Source: Citrus sinensis
Lineage: Eukaryota; Streptophyta; Magnoliopsida; Sapindales; Rutaceae
Reading direction: 5' to 3'
DNA: 64,000 nt
Assembly: GCF_022201045.2 (NCBI RefSeq)
Contig: NC_068558.1
Location: 3,811,501 to 3,875,500, forward strand
Positions 1 through 64,000 of the stretch are shown here, one piece after another. Position 1 is the first letter of the stretch; each line of letters starts with the position of its first letter. The notes beneath the pieces were generated by a model. That model had not been told where the DNA came from. It worked only from the letters and a program-made list of their open reading frames with translations, and ran no database searches. The position numbers and the translations under genes were made by a program.

Positions 1-61
1 TAATTTTTCGAACGAACAAACACCCACACTTTTCTTTTCAACCCTTTCTTTTTCGACGACC

Positions 62-352
62 ATGGGTTGGCACTTAGCATCGGATTCCCTGCCTCAGATG
101 AGCACCAAACTTCTGACAAATCGAGCCCTCCAGTTCTGTTTGGTTGGTTACAGTAGCTGTATTTACAGCAATCAAGTTGTTCGACTGCAGATACAGAAGA
201 CTTTCTTCAATTTCGAAAATCCAGTATGGTTCCAGTCGGAAGAAAGAAAAAAGGAGACTAGTGTTGCCTGCTTTTCACACGCGGACATGATCCACGAGAT
301 TATGATCTCATATGTAACGACATTGTGTAACATCAACTTTACTGCCTGCTAA
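62..352 (+). CDS. Unrecognised 96-residue reading frame
   Basis: An open frame begins at an ATG in a good plant start context (ccATGG) after a pyrimidine-rich stretch that could be a leader. The product has no motif, signal peptide or membrane segment that I recognise, and it is rich in Ser and Cys. It could be a small gene, the last part of a gene entering from the left, or chance. It lies tail-side of the minus-strand methyltransferase gene. Confidence 0.2.
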   Translation: MGWHLASDSLPQMSTKLLTNRALQFCLVGYSSCIYSNQVVRLQIQKTFFNFENPVWFQSEERKKETSVACFSHADMIHEIMISYVTTLCNINFTAC

Positions 353-728
353 TAATAATGACTAATGCAATCGGCCATTTAGTCTTCACATATTATATGA
401 ACTGCCCCTTATTCGTTGTTAGTCAACCAGCTTTAAACCGAATTGTTGGCATTTGAGCACCAGCGACTCCCACAACCACAAGATTGGACACAATGCGTAA
501 GCATATACAGATTGGAGATGCACCGGTCTTGTGAATGGAAACTAAACAACCTTGCATAACTTGCTTATTATTTATATATATATACACACACACACATACA
601 AGGAAATTTAGAGGAGAAAAAAAAAACCCACAATGATACTGGACTAGAGTGAGATTCTGTTCCACATTCCAACCTGGTCCTATAACCAAAAGCTTGCCAA
701 CCATCTTCAAGTGAAAAAGAAATCAACC

Positions 729-3700
729 TCACCAGCCCCGCAACTGGGCATCCCGACTGGTAAGAGGGACGTAACGAACAGAGGTTTCACTCCAGACGCT
801 AAGAGAGCCATCTTGGTTCTTGTCAACCACCTTCAAATCCTGGAATATATTACCAACTGGAATCACCATTCTGCCTCCGGGTTTCAACTGGTCAATAAGT
901 GCCTGCGGAATTTCTGGGGCTGCTGCTCCGACATGTATTGCATCATAGGGAGCAAACTCTGGCCAACCTTTTCTTCCATCTATATTAATGACATAATGTA
1001 TAAGTTATCATGTCCAACAAGAAAATAAATTGATTAAGAGTAACCCAAAGCCAATGATTTCCATTTTACCAGTTAACTGAAAACAGAAAATTAAATCAAC
1101 TGCACCAGAATGTGTGGAAAAAAATAAATAAATAGAATTAACAAATAGTACGAATGCACACAGCTTTCTACTATGTATTTTCTCATTCAATTGAAGCACA
1201 ATTCCTTGGAGTGCTTTTACTGGATTGGTATATTTATCTCTTTGATAAGCCTCACAGAAGATAATATCATTAAGTTGAGAGCAGAACCAGGGATCTTATA
1301 TGTTCTTCGTACACAAGTCACAGAAATATTCATAGTGATTTGGTACAGTTTTAGGTTCCCTACTTGAGTATTCTATAGGCCGATTAGTAATGTTCCACTT
1401 CATAATTCTTTTTTTTTTTTCAATTTAAATAGTAGGTTCCTTACCAAACAAGGTAAATTGAGAATTGCTAAAGACATACCACCAACATGCACTGAGAGAG
1501 AACCTTCTTTCAGCAATGGAGCCGCTGCACTTTTTTCAATATTCTGGATTGATGAAGCCACCAACTCAGGAATGTGCTCGACACCCACAGCACGACCTTG
1601 TGGTCCAACCATCAAGGCAAAGCATGCTGTCAAATATCCAGTTCCTACAGAAATATACATGCAAGGACTTTCTCAGTCTTTCTTACACCACTACTGAAAA
1701 CTGCAAGGTAGTCCCATCACTCTTAACTGGCATGATATCCCAAGGATGCTTTAGCTAATTTGCAGGATTTATATATATGTATATTTTTAAAGAATGGCGC
1801 AAAATGATAGGCATGTAACCATTACCCATTGGTACCCACCCTAATCAAATCATCCACCAAGGTACTAAAGAACCATACATCCACACCAATTTTATACATT
1901 CAAAAAGGTTTTCATCATTATGATATAAAATTGCAGATACACAAAAGCAAGAAAGTTCATTAATAACAGATAGGAGCGCTTTAGAAGATACAATGAATGC
2001 TGATATTACAGAGATGCTATATGGCAGAGGAAAAATACCAGAACCAATATCCAAAGCGTGCATGCCAGGTTTCAGATTCTCCTCCAATAATTGAAGGCAT
2101 GTTGCATGCATATGAGGTGCTGAAATAGTGGCATTGTAACCTATTGCCATTGGGCTGTCAACATAAGGTGGAGTACCATCTGGCACAAAGCAAGCCCGAT
2201 CAATAGTTTCCATTACTTCAGATACCTTTTTTGATGTAATCACTCCATAATGCTGCAAATGCTCCACCATCGCTTTATTCTTGTTGACACCACTTCCACT
2301 CCAGTATCGCTGTAAATTATAAAAGATCAGTTTCAATACAATATAACTTACATTCAAACCAAAAGTCAGCAAATGGGGCCCAAAAGCCACTGGCTATCTG
2401 TTAAGTAATACATAATATACAAGAAAGCGAGCATTTAGATATCGAACTCAAGTTGTTTCGGCAGCATACAACGCCAGTTCTAGAATGCCCATAACCAGTG
2501 TTTTACAAGGAAAAACCTATAAAGATGCATCAACCTCTGCAAGAACACTTGAACTTGAGATTTTCAACGTAGATCTCTTCTCGTCCATGGCCTCCACTTC
2601 AGGGGTGACTATGAGCTGTATTTTGGGGTCAATGCCCATCAGGCATGGGCACGACTGGTTATCATTGTCATAACAGATGACACAATAAGCGCCATTCGAA
2701 ATGGTACCATTCCCTGAAAATACAGCTCATCCGAGGTGAAGCTTCTTAGTAACAACAAATGAAAGACATACCCATAGACGACCACGTCTCAAAATCCAAA
2801 ACCAATTCATCCGTGGTGAAGCTTCTCAGCGACAAAAGATGAAAGAAGTATTCATAGACAAATACATATCAAAATCCTAACTGACCAGATAACCAATTAT
2901 CACAAGGTCAATTCGTACCATAAATAATTACATTATCCAGACTAAAGAAAAGTCCTTTAAAATATTACAACTAAGAAGAAGCTCCAAATAAACTCTGAGA
3001 TCGAATCCATAGTACAGTTTCAAGGATAAGCTCCATCTATTGATGATTTCCACAGCTTAACTTAACCCATAACCATTATATAAATCAATTTTCCAAAAAC
3101 AGCAATCAGTTTCCATTCTCATTAAATTTCTTAACAGCAAAATCACTGTATTTAAGAGTCCCTGCTCACTATATCCCTCCCCTGAAAGCTTGCACGCATA
3201 ACCAGAGCCTTTCCAGGCGAGGTGTCTGACTATTTCAGACCAGCAACAAGCCCGACTATCAATTCTTCAAATCAGAAACCGTCATGGCTAAAGCATCATA
3301 AATTCAGATGATGTCACTGAATTCATCATTTTACAATTTTCCAACACTCCAAAACAATCTGTAAGTTCAACCAACGATTTCAAAACATCTTTCCTAAAAA
3401 CCCAAAATCAAATTGTTTTTCTATTAATAAAAAAATTGGAACCGGGTATAATCCTATCTCAAAGTCCTCAACAAAAACCAACAAATAATAAAATATAAAA
3501 ATCCCAAAGTCAAGTTGTTTTTCCATTAAAAAAAAGAAAGAAAGAAAGGAACTGAGTATAATCCAATCTCAAAGTCCTCAACAAAAACCAACAAACAACA
3601 AAATCAAATAATAAAATATAAAAAGGCAGAATTTTTGGGGTTACCTCCATCTTGAAAAAGGGACAGTTACCCGTGAGGAAACGACTGAGGTTATCTGGAT

Positions 3701-3869
3701 TTGGAAGATGAAAAGAAGAAGACAAAGAGACAAGTGACGGTGACGGTGATGGTAAGTAAGAACAGCGATGACGGTGAGGGATAAGAGTGAAGGTTGATAA
3801 TATGTGCTTTAAACCAGGCATATAATAATAGCGGAAACCATACGCTATCACTGCACACTGATGAATCAT
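729..3869 (-). CDS. PIMT: Protein-L-isoaspartate O-methyltransferase
   Basis: This enzyme repairs aged proteins by methylating abnormal L-isoaspartyl residues with S-adenosylmethionine. Four minus-strand exons read through in frame: 3869/3650-3645, 2309-2039, 1644-1480 and 979-729. From the ATG at 3650 the product is 230 residues, the usual length of the plant enzyme. The core reads [20 protein letters not shown], then the substrate/SAM segments [34 protein letters not shown] (SAM motif I) and [12 protein letters not shown], then [13 protein letters not shown] and a terminal [16 protein letters not shown]. The frame stays open upstream of the core ATG to ATGs at 3821 and 3869. These would add a Ser/Pro-rich N-terminal extension ending [10 protein letters not shown], like the extended plant PIMT2 forms, possibly for organelle targeting. 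Intron 1 is about 1.3 kb and holds two tandem repeats. Identity is secure; the start used is not. Confidence 0.93.
2722..2881. repeat. Two-copy tandem repeat, about 80 bp, in PIMT intron 1
   Basis: Two diverged units follow each other with a period of 80 bases. Each contains CATCCG, GGTGAAGCTTCT and a CATAGACGA/CATAGACAA block followed by CAAAATCC. No function is visible. Confidence 0.6.
3408..3626. repeat. Two-copy tandem repeat, about 102 bp, at the PIMT exon 1 border
   Basis: Two units with a period of 102 bases share TTGTTTTTC-ATTAA, TATAATCC-ATCTC and AAAGTCCTCAACAAAAACC. The second copy ends about 20 bases before the first exon, so it forms the start of intron 1 on the minus strand. 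Confidence 0.75.
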
Positions 3870-6800
3870 TTCAGCATTTATAAAGTTTCTCCCCTTTTTT
3901 TTTTATTTTTTTTCCCTTTTTATTTTTATTTTTTTATCTTTTAATCTATTTTATCACCTTTTGCCCCCTTTTTTTCGAGTTTCTTCTCATAGTTTCTGTC
4001 CAGGATTCTCTAACGTTTAGCAACAGTCACACGATTAGTAACACCTGTCTGCTCGCTTCTCACAACACGTGGATGTTTTTTGTTTTTTCTTGTGCCGGGC
4101 ATTTACTTTCTGGTGGGATCTGTTTGAATGGGCTTCTCTCCCAAACCCATTGCAAAGAAAATGCTTCGGGCCCGTGGCTAATTCATCTTACTAAGTTCAT
4201 GATTCTCTTCCTAGTTAGCATTAGTGGCCAGATTTCTGTTTCTTCCGATTCTAATTCCAATGGGTAAGTTTGATAATACTTGCAACCAAAGAAATCATGT
4301 TCTAGAGGAATCACAAGTTCCTTGTCAATCAGGAAAAGAATTTGTTTGTGAATACAATGGCTGTAATTCTCATGTTCCTGTACTAAAGGCCAATCTCCAC
4401 TGGAATTGCATTCCAAAAACACAAAAGTGATCATCAGCGTGTTCTAGAGGAATCAATAAATTCCTTGTCAATCAAGAAAAGTTTCTATTTGTGAATACAA
4501 CGGCGGTAATTCTCATGTTCCTGTGCTGAAGGCTAATCTCCTCTGGAATTGCATTCAAGAAACACAAAAGTGTTCATTAGCATCTTCCAGATGAATCAAT
4601 TAGCTCCTCATCAATCAAGAACGGTTTCTGTTTGTGAAAACAATGACGGTAATTCTCATGTTCCTATGCTAAAGGCAATCTCCAATGGAACTACATTCTA
4701 GAGATACAAAAGTGCTCATTTAGCATCAGAGCCAGCTAAAATCCTACCTGACGGGTAGCATGGGTCATCAACCCAACTAGAACAGGCATGGTTGGCTACT
4801 TGGCTCACAAGCTATTGTTGCTTAGAGACATTTTAATGGGACAATGGCTGTTTATACAATCCTCAAATTCATTCAACTTAAGCTGAATGTCGATTTGATG
4901 GCTGATTAAGTGACTTCAACCCTGCAGATATGAGAACAGCTGTAGCAATATTTTGTTTACAGTAAATGGTTCCAAATACTATAGAAACATACTGTAGTCT
5001 CCAAAATAATCGAGAGATAATAATTTAACAGCAATAGTAATCTTTCTTCAAGTGATATGAATTCAACTTGTCATCGTATTTAGGTCCTTTAGGATTACGT
5101 ATGTCGAACCACTTTATCAATTAAAGGAATCAGTTCTTCCTTATTTTCGGATTATGTAGATCTATGATATCTGATATATCATCTATATACAAACTATGAT
5201 TTCCAATATATCATTCTATATTCCACTCCCAATCTTGTAGGAATTGATCATATCACGTCAAGCCTTAAAATCAGGACAATATATGAAACTATCTGCAAAA
5301 GATGTTTCCTGCAATTTTAAGGACTTCAATAGGGCAGAGAATTGGGAATTGAATATATTAAATTCTGAGACAATATTTTTAAAATATGAATACAGCTACA
5401 GATATTTTTCTACAGAAACAGCTTTCTTTTAATAACAAATATGGCAAATTCTTTATCAGCCCACGTAATCTAGCCAACAGATTGCTTGGCACCCAACCAA
5501 GCTTCTAATAATAGATTCAAAACCTAGAAATGTATCATTTTTGCCAATAAAGCAGAAACCTAGAATTGTAACATTTTCTACAATATCATGTCAAAAAACA
5601 AGTCAAGGATTCGCCCTACACCCGCTTCCCAATTCCATGCTCTGAGTAGAAATACCTTCTGCAACAACACACCTAAACAGGAATCTATTAAGCATTAAGA
5701 AAATGGCAGTTGAACATAAACCTTATATTTTCTTTTATATGAAGAAAAACTATGATGTCTCGAGGCACACAAAAGCATTTGAACTGCCAAGAAACAAAAG
5801 GCCACTAAAATTAGTGTAAATTAGCCTAATCTACTCCCCACCAAAATCTCAGGCACAGCTTGCAAAAGAGGAGTGGTCCTTACAGTTTAACACCAATTAG
5901 AATCATCAGCTTGCAGAATAGGGATTATAAGAGACACTTCAATTACTATGTATGATTAACCCAAACCAGTCATTACATATTTGAAAATGATGTAATTAAT
6001 ACATGAACAAAGAAACAGATAGTCACCAACTTCTGTGACTTGCTCCCAGAAGAAAGTAACGGCAGTACAATAAAATCTTCATTTCTTTCTTATTTTGCCA
6101 GAAAGTTATGGAACAGAAGAGTCTTCAAGGATAGAGCTAAAGAGCATTCAGCCAGTACAAAAGTTTCCTTTGTATTAAAAGCAACAAATATACTAGGCAC
6201 TAGTAGATAGGCAGCCACATCATAGCCATCAATTATAGTATTCCTTGTACTATTAGTAGTCCTTTCAAGTATCTCACCAAACTCTTCTAAGACAAAATCC
6301 CCAACCTTAAGAAGAAACAGAGATTGTTGGCTTGCAGATGACATTGTGGAAACATTCATCACCCACAAAACAGTAATTTACAATGAACATAGATGACAGT
6401 GACATTATGCATAACAAGAGTGGCAGAAAGATTACTATTATCATTTTTGCCAGGTGTTAGCAAGTAAGGGTGAAGCAACTTGCTAACTGGATATTACAAG
6501 CATAGAGTCATAGACTATGCCCACTAAAATCTCTGAGACAACTCTTATTTGACAGCAAAAATAAAAATATTGGACTAGGCCTAGACTTAACCAAAAATAC
6601 AACTTCTTTTTCTTTTCTGACAATGCAATTAAGGGTGAAGCAACTTCTTTTCTTTTTTTCCTAGAACACCACCCCCATCACCCCCCCCAGGGGGGCATAT
6701 AACCAAACACTTCTCAATCAAATTCATACCATTGTAGTCAATGATGATACAAGTAAGAGAACTAAAAAATAGCTTCTGCAGTTCATACAGGAATAAGAAT

Positions 6801-7618
6801 CATGATCCATGGACTTTTGACTCAAAAAACAAAAAAAAATCAAAACTCCAAGAAGAAAGTTCGTTTCTTTTCACATAATTCTCATGAAAGGCTTTCCAAT
6901 CAAATTTCCATTTGAACTCCTTTAATGGAGCCACCACGATCTATTGAACTTTATACCTCCTGTCAGGCTTGGCCTTGTCAAGTTGATATTCATAAAGTAT
7001 ATAATAGCATAGCGACTATTTAAACCAAGCTAATAGTACATGAACACAGGTTCAAAATAGTAAATAGACCACAAGATTAAAAAAAAAATTCAAACCCTCC
7101 AAGAAGAGGTTCTTTCCTTTTCCCACAATTCTGAAGTGTTTAATATGCAAAATAAGGAAAATGGCACCCAAACACAGACGAGAGGAAATAAGTGTTGATA
7201 CATTAAAACAGTGGCATATCAAATAAAACAGAAGAAAACAGAAGAAAAATTTAATAATAAATTTTCAAATATTACTGAAGAAAACCGTGAAAGAAAACCT
7301 GTGAATCTGTTCCTCTTTTCTTACTTTCCAGAATGGTATGTACAAGAGATATATACAGCAAAATAGGAGAGAAAATAGAATACTACACCTATCCTTTCCT
7401 AAATAATAGGAAACAAAATCTGGGAAAGAATCCTAATGAATCTTCCCGTTATAATCTAACTTATTCCTAAAATAGCCTAAATTACAAATAAATCCTAACT
7501 TTGAATCTTTATTTTCAACAATTACCTATGAAAAAAAATAGATAAAAGGGAAATTGTAAAAAAGCAATTAAACCAAAGTGAACTTATAGAGTCACCAGCT
7601 CAAAACAAACATTTGTAG
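3870..7618. other. Intergenic stretch without a recognisable gene
   Basis: This 3.7-kb AT-rich stretch has only short unrelated frames. It holds the tandem repeat at 4299-4727. A minus-strand frame of 92 codons (6368-6090) has no recognisable motif. I see no transposon ends or RNA gene. Confidence 0.5.
4299..4727. repeat. Three-copy tandem repeat, about 143 bp
   Basis: Three successive diverged units (about 4299-4439, 4440-4583 and 4584-4727) share a TCTAGAGGAATCA-like start, TTCCTTGTCAATCA, GGTAATTCTCATGTTCCT and CACAAAAGTG near the end. No frame stays open across all units, so it looks like a minisatellite rather than a repeat protein. Confidence 0.75.
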
Positions 7619-8800
7619 ACCATGGGACTTCCATCTCTTTTCCCACAATAAAAGCCAAAGGGGTTTCCAATTTCTTTGACGGCGGCTCAAAAAGACACAT
7701 TTGTGGCCCATTTGACAAGTACCCTAATTTCTTTAGGTTCTTAGGAATCAGCACATAAACCCATAATTCCCCCCAAAAAAAAAATTCTCAAACTGAGAAC
7801 AAATTGATCCCTTCTCCAACAATTTTCAAAGAAGATACAAATGCAGAGCTCGAGAGAGAAACATCCTATTGCCAAAGAACCAAAAAAACTGAAGTTTAAA
7901 ATGAACAAAATGAATAGCGAACTCGAGATAACAAATCTTCACTGTTTCGAAAGTCTGTTAGAAAAGAAAATTTTCATAAACAAGTGGAATCCAAAAGCAA
8001 GATACTTGTAAAATCCAAAGCACCGTTTTCTGTGTTTTTCCTGAAAAGCAAACTAAAGGTGTACATGCATCAACACAGAACTCGAACGCAGCTAAAATGC
8101 CAAGGTTAAGAATTTTTCACTTCTCTTTCACTAGTCTTCACAAAAGAACATTGGAACATTTTCGACACAACAAAAATACAGCCTTTAATAAGCCCAGTGT
8201 AAATGAATAATTCAAAGAACATAGCATTGACTTTTCCAGAAAGCAAGCCAAAGTTGTGTCCAGAACTCAAATGTAATTAGAATGCAGAATTGCATATCTC
8301 TATTCCTTCTACTTTATCAAAGGAATATCAATTATAAGAATAAGTCAGAGAAACAGATATTGTCTCTGCGCAAGCACCACAAATTCAACAACCCAACTGT
8401 AAGGAATCGTGCGGTGATATTGAATTTCAGATTTCCAACGGTGCCCAAATAAATAGTCGAATTAAAATTACAATGATGTTCTATAAAAATTAAAAAAAAA
8501 AATCATCATTTGCTGGGCAATTAAAAAACTATCGTCTGAAAATAAATGGAAAATTCGCAAAAAAAAAAGCCACAAAAAAAGCTAAAATTGTTTATATGTT
8601 TTGTTTTCACGCAATGCAAACCGAGGACCCACGTAACTAGGCAACATCAATTACAATATATAAAAAAATATAGATCAAACTCAAATTTCCAATCGAAATG
8701 CAGGATTAGGATCGAAATAAATATAACTGAAATAAGTAGAAGAAATTGTTAAAGCACAAAGACGAAAATCTAACAAGGAGAAGAGAAAAATAATTTTAAA

Positions 8801-9040
8801 TTAGGGTTTTTTTTTTTTGGGCGCGAAAGTGGATTCAGGGATTTTTTGTTTTACATACACACACACACACACAGAGAAGGGGACCGGACGTCTGCACGTA
8901 TTAAAAACGCTACGCGCTTTGAAAAAACGCTCAGCGCTTTTTCTTCGTTTTTTTTTTTTTTTTTTTTTTAAAAAGGCGTTTCCCAATTGGATTTTATTTG
9001 GGCCGAGCTTTGCTTCGTGGTTGGATCAGTTTGAAGAGTA
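8801..9040 (-). promoter_or_regulatory. Possible promoter and leader of an unidentified minus-strand transcript
   Basis: Read on the minus strand this stretch has GCGC-rich palindromes (8905-8945), a CA/TG microsatellite, a telo-box (AAACCCTAA, 8801-8809) and then a CT-rich leader-like stretch. Telo-boxes commonly sit near transcription starts of plant housekeeping genes. No downstream coding exon is recognisable, and the matching block is missing from duplication unit B. Speculative. Confidence 0.25.
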
Positions 9041-10424
9041 ATTCTATCCTCAACAACTCTTCTCAAACACCTTCTCTACTTTAATTACAAGTATATCCCT
9101 GCACATTTATTTTTTCCCTAGCCCTAGAGCACATTAGATCTTGATCTTCTCTCTCTGAATGATCTTAACTGTTTTTTTTTTATATATAAATTTTATCAAC
9201 ATAATTTTCTTTTGTGTCCTATAATATTTTCATTTTAGTTTGAGTTTCGTCTTATAATTAAATCATTCGAGCACTTTCCACAATACGAACAACCTTAATT
9301 TAGATAATGTTCTTTTATTTATGTTTCTCAACTGAATTTTATAGGATCTTGGCTTTTTCTCTAATGAGAATTTAACAGTCACCCTTAAATAAGATTTTTA
9401 AAATTCAATACACTTTCTTGTGTGAATTATAATAGTTTATTTTTGAGTTTAGATTATTTCTCAAAATCTGAAATCATTTGAGTATTATTTTTTTTCTATA
9501 GATAACTAAAATACAAACGAAATCCCTTATTCTTACGGCACTGAAATGAATTGGGACTTGAGACGATAACTTTTTTTAAAAAAAAAACCTTATACAATAA
9601 TTTGTGAGGTAAAATTTGTAGAATTGAAAAATATGGGGTTTTACAAGATTTTTAACTGGGCGTTAACAGCTGAACCCCACTTTGAATCAATGTGCAGCCC
9701 AAACCCTTTGCCGGTGAAATGCCGTGGCTCTTCTTTCATCCTCTACTTTTTCATTATTCATCTATGGTTCTACTTAGTAATCCGTTTCAATGGTTCTTTT
9801 CTTTTTATACGGAAACGAGAAATATCATAAAATTATAATTATAAATTATTTAGTGTTAAGTGAAACAAAAAAAAAATTGTATTTAAAGCAAATAAATAAG
9901 TAAAATTAAATCATCTCATTTGTCAAAAAGAAAAGCAGGATAGAGCTTTATATTCTCAAACTATGCTATCATGTAACGGTCCACATACAATGGTAATAAG
10001 TAAGTTAGGGACTAATGGATGTTTTTAAGTTAAATTATATGTAATTTACGGTTAATCTAAAAATAGTTTTTTATGACCTCTTAATTGTTTGTTATATAAA
10101 ATTAAGTTATAAAAAAATGATTTTGATTTAATGCAACTTAGAAAGACACGTTGTTTAAATCTTCATTTTGCTTTATTTCAAAATCCATTGTGCTATTTAA
10201 AATGATAATAATAATAATTTTGTGGTACGCTAAAGAACTTCGGATGCTCCTTTAAACTTTTTTTTTTTCAAATTTTAAATCTATTGTGTTTCCCCGCCAA
10301 TCCATAATCCTTCATCTAGACTCATCTATCTATTTACTAGTTTTATCTATATCTTTATGAGTTTTCCTTTTTCCTTTTTCCTTTTCCTTTTCCCTTTTTC
10401 TTTTTTCTTTTTTCTTTTTACTTC

Positions 10425-10455
<31 letters not shown>

Positions 10456-10675
10456 TGAGATAGCTGTTCCGGCAACCTTTTTGCATATTATAAAATCGGT
10501 ACAACTTAATTCTTCTATGATAAAATTGGTCTAAAGTAGTGGATTCCCCTTACTGCAACTTTTTACTTTTTTTATTAAATTTTTTTATAAAAAAAAATTA
10601 CTCTTAATTGTACTTGCCATGTCATCTTCAGCAAATGTGTAACTATCACTATGCATGTACCTATCTATATATATG

Positions 10676-10681
10676 TATAAA
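10676..10681 (+). promoter_or_regulatory. TATA box of SEO copy A
   Basis: TATAAA lies 87 bases before the ATG and sits in a block (GTATAAATCCTGGC then GTATCACACAGCAAT) conserved with copy B. Confidence 0.6.
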
Positions 10682-10762
10682 TCCTGGCGTGTATCACACA
10701 GCAATCGTCACACTATTAAGTCCCTAAGAGTAACGGACAGCCACGTCACATAGCTGCCAAAA

Positions 10763-13505
10763 ATGCAGGAAGTGCTTGCCAGAAGCGAGGGCCGAATGTT
10801 GTCAGCAACGGACGACAGTGCAATGATGAAGCAAGTTCAGGCGAGTCATGCTCCGGATGGCCGAGAAGTTGATGTTAGACCAATTCTCAGTATCATTGAA
10901 GATATTTTTCGTCGTGCCACTCCTAGTACTATCGATGGAGTAGTTAAGTGTCAAATTTTAATTGTGCCATTCAATTCAGTAGCTTTGTGTATGATAATAT
11001 GCATATCAATTGGTGGCAATTCTCGTAGGGCACGCGTGAACATGTGGACGCATTGGATAATAATGCAAGCCCAGCTGCTCTCAGTGGCATGCTTGACGCA
11101 TTGTCTTGTGATATACGCAAAATCTCTTGTGAGGTGATTTTTGATTTCCTGATCCTTTTGAATGTATTGGACATATACCATTGCTTCTTGACCTTAAACT
11201 TTTAATTGTTATCCCGCTGCAGTTCTTTGTGTGCTAAAACTGCTTTATAACTTAAGCAAGGAAAGCCAAAGATCTCAAATAATCTAATATCAGTTTTAAT
11301 TTGTATGCACGTACTTGCAGATATCGTGCAAGTGCTCGGGAGGAGAAGAGGCACATGCCACAACAATGGACTTATTCAACATTCTTTCGGTCTACTCATG
11401 GGATGCAAAAATGGTGCTATCCTTAGCAGCTTTTGCTTTGAATTATGGGCAATTTTGGCTTAGCGCCCAGCTCTGTAATAAAAACTCACTTGCCAAGTCT
11501 ATGGCTGTACTTAAGCAACTGCCAAACGTTTTAGAGCATTATAACGCTTTAAAACCCCAACTTGATGCACTCATCAAGGTCATGTTGGATTTAACCAAGT
11601 GCATTGTTGAGTTCAAGCAGCTACCTTCTCAGTATATTTCAACTGACGCACAAGCGATGTCCACAGCCATGGCTGATACACCGGCAGCTGCATATTGGAC
11701 CTTTCGAAGCATTGTAGCCTGCCATTCACAGATTTTAAGCCTCGCGGGCTTGAGAGATGAGTAAGCCATCTAAGAACACAAATTAATTGCCATTCAAATA
11801 TAAAGATTAAATGTCAAATAGCAAATCTGTCACTAATATTTCAGGTACACTGCATCAAACACTGACGCATGGGAACTAGCAAGCTTGGCTCACAGAGTCA
11901 GCAGGATACTCGAGCACTTCAAGAAGCTAATTGCTATTTGCTATCAACAAATTGGTGAGCCCTTAAGAATGTACATTTAGGTGGTTTGATCTCTGCCCTT
12001 TTCGAGAGTATTCAGCAAATAATGTTTTTTTTGTTTTTTTTGGCCCTCTGATCCTAACCATGGATGCAGATGAGAATAGACAAATAGAAGCATATCACAA
12101 TCTCGTGCGCCTTCTTGAAACAATTCACATGGACAACATGAAGGTTCTGAGAGCATTGATTTACGCTAAGGATGATATTCAACCTGTTGTGGATGGTTCC
12201 AGCAGGACCAGGGTTTGTTGTTGCCAAATTCCTTTCTATGCATTTTTTCCGGCTAAAAACTCCGTCACTGCATTTGAAACACTAGCCTTCTGTTTATGCG
12301 AACAGGTTAATATCGAGGTTTTGAGAAGAAAGCATGTGCTGCTACTCATATCGAGCCTTGATCTCTCCGACGAAGAAATTTTGGTTCTTCATTTGTACAG
12401 AGAGCACAAAGCACGCGAAGAGTTTGACTATGCAATCGTGTGGCTTCCAATTGTGGACAGGTCAATTGCTTGGGATGAGGGTTATCGACAAAAATTTGAG
12501 CAGCTACAAGCAATGATGCCATGGTACACCGTCCAGCATCCTACGATCATTGAACCTGCAGTCGTTAAGTACGCCAAAGAAGTGTGGAAGTTTTCAAAGA
12601 AGGCGATCCTAGTGCCAGTGGATCCACAAGGGAGGATTTTGAACCAAAACGCTTTTCACATGTTGTGGATATGGGGAAATTTGGCCTTCCCTTTCAGTGC
12701 TGAAAAGGAAGCAGCGCTTTGGAAGGCAGAGTCTTGGAGACTTGAGCTACTTATTGATGACATTGATGCCACCATACTTGAATGGGTACCTTAATATTTC
12801 AATCAAGTTAATTGAATAGAATTAGTATGTCAATGTGATATTAACAATAAATACTCCTAATACTGAAATCTCATGTATTTTTATCAGATGAAAGAAGAGA
12901 GATACATATGCTTGTACGGAGGTGGAGATATCGAGTGGATCAGACGATTCACAACCTCAGCAAAAGCTGTAGCAAGAGCAGCTCAAATTAACTTGGGAAT
13001 GGCTTATGTTGGAAAGAACAATGCAAAGGAGAGATTCAGAAAAATCAGCCGCATCGTCATTCAGGAAAATCTAAGTCATACCCTGACTGATCCCACAGAA
13101 GTGTGGTTTTTTTGGGCACGATTGGAGAGCATGCTCTACTCAAAACTGCAACATGGTGCGACTGTAGAAGACGATCACATCATGCAAGAGGTGATGACAA
13201 TACTTAGTTTTGATGGCAGTGAACAAGGATGGGCAATATTTTGGAGAGGAACACATGAAATGGCAAGAGCTAAAGGCGAGATGGCTGTAGATTGCATGAT
13301 GGAGTTTGAAAAATGGAAAGATGATGCTGATCAAATGGGTTTTGTGGCTGGACTCAACAATTATCTGCAACGAGTTCACACCCCACGTCATTGCAATCGT
13401 CTCATCCTTCCCGACATCCATGGGCCAATTCCAGAGAGGTTGGCCTGTGCAGAATGTGGCCGCACCATGGAGATGTTCTTCATGTACCGCTGCTGCCCCG
13501 AATGA
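10763..13505 (+). CDS. SEO: Sieve element occlusion (P-protein) gene, copy A
   Basis: SEO proteins are structural phloem proteins that form filaments in sieve elements and help plug them after wounding; legume forisome proteins belong to this family. Seven exons join in frame: 10763-10939, 11029-11133, 11321-11760, 11845-11954, 12070-12212, 12306-12785 and 12888-13505, giving 690 residues, typical for the family. The N-terminal SEO domain starts with PILSIIEDIFRRAT and continues through KISCEISCKCSGGE, SWDAKMVLSLAAFALNYG and DNMKVLRALIYAKDD. The middle part holds RRKHVLLLISSLDLS, VWLPIVDRS and MMPWYTVQHP. The C-terminal SEO domain has ICLYGGGDIEWIRRFT and ends in the conserved Cys-rich CAECGR...YRCCPE. 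It appears intact. It is the upstream member of a direct tandem pair. Subfamily (SEOa or SEOb type) is not assigned. Confidence 0.93.
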
Positions 13506-15101
13506 GCAAAAATATCATACCTCAGCTTGAATTACAATAAGGTTTCCACTTGAGTTTTATCTCAAGTAGTAACAAAAATTGTGCGATTGAATTGCTTGGT
13601 TTTGTGTTCTTACTGGTTTTGAGGTTTTGTTTCTCCCTGAAATGCTTAGGATCTGTGGCCTTTTTCAATATCTTGGGCACTTAAAAGAGTCTAGGATTTT
13701 TAAGTGTTATTGTGTGTAACAATAGTATTGTGCCTTAGATTTCCATATTTTGGTTTGTTATTATCCGTTAGATCCAACTTGAAACAGAACACGAAACAGA
13801 CTATGCAATATGTTAACGTGACCAAAGTTTGTTAAGAATGTTCCTCCTCACATAAAATTCTCATAAATAAGTTGTTTGTTGGCGATAAGTAGTCATAAAA
13901 TCAAATTATAATAAAATTGAGGACCAATATAAAATACAAACAAGAAAACATAAAAGATATTAAAATTTTACTATCATATATATGATGAGTGTGTGAATAT
14001 TTGTGTAATTTTTTTAAATACATTTTTTGAACCTAAATCTTATTTATTTTAATTAATTCAACAGAGACAAATTTATAATTTAATTAAACTAAAAATAAAA
14101 TGCCTTCTTGTCCCACTTGTTTCTTAATGGCTCCATCACTGATTCCTGGTTTTTAACTTATACCTGGTTAACTTGAAACAACCTTAAGGGAAACACACTT
14201 TCAGATATTGTCTCAAACCTTTGTGCTCCGCCGGCGCCGGCGGTGGCCTGACAGTTTATATTATATATTTGCTCTTCGTGCTTATTATTAAATAGCCGTG
14301 AAACAAAAAAGAAAATAAAATAAAATTCTGATTTGATGATTTCTTGTTTGAACGCAATATTGGCTTGCCGCTTGCATTGCATTTGCATTACACGCCACCA
14401 TATTCGCAGCACGTCCTTTGTCTATTCAACTATTTAATAAACTATTCATTATCAAAATTGACCGTCGTTATTACCGATCACTTACTGTATTAACCTAGTT
14501 TTACAAATTTAAATTTAAAAAAAAAGTTAATTAAACTCTAATTTAAATAACCTATTTGGGACTATTCATTATAACTTAATTAAACTATTGACTAAGTAAA
14601 CAGTTAAGGTCGTATTGAAATTGAATGATGTAAACCATTTGGAACTTCCATCTCTTTTCCCACAATAAAAGCCAAAGGGGTTTCCAATTTCTTTAACGGC
14701 GGCTCAAAAAGACACATATTACGAAAAAAAAAAAAAAAAACCTAAAACTGAGAACAAATTGATCCATTCTCCAGCAATTTTCGAAGAAGATACAAATGCA
14801 GGGCTCGAGAGAGAAACATCCTATTGCCAAAGAACCAAACACCTGAAGTTTAAAATGAACAAAATGAAAAGCGAACTTGAGACAACAGGTCTCCATTGTT
14901 TCAAAAGTCTGTTAGAAAAGAAAATTTTCATAAACAAGTGGGAATCCAAAAGCAAGACACTTGTAAAATCCAAGCACTGTTTTCTATGTTTTTGCTGAAA
15001 AGCAAACTAAAGGTGTACATGCATCGACACAGAACTCGAACACATCTAAAATGCCAAGGTTAAGAATTTTTCACTTCTTTTTCACTAGTTTTCACAAGAA
15101 C

Positions 15102-15468
15102 TGTCGGGGGCTTGATTTAAGAGTTCTAAATATTCAATCCAAAATACTAGTTTATTAGATGGAGTGATTTATTCTCCTTATAAATTTAAGTATCTCCCCT
15201 TCACTAGTTAATATGAGACACAAATCCATAATTTTTCTCTTGGACGAAACCATCGCCAGACCCTTTCCTTTCGTCCAACATACCTGAATTGTTTCACCAC
15301 CATATTCTGGCTATTAGGGTATAGCTCTAATATCAATTGTTATGAGAACTTGACCTAAAATTTCTAAATATCCAACCTAAAAGACTAACTTATTGGGTGG
15401 AATGATCTATTCTACTTATAAATTCAAGTATCTCTCATTTACTAGCTAATATAATACACAACTCAACA
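15102..15468 (-). mobile_element. Miniature LTR retrotransposon fossil (TRIM type)
   Basis: Two direct repeats of about 130 bases (15102-15230 and 15338-15468), starting with TG, flank an interior of about 107 bases with no coding capacity. Inside the right repeat, the minus strand reads TTGATATTAGAGCTA, like the tRNA-Met primer site of TRIM elements. Next to the left repeat is a purine run on the same strand, so the element points to minus. AGAAC flanks both ends as a 5-bp target duplication, and unit A holds the empty site near 8150. The two terminal repeats differ visibly, so it is not very recent, but it is younger than the SEO duplication. It is complete in layout and non-autonomous. Confidence 0.8.
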
Positions 15469-16635
15469 AGAACATTGAAACATTTTCAAGACAACAAAAA
15501 TACAGCCTTTAATAAGTCCAGTGTAAGTGAATAATTCAAAGAACATAGCATTGACTTTTCCAGAAAGCGAGCCAAAGCTATGTCCAGAACTCAAGTGTAA
15601 TTAAAATGCGGAATTGCATATCTCTATTCCTTCTACTTTTTCAAAGGAATATCAATTATAAGAATATCTCAGAGAAACAAATATTGCCTCTGCACGTTAC
15701 AAGCACCGCAAATTCAACAACCCAACAGTAAGCATTCGTACGGTGAAATTGAATTTCAGATTTCCAACGGTGCCCAAATAAATAGCCGAATTAAAATTAC
15801 AATGATGGTCTATAAAAAAAACGAAGTCATCATTTGCTAGGCAATTAAACAACCATCGTCTAGAAATAAATGGAAAATTCGCAAAAAAAAAAGCCAAAAA
15901 ACAAAGCTAAATTTTTTTATATTTTTGTTTTCCCACAATGCAAACGGAGGACCCACGTAACTAGGCAACATCAATGATCTTAATTTTTCTTTTGTTTGTA
16001 AATTTTATCAACATAATTTTCTTTTGTGTCCCTTAATATTTTCACTTAAGTTTGGATTAAATCAGTTGAACACTTTCCATAATACAAACAACCTTGATTC
16101 AGATCATTCTATTTTATTTATATTTGCCAACAAAATTTCATAGGTCTTGACTTTCTCTCTTTAAAAAAAAAATTAACGTTCACCCTTAAATAAAAGTTTT
16201 AAGATTGAATAAACTTTCTTGTGTGAATTATAATAATTTATATTTAAGTTTAGATTATTTCTCAAATCTAAAATAATTTAAGTACTTTTTTCTATAGATA
16301 ACTAAAATATAAACGAAATCCCTATTTTTATGTTATTGAAGAATGAAGTGAGTTTTGAAAAAGAAAAAAGAAAAAATGGGGTTTTACAAGATGTTCAAAT
16401 GGGTGTAAAAAGCTCAACTCCAGTTCGATCACATGATGCAGCCCAAACCCATTGCCAGTAAAATGCCGTGGCCAGTTCAACCTACTCTTTCAACGATTCT
16501 TTTCTTTTTATCCGGAAATGAGAAATATCATAAAATTGTAAATATAAATGTTTAGTGATAAGAAAAACAATAAATATATTTAAAGCAAATAAATAACTAT
16601 AATTAAATCATCTCATTTGCTAAAAAGAAAATAGG

Positions 16636-16914
16636 GATGACAATTTTTCTCGATGGAATTGGAATAAAGTTTTGTCCTATAAAAAAATTTTGGGACGGGA
16701 GTGGGATTGACAAATTCTATCTCATCCAATCTCATTATCAACTAAGAATGAGAATTTTTTCAATTGGGATGGGATCCCATAAAATCGGAATATATTTTTA
16801 TCCCAAAAAAAAAATATAAGGACGAGAGTGAGACGTTTTTTCATCTCACTTACATATATGGGACGTGACTGAGATTGATAAATCCTATCTCATCTCGTCC
16901 CATTGCCGACCCTA
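16636..16914. mobile_element. Short hAT-like non-autonomous insertion
   Basis: About 279 bases are present in unit B and absent at the matching place in unit A (near 9935). The direct repeat AAAATAGG (16628-16635 and 16915-16922) brackets it, consistent with an 8-bp hAT target duplication. The ends resemble each other as inverted repeats (TAGGGATGACAAT at the left; TAGGGTCGGCAAT when the right end is reversed). The left inverted repeat overlaps the direct repeat, so the exact border is uncertain. The 60-codon frame inside has no meaning that I can see. Confidence 0.65.
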
Positions 16915-17847
16915 AAAATAGGATAGAGTTTTATATTCTCAAACTATACTATCATGTAATTGTCCACACGCAATGGTGATAACTAAGTCAGGGGCTTATG
17001 GGCCCTTTAAGTTATATTATATGTAATTGATAGTTAAACTAAAAATAGTTTTTTATGACCTCTTAATTGTTTGATAAGTAACAATTAAGTTATAAAAAAA
17101 AAAACTGATTTTGATTTAATGAAACTTAGTAAGACATGCTGTTTACATTTCACTTTGTATTATTTTAAAATCCATTGTGCTTTTTTAAAAAAAAAAATAA
17201 AAAAAATACCGTGGTATGCTAAAGAACTTCGGATGCTCCTTTGATTTTTTTTTTTTTAAAATCTATTGTTTTTCCCCTCCGATCCATAACCCTTTTCCTT
17301 TTCCCTTTTTCTTTTTACTTTAAAAATATAAAGAAATTCATGAAATACCTCCACCCGCAACCTTTATCCATCTTATATTTACTAATATAGATCACATGGC
17401 ATTTTAACCATATTATAAAATCGGTACATTTTAATTCCTCTATGATAAAATTTGTCAAAAGTGGTGGATTCCCCCTACTGCAACTTTTTAATTTTTCATT
17501 AATTTTTTTTAAAAAAATAATACTTGGCATGTCATCCTCAGCAAATGTCTAACATAATTACTGGCTGTATATATTAATATACATACACACAAACCCCAAA
17601 GCAGGGCCTGTTAAATAATTATCATAAATTAATCTACTACTACTCGACAGTCTGTCTACTACTAGCTAGGTCCCTTGCTATCATTAACTTCCTTGGGCCA
17701 CCATTGCTTTGTATTTTAACTTGCACATTAAAATTTCCATTATTCGATGACGTCCATTAACTTTGTCTAAACTCGATTGCAAGCAAGGAACCTGTTCATT
17801 TTTTTTTTTTAATTTATTCCATCCCCTTATCACTATGCATGTTTATG

Positions 17848-17853
17848 TATAAA
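17848..17853 (+). promoter_or_regulatory. TATA box of SEO copy B
   Basis: TATAAA lies 89 bases before the ATG in the block shared with copy A. Sequence further upstream (17560-17825) is not shared, so the two copies may differ in distal regulation. Confidence 0.6.
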
Positions 17854-17936
17854 TCCTGGCATGTATCACACAGCAATTGTCACACTCTTTTAAGTCACTA
17901 AGAGTAAGGGACAGCCACATCACATAGCCGCCAAAT

Positions 17937-20740
17937 ATGCAGGAACTGTTCACTAGAAGCCAGCGCCGAATGTTCTCGGCGTCGGACGACAGTGCAATGA
18001 TGAAGCAAGTTCAGGCAACTCATGCTCCGGATGGCCGGGAAGTTGACGTTACACCTATTCTCAGCATCATTGAAGATATTTTTCGTCGTGCCACTCCTAG
18101 TGATATTGATGGAGTATTAAATGTAAAATTTTAATTATGCCATTCAATTCACTAGCTTTATGTATGACAGATAATTTGCATATAAATTGGTGGCAATTTT
18201 CGTAGGGCGCACGTGAACATATGGATGCATTGGATGATAATATAAGCCTGGATGCTTTCAGTGGCATGCTTGAAGCATTGTCTTACACGATACACAAAAT
18301 CTCTTGTGAGGTAATTTCTGATTTCTTGATCCTTTTGAATGTATTGGACATGTACCATTGTTTCTTGACCTTAAACTTTTAATTGTAATCCCGCTGCAGT
18401 TCTTTGTGTGCTAAAAGCTTATACAGCTTTATAACTTTAAGCAACAAAAGCCATAGATCTCGAGTAATCTAGTATCATAACTCCACCTTGAATTCTTCCC
18501 TTAAAATGTTTTTAAAAATACGTACGGATCAGTTCTGACTTGTGTGCATGTACTTGCAGATATCGTGCAAGTGCTCGGAAGGAGGAGATGCACATGCCAC
18601 AACCATGGCCTTATTCAACACTCTTTCGGGCTACAAATGGGATGCAAAAATGGTGCTATCCTTAGCCGCTTTTGCTGTGAATTATGGGGAATTCTGGCTT
18701 GGCGCTCAGCTCTGTACTAATAACTCACTTGCCAAGTCCGTGGCTGTGCTTAAGCAAGTGTCAAACGTTTTAGAGCATTATAACGCTTTAAAACCCCAAT
18801 TTGATGCACTCAACAATCTCATCAAGGTCATGTTGGATTTAACCAAGTGCATTGTTGAGTTCAAGCAGCTACCTTCTCAGTATATTTCAACTGACGCACA
18901 AGCGGTGTCCATAGCCATGGCTCATATCCCTGCAGCTGCATATTGGACCTTTCGAAGCATTGTAGCCTGCTATTCACAGACTTTAAGCCTCACAGGCTTG
19001 AGAGATGCGTAAGCCATCTAAGAACACAAATTAATCGCCATTCAAATATAAAGATTAAATGTCAAATAGCAAATCTGTCACTAATATTTCAGGTACACTG
19101 CATCAACCACTGAGGCATGGGAACTATCAAGCTTGGCTCATAAGGTCAGCAGTATACTCGAGCACTTCAAGAAGCTAATTGCTATTTGCTATCAACAAAT
19201 CGGTGAGCCCTTAAGAATGTACATTTAGGTGGTTTGATCTCTGCCCTTTTCGAGAGTTTTCAGCAAATAATGCCTTTTTTTTTTTCCCCTCTGATCCTTA
19301 CCATGGATGCAGATGAGAATAGACAAATAGAAGCATATCACAATCTCGTGCGCCTTCTTGAAACAATTCACATGGACAACATGAAGGTTCTGAGAGCATT
19401 GATTTATGCTAAGGATGATATTCAACCACTTGTTGATGGTTTCACCAAGAACAGGGTTTGTGGCCAAATTCCTTTCCATGCATTTTTCTGGCTAGAAACA
19501 CCGTCAAACGCTAGACTTCTGTTTATGCGAACAGGTTAATATCGACGTTTTGAGAAAAAAGCATGTGTTGCTACTCATATCGAGCCTTGATCTCTCCGCC
19601 GAAGAAATTTTGGTTCTTGATCAGATGTATAGAGACCCCAAAGCAAGCGAAGAGTATCACTACGCAATCGTGTGGCTTCCAATTGTGGACAGGTCAATTG
19701 CTTGGGATGACGGGTATCAACAAAAATTTGAGCAGCTACAAGCAATGATGCCATGGTACACTGTCCAACATCCTACGATTATTGAACCTGCAGTCGTTAA
19801 GTATATCAAAGAAGTGTGGAAGTTTTCAAAGAAGGCGATCCTAGTGCCAGTGGATCCACAAGGGAGGATTTTGAACCAAAACGCTTTTCACATGTTGTGG
19901 ATATGGAAGAATTTGGCCTTCCCTTTCACTGCAGAAAGGGAAGCAGCACTTTGGAAGGCAGAGTCTTGGAGACCTGAGCTACTTGTTGACGGCATTGATG
20001 CCACCATACTTGAATGGGTACCTTAATATTTCAATCAAGTTAATTGAATAGAATTAGTACGTCAAGGTGATCTTAACACTAAATATTCCTAATACTGAAA
20101 TCTAATGTATTTTTATCAGATGAAAGAAGAGAGATTCGTATGCTTGTATGGAGGTGAAGATATCGAGTGGATCAGACAATTCACAAACTCAGCAAAAGCC
20201 GTAGCAAGAGCAGTTCAAATTAATTTGGGGATGGCTTATGTTGGAAAGAACAATGCAAAGGAGAAATTGGGAAAAATCAGCAGCATCGTCATTCAGGAAA
20301 ATTTAAGTCATACCCTGGCTGATTCCACGGCAATGTGGTTTTTTTGGGCACGATTGGAGAGCATGCTCTACTCAAAACTGCAACACGGCGCGACCGTTGA
20401 AAACGATCGCATATTGAAAGAAGTGACGACAGTACTTAGTTTTGATGGCAGTGAACAAGGATGGGCAATATTTTGGAAAGGAACGACGCATGAAATGGCA
20501 AGAGCTAAAGGCAAGGTGGCTACAGATTGCATGGTGGAGTTTGAAAAATGGAAAGATGATGCGTATCAAAATGGTTTTGTGCCAGGACTCAACAATTATC
20601 TGGAACGAGTTCGCACCCCAGATCATTGCAATCGTCTCATCCTTCCCGGCATCCATGGGCCAATTCCAGAGACGGTGGCCTGTGCAGATTGTGGCCGCGT
20701 CATGGAGATGTTCTTCTTGTACCGCTGCTGCCCCGAATGA
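17937..20740 (+). CDS. SEO: Sieve element occlusion (P-protein) gene, copy B
   Basis: Seven exons match copy A one for one: 17937-18113, 18206-18310, 18560-19008, 19093-19202, 19313-19455, 19535-20017 and 20120-20740, for 695 residues. It is five residues longer than copy A: three extra in exon 3 (the NNL of DALNNLIKVM), one in exon 6 (DQMYRDP region) and one in exon 7 (KGTTHEMARAK). All conserved segments are kept: SIIEDIFRRAT, VWLPIVDRS, MMPWYTVQHP, FVCLYGGEDIEWIRQF and the terminal CADCGR...YRCCPE. It appears intact. Neither copy has in-frame stops across its exons, so both are probably functional P-proteins that can co-assemble. The truncated fragment at 40718-41813 resembles this copy more than copy A. 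Confidence 0.93.
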
Positions 20741-21935
20741 GCAAAAATATTATATCTTAGCTTGAATTACAATAAGGTTTCCACTTGAGTTTTATCTAAA
20801 GTAGTAACCAAAGTGTTAATTGAATTGCTTGCTTTTGTCTTGATTTTGTGTTCTTACTGGTTTTGAGGTTTTGTTTCCCCGAAATGTTCAGGATCTGTGG
20901 CCTTTTCCTTATCTCGGGCACTTACATAGGATTTTCAAGTGTTATTGTGTGTTATAGCAAGAACTTGTTCGTAACAATAATATTGTGCTTTGATTTCCAT
21001 ATTTTGCTTTGTTATTATCTGTTAGATCAACTTGAAAGAGAACATGAAACAGTCCATGTAATCTGTTAATGTGACCAAAATTTCTTAAGAATATTCCTTC
21101 CCACGTAGAACTCTCACAAACAAGTTGTTTGTTGGCAGTAGATAGTCGTCAAATCAAATCGCGGTAAAATTTAGGGTATTATAATTTTGATATCATATAT
21201 AGGAGGAGAACGTGAATATTTGTGTAATTTTTTACCTACATTTTTTGAATCTAAATCTTATGTATTTTAATTAATTCAACACAGACAAATTCATGATGCA
21301 AATAAACTAAAAATAAAACGTCTTCCGAAACTTTTGGTCTTTATTGTCCCGCTTATTTCTTAGAGGCCCTGTTTCTCGATTTTTCTTGATTTTCGATTTT
21401 TACCTGATGAACTTGAAACAATCGTAAGAGAAACACACTTTCAGATATCGTCTCAAAGCTTTGTGCTCCGCCGGCGCCGGCAATGGCCTGACAAATTTTA
21501 TTACATGTGTTGTTCTTCAACTCCATGCTTATAAAATAGCCATAAAACAAAAAGAAAATAAAACTTTGATTTCTTCTTCCAACGCAAATATTGGCTTGCA
21601 TCGCTTGACACGCCACCATGTTCACAATAAAACATTCAACATCAAAATTGACCGTCGTTATGCCGATCACTAACCGTATTAACCTTGTTTATCTTATTCT
21701 ATCAAAATCGATTTTTTTTTTTTTTTTTGGGTCGATAGACTGATATTCGACAGTGACCAAGTAAACGCTTAATGTCGTATTGAAAATGATCATTATTATT
21801 TAATTTTCCAGCATCTTGAAGTGGGACTATCAGTATCATCCCCAGGAACAAGGCAAACGTTTATTGGACGCCAAGATGACTTTAATCTACAAACCAACAT
21901 CATTCATGTACATAACATCAGTTGATGCAGGCAGC

Positions 21936-22130
21936 TATGCCTTTTTTTTTTTTTTTTCACTAAACTTTTATTTATTTAAATAAAGCCCTTAATGCCTTTA
22001 AATTATTTAAATAAAGCGAGTCGTTATGCCTTTTTTTTTTTTTTTCACTAAACGTTTATTTATTTAAATAAAGCCCTTAATGCCTTTAAATTATTTAAAT
22101 AAAGCGAGTCGTTATGCCTTTTTTTTTTCC
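21936..22130. repeat. Tandem repeat, 88-89 bp, two copies plus a partial third
   Basis: Units start with TATGCC and a long T run, then CACTAAAC, TTATTTATTTAAATAAAGCC and AATAAAGCGAGTCGT. The copies at 21936-22024 and 22025-22112 are nearly identical apart from the length of the T run, so this is a recent duplication. A third copy starts at 22113 and stops soon after its T run. Confidence 0.85.
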
Positions 22131-22575
22131 CCTCTCTCTCCCCATTTTCTTCGTTTTAATTTTTAAAAGATTTTTAAGGAATGTAATAATTGGGATTCTC
22201 TTCAAAATTAACTATCATTGAAAACAATAATAAAATGAAATAAAAATAAAGAAGACTTCAATTATTCATGTGTGACTTTTTATAGCACCATTAATGGAGA
22301 AGACCCTTTGATTTAAATATCTTAATCTCTACTTAATTTAGTGGATAAATAATTAGTTAATTATTAAGTAATAGACAATCTTTAAATTTATGAATTAGGT
22401 TTTGATATATTATAGCTCTTTTTTCTGCTTTTAACTTGTAAATAATCTTTTTAATCATTTTTTAAATAATTACAATATTTTTAAAGAACTTATATACTTT
22501 TATTAGTATAAGTATTTTAAGTTATTGATCAAAATTTCAATGGTGCATAATTGTCACATTATTAATATTATAAAA

Positions 22576-22606
<31 letters not shown>

Positions 22607-23508
22607 GTATCATAAAATGACTCAAAATATTATACAATCTAAATTCGAGTAATGTAATGTATTCCTTTGCTTCTATTTTGCTGTAAAAGATTCTATAAAG
22701 TCAAAGTTTTTTTTAAGTGAAAAGACATTTACACCCCTAAAATTTGGTGGAAAAATAATTATTTAGACCCCAAGTTTTTAATAAAAGACACGAAAACTTC
22801 TTTTTGACTATAATGCCCTTTGTAGATAGTAACTAAAAATTGACTTTAAAATTTTTAAATAAATACAAATATAATTTAAATAGTTTAATTTGTCTAGCAG
22901 ACCAATAATATTAGAATTTTGTTATTGTACAAAATAATTTTTAAAATAAAAAATAAAAATATATTTATTTTAATAATAAAAAAAGTTTAAATAAATCTTT
23001 GAGTTAAATAGATTTTACAATTGATAAAGTGTACCCCATGAATTAATAACAATAAAATTATTTATACAATATTGAAAACAATTTAAATTTTTAAATATTT
23101 ATTTCAACATTACGTTTTTATTTATTATAAAATTTAGTTTAATATAATATAAGATTTCAAAGGTTTAAAATATTTTTAAATATATATTGTTACATTTACT
23201 TTAGTATTATATTTTGTTTATTATAAAGCATTAAAGTTAATTTTTTGAGTTAATAAAATTAAAAGGTATTATAATAAAAAGAAAAAAGAAATATCAATTT
23301 AAAGATCTACATCATCGTTTCCCCAAGACTCGGGTGTAGGAGTCTTTTTTCGAAAAGAAATGGAAATTAACAACGTGGAAATTAGCTGGCAAGAGCCATT
23401 AATTAATTAATTAATTAATTAATGTCAACTTCATTTGTTGGCGGAATAAATGAATCATGATAAGATCCAAGGGCTGAGAATAGGGAGAAGACTTGAGAAT
23501 TTCTATAG

Positions 23509-23548
23509 TTGACTTCGACCGGCCGAAAATCTTCCAAGAGAGTTGACT
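23509..23548 (+). promoter_or_regulatory. Pair of W-boxes upstream of SOBIR1
   Basis: TTGACT occurs at 23509-23514 and 23543-23548, about 0.5 kb before the SOBIR1 ATG. TTGAC(C/T) is the core bound by WRKY factors, which is plausible for an immune receptor gene. Two six-base hits can also occur by chance. Confidence 0.4.
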
Positions 23549-24023
23549 TGAAGACTTCCTAGTTGCTTCCCTTAACTTGTTGTCCGAGGCTCTGCCCCAG
23601 AGTGAGGAGAAAAAAACGCACACTGTCCCTGTTTTTTTCCACATGATAAAATTATAAAATACTCAAAATGAAAACTGAATCCGTTTCCCGAAGACAAAAA
23701 TGACAAATCAATAACTTGTTTTCCTCCAGTCCTTAATAATCAATAAGTGAAAACAAAAAACAAAAAAAGATTTCCTAATCGTAATGTGAAAAAGAGAAGC
23801 CCACTTGTTTCATCGCATATTCACATCCATTTTTTTTTTTTTTAATTTTATAAATAACAAGGTGAGAAAATTCAACATACAAACGGGCTCCACTGCCGAG
23901 TTTTTCCACACGCTCGAAGTCATTCGGCGACTCACCAAATTAATCAACAGAATCAATAATAAATTATCGCTCCCCCCTTTCTCCCAAATCGGACATTCCA
24001 TTTCTGCCACCAAAATTAGGCAA

Positions 24024-25925
24024 ATGGCACTCTCGCCAGCAAAACTGAACCTAAGTCTCTTCGCTCTCTTGTCCCTCCTCTTCCTTAGCCATGCAAGGCT
24101 CAATCTCGACCGCTCAGATTACAAAGCCCTCTCCGTCATCCTCAGAGATCTCGGCGGTCAACAGCTCTTCATTCCCAGTGATCCATGCAGCACCCCCGGT
24201 GTGTTCTGCGAGAGAAGGCTCTCAGACAACAACACCTACGTTCTTAAAATCACGAAGCTCGTGTTTGTGCCTAGAGAGCTTACTGGGGTTCTTTCCCCGT
24301 CAATCGGACGGCTGTCAGAGCTCAGAGAGCTCTCTCTGGCTAACAACAGCCTCGTTGACCTGCTGCCACCCCAAATCGTTGACTGCAAGAAACTTGAAAT
24401 TCTTAACGTTCAAAATAATCAGTTTTCTGGCACAATCCCCTCCGATTTGTCTTCTTTAATTCGTCTTCGTGTTCTCGATCTTTCTGGGAATAGTTTTTCG
24501 GGGAATTTGGGTTTCCTGAAATATTTTCCAAACTTGGAACATCTCTCTTTAGCTAAAAATCTGTTCACCGGAAAAGTCCCAACTTCCATACGTACATTTC
24601 GCAATCTCCAATTCTTCGACTTCTCCGGAAACAGTCTCCTTGAAGGTCCAATACCAGTGATGAGAAGGGTTGGACCCTCAGGGTTTCAATACCCAAAACG
24701 ATACGTTTTGGCTGAGACTACCACCAATGGAAGAAGCAATGGACCTTCCCCCGCTGCAGCACCGAATTCAAGTACACGCTCTTCTGGTGCTGAAGCTCCT
24801 GCTCCATCACCACACCACCACAAACACAAAAAAAGTAAGGGAAAGAAGGCAGCTGGGTGGATTTTAGGATTTATTGCTGGAGCAATAGCGGGTACTATTT
24901 CTGGGTTCGTGTTTTCTGTTCTTTTTAAGCTAATCTTGGCGGCGGTAAGGGGTGGAAGTAGAGATTCTGGCCCAGCAATCTTTAGTCCATTAATCAAGAA
25001 AGCTGAGGACTTAGCTTTCTTGGAAAAAGAAGATGGTCTTGCTTCGTTGGAGAAAATAGGATCAGGTGGATGCGGAGAAGTTTACAAAGCTGAGCTACCT
25101 GGAAGCAATGGAAAGATGATTGCTATTAAGAAGGTTATTCAACCTCCAAAGGATGCCGCAGAATTGACTGAAGAAGATAGTAAGTTACTGAACAAGAAAA
25201 TGAGGCAAATTCGGTCTGAGATTAACACTGTGGGTCAAATTAGGCACAGGAATCTTCTCCCTCTGCTGGCTCATATGGCCAGGCCTGACTGCCACTTACT
25301 GGTGTACGAATTCATGAAGAACGGAAGTTTACAGGACATTCTAAATGATGTCTCGCAAGGAAGAAGAGAATTAGACTGGCTAGCTAGGCATAAGATCGCA
25401 TTGGGAGTAGCTTGCGGGCTTGAGTATCTGCATATAAGCCACAACCCTCGCATAATCCACAGAGATCTCAAGCCAGCGAACGTGCTTCTTGACGATGATA
25501 TGGAAGCCAGGATCGCTGATTTTGGGCTTGCAAAGGCAATGCCTGATGCACAAACACATATTACAACTTCAAATGTGGCCGGAACAGTGGGATACATAGC
25601 CCCAGAGTATCACCAGACGCTGAAATTTACTGATAAGTGTGATATATACAGCTTTGGTGTGTTGCTAGCTGTTTTGGTGATGGGCAGACTTCCATCTGAC
25701 GACTTCTTCCAACATACAGAGGAGATGAGTTTAGTCAAATGGATGAGAAATGTTATGACCTCTGAGAATCCAACTCGAGCCATCGACGCAAAGCTCCTGG
25801 AGAATGGATATGAGGAGCAAATGCTTTTAGTTTTGAAGATTGCTTGCTTTTGCACCGTGGACAGTCCAAGGGAAAGGCCTAACAGCAAGGATGTTAGGTG
25901 CATGTTGTCTCAGATTCGGCACTAA
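24024..25925 (+). CDS. SOBIR1: Receptor-like kinase SOBIR1 (EVERSHED)
   Basis: SOBIR1 is the plasma-membrane adaptor kinase that pairs constitutively with LRR receptor-like proteins and passes on immune signals; in Arabidopsis it also acts in floral organ shedding. The single exon gives 633 residues from the ATG at 24024. The open frame extends further upstream, but the signal peptide starts here. Layout: signal peptide about 1-24, N-cap with paired Cys (PSDPCSTPGVFCE, 52-63), about five LRRs (90-210), a Pro/His/Lys-rich juxtamembrane stretch, and a membrane helix 278-308. That helix has Gly at 278, 282, 286, 290 and 294, the GxxxG series used to bind receptor-like proteins. The kinase has GSGGCGEVYKAELPGS (347-361), Lys369, HRD 479-481, DFG 499-501 and a C-terminal SQIRH. 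All catalytic residues are present. Confidence 0.95.
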   Translation: MALSPAKLNLSLFALLSLLFLSHARLNLDRSDYKALSVILRDLGGQQLFIPSDPCSTPGVFCERRLSDNNTYVLKITKLVFVPRELTGVLSPSIGRLSELRELSLANNSLVDLLPPQIVDCKKLEILNVQNNQFSGTIPSDLSSLIRLRVLDLSGNSFSGNLGFLKYFPNLEHLSLAKNLFTGKVPTSIRTFRNLQFFDFSGNSLLEGPIPVMRRVGPSGFQYPKRYVLAETTTNGRSNGPSPAAAPNSSTRSSGAEAPAPSPHHHKHKKSKGKKAAGWILGFIAGAIAGTISGFVFSVLFKLILAAVRGGSRDSGPAIFSPLIKKAEDLAFLEKEDGLASLEKIGSGGCGEVYKAELPGSNGKMIAIKKVIQPPKDAAELTEEDSKLLNKKMRQIRSEINTVGQIRHRNLLPLLAHMARPDCHLLVYEFMKNGSLQDILNDVSQGRRELDWLARHKIALGVACGLEYLHISHNPRIIHRDLKPANVLLDDDMEARIADFGLAKAMPDAQTHITTSNVAGTVGYIAPEYHQTLKFTDKCDIYSFGVLLAVLVMGRLPSDDFFQHTEEMSLVKWMRNVMTSENPTRAIDAKLLENGYEEQMLLVLKIACFCTVDSPRERPNSKDVRCMLSQIRH

Positions 25926-27884
25926 TTAAGTTTCTGGATGTTTCTGAATATGCAAGAATAAGGCTGCTTTGTGATGAACAATGCATGCCCTCTAAGTTGT
26001 ATAATTATGATCCATTTTGAGTTTTTACTTTCAATAATCTATGATGTGGTTATGGTCACTGTACAACTTCAAACTATTTCTGAAATGTGAAAAATATTGT
26101 CTATTGTAATTTTTTTTTTTTCCAAGACAAATGTTCTTCAATTATTCATTGATCAATCTCATCTCAATTCTCAGCAGCCGCATGAAAATCAGTATAACAA
26201 ACAATCTTTTGCTCTCAGCGGGTTGTGTGATGATGAAACATCCACCAATAGCAACCCTTGTCGTCGTCGCCCTAACTGCTCTAATAAACTATTATTAATC
26301 TTTGAATAATACCCCTACTGACAAGAATGCTAGGAAAACAGGGGAAGACCACAAATCTTGATTTCAACTGTAATACACAGTGAAGCAATGAAGCAAAAGA
26401 AAATAGAAGACCACAAATATAACAGGATTATATATTTTCAAAAACACTAACAGAATAATGAATTGTCTCAATTGAGACTTGATGCTCCATTGGAGACAAA
26501 CAGGTTATACACTTCCTTTCATGCTCAGCAGTCACGGGCAACACGCCTCAACTTTTTTATTTTCTTATTTATTTATTTATTAATACACATCAAGCCTTTC
26601 ATTTTGCATAAGAAAAATAGCGAATACAATTTAATATTGGTAATTCCTTCGATAAGCATATTCCTACACGTATTGTGAAAGGGAAAGTTCCAGGCACGTG
26701 CACTTTGGTCATTCACAGAAAAAAAGAGTAGAACAAAAATGCCTTAAGGGTTCGAAGCAACTAATTGTATTTTACGCTTCTGCTTTTAAATATTTCTCCC
26801 TTTTCTTAAAACAGACAAGTCTAATACATCTTTCCAGAATTTAAAATAATACTTACTGAGATGTGGGAACACTAGTGAAGATTGGCCTAATCTCTAAAGC
26901 TTCGGACAAGACTTAAAGAAAGTATTTGGATGAAAACACCAAGATAATAAAATCTCACAGAATCTATTTTTCTATCTTATTTATTTATTTACTAATCAGG
27001 CAAAAAATGAAAACAAAGTCATAAGCAATTTCATTCATCAAGCCTATCATATGTTACTAGAGAAATCTGGAAAGGATAACTACTAAATCCACAATTTGAA
27101 GGCAAATGCTATGAGGTTGACAGCTGCACTGGGAGATGGTAGGGTTTAACCTGAAGATATATGTTTTCTAGTTCACGTGACATGAAAGCTCATTGTGAAC
27201 TGGAAAAATAACCCCTTAATCAAAATCCTCATCTAGTTAAATTGTTGGACAACTGTAGAAAAAACTCCTTAAAGTGAGAATTATTCTAATTCCATGACCA
27301 CAAAATGCAACAGATCATTGGCAAACAAAAGATGATCCAACATTGCATTTTCATTCACATCAAGGGTTATTATGATGAACAATACTGGCCCTATCAACTC
27401 ATTAAGAATTCTAAAATTGGCAATTACCATTCCAGAGATACCGAACAAAGATAATCCTAGAGCAAGGGCATCCACTGCATATGAATTCCACTGATTGTTA
27501 AAGAGACAATAGACTAAATGTAAACCTTTCGAAGCTGACAAATAGTTGCAAAGTCAAAAAGCCTCTTTCGACTCCATCAACTTTGAAGCTGGAGCGCATT
27601 TCGGCAAACATTGTAAATAGCCATAACAAGAAGATAACAAGACAATCACGAAGAGTAAGGAACATTTATCACTCCAACTGAAAAATGATACTAAGAGCGA
27701 ACATTAGCTCAGTGGTGACATTAGAAAGTAGCTCTTAGAAATCATAGCTTCAAGAAGATTCCCAATCACCGTCCAACGTATATTATACTTGGTTCTTCAA
27801 GATTACATTTTATAATCAGAATGCTTAGTTACAGGTGATCACCAATAGGTGAAAGAAAAACAAAAAGGTATCAACTGGAATACC
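25926..27884. other. Intergenic stretch between SOBIR1 and MHF2
   Basis: It includes the 3' untranslated region of SOBIR1 and probably that of the minus-strand MHF2 gene. Short frames occur on both strands, the longest 86 codons on minus at 27541-27281, but none has recognisable motifs or exon-like borders. Confidence 0.5.
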
Positions 27885-28690
27885 TTAAAAATCAAGAAGT
27901 AATTGAGGAAGAATTCTTTCCAAATGAGTTGCTTCAATTTTACTAACACCCTCTGCTTCAGCAATCGCTGCTGCACGTTGCACAGCCTCTGCATTAAAAA
28001 AAAGGGCTTTAAACCAAAACTTGGAAAAAAAAAATGAAAACTTAAAAGTTCCGTAATTTGCATCACATAGGAAACACCCAATTGCAACTTAACATAGCAA
28101 AACCTGTGACAAAAACTCGGAGAAGTTCACAACTCAATTTCAGTGCATTGGCATTAGCTGCATCAGATAAATGTTGGATAAGAGAAAGAACAATTCAGCT
28201 GATTGCTTCGGCCACCACCATATTAATAAGGCATACCAGAAGTGGGCCGATTTTTCTTTGACGTTCCAGCTCCTGCTTGATCCAACAAAAACTATATAGA
28301 GACAGATTAAAGGTAGAGCTAAAAATGAAATATAAGAATTTGAAACTACAGAAATTTTTTCATTAAAAAAAAAGATGTAAATAATTAATACCTCGGATTC
28401 CATGGCATCAGTGCCTCCATTTCTCTCACGCTCTACAATGACAAAGATCCAATGAAGAAACTCAGATATAAGAGTAACAAAAACTAAAAAAAAAAGAAAA
28501 GAAAAATCACAAACCGAGAGATCGTCTGGTCCATATGTGCTTGAAAATCGCGTGAATTAAATCCTAAAATATTTAAAGAACTAAATGACATAAATAAATA
28601 AACAAACCAAAATTTGTAATAAAAAGAGATTATTAGAAACTGAAGTCGAATTGGAAGCCCTACAGAATCAAACGTCGTCTCTTTCTCCAT
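27885..28690 (-). CDS. MHF2: MHF2 / CENP-X histone-fold protein
   Basis: MHF2 pairs with MHF1 (CENP-S) in a histone-fold complex that binds DNA with FANCM in crosslink repair and crossover control, and also occurs at centromeres. Six small exons join in frame: 28690-28664, 28563-28515, 28432-28392, 28291-28237, 28157-28104 and 27988-27885, for 109 residues. The product starts METKE-like (MEKETTFDS), then DLIHAIFKHIWTRRSLERER and a variable linker, AGAGTSKKNRPTSANANALK. The histone fold is LSCELLRVFVTEAVQRAAAI, followed by EAEGVSKIEATHLERILPQL, and the protein ends in LLLDF, as the human protein does. Exon 4 starts after CTCTATATAG; that choice is the only one that keeps the frame, and its first five codons are less certain. 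No single long frame shows this gene. Confidence 0.88.
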
Positions 28691-28883
28691 GATACATCAA
28701 CGCAAAACTTCCCACGAGTTCGGGACTGAAACCGAAACAAATCGGGTCGTACTCGGAGTCCTTGTTTCCGCTTTTAGGCTTTATGTCAGGTGGTTGGGTC
28801 TGATATGGGCCTCGTAACCGACCCAAATAACTAAATTTAGATTTTAAAATTTTAATCTACGGATAAAGTAATCGGAGTGACAA
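28691..28883. promoter_or_regulatory. Short head-to-head promoter region
   Basis: Only 193 bases separate the start codon of MHF2 (minus) from the ATG of an orphan exon (plus). The stretch is locally GC-richer than its surroundings and has no TATA box that I can see, as expected for a shared housekeeping promoter. Confidence 0.45.
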
Positions 28884-28975
28884 ATGATTACGGTAGTGGA
28901 AACCGGGAAAGAAGCAGTTGACTCAGCACTGTCTGTTGCCCTGTCATCGTCAGAGCTCAAACTCGCCGTCCACAG
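28884..28975 (+). CDS. Orphan first exon, gene not identified
   Basis: An ATG opens a frame of 30 codons plus two bases that ends at an exon-like border (CACAG then GTAATT). The peptide begins MITVVETGKEAVDSALSVAL and has the Ser/Leu/Glu make-up of real coding sequence rather than of the AT-rich flanks. No continuing exon is recognisable downstream, where there are a tRNA gene and a nested pair of transposons. It is either the first exon of a gene with a long intron or a remnant cut off by insertions. Confidence 0.35.
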
Positions 28976-29086
28976 GTAATTTCCCGGTTGCCATTAACGA
29001 AGTGAAATTTCTGTCGAAAGTCCAATATAAAACAAACATTTTTATTTCGCATACAAATAATATTTGTAAGACAACGTGCAGCACAA

Positions 29087-29158
29087 GCCCTTATAGCTCA
29101 GTGGTAGAGCGTCAGTCTTGTAAACTGAAGGTCCGTAGTTCGATCCTGCGTGGGGGCA
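29087..29158 (+). tRNA. tRNA-Thr (anticodon UGU)
   Basis: A 72-base cloverleaf. Acceptor GCCCTTA pairs with TGGGGGC, with discriminator A. The D-stem is GCTC/GAGC. The anticodon stem TCAGT/ACTGA holds loop CTTGTAA, with anticodon TGT. The T-stem is CGTAG/CTGCG with loop TTCGATC. There is no intron, and CCA is not encoded, as usual for nuclear genes. Internal A and B boxes are intact. A short T run (TTTT) follows within 20 bases. Confidence 0.95.
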
Positions 29159-29562
29159 TGTTTTGTTGTTTCGAAACAACAAAGATGTTTTTCTAAATCT
29201 TATTTATAACTTAAAATTATTTATTTGTTTATTGTAATTAATTAATTTTTATATTATTCATAATTTTCTTAAATTTATTAATTATTTAAATAATTATATT
29301 TTTTTAATGAAATGATATGTCTCATATAAAATTAAGTATTATTTTAAATTAATTATAATATTTTTTTATTAAATACTTATGAATAGTTGATATTTAATTT
29401 AATTTCTTTTTTAATACAAAAAGGCTTAACCAAGATAAATTACAGTGAAAAATTATCGCACTATACATATCATGACAAATAGAAAGACGAAGGCCTAACA
29501 TAGATTCTAATATAATAAAAAGTTAGTACTATATATAATTTAGATTAATTTAATTTAATTTA

Positions 29563-30387
29563 GGAAAAATGACAAACACACCCCCAACGTTTAGATAAAG
29601 TGATAAAAATCTCCCTAACGTTTTAAAAAAGATATTTACACCCTCATTCACTAACGAAAACAATAACTTTTAACAGAAATTATCGTTGTACTCTTCTAGC
29701 ATATAAAAATATATATACAAGTTTAACTTGTGGTATTAATACCATAAAATTTTATTTAAATTTTAAACTTGTATATTTAATAATTCTCTACATATTATCA
29801 TTTAAACTTGTATATTTATAACTAATTTTTTATGTTATTTATTATGGTATTAATTGAAATACAAGTTAACATTAATAACCAATTTTATTTATTTTTATTC
29901 TTGAGTAATTAATTAAATTTATTTAGCTTGAAGAGAGAATTTGATAAAAATTTTAATAGAAGAATTGAGTAATGATGGTATATTTATAATTTTATTAATA
30001 ATATATGGACAAATTGAATAATTAATAATTTTTTTTATATGCTAGAAGGGTATAACAGTAATTTTTATTAAAAATTACGGTTTTCGTTAGTGAATAGAGA
30101 TGTAAATATTTTTTTAAAAATGTTAGGAATATTTTTAGAGTAATGATACAACCATAAACTTTTGTACAAACTTATTTTGTACAAACTGACGTGGCATTAA
30201 TTCATTGGTTGAATGAAAATATAAATTAATAAAAATAAATCATGTGAGTCAAGTGATATTTAATTCAATCAATCTTATCATGTCACATCAATTTGTATAA
30301 AATAAATTTATATAAGAATTTATAGCTGTATCATTACTCATATTTTTATCCTTTTACCTAAATGTTGGGGTATATTCATCCTTTTCC
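29563..30387. mobile_element. Fold-back (Mutator-like) DNA element with a nested MITE
   Basis: The left end (GGAAAAATGACAAACACACC...CTAACG...TTCACTAACGAAAAC) recurs in reverse at the right end. The inverted arms are well over 100 bases and enclose AT-rich sequence without coding capacity. The right arm is split by the MITE at 30138-30339. The terminal GGAAAAAT and long arms resemble the element at 60089-60770. I could not find a clear target duplication here. Confidence 0.7.
30138..30339. mobile_element. MITE with 9-bp target duplication, copy 1
   Basis: A 202-base element whose ends are inverted repeats (GAGTAATGATACA...; reversed right end GAGTAATGATACAGC). It is flanked on both sides by ATATTTTTA, a 9-bp target duplication typical of Mutator-like elements. 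It sits inside the right arm of the fold-back element. A second copy is at 43161-43363, and a degenerate relative at 40529-40717. Confidence 0.85.
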
Positions 30388-30561
30388 CTCTAAATTCAAT
30401 CCCGTATGGTAAATGTGGACTCGAAGTTTCAATTGTAACATTTTTAGGGTGGGGGAAAAAGTTTGAAGCGTAACCTCACAATTATGTAATCATATTAAAA
30501 ATGAAAATCCGACCACTGTCTTCCACCCTTGTGAAAAAAAGGAAGTCGGGAAAAATTGAAC

Positions 30562-30927
30562 ATGGCCAATATTATTCACAAACTCACCAGAAACAAATCA
30601 ACACTAAGAATCTTCAAAAATCTACCGAAACCCACACCAAGTCTCACTAACACAAGCAATCCAATAATATTTGTAAACCCTACAGCCTCTGAGAACGACA
30701 ATTCCATTCAAAGCTTTCGGTTTTACCCGAGTTTCCCATTTGGGTATTGCTTGAATCCGATTTCTTCAACTGGGTTTTGTCAATTGAATGCTATTGATGC
30801 AGGAGTGGTGGAGACGGATAATGATGCAACAACAGTATGGGCGGATAGTGTGAAAAAGAAGAGGAAGAAGAAGATGAACAAGCATAAGTACAAGAAGCTT
30901 AGGAAGCGCCTCAGACGAAAAACCTAG
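30562..30927 (+). CDS. Mitochondrial ribosomal protein mS38 / COX24-type small basic protein
   Basis: The 121-residue product has an N-terminal half rich in Ser, Thr, Asn and basic residues, as in mitochondrial presequences. It ends in a very basic WADSVKKKRKKKMNKHKYKK motif followed by LRKRLRRKT. This terminal segment is the hallmark of the COX24/AURKAIP1 (mS38) family, proteins of the mitochondrial small ribosomal subunit whose basic helix threads into rRNA. The start is the ATG at 30562; the frame is open two codons further up but without an ATG. Single exon. Plant members are commonly about this size. Confidence 0.8.
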   Translation: MANIIHKLTRNKSTLRIFKNLPKPTPSLTNTSNPIIFVNPTASENDNSIQSFRFYPSFPFGYCLNPISSTGFCQLNAIDAGVVETDNDATTVWADSVKKKRKKKMNKHKYKKLRKRLRRKT

Positions 30928-32276
30928 GCTGATTAGGTTTTTTAATCGAAGTTTTCCAATTAGATTTATTTTGTTCTTTGGAGTAATTGAGGATATGCTA
31001 TGCTTTAATTTATAGAAATTGGAATCTTTCACATAATTTTTTTATAGGGAATTTCGTCGAGATAAGAATAAGACTCGTGTCTTTGTGCTCATATTATTGA
31101 TATTTTATCTTATGCGCTTAATTGGAAGTTGTTTGATTCTTTATGTGATTGATTCACCGAGGACATTTTAGTTCCTTAAAGATACAAATCCAGCCGGGTT
31201 GAGATTTGCTGCTAAGAATGAGCCAATCTGGAATCTCGATATGCTTTCCAGTGTAATTATATATGTTACTCCGCTCTCATATGAAAATGATCTCTCTTTG
31301 AAAATAAAACGTTATAATTGTGTGCATGTGTTCGAGAACTATATGAAATATGTATTATTCTATTTATCGTAATGTTACAGAGTGATTGTGTCATTGTGAT
31401 GATAGAAGTGTATGGAAGATTGATTTTGATTTCTTGATGAATACAACTGTACTTTGCGAAGTGTTTACCTTATGTATTTGTAAATTTTATGTTTTCTTAA
31501 TTAGTTGTGAAGATATGGTGTTCATATCCTCTCTACTGGGAGATTTGGTTTCCCTTCATCTGATTAGTTGTTTGGAAACTTGTCTGTTGGGTTTTAGTAA
31601 GTTGCTATATTGCAGAAGTCTTGGCTTTTCAATGAACAAATTTGGAATTTCGTATGCATTGTTAAAGTAAATGATGTTGAGCCGTTGAGGGTATAACTGC
31701 CAGAATGTGGGAAGGAATGAGTTGAGACCACGGAGTAAATCAACATGCTCATGATTGAGGGGCATAGGGTCGTCATTGTTGCGTCTAGTAGGAAATGATG
31801 ATTGATGCTTGAAATGGAAACTAGAATGTTGCTTGAGGTTGGGAGAAAATATATTTTGGCCTTTGACTCACTAGAATGTTTAGTTGACAGCAAGCTATTT
31901 TGAACTTGTGAGATTGTTTTTCCACATTTTCTAGTTTCATTGTGTGTGGAGATTAGCCAAGAGAATCCCAGTTATGATGTTTACATTTATATCCCACATA
32001 AGTGGAAACATGATCAAGAACATCAAATATGATTCTCTTACCCCCTTTCCCTCATGCGTGGAGAAGACTGATTCTGCATTTGAGTGGTCAAACCTTCATC
32101 TGCTGTAATCATACATTAGCAACTTCGTAACATATCAGGATCTGGCAACACCAATTAACAGTTACTTGAAAGTTGGATTTTCTTTGTTAGAGTGGGCAAT
32201 TTCTCTCTTTATATCAGAAGGGGAATTAATGTTTCTCGAGCCATCTTTGTCCTTTGAGAAGATGGATGGCTCTATC
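30928..32276. other. Intergenic stretch downstream of the mS38 gene
   Basis: This probably begins with the mS38 3' untranslated region. Frames of 60-100 codons occur on both strands (for example 31386-31670 plus) but show no motif or family resemblance. The hAT element then starts directly. Confidence 0.45.
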
Positions 32277-33110
32277 TAGAGGTGACCAATGGGCCAGACG
32301 GCACGAGGTATGGCACGTGTCCGTACATCACGGCACGGCACACACGTGGGCTGCACTGGGCCGGGTTTAGATTTTAGGCATGTGGGTTTTAAAAGCACGA
32401 CACGATTAGAAATTGGACAAAACACGGCACGCGAAAAAGCACGTTTCATTTTTTCATGAAAATAAACTTAAAATTTTATAAATAACTTGAAATTGAATCT
32501 TTTAATTTATTTTATTAGCTCAAATTTTTTAAATTTATTTAATTCTTAGTTTCAAAAAAATAAATAAAATTGATTTATGTTTATAATTTATTAAATAAAT
32601 AATTTATATCATGATTTTATAAATGTGTATTAATATTATTATAAACTATGATATATGATTCTATGTAATTCTAAGTTAACAATTAAGTTAACCCTTAAAA
32701 AAAATTATTATTGTTGTTGTTGAGTACTAAAAAAGAATTCTAATATAGAGTCAAACTTAAAAATTAATATTATATTCCCTTATTATTATTGAATATGAAC
32801 TTGAGTTTTGAATTCTTTATTCTATTAAATTTGAATAAAGGCACGTTGATTCAAAAAAGTATATAGGCTTGAAAAAAAATAAGACAATAATTTGGCATGC
32901 GCTCTTAAAAAAAAAAAAAAAACTTAGTAGGTTTTTTTTTTTAGACACGGCCCACGGCACGGCACATGTGTCGGGCCAAGCCTAAGTAAAAAAAAATAAG
33001 CACGGCACGACACTGCACAAAACGCATAATAGGCACGGCATGACACGAGCACGCGTGGGCTTCTTTTGATGGGCCTGGGCCGGCACGACACGACCCCCTC
33101 GCCTCCTTTA
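32277..33110. mobile_element. Non-autonomous hAT element with exact 8-bp TSD
   Basis: An 834-base element begins TAGAGGTGACC and ends in the reverse of TAAAGGAGGCG. It is flanked by GCTCTATC on both sides (32269-32276 and 33111-33118), the 8-bp duplication of hAT transposons. Both subterminal regions are dense in CGGCACG/CACGACACG words, likely transposase binding sites. The middle (32450-32930) is AT-rich without coding sequence, so mobility would need a transposase from elsewhere. The exact TSD suggests a fairly recent insertion. Confidence 0.9.
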
Positions 33111-33118
33111 GCTCTATC

Positions 33119-34646
33119 CCGTTTGTAGTCCGTATAGTACCAACTTCGCCAGGTTTCTCGAATGTGGTGCTCTACAAAAGAGCCAGTTATAGGCTTAAAA
33201 TGCGTTCTACAGATCTGCAGAAACGAAGGAAAATCATCTCCTTTGTGTGAGTACAATGGTGCTCTGTTTCTAGTCTCATGGGGAGAGGGAATATAACAAT
33301 GCCCGAATCTTCATGATTGAGCTACATTTAAGGGAGAGATGGAATTATCTGTCTTATATTTTGGCTAAGGTTGTACAGATTATTAGTGAAAGTCACCAAA
33401 TCTGTCATGATTATGCTTATAATAATGGTTATTTGTGGCATCTTTAGCCAATGTAAGGAGAATATGTAGGGGAAACACAATGGTAAATAAATTAGTTAAG
33501 CATCTAATCTGTGACAAGATGAGATTAATGTAATCATTGAGAATTGTGTGATCAATGTACTGGAGCAAGCAAGATTGCAAGAGCTTGCATGATTCTTATT
33601 CAAATAAGAAGAGACGGGATGTGATTTGCTTTTTGGATTCTTTAATTTAATCCCGGCCCGCCGACCACGGGGTGGAACTGGGAAACTTGCACATGCAGTT
33701 TAAATCTCAATATAATTTTAATGCAAGTAATTGACGAAGTTGTTGGGATGGAACACAAAGTTTACAGTACATCGAACCATCAGAGAACTTGTGAGCTTTT
33801 GAATAAGCCAATCAATTTGATTCTTGCTGTGATCTTACATCAAGTATGCATGAAACGTGGCATTGGCATATTTGGCAAAGAAACTATAAAAGTGAATCTA
33901 AATGGTGAAAGTTGAAGTGATTTGAACTTGAAATAAAATTTGGAAGCCTGCCTGAAGTCTTATAGTTGCGTCAGCACTTACGCAAGAGTTTTCAGACAAA
34001 AGGAAACAGAAACTGTTTATTTTAATTAAATCAGCTCGGTGGCAACACACATGCTCCCACTAATCAGGAATGCAATTGCTAGAAATACTGAACGAAAAAG
34101 CCGACAGCAAGCCAATAGTCAGGTCTGCAATCTGAGTTTGTTGCCATTAAATATGTCAGTTTTTTGGTTGTGCGCGCAATTGTTGAATTTGGAGTTTTCT
34201 TGAGCTAATAAAGCATTCGGTTTTTGGACTTTAATTAATTATGAAATTGTGGGTGCAACTTAGGCTCAATGATGTGATTATGCAGGTGCTGGCAACTTTT
34301 CAAGGAGATTCCCCGAACTCGACATATTAATTGAAGAGCACTTTACAATGTGCATAGACTATAACTATATACGAGTGAAGAAAATGTCACCACGTGAGAA
34401 TTGAGAGCGGCTTTTGGCCAACAAAAAATAAATTTGCTTTGCTTGTGAGACGGAACATGCTATGCCTATGCTACCATGAGTGGGTCTAAAGTCTATTTAA
34501 AGCGCGCCACATCCCTATAAATCTCTAATTTAATAATATATAATTTTTTTTATAAGAATTTAATAATCATATAATTAATTTGCCTATAAGAAGAAGACTA
34601 TTGTGCATTTGTAGTCGTTGAATATAAATCGAAAAATTCTATTCTT

Positions 34647-34685
<39 letters not shown>

Positions 34686-35063
34686 ATGCTAGTCGTCTGT
34701 CGCATCTCACCTTCATTAAAAAAGAAATATTACTGTCAATAAATGTATTAAAACAACAAAAAAATCATTAATATTGGCAAAAGAAGCAAACCATAATAAC
34801 ACTGATGATATCAACCAAAATTTTATTGCATACAAGTAGCGTGGATCAACCTTTGTCTATGATTTGGTCGGTAATAAAGTTTAAAATAAACTAATAATGC
34901 ACCCAAATCATGTGACAGGGGCTAACTTAATTCAATTCACTGTATGTATGCGACTAGTAACGACATCATAGATATTAAAATAACAATAACATGTACAAAA
35001 TAAGGTATCTTTTCCCTTTTCTTGAGTCAGTTTCAATCAAATTTTATGATTATAAACTCCATT
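33119..35063. other. Intergenic stretch before the WD40 gene
   Basis: No recognisable gene. It contains an AT microsatellite at 34650-34683 and probably the 3' untranslated region of the minus-strand WD40 gene at its right end. Confidence 0.45.
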
Positions 35064-36179
35064 TCAAATGAATTTTTTGTTCAAGTTGTTATTATTATCC
35101 CAGTACACATCCCACACTTTAATCTCTCCATTAAGGCTGCCGCTACCAATCGAGACGATGCCGTTAAACGCGCTACTACTGCTTGAAATGGCTACCAATG
35201 ACTTCACCGGCTTTTCATGCCCCTCCAAGAATGCCATACAACGATAGCAATTCTCCTTCCCACGCTGCCAAATCCTCACCGTTCGATCAGCTGACCCGCT
35301 GGCTAACAAATCACCAACATTGATCAAGCACAACACAGCTCCAGTGTGACCCCACAGCGCTTCCGCAAACACCATTCGATGATCCCTCTCCCTCTCCCAC
35401 ACCACGATCCAACGGTCGCAACCGCCCGAAAACAACAAAGAACCATCACCGTTCAAAGCAAGCGCATTGACCGTCGACCTATGCTTTACTAACGTAGTAA
35501 CCAACATGTGCCTTGATTTTCTCTCTTTGTTATGATCAACAACCGATCTCTCCCAAACCCTAATACGTCCATCAGCAGAGCCGGTATAAACGACTCCGTT
35601 ATCAGACACAACCACCGCGTTTACAGCGTCCTCATGAGCTTTATTAACAGACTCCAAGCATTTATAATTACTAGCGTTCCATATCTTAAAACTTCTATCC
35701 CAAGAAACCGAATACATTAACCCTTGTTTCACTACCAAATCCGAAACAGCATCCCAGTGTTCCAGCCAAAGCCGCTTCTTGTGACGTCTAACAGTGACGT
35801 AATTATTTGGCAATACGGATCGTATTAGACGGTCCTTAACAGTTGGTAATGTGGAGACAAGCTGGTGTTGTCTTGAAGCCGTGATTTTCCAGACTCGTAT
35901 CTTGCAGTCTTGATGTGCGGTGAAGATTTTGGTGATGTGAAAAGTGATGGACTTGACTGACCCTGAAGAAGACAAATCATTGCTAAAAGTATCGACGTGG
36001 GAGTAGTCAGATATTAAATCGAAGACGTTGATTTCGTTGAGGGAGGCGGCGTAGAGGAGGTTATTGTGGACTGCGAGGCAGCTGATGATCATATGGTGAG
36101 GGTCTGGGCTTGGTATTTTGAGTGAAGCGATGCAGTGGTGTTTGAATGCTTCAGACGAGACGGAATGCAAATGAGACAT
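35064..36179 (-). CDS. JINGUBANG-like WD40-repeat protein
   Basis: An intronless 371-residue protein made almost wholly of WD40 repeats, expected to fold into a seven-bladed propeller and act as a protein-binding scaffold. Repeat signatures include IFTAHQDCKIRVWKI, LMYSVSWDRSFKIWNAS, VVYTGSADGRIRVWERS, LLFSGGCDRWIVVWERE, LLASGSADRTVRIWQRG and GSGSLNGEIKVWDVYW. The KAHEDAVNAVVVS and KHRSTVNALALN linkers are typical of the plant JINGUBANG family, whose Arabidopsis founder restrains pollen germination through a TCP4 partner. Which paralogue this is cannot be told here. The frame starts at the first ATG, a TATA-like ATATATATAA lies upstream near 36225-36235, and no membrane or signal segment is visible. 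Confidence 0.88.
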   Translation of the reverse strand: MSHLHSVSSEAFKHHCIASLKIPSPDPHHMIISCLAVHNNLLYAASLNEINVFDLISDYSHVDTFSNDLSSSGSVKSITFHITKIFTAHQDCKIRVWKITASRQHQLVSTLPTVKDRLIRSVLPNNYVTVRRHKKRLWLEHWDAVSDLVVKQGLMYSVSWDRSFKIWNASNYKCLESVNKAHEDAVNAVVVSDNGVVYTGSADGRIRVWERSVVDHNKERKSRHMLVTTLVKHRSTVNALALNGDGSLLFSGGCDRWIVVWERERDHRMVFAEALWGHTGAVLCLINVGDLLASGSADRTVRIWQRGKENCYRCMAFLEGHEKPVKSLVAISSSSSAFNGIVSIGSGSLNGEIKVWDVYWDNNNNLNKKFI

Positions 36180-36559
36180 GTTTGTTGGTTAATTATAACT
36201 TATGAGGAGAGCGAGGGAGAATTATACTATATATATAATTGAGGGGCAGAGCTGAGACTAGGGTTGACGTTAAATGCCTAGTGGGTTGTGGTACAGGTGG
36301 CAGCTGGTTTAGTGGATTGATTAATTTTTGGCTTTATTGGTTGGATACGTGGCAATCTTAGCAGCCGATAACTGATTTGGACGATCATTTAGAGGGCCAA
36401 CAAATCGAATGATTGTCCTTCATGAATTGAAGATCATTTCTGTGCTATTTTTTTATTCACAAAATACTTTTACAAATTCTAATTAATTTCTTTTAAATAA
36501 AAAAAGAATTTTTTTTAAAAAAGTAAACCTTTCATAAATCACAACAACTCAAATACAAC

Positions 36560-37258
36560 TTAAATCTCAGCTGGAATAGTTTCTAGCCACATAGAAGATG
36601 AATTTCTTCCCAAAGCTAACTTAGTTAGGGAGTGGACATAAGCATTACGTTGTCTTAGAATGTGATGAACAACAACTTTTTGAAAACCCTTCAACTGATT
36701 TCGGATCTCTAGAATTGTCCAAAAAAAATTTGTTCTACTGCCCTTAGTGTTGTTTACAAGTTGAACCAGCTCTAAGCAATCTAACTTAATGATCAAGGAG
36801 GTTAAATTTGCTTCTTTTGCCAACTGAAGCCTCCATTGCATAGCCTCTGCCTCAGCCAAACTGACTGGTCCCTTAAGATGAATCTGATTAATACCGACTG
36901 CAATTATCTTGCCATTAGAATCTATAATCACTGCTCCCACGCCTGCAATCTGATTCTTAGTATTGATGGCAGCATCCACATTAATTTTGAAAATATTTTC
37001 AGGGGGAGGGAACCACTTTTGTTGTTTCTCTCCTCGGGGGTGGGCAATATGAGAAGGCTCTGTCTTCCTTACTCTTTGAAAAGTTGAGCCTTTACAACAT
37101 GAGCAGGGAGGGGACTCCACTTTTGATGCATCATAGATGGTTTCTTCTCTGCAAAAACTTTGCCCAGATTTCTTAGGTCTCTTAGAGGCATCCATCAGAT
37201 CTGCCTTTGAAACACTTTCCACAAAGTAGAAACTTTTCTTCTCAAAATCCTGCATCAT
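36560..37258 (-). CDS. RNase H-like (RVT_3) protein, LINE-derived
   Basis: The frame holds a plant RVT_3/RNase H fold of about 150 residues. The block order is KINVDAAINTKNQIAGVGAV, SLAEAEAMQWRLQLAKEA, IIKLDCLELVQLVNN and, at the end, RQRNAYVHSLTKLALG. This domain is common at the 3' ends of plant L1-type LINEs and in single genes derived from them. The first three acidic positions (Asp, Glu, Asp) are present. The fourth, usually Asp in an N-x-x-A-D motif, is His (AYVHSLTK), so catalysis is doubtful. About 80 residues of unrecognised sequence precede the domain. A splice acceptor (ATGATGCAG) at the N-terminal edge suggests this may be an exon rather than a whole gene. No reverse transcriptase is present nearby. 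Confidence 0.65.
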   Translation of the reverse strand: MMQDFEKKSFYFVESVSKADLMDASKRPKKSGQSFCREETIYDASKVESPPCSCCKGSTFQRVRKTEPSHIAHPRGEKQQKWFPPPENIFKINVDAAINTKNQIAGVGAVIIDSNGKIIAVGINQIHLKGPVSLAEAEAMQWRLQLAKEANLTSLIIKLDCLELVQLVNNTKGSRTNFFWTILEIRNQLKGFQKVVVHHILRQRNAYVHSLTKLALGRNSSSMWLETIPAEI

Positions 37259-37288
37259 AAAACACAAAACCAAGCAAAATAAAATGAA

Positions 37289-37437
37289 CAACCCCAGATT
37301 TGTAAATCTGGGTAGACAAACAATAATAAACCACCACAGATCTCTAGATCTGAGTGGAAGAACATACCACCACAGATTTGAAAATTTGAGTGGAAGAACA
37401 AAACCACCACAGATCTGAGGATCTGAGTGGAGAAAAT
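37289..37437. repeat. Tandem repeat of about 37 bp, four diverged units
   Basis: Units read ACCACCACAGATC...GATCTGAGTGGAAGAACA, each with a small CAGATC/GATCTG palindrome. The units starting at about 37330, 37366 and 37403 are close; a fourth at 37289 is more diverged. On the minus strand a short frame reads FFHS-[DN]-x-[EQ]-ICGG repeatedly. It lies directly upstream of the RNase H-like frame. Confidence 0.7.
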
Positions 37438-37443
37438 AAGCAA

Positions 37444-40400
37444 TGAAAATGAAAAATGAATGAAAAAAGAAGGCTTCGCCAGAAAACTAACTCATAGAGC
37501 TGATTTTCCAGTGAAAGAAGAAGGTGAAATGTTACTGGATGGTCAGAGCCTTTTTTTCTGCGGACACTAATACGTTAATCTAGGCCGTTCAATAAAAAAA
37601 AGAACTTAGAACGTTGGTAATTTTGAAAAAAGACAAGGTGCCTTTCTCACTGACGAGAGATATTTATTATTTCTTCAGTCTCTCCATCTCTAGTTAAATC
37701 TAACTCATACTAAAGAGTTAATCTAAGAGTTAAGGATTGTATGCTTATATTTTATATGATGTGAGATATTTTTCCAGAATATTGGCGCCAAGATTTTGTT
37801 ATATGGGAAATTTTCAAATCAAGCAAAATTGAAAAATCGATCTACGATGCTCTATCACCATATCAATCCATTCGAACAATCTGCAATAACCAACACTTAA
37901 TTAGTGGGATAATGTCCTAAACGTGCATTGGAGATTTCTCCACTACATCAAGTTATTATTTATGTGTATACATATGGATCTTTTGTGATGGAATTCCAGT
38001 GCATGTGTAATTTCTCACTGGATATCAGTGAGTTTGCAATAGCTAGCTTAATTTAATTTCTGTCCAGACCAGGTATATTTTTCTAGTTAAACGAAATAGG
38101 ACATCAAGATAGGTGAAACGTTAGAACCAAATCATTATATTGAGAAAAATGGAGTAATTGTTGTTAGTTTTTATCCTTAAAGGTTTAGCCAGGTAATTTT
38201 TAAACAATTTTTTTATCTGACCATCTGAGTTCGATTATAGAAAGTAAGGTCTAAAAATTTTATTTAACTTTCCATACCTCCTACCTTGCGTCAATCAAAA
38301 GCAAACAAACATAAAAACAAGATCAGTGAGCAATCCGATCAATAAATTGTTTCTCCTCTTTGTGCTCTTTTGATATAATGCAATTAAACGTGTTGCTTAG
38401 TCTGTGAGACTACACATAAACTAATTTCGATCATAGTACGGCCACTTGTTTAGGGCTTACACATAAACTAATTTCAATCATAGTACGGCCGCTTGTTTAG
38501 GGCTTAATTGATGTTTCTCTTTATTAATGATAATGAAACATGTGACCAAACCGTCATAATATATAAACCCAATGATAACTAAGCACCAACCGTGTTGTGC
38601 TCAATTTGGATGTCTTTAATCTTTTAATAGAATAGAATTAGTTTTGGCTGTGCAACTGTCACGCTATCACAGTACTGTCATTTAACAGGCGTTACTTAAT
38701 TTAATTATTCAGTAATCAAACTACTTGACTAGTTTGTGACTTAAACATTGTTAAGAAATAAACATAATTCATCTGAAGATGAAGCATCGAGATACGCAGC
38801 TGCCCCTAAGGCCTTTAATAAATTTGAATGATATCTCCTCCTCGTTCTTCAAGATCCAAGGATTAAGAATAATAAAATTGGTAGTATTTTATGTTAAAAA
38901 GTTCCATGAATAGACTTTTTTTAAGTAGAAGTTCACTAAGAAGTGGTTTTATATCTTTTAAATTTCTTTTTGGTAGCCTGCACTCGCTCATATTTTTCTC
39001 TTTTCGACATCATTTTTTTCTATCAATATATAATTGACAGACAGTTTGATTGGAAAAGGCCAAAAAGACACAAAAATTGTAAAATAGGTTGAAAGGGAAC
39101 CAATGTCTTGGGCAAATAAACTAATTAGGTGAAGAAAAAAATTATTAAGAAAAAATGTAAAAAGTTAAATTCATTGAACAATTCCACCAAAATAAACTAT
39201 TTCTACTCTTTTGCTATATATGGGACATGATGTGCTGATTGATTAACCACCCAAAACAATGAAACGTGTTGCTAAGTTTATAAATCAATTAATACATCAA
39301 TTAGTGTTAGTGAATCATTCAAAGTCCATTTGGTATCTGATGCTTTTTATTATTTTCTTTCTGGAATACTTAATTAAGAACCTAAAGTAATAAAAATTAT
39401 ATTTTTGTCAAATAAATAGTTGCATAAATTTGTTTTAATACTATGTTTAATTAGTTAGAATACTTACTGATATGTTATTAGTCAATTTATTATTTGATAG
39501 AACGTAAGACTAGCCGGTACATCAATTTAGCAAATGCATGATTGAGAAGATATATTTTGATGCACAGAAAGGGCTCTATCAGCAATGAAGTACTCCAAAT
39601 CTTCTTTCTATCGGGAGAAGTAGTTAAGTGCCTGAACACGTTACATTGGCTCTATCATCGGCAAGAAAAATAAATTGCCTCAACACATTACAACACTTGT
39701 GAGTTGAAGAAGCTATCTCGTAGACAATTCTCGCAATGGAGGCGGGACTTGGTAAATCGTGCTGATAAGCTCGAAGCCCCACCCCAAGTAAAAGACAGAT
39801 TTACTAAGCTGAGTTTTTTAGACCACAGAATCGATGATCGTTAGATAAGATCGATATTCAATCCTTCAATATTTCACATAGAATTAGCCCATCTGATTAT
39901 TAATACAGCCTCCGAGTCATTGTTCAATCGCAAGAATTGCTTCCTTACACAATCCTCATTATCAAGGTGACCACCATAAGAAATAGGGATCGTGAAAATT
40001 GATCTTTTGATTAATGTTGATGGAATTACAATCGAGGTTTATGGGTTATGGCCATTGTACCTGTTATGCATGAGAGTCCATTTCACTTCTTTGATCCCTC
40101 ATAAATGTAATTTTTAGTTTTCCTAATATTTTTTCGCTTGAAAAAAAGAAGGATTATTTGGAAACCCATTGCCAAAGCTCATTTAAAAAAAAGAAAAAAA
40201 AAGAGGATTATTCAGAAATCAATTACGAAAGCTCATAAACGAAGATGAAATGAAAAGTGATTTCTTTATTCCTTTATTATCTAATCTCTACTTCACCCTC
40301 TATAGCGAGTGAACTGTGAGATAAGAAGGATATACACATTTAATTTTATTCGTGAATTCACCGACATCCCCCAGTACTAAGAGAATAATTATTAAATAAC

Positions 40401-40528
40401 GTTGAAATGCTATCATATTTTCCATGATGTTAAAAATGTAACCATTATAAAGTATCTTCAATGATAAAGAGACCAAAGCGCCAAAGATACAAGGATGAAG
40501 TTTCGAATAGGAAACACTTTATATCTAA
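37444..40528. other. Intergenic stretch, 3.1 kb
   Basis: AT-rich sequence without a recognisable gene. It contains the 47-bp tandem repeat at 38411-38504 and a 57-codon open stretch without ATG at 39674-39844 (see findings). Confidence 0.45.
38411..38504. repeat. Two-copy tandem repeat, 47 bp
   Basis: TACACATAAACTAATTTC, then ATCATAGTACGGCC and CTTGTTTAGGGCT, is repeated immediately with two base differences, indicating a recent local duplication. Confidence 0.9.
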
Positions 40529-40717
40529 AGAGAAATAGTATAGGGTCAACTATCTTATAAAAATAAATATTTAAAAATTGACGTGGCATGAGTAGGTTTG
40601 GTTGTATAAAATTATCATGAATCCACATAATGAAAAAAATAATTATTATCACTTTTCAACTAATCTCTTCGTACCACATCAATTTGTACACATTAATTTT
40701 TATAAAACTGTTTGTTT
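40529..40717. mobile_element. Degenerate MITE-like sequence beside the SEO fragment
   Basis: The left end (GAGAAATAGTATAG) and internal blocks TTGACGTGGCATGA and, reversed, TTGATGTGGTACGA resemble the inverted-repeat MITE family at 30138 and 43161. The right terminus is missing or replaced at the point where the SEO fragment begins. No target duplication could be found. Confidence 0.45.
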
Positions 40718-41813
40718 GTGTACCATGGCATCATTGCTTGTAGCTGCTCAATTTTTTGTTGATAACCGTCATCCCAATTCCCAAGCAATTGACCTGTCCA
40801 CAATTGGAAGCCACACGATTACAGAGTTCCACTCTTCGCTTGCTTTGTGGTCTCTGTACATATGATCAAGAACCAAAATTTCTTCGGCGGAGAGATCAAG
40901 GCTCGATATGAGTAGCAACACATGCTTTTTTCTCAAAACGTCGATATTAACCTGTTCGCATAAACAGAAGTCTAGCGTTTGACGGTGTTTCTAGCCAGAA
41001 AAATGCATGCAAAGGAATTTGGCCACAAACCCTGTTCTTAGTGAAACCATCAACAACTGGTTGAATATCATCCTTAGCATAAATCAACGCTCTCAGAACC
41101 TTCATGTTGTCCAGGTAAATTGTTTCGAGAAGGCGCACGAGATTGTGATATGCTTCTATTTGTCTATTCTCATCTGCATCCATGGTAAGGATCAGAGGGA
41201 AAAAAAAAGGCATTATTTGCTGAAAACTCTCGAAAAGGCTAGAGATCAAACCACCTAAATGTACATTCTTAAGGGCTCACCGATTTGTTGATAGCAAATA
41301 GCAATTAGCTTCTTGAAGTGCTCGAGTATACTGCTGACCTTATGAGCCAAGCTTGATAGTTCCCATGCCTCAGTGGTTGATGCACTGTATCTGAAATATT
41401 AGTGACAGATTTGCTATTTGACATTTAATCTTTATATTTGAATGGCGATTAATTTGTGTTCTTAGATGGCCTACGCATCTCTCAAGCCTGTGAGGCTTAA
41501 AGTCTGTGAATAGCAGGCCACAATGCTTCGAAAGGTCCAATATGCAGCTGCAGGGATATGAGCCATGGCTATGGACACCGCTTGTGCGTCAGTTGAAATA
41601 TACTGAGAAGGTAGCTGCTTGAACTCAACAATGCACTTGGTTAAATCCAACATGACATTGATGAGATTGTTGAGTGCATCAAATTGGGGTTTTAAAGCGT
41701 TATAATGCTCTAAAACGTTTGACACTTGCTTAAGCACAGCCACAGACTTGGCAAGTGAGTTATTAGTACAGAGCTGAGCGCCAAGCCAAAATTCCCCATA
41801 ATTCACAGCAAAA
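40718..41813 (-). pseudogene. Truncated, inverted SEO gene fragment
   Basis: This stretch matches SEO copy B from about 18669 to 19761 in reverse: most of exon 3, intron 3, exon 4, intron 4, exon 5, intron 5 and the first half of exon 6. Introns are retained, so it moved as DNA and not through mRNA. Both gene ends are missing, so no full SEO protein can be made. It carries the copy-B-specific DALNNLI and LTGLRDA features and differs from copy B at few positions, so it is recent. A six-base insertion is visible around 40778 and one end abuts a MITE-like sequence. Confidence 0.88.
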
Positions 41814-42524
41814 ATGCTATTGTAGCTTGAAAGCCTAGAAAAACACCTATCCTAAATATCAGAAAAACACACCTATACCCGAATTCAATAGAAGCTCCCC
41901 TCAAATGAAATTGAGCTGGATCCGGTGAGCACCACTCAATTTGTACGAATCGGATCCTAGCAAAAATCCGGTGAGCACCATGCTCTATTAACTAATATGA
42001 ACGGGAATATAGATGTTTATAAGTAATGTTGTTATTTTTCACTTTCAGCAGTCTCGCTGTCCAGATCGACTTGTTCCCATCAAATTATTATAATGGTCTT
42101 GGATTTTATTTCTTTATCAAATTCACTCTGCTCATTGAAGTAGCCAGTAGCCACGATGATCAACTTCTTATCGGTATTTAGCTTGCAAGCTAGATTGTCT
42201 CACATCTAAAGGTGTAGAACATCACACTTTTTCTCTTTCGCCCACCTAAGAAAGATTGTAGTTTGTAATTTGTACCTTCTCAAATTAAATATAATTTACG
42301 CAACTCTAGCTAAGGCTATAATTGATCCAAGTCCATTATTTATCACCCAAAAGTATTGCCATTTATGAAAAAAAAAAACGAAAGACTATTACTCCTCATT
42401 GATGATTATTAACCTGAGTTATCTGGTTCATTTTCATATAATATATCAAGTCCGTATACACAAAATTCACAGCCTTTCCCCTTTTATCATATGTGTTGCA
42501 GCAAATTGATTATTATTAGGCATA

Positions 42525-42911
42525 CTAGGGACAGTCAAAATCGTAGGCGAAAGAAACTTCAGCATGCTTTAAGTGAATCCCGACATTCACATCTATTTGC
42601 TGATGCAAACCAAAAATTGATCCATCATAATCACTCCTCTCTGTAGCCAAGAAAAACTTCCCCTTAGATTTATCAATCCAAGCGTTCTCACCACTTGGAG
42701 GATAAGAATTACCCTTACCATTAAACTGAAATTCAATCTCCAGCAGAACTTTAACAAATCGATACTTTATCATATAGCACAACTCCCAATCTCCATTAAT
42801 TAATGTCCTGAGCTCTGCTTCCATTTCGGATGGCATTTTCGTTTTAATTTTCTCCATTAACGCGTCCATGGCCAGGATGTGAAGTAGAGTATATGTAGTT
42901 CCCTGCATCAA
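42525..42911 (-). CDS. Unrecognised 128-residue frame, possible exon
   Basis: The frame has a gene-like composition (acidic and aromatic residues, few Ser/Leu runs) and reads MDALMEKIKTKMPSEMEAEL, then FQFNGKGNSYPPSGENAW, and ends in VSFAYDFDCP. I do not recognise the family. A TTGATGCAG just inside the start looks like a splice acceptor, so the true gene may have an upstream exon, but the sequence above it is an AT repeat and then a MITE. It could be the last exon of a truncated gene. Confidence 0.35.
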   Translation of the reverse strand: MMQGTTYTLLHILAMDALMEKIKTKMPSEMEAELRTLINGDWELCYMIKYRFVKVLLEIEFQFNGKGNSYPPSGENAWIDKSKGKFFLATERSDYDGSIFGLHQQIDVNVGIHLKHAEVSFAYDFDCP

Positions 42912-42989
42912 TCATCAGGCTGTTATATATTCATCCTCCGAATATCTAAACATCCATTCGGGAACATCTAAAATTTCCCCAATCAACTT

Positions 42990-42993
<4 letters not shown>

Positions 42994-43031
<38 letters not shown>
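42994..43031. repeat. AT dinucleotide microsatellite
   Basis: About 19 AT units, located upstream of the unrecognised minus-strand frame. Confidence 0.9.
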
Positions 43032-43033
<2 letters not shown>

Positions 43034-43160
43034 TGTCTACGCTGGGAGATAACGGTGTGGTTGGAAATTGCCCAGAAACAACAGCTGATGACCCAAAGCA
43101 TAGTATTTGGCTATGGCAATCGGTGACGTTGGATGAAAAGAAATAAGAGAATAAATTAAA

Positions 43161-43363
43161 GAGTAATGATATAGCTACAAACTATTATACAAATTTATTT
43201 TGTATAAACTGATGTGGCGTTAATTCATTGGTTAAATTAAATATCTCTTGACTCACATGATTTTTTTTCTATTATTTTGTATTTTCATTCAACTAATAAA
43301 TTAATGTCACATTAGTATATGCAAGATAAGTTTGTATAAGAGTTTGTGGTTGTATCATCACTC
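43161..43363. mobile_element. MITE with 9-bp target duplication, copy 2
   Basis: A 203-base relative of the MITE at 30138, inserted in the opposite sense as judged by the internal CTTGACTCACATGAT block. The terminal inverted repeats begin GAGTAATGATATAGC and GAGTGATGATACAAC. It is flanked exactly by TAAATTAAA on both sides, a 9-bp duplication typical of Mutator-like elements. No coding capacity. Confidence 0.88.
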
Positions 43364-46248
43364 TAAATTAAAACTTAGCTGCCTCATAAGTGAAATTTTT
43401 AGGATTATGATTATGATTAATTTATTAACTATGAGTAATAACAATATTTTTTTAAACATAAATAAGTTTTAAAATTCTTCCATAAATCTTAGTAAATTTT
43501 ATTCTATACAAACAACTATTTTCCTTTTAGACTATTTCTAATTAATATTAATCCTCACATTAATACAATACGATATATGTATATAACTTCTACTTATTAT
43601 ATGTCTTGATCTATCATTAATTGTTCGGTTTGTGTCACCTATGTTAGTTTCAGGTGTTGATTGTGTTTATTATTCATCGTTTACTAATATGAAAATCTTG
43701 GTACGTTGTTCAATTCTGATCCAAAATGTGTATCATCAAAAACCATGTAAGTGCTGCAGTGAGCGGTTCTTGGTCCTCTAAAGCAATTGTTGGTCATCTC
43801 GAAATCGCGGTTGCTTGATCTACGAAATATATTGATGTCTTCTACTGCCATCTATGAGTTTTTGCTGGCTGCCAAATAATCCTATCTTCGATAGAATGTT
43901 TTGTTTGACGAAATGAAAGGAAAAGAGAGAAGAAGAAAAGAACATAGGCCAGAGAGATAAAAGATAAGAGATGAATTTTATGCCAAACTAAATAATAAAA
44001 TCAAGATTGATCTTTTTTTTTTTCTTCCTCATTTTCTCTCACTCTCTCTTTATTTTTCATTTCTCCTTTTTTCACTCCTCCTATTTTTTACAACCTGACA
44101 TAAGTAATTTATATTAGGAAAAGAAATAAATAACTTTTAAATATAAAAAAAAATTCAATTCCTTCACGGTGGCTATTCTTATGTTATATTTGATGGCAAT
44201 TATTTCCCCGGCCGTCGTTTCCATTCAACGACTTCAGTGCATTTAGCACTGCTATTAATCAAGTCCTACGTTGTAAATAATATAAAGATAAGGAAAAAAA
44301 ATAAATAAAGTCTTATATTTTATTAAACGAGTATACTAGTTTTTCCATCGTACTACTTGAAATCGCTCTGTAATGTTATGAAATATAAGGAAAATATCAA
44401 GTCTTGTATTCGCTGGCTATGACCAAAAGAATCAAATATGGCAATTCTCTGTGTGCCATCAAAAGATTGAAATTGTGCTGCTTTCTCCCTTCATAGGCTT
44501 CCCGGGAAGAAGATGTCAATGATGGCCAGGCTCGGTGGAAAAGCGCCACGTAACAAGTGTATGCAAACGTTTCTTTTGAATTAATTGCTTTATTTATAAT
44601 TTTTAATTACTTTAGTTGGAATTAAGGGATTAAGATTTTCTCTTAATATGAACTTTTTATGAATAGAAATTCATGGTGGTTAATAAATAAAAAAAGATAT
44701 AGAAATTAAATCTTATCCGCATGCTGTTATAATATGACACATGAGATAAGATTATTAAAATTTTGGGATTCTAATTTGAAATTAAGACGGGTCTTGCCAA
44801 TAATTTGATTACTCCGGTTTCAAAATTTTAAAGCAGAATTTCAATTTTGATATATATTGAAGCAAGCTCCCCGTCCGTCTACATTCTCGATGCATTGAGC
44901 TGGACTTCAAATCTTGACAGATATATTCGGCAACGACAAGGCAATATTCAAAACCTACATGTTCTCAATCATGCATTCGCCATATATTTTGCTTGATGAT
45001 AAATACGTTATCTAATCAATTAATAAAATAACTCATCCTGAAGCGTGAAAACGAGTGAAAGTGTCGATAGGCCAAAGCTCCAAATATAAGCTAGAAATTT
45101 CACCAGGAGAGACATGTGATGAGTCTCGGTTTATCGAGGGAATTGTCTTGAACTTCACCAACATACTCCCTGTACACGAAGATTTGGAGTTTTGTTCGAT
45201 CTTTTGATTCACCAAATACCAAATACCCCTTAATAAATTCGATTGCCAGTCTGTGTTTGTGTGCTCCAGACTCCACCATTTCACACTCGTTTTTCTGGAA
45301 TCTTAATTTATTATGCAAGTTCCTATAAACCCCATATATTCTAAGACGCTCCCCACCAAACAAGAAACCAAATTAAAAATTTCAATTAAAGATGGTACGA
45401 GTTAAACCCAAATGGGAAACCCAGTTGTAAATATGAACGTTCTAAATTTTGTCGTACATACATACGAGATTTAAGGGTTCATGATTAAGGGACCCAAGTT
45501 TTTATTAACAATCAATTAGGGCCGTTGATTAGTACTTTTAAATATCAAGAGCATCGATAGCAGAATTAATACCACTGATGAAATTATGAAGTTTGATGTG
45601 GTTGATGACGGTAACGCCTTTCTTTGATGAGTCCCAACTCCCCGCGTGATCTGCAATCGGAGGAAATTTACAGGTCCGAATCCGACAATAGCTTTTGGGT
45701 GGGGGAATCGGGAAATGGTCCCCGCCGAAATTACAGAGCCACGTGTAACGAAATGGGCCAGCCTGGAAATTGGTGTTAAAAATAACAAGCTTTTGAAAAA
45801 AAAAAGACCGCCCGAGTTTTAATGATTGAACTGTATGCTTTGTTAATTCCTAAAATAATCCACTTCCCCATTTTATTATTATTGGTATAATGTAATGCTC
45901 TTCCGAAGATTCAATTCAGTTCTTAATGTTGAATAGAACTTGAATTGAAAATAAGAGATTGCAATTCATCTCTATTTGATTCTCTAATCAATACTAATTG
46001 CAATTAATATTGGCATTATTTCAATACAAGAGATTGGGTGGCAATAATTCAAGTCCCTTCCAAATAATTAAAAATCAGAGTGAAAATATCAACTGGAGGT
46101 ACCAAATTTTAGGTTGTACGCTAATTAAATTGATCCTCAAACTAATTTCCATAAAGGGGATACCCCAACTAAAACATGTCAGTTGGAGAAATAAATAATA
46201 ATAACATTGTCTGAACATTTGTTTGGGTATCTATTAGTAAGTATTCGG

Positions 46249-46279
<31 letters not shown>

Positions 46280-46643
46280 TTTTGTGGTGTTGGGCAATAA
46301 TGAGCAGCCCCAAGATAAAATTTTAAAAAAAAATAATAAAAAACGACAGGACACTATTTGAACACGCGAGTGTGTGTGACCACGGTGTCATGCTCGTCTT
46401 CATGAGACAACTGGTAATACCCATCACTGGTCCAATAAATTAATCAACTTTTTTCCTCTCAGCTTTAACCATACGAGCGAGACTGCAAATGTCTAAACAC
46501 CGAGATAAAAGATAACAATTTAAAAAAAAAAAAAACATCCTCTGAAAAAGAAGCACAAGAAGAAAGAGAATGTTCATCTTCGATTCTTCTCAATAGTTTT
46601 TGAAGCTCACTTTTAACAGTTAGTTAGAGAGAGAGAGAGAGGC
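43364..46643. other. Intergenic stretch, 3.3 kb
   Basis: Minus-strand frames at 45363-45033 and 45788-45516 overlap in different frames and have no family resemblance. A poly-A run of about 27 bases lies at 46249-46275 and a GA microsatellite at 46627-46641, just before the hydrolase ATG. Confidence 0.45.
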
Positions 46644-49600
46644 ATGGGTGGGGTGACTTCATCAATGGCAGCGAAGTTTGCGTTTTTCCCACCCAACCCA
46701 CCGTCGTACAAGTTAATTACGGACGACGCCACTGGGCTTTTTCTCATGGACCCGTTCCCCCACCGCGAGAACGTCGACGTCTTGCGGTTGCCCACGCGAC
46801 GCGGCAATGAGATCGCCGCCGTCTATGTTAGGTACCCCATGGCCACGACTACCGTCTTGTACTCTCATGGAAATGCAGCTGATATTGGGCAGATGTACGA
46901 CCTCTTCATCGAATTGAGCATTCACTTGCGTGTCAATCTCATGGGGTACTTCCCTTCTTTCTCTTTGTTAAATTTTCGATTTTGTTTCCCTTCTTTTTTA
47001 TTCGTATGAACATGCATAAGCAGAGTATAGCAGCATATGCCATATGGGTTGGTGATGTTAACCTGGTGCAAAATTTGATAAATTTATTTATTTATTTATA
47101 AATTAAAAAATTCAACTGGAACAAGGTTCAGTATATGTGCCTTGTGAGTTATTAACTGTATAGCTTAACCAACTAATTGAACAGTGGAGTTTAAGTTGCA
47201 CCGTACCAGCATAGGGTAGATTAACTCTGGCCTCATAGAACTTGTTTTTGTTTCAGCTTCCAGTGTTTCAACTGTGATCAGTTACTGAGTTTGCAGATCT
47301 GTGTTCTAGCTGAAATGTCTGTGGATATCAAGGACGAGGTGACTGTAACTGTAGTTGGTTATTCATCAGAGAGGAGGTGATAAGTTTAACGCAGTGGAGA
47401 CTGGAGATAGTGGGATTGATGTGTGAGATGAATAAATGGAGGTCGTGGTTAAATTTTTTGACTGTTATCAGGGCATTTAGGTTTTCAATTCAACTCCTTT
47501 GTTGGTGACTCCCATTGAGAAATTTTAGCAGTATTCTTAGAAAGTACCAACTGTTTCAGAAATTAAAAGGCTGGTAATTGAGATTAAGCAGATTTGTTAG
47601 GCGGTTCATTTTGTTTGATGTTGTAATCGATGTCTATCACAAAAATCTTTAGATTTCTATTGCTGATTCATCTGGAAGAGAACAGATCTCAAAAAACTGA
47701 AAAGCCAATTCCCTAACCAAGATGACCATCTTGAAAAAAGAGATGAAGTATCCGAAAGAGCCAGCCAGAATAGTTTGGTGGGCAAGTTGATGACTTTGCT
47801 TTAGGTTTTCAAATCTTGAAATTAACTAAGATACTAATTGCAGTAAACCTAGAGCCTTTGTAAATGATATTATTTGAAGGTAATTATGTAAATTTACATT
47901 TCTTTGTGGGCAGAACAGTAAGTATGTGCTAAAATAGACTTTTATTTGCCAGCTGATTGAATTTTTTCTTTATAAAGAAAGAGACAAATACTTTTGTTAG
48001 TTTTTTGCCGGTGTTGCTAGGCTAACCACCTTTTTGTGTTCTCCATGTTTTAGCTTTAAATGGCTAATAAATCTTTTTCTAGTGAGACAAGGTTGTGTAA
48101 ATTTTATTTTGCTTTTGTTCTGTTATATTAAAGCACCTTTTTCAATCAATGCAGGTATGACTACTCCGGCTATGGACAGTCATCAGGAAAGGTAGATGCC
48201 TTGTGAGCTTTCTTCCTCTTATCATGTGATTGAAATAATTGCAACATAAAGCACTGTTGACGCTCATCTTATCTACTTATTTGTTCAGCCCAGTGAGCAC
48301 AATACTTATGCAGATATCGAAGCTGCATATAAGTGTCTTGAAGAGAACTATGGTACTAAGCAGGAGGACATTATTCTTTATGGTCAATCTGTTGGAAGTG
48401 GGCCTACTTTGGATCTTGCAATCCGTTTGCCCCAACTAAGAGCTGTTGTTTTACATAGTCCTATACTTTCTGGGCTGAGAGTCATGTACCCTGTGAAGCG
48501 CACTTACTGGTTTGACATCTATAAGGTTAAATTTTTTGTTTCCTGATTGTTTTTACTGCCATTATTATTTTTGCTTAAGGATATGATTTTGTTTACCATG
48601 TCTTTGAGCTTGATTTTTCTTGAATTTTGTGCAGAACATTGATAAAATCCCATTGGTAAGATGCCCTGTACTTGTAATTCATGTAAGTGTTCACAACTCA
48701 ATATCTTGCATCTGCCATACAAAAATGTTTCTAGTTATTTATATCTCTTGAATCCCCTTTCTGTCTCTAGCGTTCCATAGATGATTGAATGAATGCATTA
48801 ACAAGCAATTATATCTTTCATGAACAGACCTTTTGGAGACAGTTGGACCCATTTATTCCACGCTCTTTGAAATAGTATGAGTGTGTGTAGTTTATGTTAG
48901 CATGGCATTCTTCGGAAAACCATGGCTTCTTGTATGATGGCAGTGAAATTTAAATATTAGGTCCAACTTTTCGAAATGAATGTTGAGAAAGATGTATGGT
49001 AAAGAAAAGCTTAAAAGAGTTTACAAAAATGATATCAAATAAAATTGAGACCAATCACAAAAAAGTAGTCGGGCATTTGACAAATATTCATATGGAGCAA
49101 ATAATTAAGTTAGTTGGTTGGCCTTAATATGTAAACTGTTGAAGGGAGTTGAGTGATACTGGAGCGTGAATAAAGGCAGTAATGAACCCAATAACCCACC
49201 ATACTGAAATTGATGTTTGATCATTAGCTTTTCTAGTTATCTAGCTGATGGTTTCTTGATAATTTCTGCATCTTTGAAATTTGTCACTTAATACCATTAC
49301 AAAGAAAGCCCAATATTTGTTGTTTCTCTTGAGGTGTTTTGGCTACAGTGAAGAGGTTCTGGGAATTAATTGATGTGGCTTGTTGTTCAGGGTACTGCTG
49401 ACGAGGTTGTTGATTGTTCTCATGGAAGGCAGCTTTGGGAACTTTGCCAAGAGAAATACGAACCCTTATGGCTCAAAGGAGGAAATCATTGTGATTTGGA
49501 ACTCTTTCCGGAATACCTTAGGCATCTCAAGAAATTTATAACATCTGTTGAAAAATCACCTTCACGGAGGAGCAGTTCAAGGAGAAGCACAGACAGAATT

Positions 49601-49882
49601 GAACGTCCGAGACGGAGTACAGATTGTTTCGAGGCTCCGAGAAAGAGTACGGACCGTAGAGAAAGACCAAGGAAAAGCACAGACAGGCCTGAAAAACTGA
49701 GACTTCACGAATACAAGTTTAATAACATGGACAAGCTAGAAAAGTTCAAAACCTCTTTTGACCAGATGGAAAAGTCACGGAGAAGCGTGGATTATCATGA
49801 GAAGTCAAGGAAAAGTATTGATCAACAGCTAGAAAGAGCACGGAAGAGTGTTGACTGGTTGGATCGAATTCGAGTTGGCTAA
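46644..49882 (+). CDS. ABHD17-like alpha/beta hydrolase
   Basis: Five exons (46644-46945, 48155-48191, 48289-48525, 48635-48682 and 49391-49882) give 371 residues. The fold matches the plant ABHD17 family, whose animal members remove palmitate from membrane proteins. The triad is visible: Ser147 in GQSVGSG, Asp212 in GTADEVVD and His241 in GGNHCDLE. The oxyanion region is [12 protein letters not shown] (72-83), followed by [15 protein letters not shown]. The N-terminus MGGVTSS allows N-myristoylation at Gly2, which would place it on membranes; the animal Cys cluster is absent. After the hydrolase (about residue 262) comes a tail of roughly 110 residues with seven R-[RK]-S-[TVI]-D motifs. Exon 2 is only 37 bases. 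Substrate unknown. Confidence 0.9.
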
Positions 49883-50811
49883 ACGCAACGACTCTTTTAC
49901 AAAAATTTGACCAATTTGAGTTTCCTCTGCAGGAATTGGGACAAGGAGAGGGGGTAAAAAGATGGGGAAAGAAGATTGTTTGGGACAAAATTTTTAACTT
50001 AAAATGATTTCACAATGTTGTATCTTGGTATAATGACTATGTCATCATGGTTTGCAATTTGTAGAGTTTGATGTACTGGGATTGTTAATGAAGGTACCGC
50101 TAACCTCTTTCGTTTTCATAATTTGAAAGAAATTGAAGCTCATTACTGTTTTATTAGCTGCCCAGCAGTCAACGGCGATGCATTTTGTATTTATACTTAG
50201 GGAACACACACTCAACAACAACCACAATGGACCTACATAATTTGTGTGGTTGTTGTTAAGCGTGTATGTTACATTAATTGTAACGTAGCATTTGCCTTAT
50301 ACTTATACAGTAGATAATTTACCCTCGCAAGGCTGGCCCACGATCATCGACTCACAAGCGGCCCCACATCCCATAAATTTCATTTGATTCTTTTTCCTTT
50401 TTCTTTTATTGAACACCGACGGTATATTTGCCATATATATATGTGTGTGCGCATGTGGGTTTTTAGATTTTAACTAAATCTACCGTGAAACATTTAAATA
50501 AAATAAAATAAAATATTCAGAAACACTTTAGTAATGAATGGTCAGATTATTAATAAAAAAAGAAAATAAAACGAACTGTGTGTGAATCGAATTATATAAT
50601 TTTAATAAAGAAAATAATAATAATATATTCTCATTTAAAATTTATCACATTGGTCCGCTAAAAGTTTATTTACAGGAATACCATTTGATCGTCAATCTCC
50701 GTCTAATCGACGAAGAGCACGACTTCTCGGAATGTTTCTTTCTCTCTTGAGGAAACCTAATTCAAAGCGACTCCTGAATCCTGAAACTAGCTACAATCAG
50801 ATTCGATCGAT
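49883..50811. other. Intergenic stretch between hydrolase and ATG16
   Basis: It contains the hydrolase 3' untranslated region and the ATG16 promoter and leader. No separate gene is visible. Confidence 0.5.
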
Positions 50812-53497
50812 ATGTATGTCTGATATTGATGCTTCTTTTTGTTTACTTCTTCGTTTGTTCGCCGAGAAAGAAAAAGAAAAGAAAAGAAAAGAAAGCACGC
50901 ATTCTCAGCTGTTTTAGTTTAACGCAGCTTGTAGTATTACTACTGTACGGATTGTATTAGGGTCAGTTATTCAGCAACGACGACGATTAGTTTTAAAAGT
51001 TAATTTTGATTTCAGGTCAAAAGAGGAAATTGCTAGGGAAGCTATAAAGCACGCTCTCAAGGCGTTACGGAAACGGCATTTAGTAGAAGAAGGCGCTCAT
51101 GCTCCCGCCATTATTGCTCTTTCAAGGCCGATCATTTCTCAGGTCTCCTATAATAAAAATAACATTTTGCTTTTCTCTAATTTCAATTCAATTATTGCTT
51201 AATTATGGATCTTTATTTTTATCATTGAATTTTGTTAATCTAGTTGGTTAAGTGTGTTTATGTGTGTGTCACTGTAGGGATCCGAATGGAAGGAGAAAGC
51301 GGATAATCTGGAAACAGAGCTTCAGCAATGTTACAAAGCTCAATCTAGGTTATCAGAGCAGCTTGTGGTTGAAGTAGCTGAGTCTAGATCTTCTAAAGCT
51401 TTATTGCAAGAGAAAGAATCACTGATTACTTCACTACAGGAAGAATTGACGCAGATAAGGTTTTGTATTTTTACTTTCCATTATGTTTTTTGTATGTTTG
51501 ATTGGTTGATGCTTGGGAGGTTAAATTAATTTTTAAGTATTCCAGGGATGAATGTTCTCAGTTGAAGACGGAATTGGAAGAAAAGATCAAGGCCTTGGAA
51601 TTAGTTGTGAGCGAGAACCAGCAAATCAGAGCACAGCTAGAAGAGATGACTATGAAAGCTAAAAATGCTGAAGCTGAAAATAAAATGTTAGTTGATAGAT
51701 GGATGTTGCAAAAGATGCAGGACGCTGAGCGGCTAAATGAGGTATTTGGTACTCTTGTATTTGTTGAACTGCGGACTTGGAATTTTGTAATGGCTCTGCT
51801 AAGGAGATTAGATACCTTAGATTTGGTGAGGAAAAATGTCATGTAATTGGTCTCTTAGCTGATATCTATAAGTTGCTTTAGTTTGGTGTATGGTTGGTCA
51901 TATTTGTGCATAAAAGACCTAGACAATATGTAGCATGCATGCTATTTTCACTACCAAACTTGCGAGCAAGATTTATACTGAACAGTCTTGAGTTGGATGT
52001 TACAGAGGAGATGGCTGTCTTTACTAGTGGCTGTCGTCTTGGCCTCCTTTTTATTTTACTTGACATGATTCTGAGGCCATCTTCTTTAATTTAATGAATA
52101 CAAGTTATTAGTAGCCAATAGAATTGCAAAGTAGTTTATGAATATTTGAGAAGCACAAAATATAGTTGGTGAAAAAATTCAAATGAGCAATAATGTCACT
52201 TAAAATGTTGATGCATCCTTTAGTGGCTGAATTTTGTACCTTGTTTTGAAAGTGATAGGATTTTCTATTAGCTTCTATCAGTCTTCATGTTAAATTTTGA
52301 TGCCTATGAAAGAATTGCGAAAGCATTGCTGTTTTAGAATTGGAGTTCAGAGTTTAATGAGAGTGGATTTTTCCCATTTATTCTGAAAGTGTGTAGATTT
52401 AAATTCATTATTTCCTTTTTTTTCTTAATGTGTTTTTCTTAATTTAACATGAATTCCTGTCACTTCTTTAGGCAAATGCACTTTATGAAGATATGATTGA
52501 TCGGCTCAAGGCCAGTGGGTTAGAGAAACTTGCTAAACAGCAGGTAGATGGTGTGGTTCGCCGAAGTGAAGAAGGTGCTGAGTTCTTTGCGGAGTCAACT
52601 GTTCCATCTACATGCAAACATAAGATCAATGCCCATGAAGGTGGCTGTGCATCCATATTGTTTGAATACAATTCTGCCAGATTGATTAGTGGTGGACAGG
52701 ACAAGTCAATTAAATTGTGGGATACAAACACTGGGTCATTAAGCAGTACCCTCTATGGTTGCCTTGGCTCAGTTCTTGATCTTGCTATTACCCATGATAA
52801 TAGATCTGTCATTGCTGCAAGTAGCTCAAACAACTTGTATGTTTGGGATGTCAACTCAGGGCGTGTCCGTCATACTCTCACAGGTCACACAGATAAAGTG
52901 TGTGCTGTAGATGTGAGCAAAATTTCAAGCCGGCATGTCGTAAGTGCAGCTTATGATCGTACTTTAAAAGTGTGGGATTTGCATAAAGGTTACTGTGTTA
53001 ACACAATCATTTTTCACAGCAACTGTAATGCTCTTGCCTTCAGTATGGATGGACAGACCATATTTTCTGGTCATATTGATGGGAATCTGCGTTTGTGGGA
53101 TATTCAAACAGGAAAGCTACTTAGTGAAGTTGCCGCACATTCACTTGCTGCAGTTACATCTATCTCTTTGTCGCGAAGTGGAAACATAATACTAACTAGC
53201 GGGCGAGACAACTTGCACAACTTATTTGATATACGGTCTTTAGAAGTTTGTGGCTCACTAAGAGCAACTGGAAACAGAGTGGCATCTAATTGGAGCCGAT
53301 CCTGCATAAGTCCGGATGAGAGCTATGTTGCTGCTGGCTCAGCTGATGGATCTGTATATATCTGGTCAATATCTAAAGCTGATATAGTGAGAACGTTGAA
53401 GGAGCACACAGCTCCCGTGCTGAGTTGTTCATGGAGTGGGCTTGGAAAACCTCTGGCCTCTGCTGACAAGAATGGAGTTGTTTGTGTTTGGACGTGA
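50812..53497 (+). CDS. ATG16: Autophagy-related protein 16 (ATG16)
   Basis: ATG16 binds ATG5-ATG12 and places this ligase on the growing autophagosome, where ATG8 is lipidated. Exons: 50812-50813 (coding part of exon 1), 51016-51142, 51278-51459, 51546-51741 and 52472-53497, giving 510 residues, matching the plant protein. The N-terminal part reads MSKEEIAREAIKHALKALRK with HLVEEGAHAPAIIALSRP, then a coiled coil from about 50 to 200 (KADNLETELQQCYKAQSRL, MLVDRWMLQKMQDAERLNEA). The C-terminal half, nearly all in one exon, is a WD40 propeller: ARLISGGQDKSIKLWDTN, NNLYVWDVNSGRVRHTLTGH, VVSAAYDRTLKVWDLHKG, GHIDGNLRLWDIQTG, and ending NGVVCVWT. The start codon seems split by intron 1: AT ends exon 1 and G begins exon 2. 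Confidence 0.92.
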
Positions 53498-53795
53498 CAG
53501 ATCTAACAATATACACACCCATGTAAATACAAATCTGGTTCCTAATTCATCTTCAGCGATCATCAAGTTGCTTGAACCGCAGAGATATTTATTGTATAAA
53601 ACCAGATCATTACTCATTTAATTGTTCAATTATCTACCAAGAAAGATGGGTAGACTGGTTGGTTACTGGTTATTCTTTTACGGAATACAAGGGATTTATT
53701 TTGGTTCTTGATATGTGTGTCATCGCATTAGCTCTCACTTTGTCTTATGTTTAATGTTCGCATCGTATTGTATCTTTGGTATGAAATTAATCAAA

Positions 53796-54572
53796 GGGAA
53801 ATTTACACCAATAGCCATATAAATTTTGGCTTTTTCCATCTTAACCCCCCAAACAAATTTCTATCAACATTAGCTATAAAAAAACCTTTGAGACCAAAAT
53901 ACCCCTCTCTCTCATCTCTCCCTCAACACTCTCTTTCACCCATATCTTCCAAACCGAACAAACTCCCATCATCGGCGGTAACATCAGCCCTCGTCGGCGG
54001 CGGCTTCATCCTTCATCGGCGTCCGATCTACCATCTACAGTCTTCAACAAAATCTAGATTAGCTATTTTATTTATTTTCATTAATGCATAGTGGTATGAG
54101 TTATTTTCTGAACTTGCTCGAGAGTTTCAGTGAACTACAAGTCGTGGGTGAATCTGGCGACAGGTGCCTGTCGCACCAAGTTTTGATGCGACAGGTTCCC
54201 TGTCACGTGAAGTTTCGTGCGACAGGCAGACTGTCGCCAGATTCACCCACGACTTACAGTTCACTGAAACTCTCGAGCAAGTTCAGAAAATAACTCATAT
54301 CACTATGTGATGCCGATTAGTGTTAGATCTGGATAAATTATCATCGGATTTCACTTTTATCGTTGCCTTTTGTCGTCGCCGTTGGTTGATGATTCAAGAG
54401 TGAAAAGCTGCCTTTAGTTTGACAAAAGGGGAGAAAGAAAGTTGCTTTTGGTTTGTAAAGAAGGGTAATTTGGAGAGAAAAGCGTGTGTTTGGCTAATGT
54501 TAATAGAAAAAAATTGAGAGGATTAATTGTAAAAATAACAAAAATTTTATGGTTATTTTTGTAAATTTTTCA
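53796..54572. mobile_element. Fold-back element with central long hairpin
   Basis: The outer ends are inverted relatives (GGAAATTTACACCAATAGCC; reversed right end GAAAAATTTACAAAAATAACC), matching over about 80 bases and then diverging. Its centre is the 221-bp hairpin at 54087-54307. Terminal GGAAATTTAC resembles other fold-back elements here. No target duplication is clear. It starts about 300 bases after the ATG16 stop. Confidence 0.6.
54087..54307. repeat. Near-perfect 221-bp palindrome (hairpin)
   Basis: Arms of 77 bases (54087-54163 and 54231-54307) are reverse complements with three mismatches by my count. Inside, TGCCTGTCGCAC (54165-54176) pairs with GTGCGACAGGCA (54217-54228), and ACAGG TTC CCTGT forms the tip, centred on 54197. 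The whole stretch is therefore one symmetric palindrome with almost no loop. GCGACAG/CTGTCGC recurs six times or so. Confidence 0.9.
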
Positions 54573-55950
54573 ATTATAATGGCGGTGCTAGAACTGTATA
54601 AAAATGTTGAAAAGGTTGAGCCGGGGGTCGGGGCAGATTGGATTGGGTGAGGTCTAAAGATCTGCTAGTTGGGTCGGACAAAAGGCCCAAACCAAGAACA
54701 ACTATGTCCATGTACATATGGTAGTAATAAATCATCCTCAATAAGAACATTTGCGAGTTCCGTGCTTTAGCCAGCTTGATATTTACCCAAATTAGCAAGT
54801 TGTACATTATCGGCAGTAATCGCACCAATTATTATTATTGCTGATTTGCTTCGAACAAGGAAACTACTAAATAAAATTTGATATCTCTGTCATCTTCTTC
54901 TCTTCATGTTAAATACGTTAGAGAAACGGAATGTGTAGGTAAGAAATAGGAAGCACAATCAATTACTTGCATAGTTGAGTTTCGGGCAAAAGCTGCCTGA
55001 ACAAAACTTAGACGAATTATTAATAATTACCCGAAGAGGCTTGCAATGCATCAACGGCAATACCATCATTTTCGTGGGTTTGGTTCATGGCAGCTTCTAG
55101 CGGAGCAACACATGGCAATGGCCTCGCATACTCTGCTTACAGTGCAAGTAACAATCGCTTTAAGAGATTAATTATTAGATGTTGAAAATTTTTAGAAAAG
55201 AAAAAATGGGTGGGATTGGATCAATTTTCATGTGTGTTCTTACTTATAGTGATGAGTGCCCCACCTATTACGTTACATTATTTCTCCAAGCAACAACAAC
55301 AATACATTGACCATTTAGTCAAATGTTTTGGACCAATATTGTTCCGTTTAATGTGATTTACATTACCACTCCATCCAAAATGATTTCTTTTTGGCTCAAA
55401 ATCTGAACTTGAGATATCTATTGTTGTCACATAAATTCGAATTATTGACAGCAAATGGATCTGATTGAACCTTTCAATCTTCCAACCCGTTACAAGTTTA
55501 AAAAGCGCTTCCTGTTTCAGTTACAAGCACTTTTGTCCCATTCGCATAATGATCGTGGTTCATAGCCTCCATGGACGTAACCATGCTCGTCACTTGTCAC
55601 CCTTCCTTTGCTTTTCCGGTTACACATATGCATACGTAATAACGTGTGTGGCATGCAAAAAATCATACCTTTTTCCCACAAGTTTTCTATGTTAAGACCT
55701 AACTGATTCACAAAAACTGCTTCTGAGCTTTTCAGCTTTTCCATAGAAGTAACCCAATAACTGACTTGCATGATAGGGAATCGCTTGGAAATGTGAAACC
55801 AATCAATTCAGGTTATTCTCCATTAAATTTATCTACATTGTTAGACATTGTTTATGCCCATAAGGAACCTCTAACTTCTTCATTTATAATCCCTTGTTTT
55901 ATTCTCCACTCTCATCATCATCTCTTATCTTTCTCTTCATTTTTTCGCTC

Positions 55951-55957
55951 TATATAA
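55951..55957 (+). promoter_or_regulatory. TATA box of the KDEL protease gene
   Basis: TATATAA lies 97 bases upstream of the ATG, directly after a CT-rich stretch. Spacing suggests transcription starts near 55980-55990 with a leader of about 60 bases. Confidence 0.65.
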
Positions 55958-56047
55958 AGCAGTCCTCAAGGTTCTCCTAGTTCCCAATATCTTGAGTTGA
56001 ATCATACTCGTAAGTACCACTTGAAAAAGAAAAAAAAAGGTTAAAAA

Positions 56048-57423
<1,376 letters not shown>

Positions 57424-58100
57424 ACACGGTTCACTATTGTCTTTGGCTTTTCTCTGCATTTCAAGCTCAGCGGTTATCTCTTCTGTGTTAAAGTTGCATG
57501 TAATATGCCCTTGTGATTCATGATTGAATAATGTTTCGATTTATGCAAATAAAGCCAACATTTTACAGAAGTAAGTGCTTACATTTTTCAGACAGGGTCT
57601 TGTACTTGAAGACTGTATGACATGCTCTGTCAAATCTCTTTGAAGGAAGAATTTCTTATATTTACGACTACAAAAAAGTTCGATACAGATCCCAAGATCC
57701 GAGTCCCTACTATTTTACAACTTAATTATAACTATCGCGTCAAATAATTATTAATATTTAACATGATGCAGCAATTATAATGACTTGCCAAATCAATTAA
57801 GACCTAAATGCTGAGATCCCTAATATGATGATTTGATGGATGTTACACGGTTTAAAATGAAAAAAAAAAATTGGATAAAATTTGTGAATCTTTATCATAA
57901 AATCCCAACTACAATTGCTAAGACTGATTCTAATATTACTTAGTAAACTTTGGGAGCTAACAATTTGATTAATAAATGTGCTTATGTTTTGTAAGAGGAG
58001 ATATTGGACCCCATCTTCTACATTATGAAACCCCTTACTGAGTATCTGCTATTAAAATTCTAAAACCTACTCTAATTCCACTAACCACGAAGATCCAGAT

Positions 58101-59031
58101 TTCATGTTTGACAAGAAATGAATTTGCAAAGCACATGTGCTGATCAAATATTAAGCATCACAGGATGTTCCAAGGGCACATGGAAACGAGAACCTCCTGC
58201 ACTCCATTGATTGAAGGAAAAAATGGTCAGTCGCCACTGTCAAGGGCCAACGCCACTGTGGTAAGGATCATTCTCCACTTTGCTTGCTGCTGAAATAATT
58301 GATCTTAACAAAAAGCGACAGATAATTTACTTGGTAGCTTAAATTTTTAACTCTGGTACAGTTGGTCGCTGGGCATTTTCAACAATTTTAGAGCTGAGAG
58401 TATTAATCACACTAAGAAGAATGGGCTTATATCTTTATCTGAGCAAGAATTGGTTGATTGTGACAACGAGCGAAACCAAGGATGTAAGGAGGGCTAGTGG
58501 AACCACAATTTGAGTTTATTAAGAAAAAAGGTGGAATAACAACAGAATGTGATGCTCTGCTTACAGAAGAAGCAAACCAACCTGTATCCATAGTCATTGA
58601 CACTGGGATTTCAATTTCCAGTTTTATACCTGATTGAGTTTAGTATAATGACCCACCAAGTTGCCTGACAAAGAGAACAGAAACTAAAAACTAATTGAAG
58701 AACTAATAGATTATCACTCCATTGGGTTAAATTTTTTTTCCGGGGTGTGTTTGCTGGACACTGAGACACAGAGCTGAATCATGATGATGCAGTTGTGGGC
58801 TATGGAACAACACTTTTCAAAACCAAGTACAGGATATTAAAGAATTCATGGGGAGCCAAACTGGGAGAGAAAGGTTACACAAGAAAGAGGGACCGTGTGG
58901 AATTGCTACGGAGGCTTGGTGGCCCATCAAAAAATTCCTCGTCAAGCCCTGCACGACCTTCAGATTCTCTCACTCACTCTAAACAACGTTCACTATTAGC
59001 CTTAGCTTTGCTATGCATCTCAGCCGACTAA
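58101..59031 (+). pseudogene. Decayed tandem copy of the KDEL cysteine protease
   Basis: Pieces follow the order of the gene upstream: AAGCATCACAGGATGTTCCA (end of exon 1), [17 protein letters not shown] (exon 2), DALLTEEANQPVSIVIDTG (exon 3) and VGYGTTLFKTKYRILKNSWG (exon 4). The signal peptide and most of the propeptide are missing, the catalytic Cys region reads GRWAF-like without the Cys, and GCNGG has become GCKEG followed by a stop. The end of exon 2 through the start of exon 3, with the intron between, is deleted. The C-terminal KDEL is lost. Introns are still recognisable, so it arose by tandem DNA duplication and has decayed for some time. Confidence 0.88.
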
Positions 59032-59263
59032 TGCTTTGATAAGACGAACAGTTACAATCAACTACTGCAAAGTCAGTCTTGCAAACAAACAATCCATAAC
59101 CAGGAATTCAAGAAGTGCAGCAACGCCAAGGCAGTTTTTACAGAAAGCAACGCACAGTTTATATGGTAATTAATCAAAGCAAGCTTAACAAGAGTTCGCT
59201 TTTCGTTATTAAGAAACGTAGATATGATAATAAACAAGGTTCAAGCTATAAAAAGGTCAAACG

Positions 59264-59851
59264 TCAACCGTAGCATCTGATGGGCTCATCGCAGCCCTTT
59301 TCAGCAGACTGCTTGGAGCCTCTGCCACCACCCTTTTCAAGATACTGCTGATGGTACTCCTCGGCTCTGTAAAATCTCTTCGCAGGAAGAATCTCTGTTA
59401 CAATCTTCCTCTGATCCTTCATCTCCAACTGCTTTGCTTCCATTGACTCTCGGGCTAAACGAGCCTGTGTCTCATTGTAATAGTATATCCCTGATCTGTA
59501 CTGTGTCCCCACATCAGCTCCCTGGCGATTGAGCGTGGTGGGGTCATGGCGGCCCCAGAAAACGGAGAGCAGATTGGTGTAGGGGCAAACTTGCGGGTCA
59601 AACTGGACCCGAACAACCTCCACGTGATTGGTGGTTCCGGAGCAAACGAGTCTGTAGTTGGGATCAGGGACGTTGCCTTGTGAATACCCCACTTCAGTCT
59701 TGGATACGCCCACCACACGCTGAAACGCCAGCTCCACTCCCCAGAAGCACCCGGCTCCGAATTGGGCGAACTCGTGACCCGGATTGTCCGGTCGGTCCAG
59801 ATCCGGACCCACAGCTGGATTCGTCGTGTTGTTATCTCCGGTGCCGGCCAT
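59264..59851 (-). CDS. MSRA: Peptide methionine sulfoxide reductase A, cytosolic type
   Basis: MSRA reduces the S form of methionine sulfoxide in proteins and peptides, a repair step after oxidative stress. The single exon gives 195 residues. The catalytic motif [13 protein letters not shown] puts the nucleophile at Cys35. Other family blocks are [61 protein letters not shown] and [17 protein letters not shown]. The C-terminal [10 protein letters not shown] supplies the recycling Cys residues. There is no transit peptide, so it is the cytosolic rather than plastid type. The start is the first ATG. The gene is intronless, unlike its neighbours, but many plant MSRA genes have few introns. Its tail faces the protease pseudogene. 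Confidence 0.95.
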
Positions 59852-60088
59852 TTCCCCAATTCCCGCAACTGCAGGCTCCTCTAACTAACTGGCGCTGAAA
59901 AAGTAAACGGCTGTAGCTAGTGCCAGCGTCCAAAAGGGTAGATAGTTGTATGAGTTTATCAATCATTCATTATATTAACCGTCAACCGGTGAATGTAGCG
60001 ACGATCGTGGCCACATACAAACGTCTTAATTGATTGTCTAATCCTAACAAGCGGTGGCAATGCTATTAGCAAACCGTAAAAATTTAAA

Positions 60089-60770
60089 GGAAAAATATCC
60101 ACCGTTCATTTGTTTTTTACATATTTTTTAAAAATATATAATTTTTTTATTTTTTAGTTGGAATTCACCTAAAGTTATATTTTTTTTTTCACTTTTTTAT
60201 TTCCGTTAAGAAAACTAATGAAAATTTTAAAAAATAACTATTTTACCCCCAAAACGAAAAATTATAATTTTATCTTAAAAAATACAAAAAATAATAAGAT
60301 TTAATGATGAATATCATTATTGGTACTTTAATGAAGTATAAAAAAATCTTAACTACTAAAGATTATAACTCAATTAATAATAAAACTCTACTTATCTTAA
60401 ATTCAATTGATGGTTTGCGAGATTGGGCTATTTTTAATACTACTGTTATAATTTAGCATTCTAATTATAAACATATTTAAAAAAAAAAACCTGCATTTGA
60501 TGGTTGTGGAATTAATTTATTTATTGATCGATGGGGAAAATAATTAGATTTAATTTAATTATTTTTAGTAATTTTTAAGGTGAAATTATAATTTTCGTTT
60601 TGGGGGTAAAATGGTCATTTTTTAAAGTTTCTATTAGTTTTCTTAACGGATTTCAAACGGAAGTGGAAAAGTGAAACAAAATGTAACTTTTGGTGGATTC
60701 TAGCCAAAAAATAAGGAATTGTGTATTTTGAAAAAAGTATTAAAAACAGGTGGACGGTGGATATTTTTCC
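60089..60770. mobile_element. Mutator-like fold-back element with 9-bp TSD
   Basis: A 682-base element with inverted arms of about 200 bases starts GGAAAAATATCCACCGT and carries the reverse of the same at the right end. Shared internal blocks are CCGTTAAGAAAACTAAT and ACCCCCAAAACGAAAA. AAATTTAAA stands immediately outside both ends, a 9-bp target duplication. The interior is AT-rich and non-coding, so the element is non-autonomous. Confidence 0.88.
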
Positions 60771-62512
60771 AAATTTAAATTATCAAATTCGTCCATAATA
60801 TGAAACGCTTTGGATTTCGACAGTTACCAAAATGATCAATAATGCGTGATAAATTTTTTACGGATTTTATCATTTAAAATCATAAATATTAAAAATATTT
60901 TTTTAATAATATGAAAAATTAAATTATATAATTTAAACTATAAATTTATAGTAACAACTTAAAATAATCTACATACAATAATCAATTTTTAGATTTTATA
61001 AATATAAATAAAAAAAATTAAATTTTCAACATTAAGACAAATACACAAAATATATTAATTTAAAACAAAATATTTTTATTGTAAGCAAAGCATCATTGTT
61101 AATATCAATGCCTTACTCTGTCTTTTGATCAATATACAAATATTATTAGTAGAATTAACAATTAAGTTTTGTACAATTATTACTAACAATTAATTAAACA
61201 AATAAAAGTTTAACTTTAGTAATCAATCATTAGGTTTAAGCCATTAAAGAAAAACAAACAGAATCAATCAATTAAAACAAAATATCAGTAATATTAAACT
61301 TAAAAATTATAATTTTTTTAGTTATTAAAAGATTACACACACACACACACACTCTCTCTCTCTCTCTCTCTCTCTCTATAGACTATATATATATACTCTT
61401 TTTTTTTTTTACGGACACGTTTTTAATTCATGAAATTTAATAGAATCAATTTTTAATGTCATCACGACTTAACAACTCTTCTACATTTAAAAAATGAGAG
61501 TGTCTGCACTTGAGAATATATATATAGAGTTGTGTCTGCACAACTCGACTTAACAACTATATATATATTGGTGAGATATGTTAAGTTTAGGAATTAAGAA
61601 CTTTAACTTACACTTACATATATTTATAATTAAAATTTTAATGTAATTTTTATTATTAAAATTAAAAGATATAAATAATTTAAATAAAGATTGCATCTTG
61701 GCGGATATCTGCCCTGGTATTCGATAGATTTTTTTCCTCGATACTAAACCTAATTGCAACACACAAAGGGTTTTTGTTTGAAATACCAAATTCGTTCATA
61801 ACCTACAAAATTATCTACAGTGGGTAAATTTATACAAATTAAATTGAACTACTTTTTTTAACTATTTTTTTAGGACCATCCATTTGCACATTCGCTGATC
61901 TTTGAATGGTTGTGTGTGTTTCTAGGACTATCCATTTGCACGTCGCTAATCTCTACATAGTAGTAGGGATGACAATGAGATGAAGTTGGGGTGGGAAGAA
62001 TTTTGTCATTCCTATGTGGCAGTGTTTGTTTTTTTTTGTTTTTTCATAACAAACTAGAATGATCGGCTCCTACTTGCTCTCTACTTATATTTTCAATGTA
62101 ACAAAGGCATTGCTTGAACCCATTCCGTAGTTAAAAATTTCGAATGAAATTTTGGAGATCATTTTTGTTAATAATAGAGACTTGTAGGTTAAGATTTGTA
62201 GAAGAGAATCAAGTGATTATACTGAAAAGTATGTGTGTTCAAATCGGCCTACACATGCCCAAAATATTAGTAGAACTAAAATTGTGTGCATCATTTTAAT
62301 TTGATAATTATTAGTAATAAAATTATTATATTTTTATTATATAAAAACTAGATTACATTCCAAGCCACAAGCAAACGAAAAATTAAAACAAAGCTAATTT
62401 ATGCTTTAAAAAGGAAAAAAAAGGGTAATTAAATTAATATAAATTGGCAAAAGACTATATTATTTGCGTTCTGATGTCACATTGACGCTTAGTTAAATTC
62501 GGAACAGATTAC
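60771..62512. other. AT-rich intergenic stretch
   Basis: No gene is visible. A compound (CA)n(CT)n microsatellite lies at 61334-61377 with a short TA run after it. Around 61968-62020 there is a TAGGGATGACAAT end like that of the 16636 insertion, with no clear partner end. Confidence 0.45.
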
Positions 62513-62828
62513 AGCCACTCGCCCTTTGGCCGAGTGGTCAGGGCTACTGCCCTCTAAGTTGGAGGGCAGTAGTTCAAACCCCCACAAATGTATTGTGAGG
62601 GTATTTTCTTTCTCAATTAAATTTGAGTAAAGACAGTTTTCTTCCTTACCCAAGTGTGAGGAGTAGATATCTCTCGAATATTTGTGAGGGTTAAAATTTA
62701 GGCAGAGCTCCATTAGCATTGATGTAAGTTGATCCCAGTAATAGTCTGATTTGTAAATATCAATTATAGTCTCATGTAATATGAGTTGTAGTTTGAGTAA
62801 TAATCTCATGTAATCAAAAAAAAAAAAA
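62513..62828 (+). mobile_element. tRNA-derived SINE with 14-bp TSD
   Basis: The head carries an A-box-like TTGGCCGAGTGGTCAGGG and a B-box-like AGTAGTTCAAACCCC, resembling a tRNA-Leu/Ser type promoter. An unrelated body follows, and it ends in a run of A. TCGGAACAGATTAC flanks both sides (62499-62512 and 62829-62842) as an exact target-site duplication. The intact TSD points to a recent insertion. It would be copied by a LINE reverse transcriptase supplied elsewhere. Confidence 0.9.
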
Positions 62829-62893
62829 TCGGAACAGATTACGACATGTCATTTGGAAACGGTAGCACTGATGTATAAAGTTTCGAACTAATA

Positions 62894-63007
62894 AAAACGC
62901 GTTTTTCCTTTTTGGGGACAAAAACGCGACTATTTATTTATAATTTTCAATGACAAAAACGCGTTTACTTAAAAACGCGCGTTTCCGTTAGATCTCCGAA
63001 AAACGCG
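62894..63007 (+). promoter_or_regulatory. Cluster of five AAAACGCG motifs, possible promoter
   Basis: AAAACGCG occurs at 62894, 62921, 62956, 62972 and 63000 (first base). Four of the five fit the CGCG box recognised by CAMTA calmodulin-binding factors, and CGCGTTT (the rapid stress response core) occurs three times. About 70 bases further is AACCCTAA (near 63078), a telo-box common at plant transcription starts. This suggests the start of a plus-strand gene leaving the window. Confidence 0.5.
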
Positions 63008-64000
63008 GTTGCGCATTTTTAGCTCTTTCAAAATCAAAACCCCAATTTACAATTTCTTTTTCATTCTCTCAAGCCCGAACCCTAAGAGGAACAAATGTCT
63101 CCATTTGTTAATTATCGTTGCTATATCTGCTAATCGCTAATGAATTGGAGTATGATTCTTTGCTTTTCTTTTTTAATTTCATAATATATTTTTACATTCT
63201 TGTATCGTTCTGCCTTCGTTTTCCGTTGTGGAAAATGTCAAAAGAAAAGCAAATATTTGGTACTTTTCTTGTTCTGGAGACTGAAGTTTCTTTTTTAATC
63301 AATATATTTTTTTAATTTTAAAGCTGCTTACCTGTTGATTTTTTCTTTTTCTTTTTTTCTTTTGGTTGAATTTTCGATGTTGGGTTTGTTACTAAGCGAA
63401 TATTTGCAAAAATAGGAAAGATTTGGTATTTATTCCATATTTATGCCATTTTTTGGGAATTGGGGAAGATTTACATTTTCGTCTATGAAATCTTGATGAA
63501 AAGAACAAGCTTGCTGGCCTTATGGCAAGCGTAATATTCGTTAAATGAGACACTGATTTTTATATGCATATCTATTGATAAGAATTGTTTAAAGGGAATT
63601 AGTTACTGTTCTTACCATGTATCAATGGGTTTCTTGAAAGGTTGTTCTAATGTTGCCAAGTAATGTCTGTTCCACTTGGACATTGTTCAGTTTCATAAAG
63701 TATTTGCCCTCTGCTTGGCTTTTTTGGAAAAAAATGTTTGTGATTGTTTGCTAATAGGCAGTTTCTCACTCATTATGTGAAAATGGGGTGTGAAGCTATT
63801 ACGGTAGTTGCAGTATCTGAAGTTTACAGATTTATAGCATTGTAATGTAATGGAATTTCCTTTTTCAATTCTGTTTTCAACATTTTGAGTTGGGAATGCT
63901 CATCATTTTCGGCATTCAGTTCATGCTTCTTCTATTTGGCTAAGTATCTTGATGGTGATTGTTTTGTTCGTTGGATTCCATGGTTTTTGGAATTTGACAA
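63008..64000 (+). other. Possible leader and first intron of a gene leaving the window
   Basis: After the CGCG cluster and telo-box the first ATG (63095) opens only 12 codons. The rest is T-rich, intron-like sequence without a recognisable exon, so coding sequence, if any, lies to the right. Confidence 0.3.

Follow-up and report, generated by a model that had tools for sequence, protein, structure and literature searches.

The closest described systems are found among plant Mutator-like elements (MULEs). In KI-MULEs (Kaonashi) and other ULP-bearing MULEs, a Mutator transposase is accompanied by an Ulp1-type peptidase domain in reverse orientation to mudrA and insertions show 9-bp duplications (PMC2528002, PMC13317346); KI-MULEs are non-TIR elements, and the accessible text of these two papers describes neither dyad arrays nor a palindromic derivative. 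The VANDAL elements of Arabidopsis have degenerate terminal inverted repeats (TIRs), carry short motifs (YAGTATTAY and AGTTGTCC/AGTTGTAC) tandemly repeated in their non-coding ends, and encode VANC proteins, in which DUF1985 is one of two marked domains and DUF287 the other (PMC5735166, PMC10398659). The latter paper, in its accessible part, describes one set of non-coding regions on which both RdDM and VANC act (PMC10398659). Mu killer of maize is an inverted duplication of MuDR sequence, about 4 kb long and situated near a gene, with the potential to form hairpin RNA through a proposed read-through from the flanking gene (PMC3440606). CitMule of clementine is a 6.9-kb MULE with 9-bp duplications, short degenerate TIRs and a FAR1/SWIM/MULE protein, and the word Kaonashi is absent from the main text of the paper describing it (PMC4334395). 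In Pack-MULEs, related copies hold unrelated DNA between shared ends. Among the papers listed in a literature search, judged by titles and the beginnings of abstracts and with most subscription journals lying outside it, none describes the MULE family presented here, which is weak evidence of novelty. Of the papers searched, a single one, on a mango genome, mentions DUF1985, transposon and citrus together.

The element under study lies in a 64,000-nt window of the Citrus sinensis genome, by which we mean the whole stretch of DNA analyzed. Alignment with sibling copies placed its limits at 53796..54571 (+ strand, 776 bp); the start given in the preliminary description was the same, whereas the end, given as 54572, had to be moved to 54571. 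The element begins with GGG at 53796 and finishes with TTC at 54569–54571, where most siblings have CCC and end in AAATTTCCC. It consists of a left TIR of about 113 bp (53796..53908, + strand), recognized by sequence comparison and by a left-end pattern search of the genome; a left subterminal segment (53909..54085, + strand), which is also matched up to 54085 in both coding relatives described below; an unstranded junction (54085..54087), at which the parental sequence TTTTCATTAAT is joined to an inverted arm; the palindrome itself; and, again delimited by sequence comparison, a right subterminal segment (54308..54458, + strand) and the right TIR (54459..54571, − strand). Upstream of the element, the reading frame at 52493..53497 (+ strand) had a generic WD-40 protein as its top match (2ymu_A, 2.2e-74), followed by two ATG16-1 chains (9h2q_B, 4.6e-60; 5nuv_A, 1e-51), which fits a putative ATG16-like WD40 gene. 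Its stop codon is 590 bp before the palindrome, in agreement with the earlier placement of the palindrome about 0.6 kb downstream of ATG16. Downstream of the element, the frame at 56048–56590 presumably encodes a protein resembling a papain-type cysteine protease, judging by eye.

Arm alignment and folding bore out the 221-bp palindrome as it had been described, with its 77-nt arms, three mismatches, further stem and three-base tip. The left arm (54087–54163, − strand), read as an inverted copy, and the right arm (54231–54307, + strand), read as the original, are 96% complementary and are separated by a 67-nt spacer. An extra stem is found within the centre (54165–54179/54214–54228), together with an alternative stem overlapping it (54167–54179/54183–54195). 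The RNA fold of 54080–54314, which closes on a three-base loop, had a free energy of −178.9 kcal/mol; 200 shuffles averaged −62.9 (sd 4.8), which gives z = −24.4, and none of them was as low. The repeated GCGACAG words noted earlier were also present: exact GCGACAG or CTGTCGC 7-mers occur at 54157, 54168, 54188, 54219 and 54231, all five in the tip region; elsewhere in the window there are just two. The hairpin tip (54157..54237, unstranded) is an array of 31-bp dyad repeats with CTGTCGC..GCGACAG units, whose length varies among copies roughly by one-unit steps.

A search of the same genome (about 300 Mb, 11 contigs) with the 221-bp palindrome gave 121 matches; the best 40 of 249 candidates were scored. 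Grouping the matches by hand gave at least 40 places, and the 39 places other than the window were taken with their flanks. The left-arm junction, with up to three mismatches allowed, was found at 13 places genome-wide, compared with 119 for the right-end pattern under the same rule. These 13 palindromic copies (the window copy, L012–L018, L021–L024 and L037) were all within the earlier set of 40 places, and in each of them TTTTCATTAAT or a variant of it meets the inverted arm at the same base; 12 of them keep both arms, while L037 is without most of its right arm. The arm is therefore not single-copy, a possibility that the preliminary description had left to a genome search. The same description had held that many dispersed, similarly palindromic copies, together with an absence of small RNAs, would point to an ordinary fold-back transposon; the first of these two features was found, at 13 places. 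Copies share the ends GGGAAATTTACACCAATAGCCATA ... TTTTATGGTTATTTTCGTAAATTTCCC, with variants, and the subfamily of 13 non-autonomous MULE copies has the ends GGGAAATTTACACC...AAATTTCCC. A degenerate left-end pattern matched the genome 71 times, and the same pattern read backwards did not match.

To characterize the insertions, we applied a strict test for target-site duplications directly outside the ends. A perfect 9-bp duplication was found in 23 of 33 elements, one mismatch in four and three or more mismatches in six; for the palindromic subset the corresponding figures were 8, 2 and 3 of 13, two of the eight perfect duplications (L021 and L022) representing one insertion. These two copies (C3:48.41 Mb and C3:49.76 Mb) share their near flanks as well as the duplication, indicating that one insertion was copied, probably by segmental duplication on C3. 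The test was run without L039 and L042, whose ends were mis-anchored, without the partial loci L052–L068, and without the loci whose left end was outside the stretch (L019, L020, L026, L029, L030, L036, L045, L048 and L049). No recognizable 9-bp duplication flanks the window copy (7/9 mismatches), and L014 and L017 likewise have no good duplication; since the window copy also ends in TTC instead of CCC, it is old or rearranged. Target-site duplications of the 9–11-bp size that characterizes MULEs are thus seen in the family but not at the window copy. Among the other loci, four elements of 2.2–2.4 kb (L032–L035) have identical right halves, perfect but different duplications and arrays of 324–445 bp, and apparently moved recently. 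A 142-aa frame in L033 suggested an F-box/LRR capture; this was abandoned, as neither of two frames had a Pfam match up to E = 0.1. Five consecutive right ends in one orientation lie beside the 7.2-kb coding relative at L020 (C1:7737033–7737952), two family elements lie right end to right end at L046 (C7:1166539–1169922) and form a natural large inverted pair, and in the L018 element (1713–2458) the right terminal repeat closes with some 36 nt of left-type sequence (GCCAAAATTTTTATGGCTATTGGTGTAAATTT), which suggests an exchange between the two ends of the element.

Two long relatives have the same ends as the window element: L051, of 8.1 kb, and L052, of about 7.2 kb, whose right end was read in L020. 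The domains detected were MULE (3.3e-18), SWIM (2.1e-7), C48 (3.8e-13) and DUF1985 (1.8e-9) in L051, and DBD_Tnp_Mut (1.4e-9), MULE (1.8e-6), SWIM (5.4e-8), C48 (4.2e-20) and DUF1985 (1e-12) in L052; both carry PF10551 and PF04434, and L052 carries PF03108 as well. In both relatives MULE and SWIM, with the MuDR DNA-binding domain in L052, are on the − strand, DUF1985 and Peptidase_C48 are on the + strand, and the frames for the transposase and for DUF1985/C48 are broken. L051 matched the window element at element positions 1–290 (89%) and 364–773 (91%); the two thus have in common 290 bp on the left, ending at the equivalent of 54085, and about 412 bp on the right, starting from 54159. L052 matched positions 1–290 at 93%. 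There is no inverted left arm in L051. When the right end of L051 was used as a query, 33 of the best 40 scored copies, the query included, continued without a break from the transposase side across the array and into the right end region.

The terminal inverted repeats are thus common to the window element and to transposase-coding relatives (L051, L052/L020). By sequence comparison, the window element is a non-autonomous MULE derivative, whose coding relatives encode a MuDR-type transposase on one strand and, on the other, DUF1985 with an Ulp1-type peptidase. The separate fold-back family envisaged earlier is not supported, as the ends of the element and the duplications of its family are of the MULE type. 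Foldback (FB) elements are defined by long inverted repeats of tandem units at the element termini, whereas here the tandem units are at the central tip, the palindrome is internal and the termini are MULE ends. As in KI-MULEs, the Ulp1-type domain is in reverse orientation to the transposase in L051 and L052, the window copy being non-coding; by contrast with the non-TIR KI-MULEs, the terminal repeats here are about 110 bp long and, left against right, 69–79% identical in BLAST segments across copies. As in VANDAL elements, a DUF1985 protein is encoded by the element, the TIRs are degenerate and a short motif is tandemly repeated in the non-coding ends (L051 542–606 and 7844–7925). The motif is nevertheless a different one, a CTGTCGCACC dyad, and the present family has a C48 domain, while DUF287 was not found in the L051 and L052 frames, scanned in pieces because the genes are broken. 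CitMule likewise has 9-bp duplications and short degenerate TIRs; by its published description (PMC4334395) it differs in its size and its FAR1/SWIM/MULE protein. Related copies hold unrelated DNA between shared ends, as Pack-MULEs do, but the window copy holds none.

The GCGACAG words are parts of a 31-bp unit that has a dyad of its own, CTGTCGCACC...GGTGCGACAG, and the array of such units is present at both non-coding ends of both coding relatives. L051 has six exact 7-mers, all in its two end clusters, against a Markov-1 mean of 0.31 and a maximum of 3 in 500 sequences: three are in the left cluster and precede an ATG (703) whose frame, by eye, is that of DUF1985; the other three are in the right cluster, at 7888–7925, on the stretch that separates the transposase frames from the right end. 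L052 has corresponding matches on both sides and one in between. The 13-mer CTGTCGCACCAAG occurs 623 times in the genome, whereas its reversed control does not occur. In a survey of elements defined by their left end alone, limited to C1 and C2, the contigs for which all 13-mer matches were listed, an exact 13-mer was found within 9 kb inward in 11 of 14 elements, compared with 0.6% of random stretches; the other three (L014, L016 and L031) have 4, 3 and 3 exact 7-mers in their loci. Folded as single-stranded DNA, the right and left arrays of L051 gave z values of −6.5 and −5.7, against −1.8, 0.3 and 0.8 for three other stretches of L051. The GCGACAG words, which had been taken for similar small-RNA phases, are better explained by this pre-existing array of the parent transposon. 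By analogy, the tip array resembles the target repeats of VANC anti-silencing proteins and might, as a further step, be a candidate binding site of the element-encoded DUF1985 (VANC-like) protein; if so, such binding would explain why derivatives keep and enlarge the array.

The preliminary description took the element to be an inverted-repeat transposon in which the outer arms are old and the centre is either younger or preserved. Comparison among copies supported strongly diverged outer arms and a younger centre, and spoke against preservation. Since the left and right terminal repeats are only 69–79% alike in copy after copy, their divergence is ancestral and was inherited from the parent. 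The consensus arms of 12 copies, by contrast, agree at 76 of 77 positions, and together with the one junction shared by 13 copies and the lack of an inverted left arm in L051 this indicates that the centre was made later; on these comparisons it is a later inverted duplication, apparently of the stretch before the transposase frames, and is younger rather than preserved. Measured against the consensus, the two arms had diverged by 3.5% and 3.4% and the segments next to them by 3.1% and 4.9%; the figure was 5.3% for either terminal repeat and 8.5% for the tip. The arms of the window copy differ at 3 of 77 positions, inside the range of 1 to 10 among copies. Judged from these values, the centre has decayed like the surrounding segments since its origin. 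C-to-T or G-to-A changes account for 263 of 385 substitutions overall, an excess that we take to be the ordinary decay of methylated plant DNA. The arm comparison and substitution counts were made without L037, whose right arm is lost; L021 was left out of the means, the permutation, the segment divergences and the substitution counts and kept in the arm consensus.

Taken together, these results make it probable that the palindrome forms the central part of a short MULE derivative that would have formed by fold-back within the array and spread with the help of transposase supplied in trans, and that it is mostly a by-product. During MULE gap repair, the nascent strand would copy the right end inward, fold back in the dyad-symmetric 31-bp array, use its own arm as template outward as far as the position equivalent to 54307, and then switch to the left subterminal segment at 54085. 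Such a product would retain both ends and could be mobilized by the transposase of other elements. From what is observed, namely the same ends, the 9-bp duplications in most copies, the coding relatives, the array and one founder junction in 13 copies, we infer the gap repair, the fold-back step, the trans-acting transposase and the single origin. The shared junction favours a single origin of the 13 copies, and the tree of right halves leaves the matter undecided: the palindromic copies do not form one clade (3 changes are needed, and one clade appeared in 0% of 200 bootstrap trees), but the palindromic label is clustered on that tree (shuffling gave 10.1 changes on average, and 0 of 500 shuffles were as low as the 3 observed), its starred branches force at most one change, and 17 of its 32 inner branches are open. 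The founder lineage showed no intermediate of the fold-back step. A deletion between head-to-head inserted copies could also have given a palindrome, with no template switching, and a right-end-to-right-end pair does exist (L046). This route, however, would need further precise deletions, because the left arm ends at the position equivalent to 54307 and there directly abuts the left subterminal segment at 54085, and by eye none of the 13 aligned elements has a second right terminal repeat; we regard it as very unlikely. It is also highly improbable that the likeness of the arms is maintained by arm-to-arm gene conversion. L014, L015 and L022 each have one change that is present in both of their arms, three in all, and the arm pairs of individual copies show 61 differences where permutation gives a mean of 64.7 (p = 0.06; 7.2% versus 7.7%, the latter being the mean between opposite arms of different copies), which leaves room for rare conversion; but the mean divergence within copies (7.2%) is not below that of the same arm between copies (6.6%), and with the observed excess of C-to-T and G-to-A changes some both-arm coincidences are expected.

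To analyze where rearranged copies join the family, we used an array-free query (54310–54568), because the presence of the array in the first query had biased the earlier junction sample; copies found in that way were left uncounted. Of the 40 copies scored, 18 had not been found before, and the inner side was read in 16 of them; the other two (C3:37319626 and C4:5717483) are contiguous in the comparison with the L051 right end. This query requires the right subterminal segment, and copies lacking that segment are missed. Six of the 16 copies read (L053, L054, L059, L060, L064 and L065) are contiguous with the coding interior, and the remaining 10, that is, all of the rearranged ones, have unrelated DNA joined at the array: similarity begins at L051 7827–7917, within the array (7844–7925) or no more than 17 nt away from it, and by eye the ten have eight distinct neighbouring sequences. 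L062 has a separate 14-nt inverted arm outside its own array; a 14-nt inverted arm match in L055 (93%) is far from that copy's array and was taken as chance. Three elements of 1.0–1.2 kb that the query misses in this way (L069–L071; C1:5201684, C3:18568258 and C5:36809752), picked from end patterns alone and retrieved after the 13-mer counts were known, have a shared unrelated interior and perfect 9-bp duplications. They contain 16, 9 and 21 exact 7-mers, and the array is joined directly to the right terminal region, the adjoining arm being gone. They look like part of an abundant subfamily, their left-end variant being common among the pattern matches. The junctions at the array and its presence in these three elements mean that the array is a site of breakage or template switching, that it is retained by selection, or both; since L069–L071 keep it without the adjoining arm, the junctions could come from selected retention and not from a breakage hotspot. 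On the left side, the window element has three copies of a CATCGGCG-type 12-mer at 53966–54021, with 22-nt spacing, and the left-hand similarity of ten rearranged relatives stops at 53972–54019, near these repeats; the left side may therefore have a junction site of its own.

Small-RNA functions offer two further readings. In the one resembling Mu killer, hairpin RNA from the palindrome, transcribed by read-through from ATG16 or from other copies, would yield siRNAs against the array and the pre-transposase stretch of coding MULEs. The strength of the fold would suit this reading, as would the homology of arms and tip to the part of L051 that runs from the transposase frames to the right end, with the array present again at the left end. 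Yet Mu killer duplicates transposase-gene sequence, which the window palindrome does not, and the latter is a non-coding hairpin of 221 bp, present in 13 copies. The arms are not preserved, and they have fewer C-to-T-type changes than the rest of the element in the CHH (17/407 versus 139/1786) and CHG (18/242 versus 24/209) contexts, which speaks against extra RdDM at the arms; a methylation signature specific to them was accordingly rejected, the CG context being slightly higher in the arms (9/132 versus 24/418). We therefore consider such a silencer unlikely. The preliminary description had proposed a young miRNA or siRNA gene under selection, to which the shape of the hairpin and its nearness to the ATG16-like gene would lend themselves; with twelve further copies elsewhere, and arms that diverge from their consensus as the neighbouring segments do, this is highly improbable. 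A search of Rfam up to E = 1 returned only mir-4524, on both strands, at 20.6 and 18.9 bits; the gathering score is 68, and we judged these matches to be chance. Six words of the hairpin (14–17 nt), searched in RNA letters (U) only, were absent from the main texts covered by the literature search.

By itself, then, a palindrome near ATG16 is ordinary transposon debris. The interest of the locus is in the anatomy that it reveals: a DUF1985/Ulp1 MULE family with dyad repeats at both non-coding ends, where the sampled rearrangements meet. By analogy with VANC, the CTGTCGCACC/GGTGCGACAG dyad may be regarded as a specific candidate motif of a VANC-like anti-silencing protein from a different plant lineage, and the array offers a testable account both of the sites at which MULE derivatives take up foreign DNA and of new transposon hairpins. 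A more far-reaching proposal, which we put forward as quite unlikely, is that the DUF1985 protein would bind the arrays as a VANC-like anti-silencing factor outside the Brassicaceae, that the arrays, by folding, would set the sites of transposon breakage and DNA uptake, and that in one founder the fold-back would have produced a hairpin giving the host siRNAs against the anti-silencing sites. If this were true, one repeat would serve escape, gene capture and host counter-attack.
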